A DNA stretch of 33,218 nt from Rhodospirillales bacterium (GTDB taxonomy: Bacteria; Pseudomonadota; Alphaproteobacteria; Rhodospirillales; Defluviicoccaceae): assembly GCA_025458035.1 (NCBI GenBank), contig JALOTH010000011.1, forward strand, positions 1 to 33,218. Direction: 5' to 3'. Shown one piece after another: positions 1 to 33,218 of the stretch. The stretch's first letter is position 1, and every line of letters begins with the position of its first letter. Position numbers and translations under genes: made by a program. The notes below the pieces were generated by a model. The model saw nothing but the letters and a program-made list of their open reading frames with translations. It was not told where the DNA came from and searched no databases.

Positions 1-108
1 TAGTGCAGCGGCGCATTCAAAAAAATGCCCGGCCGCTGCACGCAACCTATTGTTTTTATTGCACATATGACCCATTGGACTGACCCATCCGAATGGGTCT
101 GTGCACTA
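1..108 (-). mobile_element. MITE-like repeat element, copy A
   Basis: This is a non-coding element of about 108 bp. Read on the minus strand it begins TAGTGCACAG and ends GCCGCTGCACTA, giving short terminal inverted repeats (TAGTGCA/TGCACTA). Hand alignment with copy B at 18162-18268 gives about 97 identical positions of 108, with one single-base gap. Inside are two hairpin-forming dyads: ACCCATT/AATGGGT near the stop-codon end, and GCAGCGG/CCGCTGC with an inner GCATT/AATGC near the other end. The inner end lies in a CTAG (106-109) whose TAG is the stop codon of motB. The outer end is cut by the window edge right at TAG. Size, terminal repeats, CTAG target and lack of coding capacity suggest a MITE mobilised in trans by an IS630-type (TA duplication) or IS5-type (CTAG duplication) transposase. 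The family assignment is inference. Confidence 0.75.
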
Positions 109-1035
109 GCGGCCACCGAGGGCGGCGGCAGTTGTGGTGCCGGCGCCGTCGCCGCCGCTGCCGCGGATGAGCAGAAGACTCAGCCGGCGGTTGCCCGGAT
201 GATCAGGATCGTGGGGCTTCAGGGGCTCGGTCGCCGCCATACCGACGACGCGCGCGATGCGCTGTTCGCCGACACCAAACTGCCCCAGCATCCGCCGCGC
301 GGCGTTCGCCCGGTCGCTCGACAACTCCCAGTTGGTGTAGGTGCTGTCGGCGGCGTAGCGGGTTCCGTCCGTGTGACCGGAGATGGCGATATCCTGCGGC
401 ATCGAACGAATGACCCGCGCCACCTGTTCGAGCAGCCGGCGGGTGTGGGCGTACATTTCCGGACTGCCGCGCGGGAACATCGGCAGGCCCGCCTGATCAA
501 GAATCTGGAATCGCAGCCCCTCGGGCGTGTTGTCGATCAGCAGGCTGTTGGTCAGCGGGCGCAGATCCATGTCGGCGGCGATCGCCTTGCGCAGCGCTGC
601 CTCCGCCTCCTTGAACTGGCGGTCTTCCTCTTCCTTCAGCAGCTCTTTCAGGGATTCATCCGCCGGCGATTCCTCGGTCAGCTGGCCGTCGCCGTTGATC
701 GCCGCAACGTCGGAATTGCCGGCATCGACGGTGGCGTTCTGGTCGAGAAGGCCGGCGCGCCGTTCCTGGGAGTTGTAGACGCCCTTGGCATCGACGGTCT
801 GCCCCTGCAGCATGCCCTGGCCGCCGCTGGTCGACTTGGCGGTGGTGATCGGCGCGAAATAATCGGAAATGCCTTCCAGTTGCTCCTGCGATACGGCGTT
901 GAGCAGCCACAGCAAAAGGAAGAAGGCCATCATCGCCGTCACGAAGTCGGCGTAGGCGACTTTCCACGCGCCGCCATGGTGGCCGGCATGGCTCTTTTTG
1001 ATCCGCTTGATGACGATCGTGCCGCCCTTCGCCAT
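106..1035 (-). CDS. motB: flagellar motor stator protein MotB
   Basis: MotB forms the peptidoglycan-anchored half of the proton-driven flagellar stator with MotA. The 309-residue product has the typical basic cytoplasmic N-terminus, a Plug_MotB segment and one membrane helix at about residues 27-46. The helix starts YADFVTAMMAFFLLLW, and Asp30 is the expected proton-carrying residue. A C-terminal OmpA-like peptidoglycan-binding domain covers about residues 200-290, with the signature SGHTDGTRY followed by SSDRANAARR. The middle region is acidic and coiled-coil-like (about 120-155). The gene follows motA with a 9-base gap, so the two are one operon. Its TAG stop codon is formed at the end of the repeat element at 1-108, so the 3' untranslated region is entirely that element. 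No other flagellar genes are visible. Confidence 0.95.
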   Translation of the reverse strand: MAKGGTIVIKRIKKSHAGHHGGAWKVAYADFVTAMMAFFLLLWLLNAVSQEQLEGISDYFAPITTAKSTSGGQGMLQGQTVDAKGVYNSQERRAGLLDQNATVDAGNSDVAAINGDGQLTEESPADESLKELLKEEEDRQFKEAEAALRKAIAADMDLRPLTNSLLIDNTPEGLRFQILDQAGLPMFPRGSPEMYAHTRRLLEQVARVIRSMPQDIAISGHTDGTRYAADSTYTNWELSSDRANAARRMLGQFGVGEQRIARVVGMAATEPLKPHDPDHPGNRRLSLLLIRGSGGDGAGTTTAAALGGR

Positions 1036-1044
1036 GGCCCTGCC

Positions 1045-1902
1045 TCAGATGGTGACGTTCTGCAGCATTTCGTCGACCTCGGCAAAGCTCGGGCGGACAA
1101 ACGAATTCAGGTTCTTGCGAGCGAACTCCACCGACACCTGCGGCGCATAGCCCTGCATGTGGGCGAGAAGTCCCGCCTTCAGGCACTCGATGTAATGGGT
1201 CTCGGCGACGAAGGAGGATTCCATGGAGCGGGCAACCGGCGCGATGATCCCGTAGGAGACGAGAACGCCGCTGAAGGTGCCGACCAGCGCGGCACCGATG
1301 AGGTGACCGAGGACTTCCGGCGGCTCGCTGATCGAACCCATGGTGTGAATGACGCCGAGCACGGCGGCGACGATGCCCAGCGCCGGCATCGCATCGGAAA
1401 CGGTGGTCCAGGCGCCGACGACGACATGGTGTTCCTGGCGGTGCACCTCGAGTTCCGCATCCATCAGGGATTCGAGCTCATGCGGATTGCTGGTGCCCAA
1501 TGTCAGCAGTCGCAGATAATCGCACAGAAACTCAAGGGCGTGATGATCGCCGAATAGCTTTGGATACTTTTGAAAGAGCGAGCTTTCTTGGGGCCGGTCG
1601 AGATGCGGCTCGAGGGCGAGATCGCCCTTGGTTTTGGCGAACTTGAAAATGGCGTACATCGCGCCGAGCAGTTCGAGGTAAGCCGTCTTGTCCTGCTTCG
1701 GCCCCTTGAGCACCCGGCCGAAGGCCTTGACGGCGACCATCAGCACCTTGCCGGGGTTGCCGATGATGAACAAGCCGGCGGCGGCGCCAAAAATGATAAT
1801 GTACTCGAACGGTTGCCAAAGCACATGGAGGTGGCCGCCGGCGGCGAGGAAACCGCCGATGACGCTGCCGAGAACCACCACGATGCCGACGATGAAAAAC
1901 AT
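1045..1902 (-). CDS. motA: flagellar motor stator protein MotA
   Basis: MotA is the four-helix inner-membrane stator subunit that couples proton flow to torque on FliG. The 285-residue protein is close to the usual length of about 290. It starts MFFIVGIVVVLGSVIGGF, has a second helix at about 34-50 (FEYIIIFGAAAGLFIIGNPG), a large cytoplasmic loop with acidic and basic residues (about 60-165), then two helices in the MotA/ExbB domain. The motif AMPALGIVAAVLGVIHTMG contains the conserved proline before helix 3, and VGTFSGVLVSYGIIAP forms helix 4. It is the first gene of a motA-motB operon on the minus strand and is divergent from the flavin reductase-like gene, with 133 bases between. I found no convincing flagellar-type promoter upstream. 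Confidence 0.95.
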   Translation of the reverse strand: MFFIVGIVVVLGSVIGGFLAAGGHLHVLWQPFEYIIIFGAAAGLFIIGNPGKVLMVAVKAFGRVLKGPKQDKTAYLELLGAMYAIFKFAKTKGDLALEPHLDRPQESSLFQKYPKLFGDHHALEFLCDYLRLLTLGTSNPHELESLMDAELEVHRQEHHVVVGAWTTVSDAMPALGIVAAVLGVIHTMGSISEPPEVLGHLIGAALVGTFSGVLVSYGIIAPVARSMESSFVAETHYIECLKAGLLAHMQGYAPQVSVEFARKNLNSFVRPSFAEVDEMLQNVTI

Positions 1903-2035
1903 TCGATCGCTGTCTCGTCCCTTGACGGCCGGAGAGCCCGCCGCCTAGCTACTCGCTCAGTGCGCAGGGTTCTGCTGGCGATGACGCTATCAGCCTACGG
2001 GTTAAAGCAAGCTTTCCGGGTATGGGATCTTACGA

Positions 2036-2557
2036 ATGGCGGTTGACAGCCGGGCCTTTCGCGACACGCTCAGTCGGTTCGCATCGGGAGTCAGCGTCGT
2101 CGCGGCACCGTCGCCGCAGGGCGGAGCCGTCGGCGTGACGATTACCTCGTTCGCGTCGCTGTCGCTCGACCCGCCACTCGTTCTGTTCTGCATCGACCGG
2201 GGCAGCGCGAATTTTGCCGTCCTCGTTGGCGCGCCTGCGTTCAGCGTCAATGTCCTCGCCGCCGATCAGGAGGCGTTGTCGACGCGGTTCGCCAGCCAAT
2301 GCGAGAACAAGTTCGCCGGGCTGGCGGTGACGGCGGGACTGGCGGGGGTGCCGCTGATCGCCGGATGCATCGCCAATCTGGAATGCAGCCGGATCGCTGC
2401 CTACCCCGGTGGCGATCACGAGATCGTCGTTGGCCGGGTCGACGGGGTGCGGCGCGGCGACGGCGAACCGCTGCTGCGCTACTGCGGCAGCTATCGCCGC
2501 ATCGCGGCGATCGCACCGCCGCCGCTGGCGACGGTTGCCGAGACCGGCGTGAAATGA
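2036..2557 (+). CDS. flavin reductase-like domain protein (FMN-binding split barrel)
   Basis: This 173-residue protein belongs to the flavin reductase-like family (HpaC/NtaB type), which bind FMN in a split barrel and usually supply reduced flavin to a partner monooxygenase. Visible hallmarks are the opening FRDTLSRFASGVSVVAA, the flavin-loop segment GVTITSFASLSLDPPLVLFC, AFSVNVLAADQEALSTRFA, and the closing repeat CIANLECSRIAAYPGGDHEIVVG with a final LLRYCGSYRRI strand. The stop codon overlaps the start of the downstream aldehyde dehydrogenase (ATGA), so the two are translationally coupled. No monooxygenase partner is encoded nearby. It may act with an enzyme elsewhere or be a redox or flavin-binding protein in amine or lysine breakdown. 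The family is well supported; the substrate is unknown. Confidence 0.85.
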   Translation: MAVDSRAFRDTLSRFASGVSVVAAPSPQGGAVGVTITSFASLSLDPPLVLFCIDRGSANFAVLVGAPAFSVNVLAADQEALSTRFASQCENKFAGLAVTAGLAGVPLIAGCIANLECSRIAAYPGGDHEIVVGRVDGVRRGDGEPLLRYCGSYRRIAAIAPPPLATVAETGVK

Positions 2558-4098
2558 CCGGCGCCTCCGGCGCCGAGGCGGCCTCGTTGCTCGTCGACCA
2601 GCCGGACGGCGACTGGACAGTGCGCACGCCCATTGACGGGAGCGCCATCGGCCGCGTCCGCCTCAGCGGCGCCGTCGAGGCCGAGCACGCGCTGGCGACG
2701 GCGGCGGCGGTGTTCCGCGACTGGCGGCTGACGCCAGCGCCGCGCCGCGGCGAACTGATCCGCCTGTTCGGCGACGAACTGCGGCGGCACAAGGCGGAAC
2801 TGGCCGCCCTCGTCACCCTGGAAAGCGGCAAGATCCGCGCCGAAGCGGCGGGCGAGGTCCAGGAGATGATCGACATGTGCGACTTCGCCGTCGGCCTGTC
2901 CCGGCAGTTGCACGGCCTGACGATCCCGTCGGAACGGCCCCGCCACCGGCTGCTCGAAGTCTGGCATCCGCTCGGTCCGGTCGGCGTCATCACCGCCTTC
3001 AACTTTCCCGTTGCCGTCTGGGCATGGAATTTCACGCTGGCCCTCGTCTGCGGCAATCCGGTCGTTTGGAAACCGTCGGAAAAGACGCCGATGACGGCGC
3101 TGGCCTGCCGCACCCTGTTCGAACGGGCGGCGCGCCGCTTTGGCAACCGCATCGCCGATCGCCTTCTGCTCGTCGTTGTCGGGGGTCGCGACTTTGGCCT
3201 GTGGCTCGCCAGGGACGCTCGCCTGGCGCTGATCAGCGCAACCGGAAGCTGTCGGATGGGGCGGAGTCTCGCGCCCGTCGTCGCCAGCCGCTTCGGACGC
3301 GTTCTCCTCGAACTCGGTGGCAACAACGGGGCGATCGTCATGCCGTCGGCCAATCTCGATCTGGCCGTCCGTGCCATCCTGTTCGCCGCCGTCGGCACCG
3401 CCGGCCAGCGCTGCACGAGCTTGCGCCGGCTGTTCGTCCACCGCGATCTCGCCGAGGGCCTGATGGATCGGCTGCGGCACGCCTACGCCAGCGCGACGGT
3501 CGGTGATCCGCGCCGACCGGAAACCCTCGTTGGCCCGCTGATCGACGGACGGGCGCTGACCCGCATGCACGATGCCCTGGCCGCCGCCGCGGCGCAGGGC
3601 GGCCGCATCTTCGGCGGCGATCGCCTGTTTGCCGACCGCTGGCCCGCCGCCGCCTATGCGAAACCGGCCTTGGTGGAGATGCCCGAACAAACGCCCGTCG
3701 TCTGCGAGGAAACCTTCGCCCCGATCCTCTACGTCATGCGTGTTGACGACCTCGAAAGCGCGCTTGCCCTCAACGCCGCCGTCCCGCAAGGTCTGGCATC
3801 GGCGATCTTCACCCGCCATCTCGGCGATGCGGAACGCTTCCTCGCCGCCGATGGCAGCGATTGCGGCATCGCCAACGTCAACACCGGACCGTCCGGCGCC
3901 GAGATCGGCGGTGCGTTCGGCGGCGAGAAGGCGACCGGCGGCGGTCGCGAGGCCGGCTCGGATGCCTGGAAGCAGTACATGCGCCGGATGACGGCGACGA
4001 TCAATGGATCGGACGAACTGCCGCTGGCGCAGGGGATCAACTTCGATGAACGGCTGGAGACCTGGGCGAGCGCTGCGACGGAAGGTGAGAAATGCTAA
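2554..4098 (+). CDS. amaB: ALDH7-family aldehyde dehydrogenase (L-piperidine-6-carboxylate / alpha-aminoadipic semialdehyde dehydrogenase-like)
   Basis: This 514-residue NAD-dependent aldehyde dehydrogenase most resembles the ALDH7 (antiquitin/AmaB) family, which oxidises alpha-aminoadipic semialdehyde in equilibrium with piperidine-6-carboxylate during lysine breakdown. Expected residues are present: Asn150 in GVITAFNFP, Lys173 in VWKPSE, the general base Glu253 in LLELGGNN, and the nucleophile Cys287 in GTAGQRCTSLRRLF. The C-terminal segment GGREAGSDAWKQYMRR followed by LPLAQGI is a strong ALDH7 marker. The open frame extends upstream to 2299, but the ATG at 2554 overlaps the flavin reductase stop (ATGA) and gives the normal family length. 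The stop overlaps the next gene by 7 bases. The exact substrate is inferred from family resemblance only. Confidence 0.88.
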   Translation: MTGASGAEAASLLVDQPDGDWTVRTPIDGSAIGRVRLSGAVEAEHALATAAAVFRDWRLTPAPRRGELIRLFGDELRRHKAELAALVTLESGKIRAEAAGEVQEMIDMCDFAVGLSRQLHGLTIPSERPRHRLLEVWHPLGPVGVITAFNFPVAVWAWNFTLALVCGNPVVWKPSEKTPMTALACRTLFERAARRFGNRIADRLLLVVVGGRDFGLWLARDARLALISATGSCRMGRSLAPVVASRFGRVLLELGGNNGAIVMPSANLDLAVRAILFAAVGTAGQRCTSLRRLFVHRDLAEGLMDRLRHAYASATVGDPRRPETLVGPLIDGRALTRMHDALAAAAAQGGRIFGGDRLFADRWPAAAYAKPALVEMPEQTPVVCEETFAPILYVMRVDDLESALALNAAVPQGLASAIFTRHLGDAERFLAADGSDCGIANVNTGPSGAEIGGAFGGEKATGGGREAGSDAWKQYMRRMTATINGSDELPLAQGINFDERLETWASAATEGEKC

Positions 4099-4496
4099 CC
4101 ATCCCTCTGGAAAAAGTGTGTTTCTTGGTGATCAAGGCACGGGAATTCGATGCCAAGATGGATCCGGAAGTCAGTGATCCCGGCGACAACCCGATCGATG
4201 ACGAGGACCGGGAGATCCTGTTTGATTACCCCGACGATCCGACCGTCGAGGAGATCCGCGGCTTTCTTGAGTCCCTGAACGAGGACGAGGCTGTGGATAT
4301 CCTCGCCCTCGTCTGGATCGGCAGCGGCGATTACGATGCCGAGGACTGGGAGGAGGCGGTGGCGGCGGCGCGCGATGCACCGGAGGAGCGCCGGGTCGAC
4401 GCGCTGCTGGCGATCCCCTTGCTCGGCGACTACCTGGAATGTGGCCTCGACGAATTGGGCTTTTCCTGTCTGGATTTCGAAATCAACAGGTTATAG
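4092..4496 (+). CDS. DUF3775-like small acidic protein
   Basis: This 134-residue, strongly acidic protein resembles the alphaproteobacterial DUF3775 family, whose members start with a segment like EKVCFLVIKAREFDAK and then carry an acidic middle. Visible features are the block DPGDNPIDDEDREILFDYPD, a helix EIRGFLESLNEDEAVDILAL (family members often have a variant of LNEDEQVDLVAL), an aromatic and acidic stretch GDYDAEDWEEAV, and a C-terminal LLGDYLECGLDELGFSC. There is no signal peptide or membrane segment. The ATG overlaps the end of the aldehyde dehydrogenase gene by 7 bases, so it belongs to the same operon. The function of the family is not known to me. The assignment is by remembered sequence pattern, so a search is needed for certainty. 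Confidence 0.75.
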   Translation: MLTIPLEKVCFLVIKAREFDAKMDPEVSDPGDNPIDDEDREILFDYPDDPTVEEIRGFLESLNEDEAVDILALVWIGSGDYDAEDWEEAVAAARDAPEERRVDALLAIPLLGDYLECGLDELGFSCLDFEINRL

Positions 4497-4532
4497 CCGG
4501 TAGCGCGACCCCGGTTCGCGCCGGCAGGGCGC

Positions 4533-4561
4533 TTGCCGCTGGCGGTGATGCTGCCTATGGT
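4533..4561 (+). promoter_or_regulatory. candidate sigma70-type promoter for ppiD-trpE
   Basis: TTGCCG (4533-4538) and TATGGT (4556-4561) lie exactly 17 bases apart, each matching the consensus at 4 of 6 positions. Transcription would start near 4568, about 40 bases before the ppiD start codon. It sits in the 111-base gap after the DUF3775-like gene, where no terminator is evident, so some read-through from upstream is also possible. Confidence 0.45.
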
Positions 4562-4607
4562 GGCGCTTGCCGACCATGCCAACTTCTGATCGCGAGTCCA
4601 TCTGCCG

Positions 4608-6485
4608 ATGATCGAAAGCATTCGACGCTACGTTTCGTCCTGGGTGGTCAAGGGGCTGTTCCTCGTCCTCGTTCTCAGCTTCGTGCTGTGGGGGGTCGCG
4701 GACGTCTTTCGCCCGGGGGCGCGGCAGGAGTGGGCGGCGAAGGTCGATGGCACGGAAATTCCAGCCGAGGCGTTCGCGCGGGAATATCAGATGCAAGCCC
4801 GCCGTCTGCGCAGTGAAGCCGGGACGCCGATCGCGGCCGACGACCTTCGTCGCAGCGGCCTGCCGCAGATGGTCATCGACCGCATGATCTATACCCGGCT
4901 GCTGGATACCGCTGCCGATCGCCTCAAGCTGATGGTTGCGCCGGATGCGGTTACGCAAGCGATCGCCGGCGACCGCCGCTTTCAGAACGCCGCCGGCCAG
5001 TTCGACCCGCAGATCTTTGCCCTGATCCTGCGCGATGCCGGTTTGAACGAAAGCCAGTACCTCGCTCTGCAACAGGGCGATGTCCGCCGCGGCCAGATCC
5101 TTGCCAGCATCGGCGAGGCGGTCACGGCACCGAACGCCGTACGCGATACGCTTGCCCGCCATTTCCGCGAGCAGCGAACGGCTCAGTACGCACGATTGCC
5201 GCTGCCGTCGGCGGCCGATGTCGGCAGCCCCGATATGACGCAACTGCGCGCCTTCTTTGACGACAATCCGGGGTTGTTCACGGCGCCGGAATACCGTTCG
5301 GTGACGGCGATCGTCCTCGACGCGGCGGCCTTGGGCAAGACGATTGCCGTCTCGCAGCAGGACCTGGAAGCCGCGTTCGCGGCCCGCGCCAGCGAGTTCA
5401 ACGAGCCGGAACGGCGAAGCTTTCAGCAGTTGATCTTCGCCGATGCCGCCTCGGCCCGCGACGCCCACAGCCGGCTCATCGGCGGTGCCGATTTCGCCAA
5501 GGTCGGTCTCGACATGCTCAGCCAGGACCCGGCCAATCTGACCCTTTCCGATATCACCCGCGACGCCTTGCCGGCTGCCCTCGGCGCGGCGGTGTTCAGC
5601 CAGCCCGCGGGTGTCGCCAGCGCACCGGTGGAAACCCCGCTCGGCTGGCACATCGTCAAGGTGACGGCCATCAAACCGGGAACGCAGCGAACGCTCGACG
5701 CCGTACGCGATCGGCTCACCGCCACGTTGCGCACGGAACGGGCAACCGAAGCGCTGGTCGATATCGGCAATGAACTGGACGATGCCCTCGGCCGCGGGCT
5801 GCGCCTCGAAGACGCGGCGCGCGAACTGAACCTCGAGGTGCGGACCTTCCCCGCCGTTGATCCCGATGGCCGCGACCGGGGCGGCCAGCCCATCGCCGGG
5901 TTGCCACCGCGTTTCGTGGCGACGGCATTCTCGACCGAGCGTGGCAGCGAAAGCGTGCTCACCGAGGGCGATGCCAGCACGCTGTTCGTGCTCCGCGTCG
6001 ATGACGTGGCACCGGCGGCGATCAAGCCCTTTGACAGTGTTCAGGCCGAGGTGACCCGGGCCTGGCAGGCGAACCGGCGGATCGAGCTGGCTCGCCAGCG
6101 AGCCGAGGGCCTTGCCGCGCGCGTGCGCAGCGACAGCGACCTCGCCAGCGCCGCCGCCGCTGAACACCTGACCCTGCTGACCACCCCGGCCCTGTCCCGG
6201 GCGACGCTGAACACCCATCCCGAAGTGCCGCGTCCCGTTGCCGAGGCGATTTTCGCCGCCGGACCGGAGCGGACCTTCGTCGCCCGCGACGCCGACGCGT
6301 TTTACGTGGGGCGCCTCGTTGCGGTGAGCGAGCCAACGGCAGCGGCGCTCGAAGCCGACAGCCGGGCGCTGAAGGAGCAGCTGGCGCAGACCCTGGCCGC
6401 CGATGTCGTGGGACAGTTCCTGTCCGCCTTGCGCCGGGAGCACGACGTGCGCATCGACGCCGCCGCCCTCGATCGATCGCTGTGA
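4608..6485 (+). CDS. ppiD: periplasmic folding chaperone / peptidyl-prolyl isomerase, PpiD type
   Basis: PpiD is an inner-membrane-anchored periplasmic chaperone that helps newly secreted proteins leave the Sec translocon. The 625-residue product has a short cytoplasmic start, one membrane helix at about residues 13-32 (VVKGLFLVLVLSFVLWGVAD), then a SurA_N-type chaperone region beginning with KVDGTEIPAEAFAREYQMQ. A parvulin-like domain lies at about residues 260-375, from RRSFQQLIFADAA to TPLGWHIVKVTAIKPG. Length and layout match PpiD/SurA_N_3 proteins. As in many PpiD proteins the parvulin domain looks divergent and may have little isomerase activity. trpE follows after 16 bases, an arrangement common in alphaproteobacteria, so the pair is probably cotranscribed. 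Confidence 0.93.
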   Translation: MIESIRRYVSSWVVKGLFLVLVLSFVLWGVADVFRPGARQEWAAKVDGTEIPAEAFAREYQMQARRLRSEAGTPIAADDLRRSGLPQMVIDRMIYTRLLDTAADRLKLMVAPDAVTQAIAGDRRFQNAAGQFDPQIFALILRDAGLNESQYLALQQGDVRRGQILASIGEAVTAPNAVRDTLARHFREQRTAQYARLPLPSAADVGSPDMTQLRAFFDDNPGLFTAPEYRSVTAIVLDAAALGKTIAVSQQDLEAAFAARASEFNEPERRSFQQLIFADAASARDAHSRLIGGADFAKVGLDMLSQDPANLTLSDITRDALPAALGAAVFSQPAGVASAPVETPLGWHIVKVTAIKPGTQRTLDAVRDRLTATLRTERATEALVDIGNELDDALGRGLRLEDAARELNLEVRTFPAVDPDGRDRGGQPIAGLPPRFVATAFSTERGSESVLTEGDASTLFVLRVDDVAPAAIKPFDSVQAEVTRAWQANRRIELARQRAEGLAARVRSDSDLASAAAAEHLTLLTTPALSRATLNTHPEVPRPVAEAIFAAGPERTFVARDADAFYVGRLVAVSEPTAAALEADSRALKEQLAQTLAADVVGQFLSALRREHDVRIDAAALDRSL

Positions 6486-6501
6486 CGCGATCGGGCGCCC
6501 C

Positions 6502-8019
6502 ATGCGCATAGAACCCGATTTCCCGGCGTTCCGTGACGGTTACGATCGCGGTCAGCCACAGGTGTTGTGGACGACGCTGATCGCCGACGTCGAGACGCCG
6601 GTGTCGGCGATGCTCAAGCTCGGCGACGGCCGTTGCAACGCGTTCCTCTTCGAATCGGTGGAGAAGGGGGTGCGCGGCCGCTATTCGGTGATCGGCATGA
6701 AGCCCGATCTGATCTGGCGCTGCCACGGGCGGCGCAGCGAGATCAATCGCCGTGCCCGCTTCGACCCGACGGAATTCAGCGCCTGCGCGGTCGGCGCCGC
6801 CGCCGGGCCGCTGGCCTCCCTGCGCGCAGTGGTCGCGGAAAGCCGCATCGCGCTGCCGGCCTCGCTGCCGCCGATAGCCGCCGGCCTGTTCGGTTACCTT
6901 GGCTATGACGTGGTGCGGCTGATGGAACATCTCCCCGACGCCCGCCACCCCGGCATCGGCGTCGCCGATGGCATTCTCATCCGCCCCAGCATCGTCGCCG
7001 TCTTCGACAACGTCGAAGATACCATCCGCCTGTGCACGCCGGTGTGGCCGGAGGCGGGTCTGTCGGCGCGCCGCGCCTATGACGATGGCGCCATTCGCAT
7101 CGCCGATACCGTCGGCGACCTGGAACGGACAATCCCTTACCGGCGCGTCGTCAGCAGCGTGCAGCGGCCGGCGGCGGCGCCGGCGTCCAATATGACACGC
7201 GCCGACTACGATGCGATGATCGCCCGGGCGAAGGCCTACATCGCCGCCGGCGACATCTTCCAGGTGGTTCCATCGCAGCGCTTCAGCGTGCCGTTCAGCC
7301 TGCCGCCGTTTGCTCTTTATCGTTCATTAAGAAGACTCAATCCATCGCCATTCATGTTTTACCTGAGCTTTGATGGGTTCGCCGTGGTCGGCTCCAGCCC
7401 GGAAATCATGGTCCGTGTGCGCGGCGACACCGTCACCATCCGGCCGATCGCCGGCACCCGCCCGCGCGGGGCGACGGCGGCGGCGGATCGCGCCTTCGGC
7501 GAAGAGTTGCTGGCTGATGCGAAGGAGCGCGCCGAGCACCTGATGCTGCTGGACCTTGGCCGCAACGATGTCGGACGCGTTGCCGACGTCGGCAGCGTCA
7601 CCGTGACCGAACGCTTCGCCGTCGAGCGGTATTCGCACGTCATGCACATCGTTTCCAACGTCGATGGCCGGCTGTCGGCGGGCCGCGACTGCGTTGACGC
7701 CCTGATCGCCGGCTTTCCGGCCGGCACCGTGTCGGGCGCGCCGAAGGTGCGGGCGATGGAGATCATCGAAGAGTTGGAGCCGACCCGGCGCGGCATCTAT
7801 GCCGGCTGCATCGGCTATTTCAGTGCCGGCGGCGATATGGACACCTGCATTGCGCTGCGCACCGGGGTCGTCAAGGACGGCACCCTGTACGTCCAGGCGG
7901 GCGGCGGCATCGTTGCCGACTCCGATGCCGACGCGGAGTTCGCCGAAACCTGCAACAAGGCGCGCGCGGTGCTGCGGGCCGCCGAGGAAGCCGCTCGCTA
8001 CGCTGCCGGAGAGAGCTGA
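6502..8019 (+). CDS. trpE: anthranilate synthase component I
   Basis: TrpE converts chorismate to anthranilate, the first committed step of tryptophan synthesis, using ammonia from TrpG. The frame is open from 6403, but the ATG at 6502 clears the ppiD stop and gives 505 residues, the normal size. The N-terminal domain contains FLFESVEKGVRGRYSVIG, near the usual tryptophan-feedback site. The chorismate-binding domain shows AGDIFQVVPSQRFSVPF, PIAGTRPRGAT, LLDLGRNDVGRV, ERYSHVMHIVSNVDG, FPAGTVSGAPKVRAMEII and YAGCIGYFSAGGDMDTCIA. All catalytic motifs appear intact. trpG, trpD and trpC, which usually follow in alphaproteobacteria, are absent: a convergent gene ends 19 bases downstream. No leader-peptide attenuator is visible. 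Confidence 0.96.
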   Translation: MRIEPDFPAFRDGYDRGQPQVLWTTLIADVETPVSAMLKLGDGRCNAFLFESVEKGVRGRYSVIGMKPDLIWRCHGRRSEINRRARFDPTEFSACAVGAAAGPLASLRAVVAESRIALPASLPPIAAGLFGYLGYDVVRLMEHLPDARHPGIGVADGILIRPSIVAVFDNVEDTIRLCTPVWPEAGLSARRAYDDGAIRIADTVGDLERTIPYRRVVSSVQRPAAAPASNMTRADYDAMIARAKAYIAAGDIFQVVPSQRFSVPFSLPPFALYRSLRRLNPSPFMFYLSFDGFAVVGSSPEIMVRVRGDTVTIRPIAGTRPRGATAAADRAFGEELLADAKERAEHLMLLDLGRNDVGRVADVGSVTVTERFAVERYSHVMHIVSNVDGRLSAGRDCVDALIAGFPAGTVSGAPKVRAMEIIEELEPTRRGIYAGCIGYFSAGGDMDTCIALRTGVVKDGTLYVQAGGGIVADSDADAEFAETCNKARAVLRAAEEAARYAAGES

Positions 8020-8038
8020 TCCGTCGCCGGCCCGCGCC

Positions 8039-8725
8039 TCAGCCCTCGATCAGCGACCGGATATCCGCGAAGACGGCGCGAAACATCTCCGCTGACAGGC
8101 GGCCCGTATTGGTGTTCAAACGAGAACAGTGATAGCTGTCGACGAGGAAGCGGGCGCCGCCGTCAAGGCGGGCGGGGAGGGCGTGGCGGGTGCCGTGAAC
8201 GAAGGGGGCTGCCGCCGCTTTCAGGCCGCAAGCGGTGAGGACGGCGCGGTGGGCGACGGTGCCCAGCGCCAGGACGACGCGCAGTTGTGGCAGCGCCGCC
8301 AATTCCGCGACGAGGAAGCGGTTGCAGGTGTGGATTTCTTCGGGTGTCGGCCGGTTTGCTGGCGGCACGCAGCGAACGGCGTTGCTGATGCGGCAGTCGC
8401 GGAGAGTCAGCCGGTCGTGGGCGCGGCGTTCATAGCTGCCGCTGGCAAAGCCGGCGGCGATCAGTGTCGGAAACAACAACTCGCCAGCGCCGTCGCCGGT
8501 AAAGGGCCGCCCCGTCCGGTTGGCGCCGCGCAGCCCCGGCGCGAGGCCGACGATCAGCAGCCGGGCATCGCCGCCGCCGAACGAAGGAACCGGCGCGTTA
8601 TGCCAGCGGGGCTCCGCCGACCGCCAATGCTGGCGAAAGGAGCGCAAACGAGCGCACAGGCCGCAGTCGGCCGGGGGTCCCCCGCTGTCACCCGTTATGT
8701 CGCCCGTTGTCATCCTCGCCGTCAT
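8039..8725 (-). CDS. family 5 (UDGb-type) uracil-DNA glycosylase
   Basis: This 228-residue protein is a uracil-DNA glycosylase of the iron-sulfur UDGb/family 5 type, which removes uracil, and often other deaminated bases, from DNA. The active-site motif is GLAPGLRGANRTGRPFTGD and the second motif is SYHCSRLNTNTGRLS (family members usually have HPS where HCS is seen here). Likely 4Fe-4S ligands are Cys21 and Cys24 (CGLC), plus the cysteines in NAVRCVPPANRPTPEE and HTCNRF. The HCS variant at the leaving-group loop is unusual and could alter activity. The gene starts 22 bases after the NYN-domain gene, so both likely share one transcript. It ends 19 bases from trpE in convergent orientation. Confidence 0.9.
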   Translation of the reverse strand: MTARMTTGDITGDSGGPPADCGLCARLRSFRQHWRSAEPRWHNAPVPSFGGGDARLLIVGLAPGLRGANRTGRPFTGDGAGELLFPTLIAAGFASGSYERRAHDRLTLRDCRISNAVRCVPPANRPTPEEIHTCNRFLVAELAALPQLRVVLALGTVAHRAVLTACGLKAAAAPFVHGTRHALPARLDGGARFLVDSYHCSRLNTNTGRLSAEMFRAVFADIRSLIEG

Positions 8726-8747
8726 CGCCGCCCGGCGCGGGCCGCGC

Positions 8748-9356
8748 TCAGGCGTCCTGCAGGGCGCCCGCCGGGGTCTGCAGCGCTGCGTGATTGGCGG
8801 CCTCGATGCCCCGGTCCTCCCGACTGGGTAGCGCGCGGGTGATGCTGGGCTGGAGATCCATCAGTTCGATGAAGTTGTCCGCCTGCCGCCGCAACTCGTC
8901 GGCGACCATGGGCGGCTGCGAGCGGATGGTGCTGACGACGGTGACGCGGACGCCCTTGCGCTGCACCGCTTCGACCAGCCGCCGGAAATCACCATCGCCG
9001 GAAAACAGCACGATGTGATCGAGGTGCTCGGCCATTTCCATGACATCGATCGCCAGTTCGATATCCATGTTGCCTTTGATCTTGCGGCGACCGGACGCGT
9101 CAGTAAATTCCTTGGTGGGCTTGGTGACCATCGTGTATCCGTTGTAGTCTAGCCAGTCAATCAGTGGCCGGATTGGCGAGTATTCCTGATCGTCGATCAG
9201 CGCCGTGTAGTAGAATGCGCGGATCAAGTGGCCCTTCGCCGCAAAGACATTGAGGAGACGTTTGTAATCGATATCGAAACTGAGTGCCCGGGCCGATGCA
9301 TACAAGTTAGAGCCATCAATAAACAAGGCGATACGTTCCTGAGGGTAAAAAACCAT
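8748..9356 (-). CDS. NYN-domain (LabA/DUF88-like) protein
   Basis: This 202-residue protein has the PIN-like NYN fold found in LabA/DUF88 proteins, many of which are metal-dependent RNases. Catalytic-type acidic residues appear in ALFIDGSNLYASAR near the start, NMDIELAIDVMEMA in the middle, and HIVLFSGDGDFRRLVEAV, the classic D-x-D signature. The tail after about residue 165 is low in recognisable features. The frame is open upstream to 9671, but that would run through the divergent folK gene; the ATG at 9356 precedes the conserved start MVFYPQERIALF. Presence next to folK-rpoZ-rsh is a familiar alphaproteobacterial arrangement. The physiological substrate is unknown; RNA processing or decay is the family-based guess. 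Confidence 0.9.
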   Translation of the reverse strand: MVFYPQERIALFIDGSNLYASARALSFDIDYKRLLNVFAAKGHLIRAFYYTALIDDQEYSPIRPLIDWLDYNGYTMVTKPTKEFTDASGRRKIKGNMDIELAIDVMEMAEHLDHIVLFSGDGDFRRLVEAVQRKGVRVTVVSTIRSQPPMVADELRRQADNFIELMDLQPSITRALPSREDRGIEAANHAALQTPAGALQDA

Positions 9357-9502
9357 TGATATTGTCCCGTTTCCTCGAAATCGGGTGAGAGTACCCGTCG
9401 GCGGTAAGATCTGGCGAGTTGTTTCAACGGAAATGCAGATTACGGTCGCCAACCCCTTCAGACATAAAGCTGTAACGAAGTGATCGCAAGGGTATGAGGG
9501 GT

Positions 9503-10027
9503 ATGCAGAAAGGGGTTTTTGTCGGCCTGGGCGGCAACCTGGCGAGCGCGCCCTGGGGCTCGCCGCGCGCGGTCCTCGAAGCCGCCGTCGCGACCCTTGC
9601 GGGTCAGCAGGACATCCGGCTCCTGCGTCGATCCCGCTGGTACCGGTCGCCGCCGCAACCGCCCTCGGCACAGCCGTGGTTCATCAATGGCGTGCTGGAG
9701 GTCGCAACGCACCTGCCGCCGGGTGCGCTGTTGGCACGGCTGCACGCCATCGAGGCGGGGTTTGGCCGGGTCCGGCGCGTCCGTAACGAGGCGCGCATTC
9801 TCGACCTCGACCTCCTCGCCTACGGATCGCTGGTCAGCGCCGCCGCCGATTCCGTGCAGGTGCCCCATCCGCGGCTGCATGAACGGGCCTTCGTGCTGGC
9901 GCCCCTCTGCGAACTGGCGCCGGCCTGGCAGCATCCGCGGCTGGGTCGTTCCGCGGAACAGCTGCTCATCGCCCTGCCCGGTGAGCGCGTGGCGACACCC
10001 CTCGATGCCGGCGAAGCGGGAGGCTGA
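9503..10027 (+). CDS. folK: 2-amino-4-hydroxy-6-hydroxymethyldihydropteridine pyrophosphokinase
   Basis: FolK (HPPK) transfers pyrophosphate from ATP to 6-hydroxymethyl-dihydropterin in folate synthesis. Family signatures are all present: VFVGLGGNL at the start, the pterin-contacting WFINGVLEVAT, the loop RRVRNEARILDLDLLAYG (NxARxLDLDLL) and PHPRLHERAFVLAPLCELAP. The length of 174 residues is normal. Two in-frame ATG codons exist at 9494 and 9503. The second is preferred because AAGGG at 9488-9492 is 10 bases upstream of it but only one base from the first. The gene is divergent from the NYN gene with a 146-base shared upstream region, and rpoZ follows after 74 bases. Confidence 0.94.
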   Translation: MQKGVFVGLGGNLASAPWGSPRAVLEAAVATLAGQQDIRLLRRSRWYRSPPQPPSAQPWFINGVLEVATHLPPGALLARLHAIEAGFGRVRRVRNEARILDLDLLAYGSLVSAAADSVQVPHPRLHERAFVLAPLCELAPAWQHPRLGRSAEQLLIALPGERVATPLDAGEAGG

Positions 10028-10063
10028 CCCGCACTTGCTTGTCGCGAGCCGCTTCGCTTATCT

Positions 10064-10071
10064 GCTATGGT
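10064..10071 (+). promoter_or_regulatory. candidate extended -10 promoter upstream of rpoZ
   Basis: The 74-base folK-rpoZ gap contains TG-C-TATGGT, an extended -10 element (TGnTATAAT-like). No good -35 box lies 16-18 bases upstream. Transcription would start near 10077, about 25 bases before the rpoZ ATG. This is pattern-based and modest in strength. Confidence 0.35.
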
Positions 10072-10101
10072 AGTCATTCTTGAGTGGCAAACGAGGGTTT
10101 T

Positions 10102-10530
10102 ATGGCGCGCGTAACGGTGGAGGACTGCGTCCTCAGGATTCCCAACAGGTTTGAGCTGGTCATGCTCGCCGCGCAGCGCGGGCGCAATCTGGGCGCGGGC
10201 GCAACGCTGACGGTCGACCGGGATAACGACAAGAACCCGGTGGTGGCCTTGCGGGAAATCGCCGAAGGGACCGTCGACCTGAAGGAACTCGAACTGAACC
10301 TGGTGCGCGGCCTGCAAAAGGTGGTCGAAAGCGACGAGCCGGAAGCGGACGAGCTCGATCTCCTGGCCATCTCGCGCGCCATCGACGTCGGGCAGGACGA
10401 TGCCCGGGACGACGAAGAAATCATCGAGGACGACCTTCAACTCGAAGGCGACGAGACGGAGGAGGACGACCCCCGGCGCGGTGATCCCGACGCTCCCGGG
10501 GACGGCGGCTTCGACGACGAACTCGGCTGA
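10102..10530 (+). CDS. rpoZ: DNA-directed RNA polymerase omega subunit
   Basis: The omega subunit assists assembly of RNA polymerase through the beta-prime subunit and takes part in ppGpp sensing. The 142-residue product begins [20 protein letters not shown], followed by [12 protein letters not shown] and [14 protein letters not shown], all typical of omega. It is longer than E. coli omega (91 residues) because of an acidic C-terminal tail rich in Asp and Glu, which is usual in alphaproteobacteria. An ATG six codons upstream (10084) is in frame, but GAGGG at 10093-10097 lies just before the ATG at 10102, so the latter is chosen. It is followed 59 bases later by rsh, so the gene encoding a ppGpp-binding subunit sits next to the ppGpp synthetase/hydrolase gene. 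Confidence 0.96.
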
Positions 10531-10589
10531 ACCACGCTGGCAGCGCCGGTCTGCCCCCGAGGAGCAGGTGACGGGATGACAAGGCCCGC

Positions 10590-12737
10590 ATGATCAGACA
10601 GTTCGAACTCGTTGAGCGGGTCAAGGCCTACGACCCCAGCGCTGACGAACATGTCCTCAACCGCGGCTATGTCTTTGCCATGCGCGCGCACGGCACGCAA
10701 AAGCGCGCCAACGGCGATCCCTATTTTTCCCATCCCCTCGAAGTCGCCGGCATCCTGACCGGCTATCGCCTGGATACCGCCTCGATCGTCACCGCCCTGC
10801 TGCATGACACCATCGAAGATACCGGCATCACCCTTGATGACATCGAACTGTTCTTCGGCGAGGAGATTGCCCGCCTCGTCGACGGGGTGACCAAGCTCAA
10901 CCGCATCGAGCTGCAGTCCGAACGGGCGAAGCAGGCGGAAAACTTCCGCAAGCTGGTGCTGGCGATGTCACAGGACATCCGTGTCCTGCTGGTCAAGCTT
11001 GCCGACCGGCTGCACAACATGCGCACGCTGTGCTTCATCGACAACCCGGAAAAGCGCCAGCGCATCGCCAAGGAGACGATGGAGATTTACGCTCCGCTGG
11101 CCGAGCGCATCGGCATGCAGGAGATGAAAGGCGAACTCGAAGATCTTGCCTTTGCCGAGCTGAACGAGCACGGTCGCGATTCGATCGTGGCCCGGCTGAA
11201 ATTCCTGCGGGATAAGGGTGAAGAAATCATCCCCCGCATCATCAGCCAGCTGCGCGATACGTTGAGCAATAACGGGCTGAACGCGGAGGTCTATGGCCGC
11301 GAGAAATCCCCGTATTCGATCTGGCGGAAGATGCAGCACAACAATCTCAATTTTGAGCAGTTGTGCGATATCATGGCGTTCCGGGTCATCGTTGACACGG
11401 TCGAGGATTGCTATCGTGCCCTCGGCATCGTCCACGGCAGCTACCCGGTCATTCCCGGCCGCTTCAAGGACTACATCTCGGTGCCAAAGCCGAACGGCTA
11501 CCGGTCGTTGCACACCGGCGTGTTCGGCCCGGAACGGCAGCGCATCGAGATCCAGATCCGCACCCGCGACATGCATGAGGTCGCCGAGTTCGGCGTTGCC
11601 GCGCATTGGCACTACAAGCAGGGCGGCTCGCTCACCGATGGTCGGCAATACCAGTGGATCCGCCACCTTCTTGATATTCTGGATCAAGCCGGCAGCGCTG
11701 GTGACTTCCTCGACAACGCCAAGCTGCAAATGTTCGCCGATGAGGTGTTCTGCTTCACGCCCAAGGGCGATCTGATCACCCTTCCGGCGGGAGCGACGAC
11801 CATCGACTTTGCCTATGCCGTCCACTCGGAAATCGGCGATCACTGTGTCGGCGCCAAAATCAACGGCAAAATGATGCCGTTACGGACCGTCCTTGCCAAC
11901 GGAGATCAGGTCGAGGTGCTCACCTCGCCGGCGCAGACGCCGTCGCCGACGTGGGAGCGCTTCGTCATCACCGGCAAGGCGCGGGCCCGCATTCGGCGGT
12001 TCGTGCGCACCCGCGAGCGCGAGCAGTATGCCCAGCTCGGCCGCTCGATCCTCGAAAAGACGTTCAGGGAGCACGCGCTGCAATTCAGCGAAAAGGCGGG
12101 CGAGGAAGCGATCAAGGCGTTCAAGCAGGCGAGCGTCGAGGACTTGTGCGCGCAAGTGGGCGCTGGCCACCTGACCGCGCGCACGGTGCTGGAGAGCGTC
12201 TACCCGTCGACGAAAAAGCGGCCGAGCCTCTATGAGCGGATGATGCCGCGGGCGCGCGCCAAGCGCGCCAGCAAGGCGGACGAGGGCGGCGTCCCGATCA
12301 ACGGCTTGATCCCCGGCATGGCGATCCATTACGCCGGCTGCTGCCATCCGCTCCCCGGCGATCGCATCGTCGGTGTCGTCACCACCGGCAAGGGCGTGAC
12401 CATTCACACCATCGACTGCGACAGCCTGGACGTCTACAGCGACAGCCCGGAGCGCTGGATCGACGTGTCGTGGAAGGTCGATGCGGAAAGCCCGTCGACG
12501 TACACCGGTCGCATCGACGTGACCGTGCTCAACGAACCTGGCAGCCTTGGCAACCTGACCACCGTCATCGCCCGCGGCGAGGGCAACATCACCAACCTGA
12601 AAATCGTCAATCGGACGGCGCAATTCTTCGATATTCTGGTCGATGTGGAAGTGCGCGACGTCAAGCATCTCAACGAGATCCTGGCGGCGCTGCGGGCGAC
12701 GCCGTCGGTGACGGCGGTCGAGCGGGCCCGCGGCTAG
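10590..12737 (+). CDS. rsh: bifunctional (p)ppGpp synthetase/hydrolase Rsh (RelA/SpoT)
   Basis: Rsh makes and degrades (p)ppGpp, the stringent-response alarmone. The 715-residue protein has every expected domain. The HD hydrolase has His48 in YFSHPLEVAG and His72-Asp73 with Glu76-Asp77 in LLHDTIEDT. The synthetase domain shows YGREKSPYSIWRKM, FKDYISVPKPNGYRSLHT and IEIQIRTRDMHEVAE. The TGS domain spans about residues 388-450 (VFCFTPKGDLITLP). A conserved cysteine-containing segment reads IHYAGCCHPLPGDRIVG, and a C-terminal ACT domain includes NEPGSLGNLTTVIA. An intact HD motif and an intact synthetase together suggest a true bifunctional enzyme, the rule for single-Rsh alphaproteobacteria. 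AAGG lies just before the start codon. The gene ends in CTAG, with TAG as stop. Confidence 0.96.
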   Translation: MIRQFELVERVKAYDPSADEHVLNRGYVFAMRAHGTQKRANGDPYFSHPLEVAGILTGYRLDTASIVTALLHDTIEDTGITLDDIELFFGEEIARLVDGVTKLNRIELQSERAKQAENFRKLVLAMSQDIRVLLVKLADRLHNMRTLCFIDNPEKRQRIAKETMEIYAPLAERIGMQEMKGELEDLAFAELNEHGRDSIVARLKFLRDKGEEIIPRIISQLRDTLSNNGLNAEVYGREKSPYSIWRKMQHNNLNFEQLCDIMAFRVIVDTVEDCYRALGIVHGSYPVIPGRFKDYISVPKPNGYRSLHTGVFGPERQRIEIQIRTRDMHEVAEFGVAAHWHYKQGGSLTDGRQYQWIRHLLDILDQAGSAGDFLDNAKLQMFADEVFCFTPKGDLITLPAGATTIDFAYAVHSEIGDHCVGAKINGKMMPLRTVLANGDQVEVLTSPAQTPSPTWERFVITGKARARIRRFVRTREREQYAQLGRSILEKTFREHALQFSEKAGEEAIKAFKQASVEDLCAQVGAGHLTARTVLESVYPSTKKRPSLYERMMPRARAKRASKADEGGVPINGLIPGMAIHYAGCCHPLPGDRIVGVVTTGKGVTIHTIDCDSLDVYSDSPERWIDVSWKVDAESPSTYTGRIDVTVLNEPGSLGNLTTVIARGEGNITNLKIVNRTAQFFDILVDVEVRDVKHLNEILAALRATPSVTAVERARG

Positions 12738-12761
12738 CCCGCCGATCGGACATGCCCTGAC

Positions 12762-13514
12762 ATGATCAAGCCCATTCGACTCGGTGTGAACATCGATCAC
12801 GTCGCCACCATCCGCAACGCCCGCGGCGGCCATCACCCCGATCCGGTGCGGGCGGCGCGAATAGCCATCGCCGCGGGAGCCGATGGGATCACCGCGCACC
12901 TGCGTGAAGATCGCCGGCATATTTCCGATGACGACATCGCCGCGCTGGTCGCCACCTGCACGGTGCCGCTGAACCTGGAGATGGCGGCAACGGCGGAAAT
13001 GCTGCAAATCGCCTTGCGCTTTAAGCCCCATGCCGTGTGCCTGGTTCCCGAGCGGCGTGAGGAGCGCACGACGGAGGGCGGCCTCGATGCCGCGGGCGGA
13101 GCTTCGCATCTGCGCCCGTTCGTTGACGAGCTGACGGGGCAGGGGATCGCCGTGACCCTGTTCATCGAGCCGGCGCCATCGCAGGTGGAGGCAGCGGCGG
13201 CGCTGGCCGCGCACGCCGTGGAGTTCCACACCGGCCGCTACTGCCACGCGGCCGCCGGCGAGGCGCGCGCGGCGGAACTGGCGCGGATCACCGCCGCTGC
13301 GCAGCAGGGGCGCCGCCTTGGCCTCGAGTGTCATGCCGGCCATGGCCTGACCTACGAGAGCGTCGCGCCGATCGCCCGCATCGCCGAGATCGTCGAGTTG
13401 AACATCGGTCATTTTCTCATTGGCGAAGCGGTGTTCGATGGCTTGGCGGCGACGGTCGCCTGCATGCGGGCGCTGATGAGCGAGGCGCGGGCCAGCGCGG
13501 ACCCGGCACCGTGA
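12762..13514 (+). CDS. pdxJ: pyridoxine 5'-phosphate synthase
   Basis: PdxJ condenses 1-deoxyxylulose 5-phosphate with 3-amino-2-oxopropyl phosphate to give pyridoxine 5'-phosphate. The 250-residue TIM-barrel protein shows the family motifs [38 protein letters not shown] (Glu73), [18 protein letters not shown] and [14 protein letters not shown]. Its length matches E. coli PdxJ (243). It lies 24 bases after rsh, and its stop overlaps the GTG start of acpS. The pdxJ-acpS pairing is widespread in proteobacteria. Its DXP substrate is shared with the isoprenoid route represented by dxr at the right end of the window. Confidence 0.97.
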
Positions 13515-13942
13515 TCCTCGGTGTCGGCATCGATCTCGTTGATATCCGGCGGCTTGAAAAAACCCTGGACCGCTTCGGCGACCGCTTTCTCGACCGTGTG
13601 TTCACACCGAGGGAACGGCAGCGGTGTGATCGGCGGCGGCGGCGCGTCGACGCCTACGCCCAGCGGTTCGCGGCGAAGGAGGCCTGCGCCAAGGCTCTCG
13701 GCACCGGCTTTCGTCAGGGCGTCAGTTGGCAGTCCATCGAGATCGGCAACCTGCCGTCGGGACAGCCGGTGCTGACGCTGACCGAGGGTGCGGCGCTCCG
13801 TCTCGCAGCGTTGACGCCACCCTGCATGTGCGCCCACCTGCACGTGTCGATGAGCGACGAATACCCCTACGCCCAGGCCTTCGTGGTGATTTCCGCTGCT
13901 GCCTTGCCGCCGCGTGACGGCCAGCGGGCGGCTTCGGCTTGA
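13511..13942 (+). CDS. acpS: holo-[acyl-carrier-protein] synthase
   Basis: AcpS transfers the 4'-phosphopantetheine arm of CoA to acyl carrier protein. The 143-residue protein starts [16 protein letters not shown] with the magnesium-binding Asp8, and has the second signature [16 protein letters not shown] with Glu57. Its length is slightly above the usual 125-135 because of a short C-terminal tail. The start codon is GTG at 13511, overlapping the pdxJ stop (GTGA). No in-frame ATG lies close by, and the GTG gives the correct N-terminus. A 121-base gap with a small GC-rich dyad (13996-14010) separates it from lepB. Confidence 0.94.
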
Positions 13943-14063
13943 CAGCGCGCCGTCGAGGGTGGCTTGATCCCGGAGCGGGCGTGCGCTGTCGGGGGGGCCG
14001 CGCCGCGGCCGCGCGCCTGTCCAGCCGAGCACGACAAACATCACCACAAATCATTCCCGGATC

Positions 14064-14801
14064 ATGAAATCAGATACAAAAGCTTCGAGCTTCTGGGAAC
14101 TTGTTCGCACGATCATCTACGCGACTCTGATTGCACTCGTCGTCAGGACATTTTTTTTCGAGCCATTTAACATTCCGTCGGGGTCGATGATTCCGACATT
14201 GCTGATCGGTGATTATCTGTTCATTTCGAAGTACTCCTACGGCTATAGCCGCTTTTCCCTGCCATTCGGCCCGCCACTGTTTCAGGGCCGTGTGTGGCCA
14301 ACCGAGCCGGAGCAGGGGGATGTGGTCGTTTTCAAACTGCCGGCCGACCAGAAGACCGACTACGTCAAGCGCATCGTCGGCATGCCGGGGGACCGCGTGC
14401 AGCTGGTCAGCGGCGTCCTGCACATCAACGGCGAGCCGGTGAAGCGGCAGCCGGCGGGCGAATTCCTGGTGACGAACGGCTTTGGCGCCGAGCAGAAGGT
14501 CCAGCGCTATATCGAAACCCTGCCGAACGGCCGCAGCCATGCCATCATCGAGATCAGCGACCGGGAGATGCTGGACAACACGCCGCTGTATACGGTGCCG
14601 GCCGGCCATTATTTCGTGATGGGCGATAACCGCGACAGTTCCAGCGATAGCCGGGTGCTATCGCGGGTCGGCTATATCCCGTTCGTCAACATCCTGGGAC
14701 GGGCTGAGTTCATTTTCTTCTCCATCGACGGCAGCATCCTGCGGGTGTGGGCGTGGCCGCAATCGATCCGGTTCTCGCGCATCTTCACCGCCATCCATTG
14801 A
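14064..14801 (+). CDS. lepB: signal peptidase I
   Basis: LepB cleaves signal peptides from exported proteins at the outer face of the inner membrane. The 245-residue product has an N-terminal membrane helix at about residues 12-30 and then box B, IPSGSMIPTLLIGD, with the nucleophile Ser41. The general base Lys102 lies in YVKRIVGMPGD, and box E is GDNRDSSSDSR. It probably has a single membrane span. The 5' end of the gene is relatively AT-rich and includes a run of eight T bases at about 14150-14157 encoding Phe-Phe-Phe. rnc starts 16 bases downstream, and lepB-rnc-era is a conserved operon. No strong ribosome-binding site precedes the ATG. Confidence 0.96.
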   Translation: MKSDTKASSFWELVRTIIYATLIALVVRTFFFEPFNIPSGSMIPTLLIGDYLFISKYSYGYSRFSLPFGPPLFQGRVWPTEPEQGDVVVFKLPADQKTDYVKRIVGMPGDRVQLVSGVLHINGEPVKRQPAGEFLVTNGFGAEQKVQRYIETLPNGRSHAIIEISDREMLDNTPLYTVPAGHYFVMGDNRDSSSDSRVLSRVGYIPFVNILGRAEFIFFSIDGSILRVWAWPQSIRFSRIFTAIH

Positions 14802-14817
14802 CCGCGGCGGCTCCCGC

Positions 14818-15552
14818 ATGAGCCGGTCACCGACCGCACTCGCCGAGCTGGAGACGGTGCTGGGGCACAGCTTCGCTGATCTGAGCCTGCTCCGCCTCGC
14901 GTTGCGCCACGCCAGCGCCGGTCTGGCCGCCGGCGGCCATGGCACCTCCAACGAGCGACTGGAGTTTCTCGGCGACCGCGTCCTCGGCCTGTGTGTTTCC
15001 GAGTTGCTGTGCGAGACGTTCCCCAACGACAGCGTCGGCGAACTGGCACGCCGCCACGCGCAGTTGGTGAGCGGGGATGCGCTGGAGCGGGTGGCGCGGG
15101 CGATTGGACTGCCGCCGTTCATCCGTGTCGGCCGGGGTGGTGGCCACGAGGCCAACTCCGCTCCCAACCCCAACATCATTGCCGACGCCTGCGAAGCGGT
15201 GATCGCCGCGCTCTATCTCGATGGCGGGCTGGCCGCCGCAGCGGCGTTTGTCCGCCAGGCGTGGGCGCCACTGCTGGCGGAGGCGCAGGTGGCGCCGAAG
15301 GACCCGAAGACGGCGCTGCAGGAATGGGCACAGGGGCAGGGGTTGAGCCTGCCTGTCTATGAGGAGGTCAGCCGGGAAGGACCCGATCATCAGCCAGTGT
15401 TCGTGATCCGCGTCCGCCTCGGCGATGGCCGGCAGGCCAGCGCCGCCGGACCGTCGAAGCGGCTCGCCGAGGCGCAAGCGGCAAAGGCGCTGCTCGCCGT
15501 CTGCGCACCGACAGCAGCCGATGGCGGCGAGCCGGGGCGGCGGCACCGCTGA
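14818..15552 (+). CDS. rnc: ribonuclease III
   Basis: RNase III cuts double-stranded RNA, including rRNA precursors. The 244-residue protein has the catalytic domain with the signature ERLEFLGDRVLGL (residues 46-58) and the second metal-binding site in IIADACEAVIAALYLDGG. A double-stranded RNA-binding domain occupies about residues 160-235, beginning KTALQEWAQGQGLSLPVY and ending SKRLAEAQAAKALL. All acidic active-site residues seem intact. The last base of its stop codon is the first base of the era ATG, a one-base overlap (TGATG) that implies translational coupling. Confidence 0.96.
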   Translation: MSRSPTALAELETVLGHSFADLSLLRLALRHASAGLAAGGHGTSNERLEFLGDRVLGLCVSELLCETFPNDSVGELARRHAQLVSGDALERVARAIGLPPFIRVGRGGGHEANSAPNPNIIADACEAVIAALYLDGGLAAAAAFVRQAWAPLLAEAQVAPKDPKTALQEWAQGQGLSLPVYEEVSREGPDHQPVFVIRVRLGDGRQASAAGPSKRLAEAQAAKALLAVCAPTAADGGEPGRRHR

Positions 15553-16484
15553 TGGCGACAGCGCCAAGCGGAGCGGGGGCGGGCGGTGCCGAGACGGCGT
15601 GCGGCTTCGTCGCCATCGTCGGTGCCCCCAATGTCGGCAAATCGACGCTGGTCAACGCCCTCGTCGGCCGCAAGGTCTCGATCGTCTCGCCGCGGGCACA
15701 GACGACGCGAACGCGGGTCCGCGGCATCTTCGCGGTGGGGGCGGCGCAGGTGGTGCTGGTGGACACGCCGGGGGTGATGACACCCAAGCGGATGCTCGAC
15801 CGCGCCATGCTGGCGGCAGCCTGGGGCAGCCTCGATGACGCCGACCGGGTCCTCGTTGTCATTGACGCGGCGAAGGGGCGCGACGGGCCCGCTGAGCGGC
15901 TGATCAGCCGGGTGATGGCGCGTCGGCAGCCGGCGTGCCTCGCCGTCAACAAGGTGGATATCGTCGACAAACGCCGGCTGCTGCCGCTGATCGCGCAAGT
16001 GACGGCGCGCGGCCCGGCAGTCTTCGAGCGGGTCTTCCTGGTCTCGGCGCGGACGGGCGACGGCATCGAGGATCTGCGCCAGTATCTTGCCACGGGCATG
16101 CCGGCGGGGCCGTGGCTGTTCCCCGAGGATATGTCCACCGATACGCCGGAGGCCCTGCGGGCGGCGGAGGTTACCCGCGAACAGGTGTTCCTGCAATTGC
16201 GCGACGAGGTGCCGCGGTCGACGGCGGTGGTGCCGGTGGCGTGGCAGCGGCAGGCGGACGGCGCCTTGCGCATCGAACAGACGGTCTACGTCGAGCGCAT
16301 GAGCCAGCGGCCGATCGTCATCGGCGAGGACGGCCAGCGCCTGCGCCAGATCGGTGAGCGGGCGCGCGGCGAACTGGAACGGCTGTTCGGCTGCCGCGTT
16401 CATCTGTTCCTCACCGTTGCCGTGCGCCGGCAGTGGCCGGACGGCCGCGAGGCCTACACCTGGCATCATCTCGACAAACCGTAG
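15552..16484 (+). CDS. era: GTPase Era
   Basis: Era is an essential GTPase that binds 16S rRNA and helps assemble the 30S subunit. The 310-residue protein shows G1 GAPNVGKST (24-32), the switch region SPRAQTTRTRVRGIF, G3 DTPGVMTPKR and G4 NKVD. The C-terminal KH domain is clear from VYVERMSQRPIVIGEDGQRL and GCRVHLFLTVAVRRQWPDG. It overlaps rnc by one base and ends the rpoZ-to-era housekeeping run. In many alphaproteobacteria recO comes next. Here there is a 226-base gap followed by a methyltransferase gene instead. Confidence 0.97.
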   Translation: MATAPSGAGAGGAETACGFVAIVGAPNVGKSTLVNALVGRKVSIVSPRAQTTRTRVRGIFAVGAAQVVLVDTPGVMTPKRMLDRAMLAAAWGSLDDADRVLVVIDAAKGRDGPAERLISRVMARRQPACLAVNKVDIVDKRRLLPLIAQVTARGPAVFERVFLVSARTGDGIEDLRQYLATGMPAGPWLFPEDMSTDTPEALRAAEVTREQVFLQLRDEVPRSTAVVPVAWQRQADGALRIEQTVYVERMSQRPIVIGEDGQRLRQIGERARGELERLFGCRVHLFLTVAVRRQWPDGREAYTWHHLDKP

Positions 16485-16548
16485 GACCGGCGGCGCGGCG
16501 CGGCACCCCCTCTCATCGCCCATGGCGATTGGTCGTATAAGGTATATT

Positions 16549-16677
16549 ATGAAAAATAAGTCGTCGCGCATCATGTCAGCGAGTGAGCGAAAGTCAGTGA
16601 GTTGGCGAAAGCCGCCCGCTGGCGTCGGCTGGAGCGGAACCGCTAAGATGCCGCGGGCGTTCTGCGTCGGGTTCTGA
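16549..16677 (+). CDS. possible 42-codon small basic ORF (hypothetical)
   Basis: A 42-residue reading frame begins MKNKSSRIMSASERK and ends MPRAFCVGF. It is rich in Lys, Arg and Ser. AAGG at 16539-16542 is six bases from the ATG, a good ribosome-binding site. The segment around its start is clearly more AT-rich than the surrounding genes. I recognise no family. The opposite strand is also open here, so the coding call is weak. It could equally be non-coding leader sequence or a decayed repeat. Confidence 0.2.
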   Translation: MKNKSSRIMSASERKSVSWRKPPAGVGWSGTAKMPRAFCVGF

Positions 16678-16710
16678 TCGTTCACGGTGTTTCGGGTCTA
16701 CGGGAAGGAC

Positions 16711-17409
16711 ATGGCCAAGGGCTGGCAGGCGTTCTGGGAACGGCCCAATCGGATCTACGCCGGCGAGGCGCACCTGCGCGCCCATTACAAACGGATTTTC
16801 AGGGACCTATCGCCGCATCTGCCCGCAGACCCGGCGGCCGTTGTCCTCGATTACGGCTGCGGCGATGCACTCGCGGCGGAAGCCCTGGCCGGGCGTGCGG
16901 GCCGCCTGTGGCTGTACGACGCCTCACCGCGGGTGCGCGACGGGCTCCAGGCCCGGCTCGCCGGCCATCCGAGGATCCGCATCTGTGATGACCCGCACCT
17001 GACCGGCCTCGCCGCCGCATCGGTCGATCTGGCGCTGCTCATTTCGGTTGTTCAGTACGTCGATGTCGGCACCCTCCGCGCCATGCTCGCCACGATCCGC
17101 CGGGTGCTGAAGACGGACGGCCGTCTGATCGTTGCCGATGTCATCGCACCCGGCACGCCCCTCGTCCGCGACGTTGCCAGCCGGTTGAAGTTCGCCGCCG
17201 CTAACGGCTTTCTGCTGGCCGATCTTGCCGCGCTCGTGCGCCTGCAGCTGTCGGATTACCGGCATCTGCGGGGCACCATCGGGCTGACGACCTACGACGA
17301 AGCGTCTTTCCTGGCCGTGCTCCGTGACAGCGGCTTTGCGTCGGAACGTCTCGACCACAACGTCGGGCCCAGCAGTCATCGTCTCGCCTTCGTCGGTCGT
17401 CCGCTCTAG
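16711..17409 (+). CDS. class I SAM-dependent methyltransferase
   Basis: This 232-residue protein has a Rossmann-type methyltransferase domain. Motif I is VVLDYGCGDALAAEAL, followed by an acidic strand end LWLYDASPRV, a post-motif II stretch SVDLALLISVVQYVD, and RRVLKTDGRLIVADVIAPG (motif III region). The methyl acceptor cannot be deduced; the layout is like methyltransferase 11/12-type small-molecule enzymes. The frame also opens at a GTG (16687), but the ATG at 16711 has GGGAAGGA directly upstream and begins MAKGWQAFWERP. The stop codon TAG lies in a CTAG tetranucleotide. It stands alone between era and the VPLPA-CTERM gene, taking the place where recO is often found. Confidence 0.85.
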   Translation: MAKGWQAFWERPNRIYAGEAHLRAHYKRIFRDLSPHLPADPAAVVLDYGCGDALAAEALAGRAGRLWLYDASPRVRDGLQARLAGHPRIRICDDPHLTGLAAASVDLALLISVVQYVDVGTLRAMLATIRRVLKTDGRLIVADVIAPGTPLVRDVASRLKFAAANGFLLADLAALVRLQLSDYRHLRGTIGLTTYDEASFLAVLRDSGFASERLDHNVGPSSHRLAFVGRPL

Positions 17410-17426
17410 CAACACGCTTAAAGCGT

Positions 17427-17454
17427 AATCTGATTTGCGATGCAATTTCAGATT
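17427..17454 (+). repeat. 28-bp imperfect dyad touching the -35 box of the next gene
   Basis: AATCTGA (17427-17433) is matched by TCAGATT (17448-17454), with an inner TTGC/GCAA pairing and a small bulge. It is preceded by another perfect dyad, ACGCTT-A-AAGCGT (17414-17426). The right arm shares two bases with the -35 box at 17453-17458. It could be a factor-independent terminator for the methyltransferase (the T-run is poor), an operator, or a worn palindromic intergenic repeat. Confidence 0.5.
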
Positions 17455-17481
17455 GACGATCGGTAAAAATTTCCCTATTCT
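17453..17481 (+). promoter_or_regulatory. sigma70-type promoter of the VPLPA-CTERM gene
   Basis: TTGACG (17453-17458, 5 of 6 consensus) and TATTCT (17476-17481, 4 of 6) are spaced by exactly 17 bases in an AT-rich stretch. A start near 17488 would give a leader of about 83 bases before the ATG at 17571. This is the best promoter match I found in the window. Confidence 0.65.
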
Positions 17482-17570
17482 ACTACCATTACGTGCATGA
17501 GCGCACTTTGCAATCGTTAGCCTTGCCGTCGGCGGCGGCAGGGACCCGGATTGGGCATGGAGGTCTTAAG

Positions 17571-18164
17571 ATGCAGTTCAAGAGTGTGGCGCTGTTGGCT
17601 GGCGCGGCGGTCGCGGGTCTCCTTGCGGCGCAGCCGGCGATGGCGGCCGTTTGCACCAGCGATGCCGACATTACGGTGTGCAAGACGGTGAACGGCGCCG
17701 GTCCGGCCTTCACCAACCTGGACGCCGGTCCCTACGATTTGGCCGACGGGCTCTACTCGGTCCAGGAGTTCGTGTTGAACGGCTCCAACGTCGCCTGGAC
17801 CGACTATCACATCATCCTGCAATCGTTCAATCAGACCACGGGGCTGTGGGAAGATTCCGACGACTTCGACGGCATCGACTTTTCCGGAACGACCCTCGCG
17901 GTCGGCATCAACGACGTCAACCAGGCCGCGGGTTGGAACGGCACCGTCAATTTCTCACCCATCGACAGCATCGACTTCCTGTTCACCGGCTTCACCGTGT
18001 TGCCGGGGCAGACGCTGTCGCTGATGTTCACGGTTGCTGATTTCACCGAGCGCGAGTGGCGGCTGGCCCAGTATGCAACGACGGCGCCGGTACCGGTTCC
18101 CGGCGCGGCGCTGCTGTTCGGCTCGGCCCTCGCCGGTCTGGCCGCGGTTCGCCGCCGCCGCTAG
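17571..18164 (+). CDS. VPLPA-CTERM / PEP-CTERM sorting domain secreted protein
   Basis: This 197-residue secreted protein has a signal peptide (MQFKSVALLAGAAVAGLLAA, cleavage near QPAMA-AVC). A beta-rich, Asp/Gly/Thr-rich body follows. The C-terminal sorting signal is PVPVPGAALLFGSALAGLAA, then five basic residues: a proline-rich motif, a hydrophobic helix and an Arg cluster. That is the tripartite signal of PEP-CTERM/VPLPA-CTERM proteins, processed by exosortases, often linked to exopolysaccharide. The body has no recognised enzymatic motif. The frame opens at 17493, but GGAGG at 17559-17563, seven bases before the ATG at 17571, fixes the start. The TAG stop codon coincides with the first three bases of repeat copy B. 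No exosortase is encoded in this window. Confidence 0.85.
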   Translation: MQFKSVALLAGAAVAGLLAAQPAMAAVCTSDADITVCKTVNGAGPAFTNLDAGPYDLADGLYSVQEFVLNGSNVAWTDYHIILQSFNQTTGLWEDSDDFDGIDFSGTTLAVGINDVNQAAGWNGTVNFSPIDSIDFLFTGFTVLPGQTLSLMFTVADFTEREWRLAQYATTAPVPVPGAALLFGSALAGLAAVRRRR

Positions 18165-18268
18165 TGCACAGACCCATTCGGATGAGTCAGTCGAATGGGT
18201 GAGATGTGCACTAAAAACAATGGGTTGCGTGCAGCGACCGTGCATTCTTTGAATGGGCCGCTGCACTA
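18162..18268 (+). mobile_element. MITE-like repeat element, copy B
   Basis: This 107-bp non-coding element is the inverted partner of copy A at 1-108, about 90% identical. It starts TAGTGCACAG and ends GCCGCTGCACTA. CTAG flanks both ends (18161-18164 and 18266-18269), as expected for insertion into CTAG with duplication of either TA or CTAG. The first dyad is perfect here: ACCCATTCG with CGAATGGGT around an 11-base loop. The second pairs GCAGCG-CC with GG-CGCTGC plus CATTC/GAATG. Its first three bases are the stop codon of the VPLPA-CTERM gene, the same end-to-gene relation as copy A has to motB. It carries no open frame of note. It may also act as the 3' hairpin of that mRNA. Confidence 0.8.
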
Positions 18269-18302
18269 GGGCTTGTGACGGCGAATTTTCAGGGCGCATC
18301 AA

Positions 18303-18332
18303 CGCGGGAGAGGGGCCCCCTCCTCTCCCGCG
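18303..18332. terminator. hairpin between convergent genes, possible bidirectional terminator
   Basis: CGCGGGAGAGG (18303-18313) pairs perfectly with CCTCTCCCGCG (18322-18332), an 11-bp stem with an 8-base loop. It lies between the plus-strand VPLPA-CTERM gene and the minus-strand MBL-fold gene. There is no T-run on either side, so it is either a weak intrinsic terminator or an mRNA-end stabiliser. Confidence 0.6.
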
Positions 18333-18354
18333 CCACCCCCGTAGGCCGCATTCA

Positions 18355-19140
18355 TCACAGCAGCACCACCAGTCCGTCGTAGGCCGGTTCCACGCGATCG
18401 GGCAAGCGCGCCGCCAACTCGTCATAGTCCAGCATGCCGCCGAGGTGGGTCAGCACCGCTCGCCGTGGCCGTGCCCGGCGGATCCAGGCCAGCGCCTTGT
18501 CCACATCGCAATGGGTCGGATGCGGACGATCGACGAAGGCGCCGATGATCCACAGATCGAGGTCGTGGACGATCGCCCAGGCGTGGTCTGGCAGTTCAAC
18601 GAGGTCGGTGGAATAGGCGCAGCTCCGCCCGCCGGCGTCGAAGCGAAAGCCGAGGGTGCGGCTGAAGCCGTGGTCCTGATCGAAGGCACGGACACTGATC
18701 GCGTCGATCGTCGTCTGTTCGCCGTCCTCGATGGGTCGCGGGATCAGCGTCGGCTTGTAGTAGTTGGTGGTTTCCGCCGGCTGGTCGGTGAACGCATAGG
18801 CGAAGCGGGAGCGGATTTTGGCCAGCGTGTCCGGGCTGCCATAGGCGGGCAGCGCCGCACCGATCACCCGGTTGACCGCCCGCAGGTCATCGAGACCGTG
18901 CACATGGTCGGCGTGGGCGTGCGTGTACAGGACTGCCGCCAGCCGCGAGACGCCGGCATCCAGCAGGTGCTGGCGCAGTTCCGGCGCCGTATCGATCAGC
19001 AGGCGGGTCTCGCCGGATTCGATGAGGATCGACGGACGGGTGCGACGGTTGCGCGGATTGTCCGGGTTGCACCGTTGCCAGCCCCAGTCGATCGCTGGCG
19101 TACCGCTCGATCCGCCGCAGCCGAGAATGGTCACGCGCAC
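18355..19140 (-). CDS. MBL-fold metal-dependent hydrolase (PhnP-like)
   Basis: This 261-residue metallo-beta-lactamase-fold protein is of the PhnP-like phosphodiesterase type. It starts MRVTILGCGGSSGTPAIDWG, the usual GCGxSxGxP opening, and has the metal-binding motif THAHADHVHG (His74, His76, Asp78, His79). Further metal ligands are probably Asp in AYSTDLVELP and His in RAVLTHLGG. The exact substrate is unknown; PhnP acts on cyclic phosphodiesters, but most homologues next to tatD are uncharacterised. The ATG overlaps the tatD stop by 10 bases. It is the last gene of the metG-tatD-MBL tail of the minus-strand cluster, an order conserved in alphaproteobacteria. Confidence 0.9.
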   Translation of the reverse strand: MRVTILGCGGSSGTPAIDWGWQRCNPDNPRNRRTRPSILIESGETRLLIDTAPELRQHLLDAGVSRLAAVLYTHAHADHVHGLDDLRAVNRVIGAALPAYGSPDTLAKIRSRFAYAFTDQPAETTNYYKPTLIPRPIEDGEQTTIDAISVRAFDQDHGFSRTLGFRFDAGGRSCAYSTDLVELPDHAWAIVHDLDLWIIGAFVDRPHPTHCDVDKALAWIRRARPRRAVLTHLGGMLDYDELAARLPDRVEPAYDGLVVLL

Positions 19141-19916
19141 GGCGGTGCCTTGGCGAACAGGCGGAAAAAGTTTTCGGTGGTGGCGGCGGCGAGCGCCGCC
19201 AGCTCCTCGCCGCGTGCCGCCGCGAGCACGCGCGCCGTTTCCGTCACATACGCCGGCTCATTGCGCCTGCCGCGGTGCGGCACCGGCGCAAGGTAAGGGG
19301 CGTCGGTCTCGATGAGGATGCGATCCCGAGGCAGCGCGGCGGCGATGCGGCGCAGCGCATCGGCCTTCTTGAAGGTGATGATGCCGGAAAACGAGATGTA
19401 AAAGCCGAGATCGATGGCGGTGCGGGCCAGCGCCTCGCCGGAACTGAAACAGTGCAGCACGCCGCTGAGCGGGCCCTCGGCCGCCGCCTCCCGCAGGATC
19501 GCGGCGGTATCTTCGTCCGCATCGCGGGTGTGGACAACGACCGGCAGTCCGGCCCGCCGCGCCGCCTGCAGGTGGATGCGGAAGCTGGCCTGCTGCGCGG
19601 CGCGCGGGCTGTGCTCGTAATAGTAATCGAGGCCCGTCTCGCCGAAGCCGACAACCTTCGGATGGCCTGACAGGTCGACCAGCCGGTCGACGGTGACCCC
19701 CTCCTCCCGCGCCGCTTCGTGCGGGTGAACGCCAACGGTACAGACCACCGCCGGCAGCGCTTCGGCGACGGCGAGCACCCTCGAAAAGCGCGACACGTGC
19801 GTCGAGATGGTCAGCATGCTCGTCACCCCGGCCGCCGCCGCCCGCGCCATAACCGCGTCGAGATCGTCCTGATAATCGGGAAAATCGAGGTGGCAATGAC
19901 TGTCAACGAATCGCAT
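19131..19916 (-). CDS. tatD: TatD-family metal-dependent deoxyribonuclease
   Basis: TatD-family proteins are TIM-barrel metallohydrolases with DNase or exonuclease activity. The 261-residue product starts MRFVDSHCHLDFPDY with metal ligands His7 and His9. It continues with VCTVGVHPHEA, KVVGFGETGLDYYYEHSP (catalytic Glu), LPVVVHTRDADEDT, LHCFSSGEALA and ILIETDAPYLAP with the conserved Asp. The frame is open for 95 more codons upstream, but that would run into metG. The ATG at 19916 shares one base with the metG stop and gives the conserved N-terminus. Its 3' end overlaps the MBL-fold gene by 10 bases. Confidence 0.94.
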   Translation of the reverse strand: MRFVDSHCHLDFPDYQDDLDAVMARAAAAGVTSMLTISTHVSRFSRVLAVAEALPAVVCTVGVHPHEAAREEGVTVDRLVDLSGHPKVVGFGETGLDYYYEHSPRAAQQASFRIHLQAARRAGLPVVVHTRDADEDTAAILREAAAEGPLSGVLHCFSSGEALARTAIDLGFYISFSGIITFKKADALRRIAAALPRDRILIETDAPYLAPVPHRGRRNEPAYVTETARVLAAARGEELAALAAATTENFFRLFAKAPPCA

Positions 19917-21499
19917 CACCCTCGCCCCTTGCCGGCCTTCTCCGTTCCCGCCGCGCCGTCCTCGACGAAGCGCGGGAAGACGCCGCTGGGCTTGGGCAGG
20001 ACGGCGCCGCTGGCGATGCGGTGGCCGGGGGCGAGGGCCGCGAAGCCGCGCTCCGCCGCCGGCACCGCCAGCTGGTCGAGCAGCCGTGATGCCGCGTCCG
20101 GGATGAACGGCTGCAACAGCAACGCGATGCGGCGGATCGTTTCGGCGAGTACGGACAACACCGTCTGCATGCGGGGCGGATCGCTCTTGCGCAACGCCCA
20201 TGGCCCTTGCCGATCGACGTAGACGTTGGCGCTGGCGACGGTTTCCCAGATCGCCGTGAGTGCGAGATGAAACATCTGCCGTTCGAGGTGGCCGCGTACC
20301 CGATCGGTCAGCCGGCCGGCCGCCTCCAGCAGGACCCGGTCATCGTCGGTGAGCGGTCCCGGATCCGGCAACACGCCGCCGCAGTACTGCTGGATCATCG
20401 ACAGCGAGCGTTGTGCCAGGTTGCCGAGGTCGTTGGCCAGATCGCCATTGATGCGGCCGACGATCGCCCGGTGCGAAAAATCGCCATCGGCGCCGAACGG
20501 CACCTCCCGCAGCATGAAATAACGGACGGCATCGAGACCGTAGCGGGCGACGATTTCGTTCGGGTCGATCACGTTGCCAAGGGATTTCGAGATCTTCTGT
20601 CCCTCGTTGGTCCACCAGCCGTGGGCAAACACCCGCCGTGGCGGCGCGAGGTCCGCGGCCATTAGGAACGCCGGCCAGTAGACGGCGTGAAAGCGCAGGA
20701 TGTCCTTGCCCACCATGTGCAGATCGGCCGGCCAGAAGGTTCGGTAATCGGCGCACTCAACATCCGGGAAACCGACGGCGGTGATGTAGTTGGTCAGCGC
20801 GTCGAGCCAGACGTACATGACGTGGCGGTCATCCCCCGGCACCGGGATCCCCCAGTCGAAGGTGGTGCGGGAGACCGACAGATCCTGAAGGCCGCCGGCG
20901 ACGAAGCTGATGACCTCGTTGCGCCGGCTGTCCGGCGCGATGAAATCAGGGTTCTCGGCGTAAAAGCGCAGCAGCGGCGCCTGCCACGCCGACAACCGGA
21001 AGAAGTAGCTGGGCTCTTCCACCCACTCCACCGGCGCGCCGGTTGGCGCCAGCTTTTCGCCCCCGGGGCCGGCGATCAGCTCCCCCTCGCCGTAGAACGC
21101 CTCGTCACGGACGGCATACCAGCCGGCATAGGAGCCAAGGTAGATGTGTCCGCGTTCGATCAACCGCTGCCACAGCGCCTGGCAGGAGCGTCGATGGCGC
21201 GCTTCCGTGGTCCGGATGAAGTCATCGTTGGTGAAGTGCATGTGCGCGGCGAGATCGCGGAAGTTTCCGGAAACGCGGTCGGTGAAGTCCAGCGGCGTCA
21301 AGCCGGCGGCGATCGCCGCCTTCTGCACCTTCTGGCCGTGCTCGTCGGTACCGGTGAGAAAGCGGACGCGGTAGCCATCAAGGCGCTTGAAGCGCGCCAG
21401 GACATCGCAGGCCAGCGTCGTATACATGTGCCCGATGTGGGGGGCATCATTCACATAATAGATCGGCGTGGTGATGTAGTAGGTTGGTTCAGGTGCCAT
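19916..21499 (-). CDS. metG: methionyl-tRNA synthetase
   Basis: MetG charges tRNA-Met, including the initiator. The 527-residue class I synthetase has the HIGH motif as HIGH (21-24, in YVNDAPHIGHMYTTLACD) and KMSKS as KISKS (302-306). The insertion domain lacks CxxC zinc knuckles, and the protein has no C-terminal tRNA-binding EMAP domain. This is the shorter form common in alphaproteobacteria. The anticodon-binding helix bundle follows, with GDLANDLGNLAQRSLSMI. An in-frame extension to 21646 exists, but MAPEPTYYITTPIYYVNDA at 21499 is the family start. It lies 38 bases after holB and overlaps tatD by one base. Confidence 0.97.
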   Translation of the reverse strand: MAPEPTYYITTPIYYVNDAPHIGHMYTTLACDVLARFKRLDGYRVRFLTGTDEHGQKVQKAAIAAGLTPLDFTDRVSGNFRDLAAHMHFTNDDFIRTTEARHRRSCQALWQRLIERGHIYLGSYAGWYAVRDEAFYGEGELIAGPGGEKLAPTGAPVEWVEEPSYFFRLSAWQAPLLRFYAENPDFIAPDSRRNEVISFVAGGLQDLSVSRTTFDWGIPVPGDDRHVMYVWLDALTNYITAVGFPDVECADYRTFWPADLHMVGKDILRFHAVYWPAFLMAADLAPPRRVFAHGWWTNEGQKISKSLGNVIDPNEIVARYGLDAVRYFMLREVPFGADGDFSHRAIVGRINGDLANDLGNLAQRSLSMIQQYCGGVLPDPGPLTDDDRVLLEAAGRLTDRVRGHLERQMFHLALTAIWETVASANVYVDRQGPWALRKSDPPRMQTVLSVLAETIRRIALLLQPFIPDAASRLLDQLAVPAAERGFAALAPGHRIASGAVLPKPSGVFPRFVEDGAAGTEKAGKGRG

Positions 21500-21537
21500 C
21501 TTGGCCTCGTTATCGCGCCGGTTCGGTCGCCGCCGGG

Positions 21538-22638
21538 CTATCCGCCGAGGACTTCGCGTACGCCGAACACGCTCGCCAGCAGGACCTGGCGGCGATCGAG
21601 ATTGGCGTGATCGGCCTGGGACAGCAGTCGCGCCGTGTTGTCCCACACCTCAAGCCAGCGATCAAGCGAGGCCCGGGCGGCGATCGCCGTCAGGGCCTGG
21701 CGATCCGGCGCATCGCTGCCGCTGTACCCTTTCGCCGGGGCGCCGGCGGCGGTCCGGATGACGGCTTCGAGCCACTCGAGAAGGCTCTCCGCCGATAGCT
21801 TGAAGGCGACGTCATCTTCGGCAGCGGCCACCCGGTCGGCCAACTTGAGCAACCCGGCGACATCGAGAGCCGGCAAGGTTGCCAGCAGCCGCCTCGCCTC
21901 TGCCTTGATGGCCAGGCCGCCAGCATCCGCCAGCAGCAAGGCCGCACCGATGCTCCCGCCGGCGTCGCGGGCCAGGCCATCGATCTCCGCCGCTGGCAGG
22001 GCCGGCCGGTAGCGGCCAAGCAGTTCGGCAACCACCGCCGGCGACAGCGGCGACAGCGAGACGCGCCGGCAGCGCGAGCGCAGCGTCGGCAGCAGGCGTG
22101 CCGGGCGGGCGCAGGTGAGGATCAGCACGGAGCGGTCCGGCGGTTCCTCCAGGACTTTCAGCAGGGCGTTGGCGGCGCTGGTCGTCATCGCATCGGCGCC
22201 ATCGACAACGACGACCCGCCAGCCGCCTTCGGCCGGTGTCGATGCGAGGAAGGGACCGACGCCGCGGACGTCGTCAACGACGATGTCGCTGCGCAGCCGC
22301 TGCCGGCGATCGTCCAGCTTGCGCTCGACGGTCAGCAGGTCGGCATGGCCGCCGCTGGCAATGCGGCGAAACACCGGGTGGGCCGCGTCGACGGCGAGGC
22401 CTGCCGGAACACCGCCCGCCGCGCCGCCACCACTGCCCTCTACTAGTAGATAACGTGCGAAACGAAACGCCAACGTTGCCTTGCCGATACCGGAGGGCCC
22501 GGTGAGCAGCCAGGCATGCGCCAGCCGGCCGGCGGCCAGCGCCGTCGCCATCTCCCGCTCGGCGTCGTCATGGCCGAACAGCAGCGGATTGGCCCGTGGC
22601 GCCAGCGTCGGCGGCGCGCTTCGCTCGGTCTCGATCAT
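21538..22638 (-). CDS. holB: DNA polymerase III subunit delta-prime
   Basis: The delta-prime subunit is a stator part of the clamp loader. This 366-residue AAA+ protein starts with the conserved context LLFGHDDAEREM and AHAWLLTGPSGIGKATLAFR (a Walker A-like loop at 47-54). It has VVVVDGADAMTTSAANALLKVLEEPP and the SRC-type motif TLRSRCRRVSLSPL. The C-terminal region is family-typical but weakly conserved. A short run of codons rare for this genome (TAT CTA CTA GTA) occurs near 22440-22451, encoding Tyr-Leu-Leu-Val. The gene start overlaps the tmk stop by 4 bases (ATGA). The tmk-holB-metG order is conserved across alphaproteobacteria. Confidence 0.93.
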   Translation of the reverse strand: MIETERSAPPTLAPRANPLLFGHDDAEREMATALAAGRLAHAWLLTGPSGIGKATLAFRFARYLLVEGSGGGAAGGVPAGLAVDAAHPVFRRIASGGHADLLTVERKLDDRRQRLRSDIVVDDVRGVGPFLASTPAEGGWRVVVVDGADAMTTSAANALLKVLEEPPDRSVLILTCARPARLLPTLRSRCRRVSLSPLSPAVVAELLGRYRPALPAAEIDGLARDAGGSIGAALLLADAGGLAIKAEARRLLATLPALDVAGLLKLADRVAAAEDDVAFKLSAESLLEWLEAVIRTAAGAPAKGYSGSDAPDRQALTAIAARASLDRWLEVWDNTARLLSQADHANLDRRQVLLASVFGVREVLGG

Positions 22639-23330
22639 CGCAACCGCAACCGCGCCGGCAGGTCGTCGGCGAAGCGATCGATGATCACCGCGCGAACGCG
22701 GGCCGCCACCTGATCCTCGTCACCGCTGGCATCGATGATGACGCAACGAGCGGGCTCGGCGCGGGCGATGGACAGAAATCCCTCGCGCACCCGCCGATGG
22801 AAATCGATCGCCAGACCCTGATAGCGGTCGGCAAGGGGGTTGCGCCGCGCGGCCCTCGCCAGCCCCTCCTCCACTGGCAGATCGAGCAGCATCGTGAGGT
22901 CCGCGTCCAGCTCGCCAATGGCAAGGCGGCGCAGCGTCGCCAGCACATCGAGATCGACCCCCATGCCGTAGCCCTGATAGGCGAGCGTGGAATCGGCGAA
23001 GCGATCACAGATGACCCACCGCCCCGCGACGAGCGCCGGCGAGATTGCCCCGGCGACATGCTCATGGCGCGCCGCCCAGTGCAGCATCGCCTCGGTCAGC
23101 GGCAGGAACGGCGGTTCGCCGTTGCCCAGCAACAGCGAACGGATGCGCTCACCGCTGGCGACGCCGCCCGGTTCACGGGTGGCCAGCGCCTCGATCCCCG
23201 CCGACCGCAACAGCAGCGTCAGCCGGCGCGTCTGCGTCGATTTCCCGGAGCCCTCGCCGCCCTCGAAAGTAATCAGCCGGCCGCGCCGCTGGGCCAACGG
23301 CCGGCCGTCCGGCTCAGCCGAAGATACCAC
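22635..23330 (-). CDS. tmk: thymidylate kinase
   Basis: Tmk phosphorylates dTMP to dTDP. The 231-residue protein has the P-loop FEGGEGSGKST (22-32), the substrate region TREPGGVASGERIRSLLL, the DRx motif VICDRFADSTLAYQG and a LID-like stretch ARRNPLADRYQG. The start chosen is GTG at 23330, which overlaps the end of the carboxypeptidase gene by 17 bases. A TTG about 10 codons further in is an alternative, and no suitable ATG exists. The extra 15 N-terminal residues before the P-loop strand are slightly longer than usual. The 3' end overlaps holB by 4 bases. Confidence 0.95.
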   Translation of the reverse strand: MVSSAEPDGRPLAQRRGRLITFEGGEGSGKSTQTRRLTLLLRSAGIEALATREPGGVASGERIRSLLLGNGEPPFLPLTEAMLHWAARHEHVAGAISPALVAGRWVICDRFADSTLAYQGYGMGVDLDVLATLRRLAIGELDADLTMLLDLPVEEGLARAARRNPLADRYQGLAIDFHRRVREGFLSIARAEPARCVIIDASGDEDQVAARVRAVIIDRFADDLPARLRLR

Positions 23331-24489
23331 GAACGACGTGGCCGAGTGCCGCCATCAGCCGGCCGAACAGCCCCAGCCTGTCGACGGACGCATCCGCCAC
23401 AAGCGGAAACTCGATCGGCTCCGTACCCGGCGCGGTCACTTGCAGCGTTCCCACCGTTTGCCCCTTGGCGATCGGCGCCTCGATCGGCCCATCATAGGCG
23501 ACGGTGACCTTCATGTTGGGACGGGCTTTTCGCGCCAGCGTCGCGACGGCGCCGCCAGCGACGACCAGCGGTACCGTCGCTTCCTCGCCCAGCCAGACCT
23601 CGGCGTTTGCCACCGGTTCGCCCGGCTTGAACAGCACGTAATTGTCGAACTCGCGAAACCCATAGTCAAGCAGGCGCTCGGTCTCGTCGGCGCGCGCCTT
23701 CATGCTGGGCAAGCCGTTGACGACGAGAATCAGACGCCGGTCTCCCTGCACCGCCGACGCCGTCAGGCCGTAGCCGGCGGCCTGCGTGTGCCCGGTCTTC
23801 AGCCCGTCGGCGCCGATGCCCTTGTACAGCAGCGGATTGCGGTTGCCCTGCTTGATGCCGTTGAAAACAAAATGCTTTTCCGAGAACATCGGATAATATT
23901 CGGGGAAGTCCTCGATGATCCGCTGCGATAATGTGGCCAGATCGCGCGCCGTCATGTACTCATCGGGGTCGGGCAGGCCGGTGGAATTGCGAAACACCGA
24001 GTTGGTCAACCCGATCTGCTTGCCGACCCTGGTCATTTCCTCGGCGAACGCGATCTCGCTGCCGGCGAGACCCTCGGCGATGACGATGCAGGCGTCGTTT
24101 CCAGACTGAATGATGATTCCCTTGAGCAGGTCGGAGACCTTCACCCGGTCTCCCAGCTTCAGGAACATCGTCGAACCGCCCGAGGCGGCGCCACCGACGC
24201 GCCAAGCATATTCGCTGACCGGCAACTCATCGTCCAGTTTCAGCGTACCGTCCCGCAGGCGCTTGAAGACGAGATACGTGGTCATGATTTTGCTCATCGA
24301 CGCCGGCGGCATCGCTTCATCGCCGGCTTTGTTGAACAAGACCACGTCGGTTGTCGCATCGACGAGGAAGGCATGTTTCGCCGCGGTTTCGATCGCCGAG
24401 GCCGGCGCCGCCGCAAGGATGGACACGCCGGCGATGACGCCGGCGGCAATGATGCGGCGGACCACCGCCGGCAGGAACGCTCCCGTCAT
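23314..24489 (-). CDS. D-alanyl-D-alanine carboxypeptidase (PBP5/DacF type)
   Basis: This 391-residue periplasmic penicillin-binding protein removes the terminal D-Ala from peptidoglycan stem peptides. A signal peptide (about residues 1-32, ending APASA) precedes the peptidase S11 domain, with all three active-site boxes intact: SMSK (Ser64, Lys67), SGN (129-131) and KTG (231-233). A C-terminal PBP5-like beta domain and an amphipathic or hydrophobic tail (LFGRLMAALGHVVRGIFG) suggest membrane attachment. The gene lies between rlpA (44-base gap) and tmk (17-base overlap), in the conserved wall-to-replication cluster. Symbols used for orthologues vary (dacA, dacC, dacF), so none is given. Confidence 0.95.
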   Translation of the reverse strand: MTGAFLPAVVRRIIAAGVIAGVSILAAAPASAIETAAKHAFLVDATTDVVLFNKAGDEAMPPASMSKIMTTYLVFKRLRDGTLKLDDELPVSEYAWRVGGAASGGSTMFLKLGDRVKVSDLLKGIIIQSGNDACIVIAEGLAGSEIAFAEEMTRVGKQIGLTNSVFRNSTGLPDPDEYMTARDLATLSQRIIEDFPEYYPMFSEKHFVFNGIKQGNRNPLLYKGIGADGLKTGHTQAAGYGLTASAVQGDRRLILVVNGLPSMKARADETERLLDYGFREFDNYVLFKPGEPVANAEVWLGEEATVPLVVAGGAVATLARKARPNMKVTVAYDGPIEAPIAKGQTVGTLQVTAPGTEPIEFPLVADASVDRLGLFGRLMAALGHVVRGIFG

Positions 24490-24533
24490 CGTGTCAAAAC
24501 CTCCGTCAGCCGATTGGCGATACCAGGTAATCG

Positions 24534-25610
24534 CTATTCCAGGACGACGCGCGAGCCGACAAAACCGGCGCGCACCGCCGCCAGCAGCACCTTCTGCGCT
24601 TCGGCCTCGGAGTCGAGCGGACCGACCCGTACGCGCATCAACGGCCGCCCGTCCACCGATAGCGGCTTGACTTCCACGGGACCCAGCGGGTCCAGCTTGG
24701 CGCGCGCCTTGGCGATGTTCGCCGGATCAGCGAAGGCGCCGGCCTGCACGAAATGCAGGGGCGAGGCCGCGGCCGTCCGCGGCGCCGGCGTGCTGCCGCG
24801 CACGGCGGCGGGAAGCGCTGCCGGCGGCAATGGCTCCGCCAGGACCTCGTCAACCGGCTGCGCCGCCGCCGCCAGCCGGGGATCGGGCGGCAGGTCGTCG
24901 TTGGCACCGCTGCCGGACATAACCGGCGGCGGCTCGGCCCAGCCCATCTGCGGCGACGGATCCACCGGCGGCAGCACCGCGGCGGCCACAACCGGCGTCG
25001 GTTCTGCGGCAGGCGCGGCGGGAGGCGCGTAAACGGTCGACGGCATCGCCGCGGCACCGATGCTGGCAACCGGCACCCCGGTCAACGCTGCCGCCAGCTC
25101 CTGGCTTTCCTCAGCCTCGATCTGCACGCGAACACGCGCCGTGCCGGCACCGTAAAAGCCCAGCAGCTGCGCGCCTCGCCGCGAAACGTCGATGATGCGC
25201 TCGCCGACGAAGGGGCCACGATCGTTGATCCGCAGCTTGATGGTGCGGCCGTTTTCGAGGTTGGTCACCCGGACGATGCTCGGCATCGGCAGCGTCTTGT
25301 GTGCCGCCGTCATGTCGTTCATGTCGTAGACTTCGCCATTGGCGGTCTGTTCGCCGTGAAAGCCCGGCCCGTACCAGGACGCGATGCCGACTTCATCGTA
25401 GCCGTAATCGACGCGAGGATAATACCATATCCCTTTGATCTGATATGGTTTGCCAACCTTGTATCGGCCGCTGACGGCGCCGCCGCCGGCGGTTGGCGCG
25501 CTCGCCGCCGCCGTTGCTTCCGAACCACTGGAACCGGCACAGGCGGCAAGCGAGGCAATCGCCGCCAATGCGGCGAGAGCCGTCAACGCGCGGCCGGCGG
25601 CACCGATCAC
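24534..25610 (-). CDS. rlpA: septal ring lytic transglycosylase RlpA, SPOR-domain lipoprotein
   Basis: RlpA is an outer-membrane lipoprotein that cleaves naked glycan at division sites. The 358-residue product has a lipoprotein signal with lipobox LAAC at about residues 21-24. The double-psi beta-barrel domain (about 75-170) contains EVGIASWYGPGFHGEQTANG, MTAAHKTLPMPSIVRV and LRINDRGPFVGERIIDVS. The linker is long and rich in Pro and Ala. The C-terminal SPOR domain (about 285-358) has FVQAGAFADPANIAKA and LMRVRVGPLDSEAEA. The start is a GTG overlapping the mltB stop (GTGA), so the two wall-cleaving enzymes are translationally coupled. Confidence 0.95.
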   Translation of the reverse strand: MIGAAGRALTALAALAAIASLAACAGSSGSEATAAASAPTAGGGAVSGRYKVGKPYQIKGIWYYPRVDYGYDEVGIASWYGPGFHGEQTANGEVYDMNDMTAAHKTLPMPSIVRVTNLENGRTIKLRINDRGPFVGERIIDVSRRGAQLLGFYGAGTARVRVQIEAEESQELAAALTGVPVASIGAAAMPSTVYAPPAAPAAEPTPVVAAAVLPPVDPSPQMGWAEPPPVMSGSGANDDLPPDPRLAAAAQPVDEVLAEPLPPAALPAAVRGSTPAPRTAAASPLHFVQAGAFADPANIAKARAKLDPLGPVEVKPLSVDGRPLMRVRVGPLDSEAEAQKVLLAAVRAGFVGSRVVLE

Positions 25611-26818
25611 GGTGTCGCCACCAGGCGCAGCCGCTCGATCACGCCGAGCGTCGGATAGCCGTCGGCGGGCAGATCGTGCGTGCGCTGAAACGATTGCAGC
25701 GCGATGCGGGTCTTGGCGCCGAGAACGCCATCGGGCTGGCCAGCATCGAAGCCCAGCCGCGCCAGCAGAATTTGCACCTCCTGCAGGTCGGCGCGGGACA
25801 GGGTATCCTCGTAGAGCGGGCGGTTGGCGCGGAACGGTGGCTCACCCGCCAACCGATCGGCGAGATGGCCCACCGCGATGGCATAAAGAAGGGAGCGGTT
25901 CCAGGTCATGATAACGGAGAAATTGTCGTAGACGAGCAGCGCCGGGCCGCCGTCGACGCCCGCCGGCAGCAGCAGGGACGCGGAGAGGTCCGCCGTCGGC
26001 AAGTCGCTGCCATCGGCGCGGCGCACCCCCAGCGCCTGCCATTCGGCAAGCGGGCGGCGAAGGTCAGGCCCGCTCAGCGCGAGGTCGAAGCCGGGCGGCA
26101 GCGCAACCTCCCGGCCCCAGGTTTCATCGACACGCCAACCGGAGCGGGCCAGGTAGTTGGCAGCCGACGCCATCACGTCCGGCAAACTGCGCCACAGATC
26201 GCGCCGGCCATCGCCGTCGCCGTCGACTGCGGCATCGCGGTAGGTCATCGGCATGAACTGCATCTGGCCCATCGCCCCGGCCCACGATCCGCGCGCTCCG
26301 ATGGCGACGTCGCCGGCATCCATGATCGTCAGCAAGGCCAGCAACTGTTCGGTAAAAAACGCGCCGCGGCGGGGATCGTAGGCGAGCGTCGCCAGCGCTT
26401 GCGCGAGATCGTGCTCGCCGGTCTCGCCGCCGAAGTCGGTTTCCAAGCCCCACAACGCCACCAGGAAACGGGGCGGCACGCCGTAGCGCCGATGGATTTC
26501 GGCGAGGAGGGCATCGTGCCGTTCCAACATCTGGCGCCCACGCGCGACGCGCGCCGGGGTCACCCGCGCATCCAGGTATTGCCAGAAGGATTGCAGGAGT
26601 TCCGGCTGGCGGCGATCGAGGGCGATCACGCGCGGCGACGGCGTCACAGGACCCAGAACCGCCTCGATGGTCCGCTCACTGACGCCAGCGGCGCGGGCCT
26701 CCTGCCGGATGCCGTTCAGCCATGTCTGGAACCCTGTCGTGTCGGACATCGCCGGCACTGGCGCGGCCGCGGCGACGGCCGCCAGGCCGAGGATGATCGA
26801 AAGTCCACCACGCCGCAT
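25607..26818 (-). CDS. mltB: lytic murein transglycosylase, MltB type, with peptidoglycan-binding domain
   Basis: This 403-residue enzyme cleaves peptidoglycan glycan strands. A signal peptide (MRRGGLSIILGLAAVAAAAP, ending near PAMS) precedes an SLT_2/MltB catalytic domain. The catalytic Glu126 lies in LVALWGLETDFGG, with further hallmarks GSWAGAMGQMQFMPMTY, DLWRSLPDVMASAANYLA and LLVYDNFSVIMTWNRS. A C-terminal peptidoglycan-binding type 1 domain spans about 335-400 (LLARLGFDAGQPDGVLGAKT). An upstream in-frame extension to 26938 adds 40 residues that do not look like a signal sequence, so the ATG at 26818 is preferred. It is the first gene of the mltB-rlpA-dac-tmk-holB-metG-tatD-MBL series. 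Confidence 0.94.
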   Translation of the reverse strand: MRRGGLSIILGLAAVAAAAPVPAMSDTTGFQTWLNGIRQEARAAGVSERTIEAVLGPVTPSPRVIALDRRQPELLQSFWQYLDARVTPARVARGRQMLERHDALLAEIHRRYGVPPRFLVALWGLETDFGGETGEHDLAQALATLAYDPRRGAFFTEQLLALLTIMDAGDVAIGARGSWAGAMGQMQFMPMTYRDAAVDGDGDGRRDLWRSLPDVMASAANYLARSGWRVDETWGREVALPPGFDLALSGPDLRRPLAEWQALGVRRADGSDLPTADLSASLLLPAGVDGGPALLVYDNFSVIMTWNRSLLYAIAVGHLADRLAGEPPFRANRPLYEDTLSRADLQEVQILLARLGFDAGQPDGVLGAKTRIALQSFQRTHDLPADGYPTLGVIERLRLVATP

Positions 26819-27151
26819 CCGACCCCACTTCGCGCCCGTTGTCCTCAAGGATGACCGAACTTTGGCGAAGGCCGCGCTCGCTTGCAAGTCACTCCGGTCA
26901 ACGTTGAGGAAGCATAGCAAAAGACGGCTTTCAATCAATGCTGGCGCCCACGGGCGGGTATCTGGGACACCGCCACAGGCAGTTCATCAGCAATGGCCAT
27001 AGTAACCACCGCTGGCGGTTCACGGCAAAGCCGAAACAGGACGGCAGGCGATGGCTGCAACCAAGTCGAGCCATGATCCTTTCGCCGCCGTCCCATCAAC
27101 GGTGCCGCATAAGGACTTTCCGCGGGAATTCCGCCTGCCGCCACCGCCGGC
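26819..27151. other. 333-base intergenic region between fabZ and mltB
   Basis: Only short frames lacking ribosome-binding sites and recognisable motifs occur here on both strands. The left part holds the candidate mltB promoter. No hairpin with a T-run was found after fabZ. In most alphaproteobacteria lpxA, lpxI and lpxB would follow fabZ; I see no remnant of them in either strand's short translations. Confidence 0.6.
26911..26938 (-). promoter_or_regulatory. candidate sigma70-type promoter for the mltB cluster
   Basis: On the minus strand TTGATT (26933-26938) and TATGCT (26911-26916) are 16 bases apart, each matching consensus at 4 of 6 positions. Transcription would start near 26904, about 85 bases before the mltB ATG. 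It is the only reasonable promoter in the gap before this long gene series. Confidence 0.4.
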
Positions 27152-27616
27152 TCAGCTATCGCGAATCATCGCCGTGTAAACGGCTTCCGCGACGAGGGTG
27201 TCCTTGACCATGGCACGGCCCTTGAATTTCCAGACATTGCCGCGATGCCGCTCCTTGGCGACATGAACGTTCAGCGTATCACCCGGCACCACCGGCTTGC
27301 GGAAGCGCGCCTGCTCGACGGACATGAAGTAGACGAGGCTGCCTTCCCGCCCCTCCCCCAGCGTCGCCACCACCAGCACGGCCGCCGTCTGCGCCATCGC
27401 CTCGATCAGCAGCACGCCCGGCATCACCGGGTCGGAGGGAAAATGGCCGACGAAATGCGGTTCGTTGATGGTCACGTTCTTGATGCCCGTCGCCCGGACG
27501 TTGGGAACAACGTCGACAACGCGGTCGATCATGAGAAATGGGTAGCGGTGCGGAATCATCCGCTGGATGCGAAGGATATCGATTTCGTAGCCGGCGGCGG
27601 AGGCTTCCGTATCCAT
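27152..27616 (-). CDS. fabZ: 3-hydroxyacyl-[acyl-carrier-protein] dehydratase FabZ
   Basis: FabZ dehydrates beta-hydroxyacyl-ACP in fatty acid elongation. The 154-residue hot-dog-fold protein carries the signature IQRMIPHRYPFLMIDRVVD, then NEPHFVGHFPSDPVMPG with catalytic His58 and LLIEAMAQTAA with Glu72, and ends with VWKFKGRAMVKDTLVAEA. The frame could begin at a TTG at 27634, adding six residues, but the ATG at 27616 is more usual; the ribosome-binding site is weak for both. In most alphaproteobacteria fabZ lies inside lpxD-fabZ-lpxA-lpxI-lpxB. Here it has a 176-base gap upstream to skp and a 333-base gap downstream to mltB, with no lpx genes. Confidence 0.96.
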   Translation of the reverse strand: MDTEASAAGYEIDILRIQRMIPHRYPFLMIDRVVDVVPNVRATGIKNVTINEPHFVGHFPSDPVMPGVLLIEAMAQTAAVLVVATLGEGREGSLVYFMSVEQARFRKPVVPGDTLNVHVAKERHRGNVWKFKGRAMVKDTLVAEAVYTAMIRDS

Positions 27617-27792
27617 GGCCGTCCCATCCAACAATCGAGTTCACGCAGAGCGCCCGGCATCCGCCCATGGCCTGACAACCGCCCTCACCGGTACGCTGGG
27701 CTCTAACGCCTGTTTTCCAGAGGTTTGTGTGGATTGGCAAGACATACTTCGGATCGCCGCAGCGGGCGGCCGGGATGCGGACGGGACGTGCC

Positions 27793-28398
27793 CTAGCCGC
27801 CGGGCAGCGGCAGTTCGACCACCGGCAGCTCGCGATCGAGTCGCACCAGCACTTCGCCGGTGATGTCGAAGCTGTGGCCGACGAAAACCGTCTGATCCCG
27901 CCGGATGACCACGTCGAGCTGACGTTCCTGCGCCAGATCCTTGATGATGCGGTCGACCCGCTGGTTGACCTGCTGCCAGGCGTCGGCGCGCGCCTTCTCC
28001 AGTTCCTGCCGGCGCCTCAGGAAACGGCGCTGCGCCTCGGAAACATCGTTCTCCCATTGCCTTAACTCGACAGCGAAGGCGTCGGCGGCGAGCAACCCGC
28101 GCTTGCGATCGATCTCCTGCTGCGCCAGCTTGAGGGCTTCCTCCTCCTTTTCGATGGCGCTTTGGTAGGCGGCAACCTGGGTTTCCAGCTGGTCGTTGAT
28201 GGAGCGCACCGCCGCCGCCTGCCGGCGGATCGCGCCAAAATCGACGACGGCGAGGCGCAAGGCATTCGCATCCGGCTCGGCGGCGCTCGCCGGCGGCGCC
28301 GGGCTGGCGGCCACCGCCAGCGCCGAGGCGAACGCCAGCGCGATGAGCAAGGGCCACCGCGATCGCCGCCCCTTAGAACTGGGTGCCAAAGTTGACAC
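27793..28398 (-). CDS. skp: OmpH/Skp-family periplasmic chaperone
   Basis: Skp holds unfolded outer-membrane proteins in the periplasm and hands them to the Bam complex. The 201-residue product has a signal peptide (basic start, then LLIALAFASALAVAASPAPP, cleavage near PASA-AE). The OmpH core begins LRLAVVDFGAIRRQA, followed by a long charged coiled coil (about 65-145) and a beta segment DVVIRRDQTVFVGHSFDIT. The start is a GTG at 28398, which overlaps the bamA 3' end by 26 bases; no closer ATG gives a signal peptide. The stop TAG lies in a CTAG, a site type matching the repeat-element targets but unoccupied here. lpxD, the usual next gene, is missing. Confidence 0.92.
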   Translation of the reverse strand: MSTLAPSSKGRRSRWPLLIALAFASALAVAASPAPPASAAEPDANALRLAVVDFGAIRRQAAAVRSINDQLETQVAAYQSAIEKEEEALKLAQQEIDRKRGLLAADAFAVELRQWENDVSEAQRRFLRRRQELEKARADAWQQVNQRVDRIIKDLAQERQLDVVIRRDQTVFVGHSFDITGEVLVRLDRELPVVELPLPGG

Positions 28399-30676
28399 GG
28401 AACAGTTCCGTCTGATCGAAGTCTTCCTTGATCAAGGCGTAACCAATATCGACGCCCAGCGGTCCGAACGGGGAAAGCCAAGTCAGACCGGTTCCCACCG
28501 ACAGGCGGGGGTTCGAGGAGTCATCGACCAAGCCCCGCTGATTGGCCATTTTCCACGAACTGCCGACATCCGTAAACACCCGGCCGCTGATCTGGAACTC
28601 CTCCGGCAGACCGAGGGGAAACTTCAGCTGGGCGCTCGTCGCATAGAAAATCTCGCCGCCCAGCGCGTCGTTGGTGTCCTTATCGCGAGGACCGACGCCG
28701 TCGGTCTTGAAGCCGCGGATCTCGGCGCCGCCGATGTAAAACCGGTCGAGCAGCTTGACATCCTCGCCCAGACCGAAAATGCGGCCCACCTCGCCGGTCA
28801 GCGAGGCCACCCAGTTGTCGGCGATCGGGTAATAATAGCCACTGCTGACGCGCGGCCGCGCGTAGGCGACAGTGCCGCCAAGACCCGCAATATCCGTGGT
28901 CAGACGGGCGAAATATCCCTTGGTCGGATTGATCCGGCTGTCGCGCCGATCGTAGGTGAGGGTCTGACCGATCTCCGAGACCGTCTCCAGCCCCGTTGCC
29001 TCTTGCACGAAAATCGACGCGTCGTTGGGAACGTTGTAGATTTCCTGCTGCTTGATCGTATAGCTCCAGCTCTGACTTAAGGTTTCGGAAAACGGATAGC
29101 CGGCGTTGAGCTGCAAGCCGTACGCCCGGCTGTCGAAGGAGCTCTCGCTCTGCCGGTCGGTCTGTACGTAGAAGAGGTTGAAGCCGGCGCTGACCTCGCG
29201 ATCCATGAAATAGGGCTCGGTGAACACCAGGTTCGCCTGCTGCTGGCGCTGCCCCAACAGCAGCGCGACCCGCAGGTCCTGACCGCGGCCAAGCAGATTG
29301 CGCTCACGAATGCTGAAATCGCCGAGGAAGCCGGCGCCGGTGGAGAAGCCGGCACCGATCGATAGCGATCCGGTCGACTTTTCCGCAACCTGCACCTTGA
29401 CCACGGTGCGGTCCGGCGTGCTTCCGGCGGTTTCTTCGACGGTGACCTTCTCGAAAAAGTCGAGGTCCTGGATGCGCTGGCGCGACCGCCGCAGCTTCGC
29501 GGCGTTGAACGCGTCCCCCTCGGCGAGACGCATCTCGCGGCGGATGACGCGGTCGATGGTGCGCACGTTGCCGCTGATGTCGATGCGCTCGACGAACACT
29601 CGCGGCCCCTCGCTGACCACAAACACGATGTCGATGGCCCGTTGCTCGCGATTGCGCTCCAGCTTCGGGCGCACGTCGATGAAGGCAAAGCCCCGCTCGG
29701 CGACGGCGTCGGTCAGCGCATTGATCGACTTTTCGATCTGGTCGGCGCTGTACCAGTCGCCCGTCGAAAAGGTGAGCTCGTCATAGAGCGGCGCCGGCTC
29801 GAGCCCCCGCAGCGTGCTTTCGATGCTGATGGTTCCGACCTTGTAGCGCTCGCCTTCATTGACGACGAAGGTGACGATGAAGTTTTCACGATCGGGGGTC
29901 AGCTCGGCGACCGCCGACTCCACGCGAAAATCGGCGAATCCCGCGTTCAGATACAGCCGGCGCAGCAGCTCGCGGTCGAGCGCCAGCCGATCGGGGTCAT
30001 AGGTATCCTCGGTGGCGAGAAATGCCCACCAGCGGGTCTCGCGCGTGCGGACCTCTTCGCGCAGCCGCGAGTCGCTGAAGTGACGGTTGCCGACGAATTG
30101 AATGCGCTCGACGCCGGTAACCGGTCCCTCGTTGATCTCGAAGACGACGTCAACGCGGTTCTGCGGCAGCTCGATGATCTTTGGCTCCACCGCCGCGGCG
30201 AAACGGCCGCTGCGCCGGTACAGCTCCAGGATCCGGCGAACATCGCTCTGCACCGTCGCCCGGGTATAGATGCCGAGCGGCTTTAGGGTCACCTCGCTGG
30301 TCAACGCCTCGTCATCGATCTTGCTGTTGCCCTCAAAGGCGACGCGATTGATCGTCGGGTTCTCGACAACGGTGACGATGAGCGCGTTGCCCTCGCGGCG
30401 GATGGTGACGTTGGCGAAGCGGCCGGTGGCGAACAGGCTTTTCAGCGAGCGGTCGATCCGGCCCGGATCGAACGGGTCGCCCTCCTGGATCAGCAGATAG
30501 GCGCGAACGCTTTCCGGCGAACTGCGCTGCAGGCCTTCGATGACGATCGACTGAACCACATCGCCCGCCGCCGCTTCCTGCGCCAAAGCCGGTCGCCACG
30601 CCACCGCGGCCACCAACAGGACCACGGCCAGCATGAGCGCGCGTGACACCAGGAAACCGCGGACCATTCGACGCAC
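28373..30676 (-). CDS. bamA: outer-membrane protein assembly factor BamA
   Basis: BamA inserts beta-barrel proteins into the outer membrane. The 767-residue product has a signal peptide (about residues 1-33, ending PALAQ). Five POTRA domains run from about 36 to 425, starting IVIEGLQRSSPESVRAYLLI, with repeats such as VDVVFEINEGPVTGVERIQF and IDIVFVVSEGPRVFVERIDI. A 16-strand Omp85 barrel follows. The lid-loop region shows GFKTDGVGPRDKD (VRGF/Y-like motif as IRGF), and the last strand ends RVNFGTQF with the expected terminal Phe. The start is GTG at 30676, supported by AAGGGG six bases upstream; an ATG three codons in is the alternative. It lies 21 bases after rseP and overlaps skp. Confidence 0.96.
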   Translation of the reverse strand: MRRMVRGFLVSRALMLAVVLLVAAVAWRPALAQEAAAGDVVQSIVIEGLQRSSPESVRAYLLIQEGDPFDPGRIDRSLKSLFATGRFANVTIRREGNALIVTVVENPTINRVAFEGNSKIDDEALTSEVTLKPLGIYTRATVQSDVRRILELYRRSGRFAAAVEPKIIELPQNRVDVVFEINEGPVTGVERIQFVGNRHFSDSRLREEVRTRETRWWAFLATEDTYDPDRLALDRELLRRLYLNAGFADFRVESAVAELTPDRENFIVTFVVNEGERYKVGTISIESTLRGLEPAPLYDELTFSTGDWYSADQIEKSINALTDAVAERGFAFIDVRPKLERNREQRAIDIVFVVSEGPRVFVERIDISGNVRTIDRVIRREMRLAEGDAFNAAKLRRSRQRIQDLDFFEKVTVEETAGSTPDRTVVKVQVAEKSTGSLSIGAGFSTGAGFLGDFSIRERNLLGRGQDLRVALLLGQRQQQANLVFTEPYFMDREVSAGFNLFYVQTDRQSESSFDSRAYGLQLNAGYPFSETLSQSWSYTIKQQEIYNVPNDASIFVQEATGLETVSEIGQTLTYDRRDSRINPTKGYFARLTTDIAGLGGTVAYARPRVSSGYYYPIADNWVASLTGEVGRIFGLGEDVKLLDRFYIGGAEIRGFKTDGVGPRDKDTNDALGGEIFYATSAQLKFPLGLPEEFQISGRVFTDVGSSWKMANQRGLVDDSSNPRLSVGTGLTWLSPFGPLGVDIGYALIKEDFDQTELFRVNFGTQF

Positions 30677-30697
30677 GTCAATCCCCTTCAGCCGCCG

Positions 30698-31840
30698 TCA
30701 GCTGATCAGGGTTTTGACGAAATCGAACACCTTCAGGCTCATCAAGTCGTTCCACGTTGCAAGGATGATCAGCAGGAGCACAAAGACCAGTCCGAAACGG
30801 AACCCGTATTCCTGCAGCCGCCGATCGAGCGGCCGCCCGCGCACCGCTTCGGCAGCGTAGAACGCAAGATGTCCGCCATCAAGCATGGGGATCGGCAAAA
30901 GGTTGATCAGGCCGAGATTGATCGACAGTGCGGCCATGAAGACAACAAGGCTGATGATGCCGTCCTGTGCCATCTCTCCGGAGAGCTGGGCGATGCGCAG
31001 CGGCCCCCCGAGTTCCGATGCGGTGCGGCTGCCGGAGACGATCTCCCAAAGCGCGATGCCGATCTGCGCGGTGATCGAAATCACGCGTTCGCCCGCCATC
31101 GCGGTGGCGGTCAGCGGCCCCACCCGCTCGTAGCCCACCTGCGCGCCGTCGGGGCGGATGCCGAGCATCCCCACCGGCCGCGCCGCGCCGTCGGCACCAG
31201 CGGTCGCCTGCGGGGTGGCGGTCAGCTCGATAGTCTCCTCGCCGCGCCGCACCGCGAAGCGGGTCGGCTGATCGGCGCGCTCACTGACGATTCGCCGCAG
31301 GTCCTCGAACCACCTCACCGGCTCGCCGTCGATCGCCACCACCCGATCGCCGGGCGCAAAGCCGGCCCGCGCCGCGGCGCTGTCCGGCTGCACATAGCCG
31401 ACGCCGGCAAGCGGGGCGGGTACGCCGGCGGTGGCGAACAGGGCGGCGAACAGGACGACCGCAAACAGGAAATTGGCGAGGGGGCCAGCGGCGACGATCG
31501 CCGTCCGCTGGCGCAGTGACTTGTGATGGAACGAGACGGCGCGGTCCGCCTCGCTCATCTCCTCGCGGTCGGCTGCATCGCCAGCCTTGTCATCGAAGTC
31601 ATGCTCGCCGAACATCTTCACATAGCCGCCCAGCGGCACCGCGCTTACCTTCCAGCGGGTGCCGTGCTGGTCGTTCCAGCCGAACACCTCCGGCCCGAAA
31701 CCGATGGAAAAGGTTTCGATGCGCACCCGGCACAGCCGGGCAACCAGATAGTGGCCGAGTTCGTGCACAAACACGAGGACAGACAGAACGATGAGAAAGG
31801 GGATCACCCAATCCCAGATATACTCAAGAATACTCACCAT
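30698..31840 (-). CDS. rseP: RIP metalloprotease RseP (site-2 protease family)
   Basis: RseP is an intramembrane zinc protease that cleaves anti-sigma factors such as RseA and leftover signal peptides. The 380-residue protein has the first membrane helix carrying HELGH (26-30). One PDZ domain lies at about 115-200 (YVQPDSAAARAGFAPGDRVV). The second active-site segment is NLLPIPMLDGGH, with Asp321 as the third zinc ligand. Four membrane helices are apparent. It has the single visible PDZ usual in alphaproteobacteria. The frame extends 20 codons upstream to 31900, but MVSILEYIWDWVIPF at 31840 is the family-like start. It is 13 bases after dxr and 21 bases before bamA. Confidence 0.95.
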   Translation of the reverse strand: MVSILEYIWDWVIPFLIVLSVLVFVHELGHYLVARLCRVRIETFSIGFGPEVFGWNDQHGTRWKVSAVPLGGYVKMFGEHDFDDKAGDAADREEMSEADRAVSFHHKSLRQRTAIVAAGPLANFLFAVVLFAALFATAGVPAPLAGVGYVQPDSAAARAGFAPGDRVVAIDGEPVRWFEDLRRIVSERADQPTRFAVRRGEETIELTATPQATAGADGAARPVGMLGIRPDGAQVGYERVGPLTATAMAGERVISITAQIGIALWEIVSGSRTASELGGPLRIAQLSGEMAQDGIISLVVFMAALSINLGLINLLPIPMLDGGHLAFYAAEAVRGRPLDRRLQEYGFRFGLVFVLLLIILATWNDLMSLKVFDFVKTLIS

Positions 31841-31853
31841 GTTTGCTTGACAG

Positions 31854-33095
31854 TCACCCGAAAGCGAGGGAAGCCCGGCGCACCCGGGCGGTTTCGACAA
31901 TCATGCCGGCGCAGCGCCGCGCCTCGCCGTCGATCGCCAGGATCTCGTCGAGGGTGGTTGCCGCGCCGCGCTCGCAGATCGCCAGGGTCTCCTCGACCAC
32001 CGCCGGGATCTCGAGAAAACCGATCGCACCCGCCAGAAAATGGTGGACGGCAACCTCGTTCGCCGCGTTCAGGACGGCGGTGGCCGCCCCTCCCGCCTGC
32101 AACGCCTCGCGGGCCAGCCGCAGCGCCGGAAACTTGATTTCGTCCGGTTCCTCGAAGGTCAGTTGACCGATGTCGGCGAGGCGCAGGCGCGCGGCGGGTG
32201 TCACCATGCGGTGCGGCCAGGCGAGGGCGACGGCGATCGGCGTGCGCATGTCCGGGCAACCGAGCTGCGCCAGCACCGAGCCGTCGATATAGGTGACGAG
32301 GCTGTGGATCACCGACTGCGGATGGACGACGATCTCGATCTGCTCGCCACGGACCGGAAACAGATGAAAAGCCTCGATCAGTTCGAGGCCCTTGTTCATC
32401 ATCGTCGCCGAATCCACCGAGATCTTCGCCCCCATGTCCCAATTGGGATGGGCCACCGCTTCCGCCGGGGTGACGCTGGCCATCTGGGCCAGATCGCGGC
32501 TGCGGAACGGCCCGCCGGAGGCGGTCAGGGTGATGCGTTCCACCGTGTTCGCGTTCGCGAAGTCGAACACCTGAAAAATCGCGCTGTGCTCCGAATCGAC
32601 GGGGATCAGCGTCGCCCCGCAGCGTGTGATTTCCGCCATCATCAGGCTGCCGGCGGAGACCAGGCATTCCTTGTTGGCGAGACCGATGATGGCGCCGCGT
32701 CGCGCCGCCGCCAGCGTCGGCTTCAGGCCGGCCGCGCCGACGATGGCCGCCATCACCCAGTCCGTGGGCCGTTCGGCAGCGGCGATGACGGCATCGGCGC
32801 CGGCGGCGACCTCGACGCCACTGCCGGACAGCGCGGCTTTCAGCGCCCCGTACTGGCTTTCGTCGGCGGTCACCGCGAGCTTTGCGCCGACGGCGCGCGC
32901 CTGCGCCGCCAGCCGTTCGACATTGCGATTGCCGGTCAGCGCTTCCACCGCAAACCGCTCGCGATGGCGGGCGACAAGGTCGAGGGTATTGCAGCCGATC
33001 GATCCGGTGGCGCCCAGAACGGTGATCGACCGCCTCGCTGCCTGCGGTTCTCGGGGACTGTCCAGGCGCTCCAACGGCGTATGTCCTACATCCAT
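31854..33095 (-). CDS. dxr: 1-deoxy-D-xylulose 5-phosphate reductoisomerase
   Basis: Dxr (IspC) converts DXP to 2-C-methyl-D-erythritol 4-phosphate, the committed step of the MEP isoprenoid route. The 413-residue protein has the NADPH-binding motif GATGSIG (28-34), GLANKECLVSAG, the metal- and substrate-binding VDSEHSAIFQ, TASGGPFRSRD, and the long signature from AHPNWDMGAKISVDSATM onward. Its length is normal (E. coli 398). The start overlaps the cdsA stop by 10 bases, and rseP follows after 13 bases. This places it in the widespread uppS-cdsA-dxr-rseP-bamA order, although uppS would lie beyond the window. Confidence 0.97.
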   Translation of the reverse strand: MDVGHTPLERLDSPREPQAARRSITVLGATGSIGCNTLDLVARHRERFAVEALTGNRNVERLAAQARAVGAKLAVTADESQYGALKAALSGSGVEVAAGADAVIAAAERPTDWVMAAIVGAAGLKPTLAAARRGAIIGLANKECLVSAGSLMMAEITRCGATLIPVDSEHSAIFQVFDFANANTVERITLTASGGPFRSRDLAQMASVTPAEAVAHPNWDMGAKISVDSATMMNKGLELIEAFHLFPVRGEQIEIVVHPQSVIHSLVTYIDGSVLAQLGCPDMRTPIAVALAWPHRMVTPAARLRLADIGQLTFEEPDEIKFPALRLAREALQAGGAATAVLNAANEVAVHHFLAGAIGFLEIPAVVEETLAICERGAATTLDEILAIDGEARRCAGMIVETARVRRASLAFG

Positions 33096-33218
33096 GTGAC
33101 TATACTGCCCTCCCGCACCGCCGTGAGCAATCCCATCGCCAGCGTCGCCAGCAACAGGGCGTCGACCCGGTCGAGCAGCCCACCGTGGCCGGGGATCAGG
33201 CTGCCCGAGTCCTTGACG
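33086..33218 (-). CDS. cdsA: phosphatidate cytidylyltransferase, C-terminal fragment (cut by window edge)
   Basis: Only the last 43 codons and a TAG stop are inside the window; the start lies beyond the right edge. The minus-strand translation KDSGSLIPGHGGLLDRVD matches the C-terminal signature of CDP-diglyceride synthase, in which K-D-x-G, H-G-G and D-R-x-D are the conserved elements. A final hydrophobic helix, LLLATLAMGLLTAV, follows. CdsA makes CDP-diacylglycerol from phosphatidic acid and CTP at the inner membrane. The 3' end overlaps dxr by 10 bases, consistent with the conserved cdsA-dxr pair. Confidence 0.93.
   Translation of the reverse strand, partial: VKDSGSLIPGHGGLLDRVDALLLATLAMGLLTAVREGSIVTWM

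Follow-up and report, generated by a model that had tools for sequence, protein, structure and literature searches.

A short repeat closes two genes in the window

The window analysed here is a stretch of 33,218 nucleotides from a Rhodospirillales bacterium. It starts with the first base of contig C8 in a draft genome of 3.1 Mb (hereafter the own genome). At its left edge lies motB (106..1035, minus strand; Pfam MotB_plug 4.5e-20, OmpA 9.7e-15), whose TAG stop codon (106..108, minus strand) takes its G from the first base of a short element (copy 1, 1..108, minus strand), consisting of a body (3-106) between two TA dinucleotides (1-2 and 107-108) and beginning where the contig begins. A second copy (18162..18268, plus strand; TA 18162-18163, body 18164-18266, TA 18267-18268), flanked by a C at 18161 and a G at 18269, closes a gene at 17571..18164 (plus strand), the G of whose TAG stop (18162..18164, plus strand) is again the element's first base. 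The product of this gene gave weak PEP-CTERM/VPLPA sorting-signal matches, all below the curated cut-offs; since they run to the last residue, the C-terminus looks complete and the stop natural.

The initial annotation had aligned the two copies at about 97 of 108 identical positions with a single-base gap, and had proposed that the element end supplies the motB stop, preceded by CGC as at 18162-18164. Both observations were borne out: the reverse complement of 1-109 matched 18161-18269 at 98 of 109 positions with one internal one-base gap (BLAST E-value 1.5e-35), and the motB stop is element-derived with the same preceding triplet. It had also considered that the sequence might be a conserved ancestral motB 3' end, an objection that fails because none of seven motB homologues carries the element within 200 bases past the stop. 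Folding of copy 1 predicted two hairpins, one at end A (GTGCACA side; 60..105, minus strand) with a 3-base asymmetric bulge on the linker side, and one at end B (GTGCAGCG side; 3..41, minus strand), also with a 3-base bulge on the linker side. Rfam gave no match in the window, and a terminator scan found one six-pair site only per window copy.

Distribution of the element and its relatives

The own genome contains 11 copies of this repeat of ~108 bp. Among the ten other than window copy 1, the end that corresponds to position 1 of the window reads CTAG in nine and CTCG in one. Their terminal inverted repeats (ends GTGCACAGACCCATTC / GTGCAGCGGCSCATTC) are imperfect, and those of the related family described below are weaker. 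Overall, the four-base tag of the element is CTAG, with GTAG at a few ends only. When the own element was searched in 60 genomes (the own one included), matches appeared in three, namely the own genome, G002 and G003, the latter two holding one own-type copy each, at a common site. G002 and G003 also harbour a sister family, 119 bp long and different from the own element, with the same CTAGTGCA outer ends; a first pattern for its A end matched 19 times in G002 and 17 times in G003, and a second pattern gave more. A further family of ~97 bp was found in G004 (three copies inspected), with CTAGTGC ends as in the 119-bp family. A search of the 119-bp element against 317 genomes of the order, in which only two candidates per genome were scored, returned six matching genomes: G002, G003 and four of genus g96, which belongs to another bacterial family. 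One of the latter, G223, showed 49 end matches. A plasmid collection contained no match for the own element or for one g96 element, and among the matches listed in a search of openly licensed PMC papers there was no paper describing this family.

Several contigs start at an element or within ~170 bases of one (the window at position 1; C31, C37, C42, C47 and C70 of G223), a sign that such repeats break draft assemblies. Another repeat of ~80-97 bp is dispersed over some 16-20 places in G002/G003 and adjoins some of the elements (flanks of L074 and L240, G003). Tandem element copies also occur, joined by TC, TG or GA and not by TA (L048/L069, which are orthologous, L237 and G003:C6:106592-106827).

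Paired hairpins and their co-variation

Folds of the own, G002/G003 and g96 families gave two outward-facing hairpins, joined by a short linker and having conserved feet (GTGCAG../GTGCAC..). Most folds showed a short asymmetric bulge on the side of the linker; in the g96 copies L303, L319 and L329 the first hairpin had no bulge. The G004 family folded as a single stem. Reading the own family in reverse gives the order of the other two and a linker resembling theirs, and the three two-hairpin families were therefore taken as one superfamily.

Co-variation was scored on 13 hand-picked rows (4 g96, 4 G002/G003 and 5 of own type) against a structure that had itself been written from folds of elements of this type. 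Both choices favour the structure, and the three families amount to few independent changes. For the hairpin alignable in all three families, 94.7% of cells pair, and neither any of the 500 shuffles nor any slid version attained the score. Changes on both sides were present in 7 of 16 pairs, a value reached by 17 of 500 shuffles, and the number of pair types was reached by 478 of 500. When both hairpins were scored in two families, pairing extended to 97.0% of cells and the score again lay above all shuffles; the share of pairs with changes on both sides (7 of 33) was reached by 110/500 shuffles and the pair-type number by 500/500. G-U cells were nearly absent (1/208 and 1/264, respectively), which suggests that the symmetry may be kept at the DNA level.

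Empty sites in sister species

To compare occupied and unoccupied sites, the flanks of 29 G002/G003 sites (13 + 16) were joined and searched in both genomes. For ten of them the joined flanks matched the sister species without interruption, as an empty site. At 16 sites the flanks lay ~80-120 bases apart in the sister species and, by our reading of the rows, were filled, partly by degraded copies; the remaining three (L072, L224, L238) gave neither a clear empty nor a clear filled match. All ten empty sites carried a single NTAN where the filled counterpart reads TA-element-TA, with small indels near L054, L076 and L223. These sites all come from the sister family and none from the own-genome family, which presumably behaves in the same way.

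The empty-site tetramers were CTAG (3), TTAG (4), CTAA (1), TTAA (1) and TTAC (1), so that YTAR describes 9 of the 10. Filled ends are mostly CTAG, although 7 of the 10 empty sites are not. The stability of CTAG when no element is present was estimated from a G002 stretch with 121 unoccupied CTAG, 53 of them alignable to G003. The tetramer was kept in G003 at 18 of 26 positions at stops or between genes and at 7 of 27 inside genes, and none of the 53 had turned into TTAG or CTAA. A T preceded the TA in 6 of 10 empty sites, compared with 0 of 26 unoccupied CTAG at stops or between genes (p 0.0001) and 0 of 13 at stops alone (p 0.002); CTAG itself was kept in 3 of 10 empty sites against 18 of 26 unoccupied ones (p 0.06). 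In 17 pairs filled in both species the base before TA was never T, being C but for one G partner and one A partner. One filled copy outside these pairs (L231) has TTAG at one end, and by our own count, with orthologues counted separately, one end reads CTCG inwards in ~18 copies. End changes are also present where the empty site is CTAG (L057, L223), which indicates that they arose at or after insertion. The presence of CTAG at just three of ten empty sites, together with its stability when unoccupied, is not accounted for by a plain rule of insertion only into CTAG: either rare new CTAG alleles alone are hit, or insertion overwrites the flanks.

Copies coincide with stop codons

Genes were called with a home-made caller based on a codon-usage model. 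In the own genome, 9 of the 11 copies have an end that forms the stop codon of a called gene (L099 was counted by eye, its coordinates being one base off), compared with 9 of the 40 remaining CTAG sites in 304 kb, mostly contigs that bear copies (Fisher p 0.0006). Leaving out the CTAG inside genes, p was 0.004, a value from an earlier count of 8/38 with two sites fewer. Two of the loci, L089 and L099, close genes on both sides, one stop of L099 being TAA by a change inside the element. The genes at the copies are unrelated to one another, and Pfam families were assigned to 8 of the 9 other proteins that the element closes in this genome, indicating that these are real genes.

A similar count was obtained for the sister family. 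Among 36 loci collected by their exact A end, a choice that favours A stops and includes many orthologous pairs, L075 was dropped as lacking the end, and 26 of the remaining 35 fell on stops by script, or 28 of 35 with L056 and L060 added by eye. A profile search over 0.78 Mb of G002/G003 sequence, partly chosen for holding copies, gave 20 copies (including two orthologous pairs and one tandem pair), 14 of which lie on stops, against 44 of 255 CTAG (p 0.0007 against CTAG outside genes only); this share exceeds that of every other TA-containing class tried. In genus g96, 6 of 24 loci (31 junctions) fell on a called stop, a count made on exact ends only, from 30 of 63 pattern places fetched and with a gene model from 20,197 codons. 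This lower share indicates that the strong stop bias is a property of the present genus, or of its compact genomes, and not of the element generally.

Convergent neighbours were also frequent: by our reading they flank 7 of the 10 own-genome sites for which both neighbours are known, against 37 of 249 adjacent gene pairs separated by no more than 400 bases, and in G002/G003 they flank 19 of 35 sites against 87 of 651 gene pairs. According to PMC2174442, CTAG, TTAG, CTAA and TTAA are exactly the tetramers able to stop two convergent genes at once. In G002/G003 stretches CTAG stands ~1.4-3 fold below a Markov estimate and, in the larger ones, ~10-fold below the expectation from composition, and one 217-kb contig contains 73 CTAG, with 696 expected by composition and 173 by the Markov estimate.

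The two window copies share their orientation relative to the host gene, and from this a preference for both site and orientation had been deduced. The site preference holds in this genus, as the above 9/11 against 9/40 shows, but the orientation preference does not. By our reading of the 11 own-genome sites, the stop is formed by end A only in 6, by end B only in 1, by both in 2 and by neither in 2; however, in a set of 20 sister-family copies whose detection depended on neither end, the corresponding numbers are 6, 7, 1 and 6, which lends no support to a general preference. Because CTAG is a palindrome, at the target as at the element ends, a stop is rebuilt in either orientation and the agreement of two copies is little evidence.

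Search for a transposase

Each of the five genomes of the genus gave DDE_3 (IS630-type) matches, with 3 in the own genome, 63 in G004 and a short fragment in G003. A scan for TA-flanked repeats only showed that the G004 IS630 copies have TA-flanked TAGAGCGG-type ends and none GTGCA ends, and the IS630 copies found were rejected as the source. No TA-flanked inverted repeats were found around the transposase fragments of G000-G003. A Y1/RAYT (RAYT/IS200) mover was discarded too, as the Y1_Tnp profile (PF01797) matched none of the five genomes of the genus in a search that was positive in 5 of 14 controls.

Exact-end patterns recognised no autonomous partner with the same ends in 8 own-family and 4 g96 genomes, where no pair of ends enclosed a recognised transposase; backward-pattern controls for these searches were set aside because CTAG depletion makes them poor. 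End pairs 0.4-2 kb apart were neighbouring full copies or tandem arrays, as exemplified by the close pairs at G002:C4:36335/36794, G003:C19:295433-296555 and G003:C20:210018/211716, the last being two full inverted copies. These inverted copies (G003:C20:210018-211728; L214:10018-11728) frame a short-chain dehydrogenase and a 125-codon ORF, like a small composite unit.

A DDE_Tnp_1 (IS5-type) fragment of G001 (L039:1176-1661), which abuts a CTAGTGCACCGACTC end, was rejected as a partner, its inspected relatives ending differently. A cellulase-like ORF precedes the fragment and end (G001:C272, L039:1157-1661), its stop lying immediately before them, and the fragment seems nested in an element. 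An own-genome copy also closes a cellulase gene, but a comparison of the two (own L099:8139-9359; G001 L039:182-1156) gave a single significant match of 26 residues (E 2e-4), and they are consequently not the same site.

A probable MITE-like element that rebuilds stop codons

We consider it probable (roughly 0.8) that the repeat is a small non-autonomous, MITE-like element, resembling a REP dimer, which inserts at the TA of a CTAG/YTAR-type site and rebuilds TAG stops. Insertion at such a TA would leave a TA on both sides, and the element's first G and last C would then restore TAG for the left gene and, for a convergent gene to the right, on the opposite strand. Since the body opens with G and closes with C, TAG is rebuilt whichever strand the stop is on and whichever way round the element lies. 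Insertions at stop codons would cost the host little and survive, a process that may contribute to the stop bias and by which motB would have been hit. The element would be moved in trans by a transposase, probably an IS630-type DDE enzyme that duplicates TA, or else an enzyme acting on folded DNA.

A variant of this proposal, which we regard as speculative and fairly unlikely, is that the element itself carries CTAG at both ends, homes to YTAR stops and overwrites the target tetranucleotide as the substrate of a folded-DNA recombinase. It would explain filled ends of CTAG at sites whose empty counterpart is another tetramer, as would the rare CTAG alleles mentioned above. If the tags were element-borne, every insertion would rebuild TAG on both strands, which would make this a stop-codon-homing element with a new insertion chemistry.

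Element-borne tags are likewise part of a REP/BIME (REPIN)-type origin, in which head-to-head, CTAG-tagged palindromes would be moved as folded single-stranded DNA by a Y1 tyrosine transposase. The two outward hairpins with bulges and unpaired tags outside, stems differing almost only by Watson-Crick changes as DNA hairpins should, and the replacement of TTAG, CTAA or TTAA empty sites by CTAG ends all agree with it, as does the location of published GTAG REPs, which according to PMC3733652 also lie near 3' ends and often provide TAG. We nevertheless hold this origin to be unlikely, as the Y1 profile is absent from the five genomes of the genus while detectable in controls, the tag is neither GTAG nor CGTC, and an empty site with a single NTAN is most simply the product of a TA duplication.

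An IS5-family MITE with a 4-bp YTAR target has a precedent in MITEPsy1, which according to PMC3189936 duplicates 4 nt on inserting at CTAG or YTAA. Such a MITE would agree with the YTAR empty sites and with the IS5-type fragment beside an element end in G001. The closest inspected relatives of that fragment carry GGACACCTCGAA-type repeats, however, and by our own reading the element of G001 contains a similar degenerate end, which places the IS5 sequence as nested in the element and not as its source. A 4-bp duplication identical to the target was not what the sites displayed, since 7 of the 10 empty sites have another tetramer than CTAG and filled sites show CTAG at both ends where the empty one is TTAG. 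Such an ancestry seems very improbable to us.

That the repeat is not mobile but a conserved structured 3' UTR or terminator travelling with genes can practically be dismissed: hairpins beside stop codons, many of them between convergent genes, and stem conservation would suit it, but the genes differ at each copy, the motB homologues do not carry it, Rfam and the terminator scan offered nothing beyond the six-pair sites, and presence or absence between sister species with single-site empties refutes such an origin. A secondary role of the mobile element in 3' end formation is possible.

Such an element would illustrate a simple route to harmlessness, with a target that is rare inside genes yet present at stops and with ends that rebuild the stop both ways. 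In compact GC-rich genomes, stop rebuilding may govern where small repeats survive. The insertions also place stable hairpins directly 3' of many stop codons, with possible effects on transcript ends, and the empty-site comparison provides a testable clue to the insertion chemistry.

Comparison with known systems

Both REP termini that give TAG stops (PMC3733652) and small elements targeting CTAG (PMC3189936; IS630) are already known. With IS630/Tc1-mariner elements and their MITEs, as described for ISY100 in PMC2170065, the element shares the TA duplicated on insertion and the preference for TA in CTAG; for IS630 itself, this preference is taken from the title of Tenzen and Ohtsubo 1991, cited in PMC2170065. 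It departs from IS630 in that no IS630 copy with GTGCA ends was found in our searches and in that the C/G next to the filled sites is often not matched at the empty site. To our knowledge, a double hairpin is not typical of IS630/Tc1-mariner elements and MITEs.

MITEPsy1 of P. syringae, a 100-bp MITE attributed to IS5 with a question mark in PMC3189936, is likewise a non-autonomous element of the ~100-bp class targeting CTAG or YTAA; it differs in its 4-nt duplication, and the terminal repeats of the two are unrelated. The GTAG/CGTC-tagged REPs form head-to-head dimers whose GTAG termini often provide TAG stops, according to Di Nocera et al. 2013 (PMC3733652). Like them, the present copies are short palindromic dimers with unpaired four-base outer tags, and they are extragenic and close to the 3' ends of unidirectional or convergent genes. 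Unlike REPs, they occur in genomes (the five searched) from which the Y1 transposase is absent, and they are set apart by a CTAG tag at both ends, longer stems, and conserved feet and linker.
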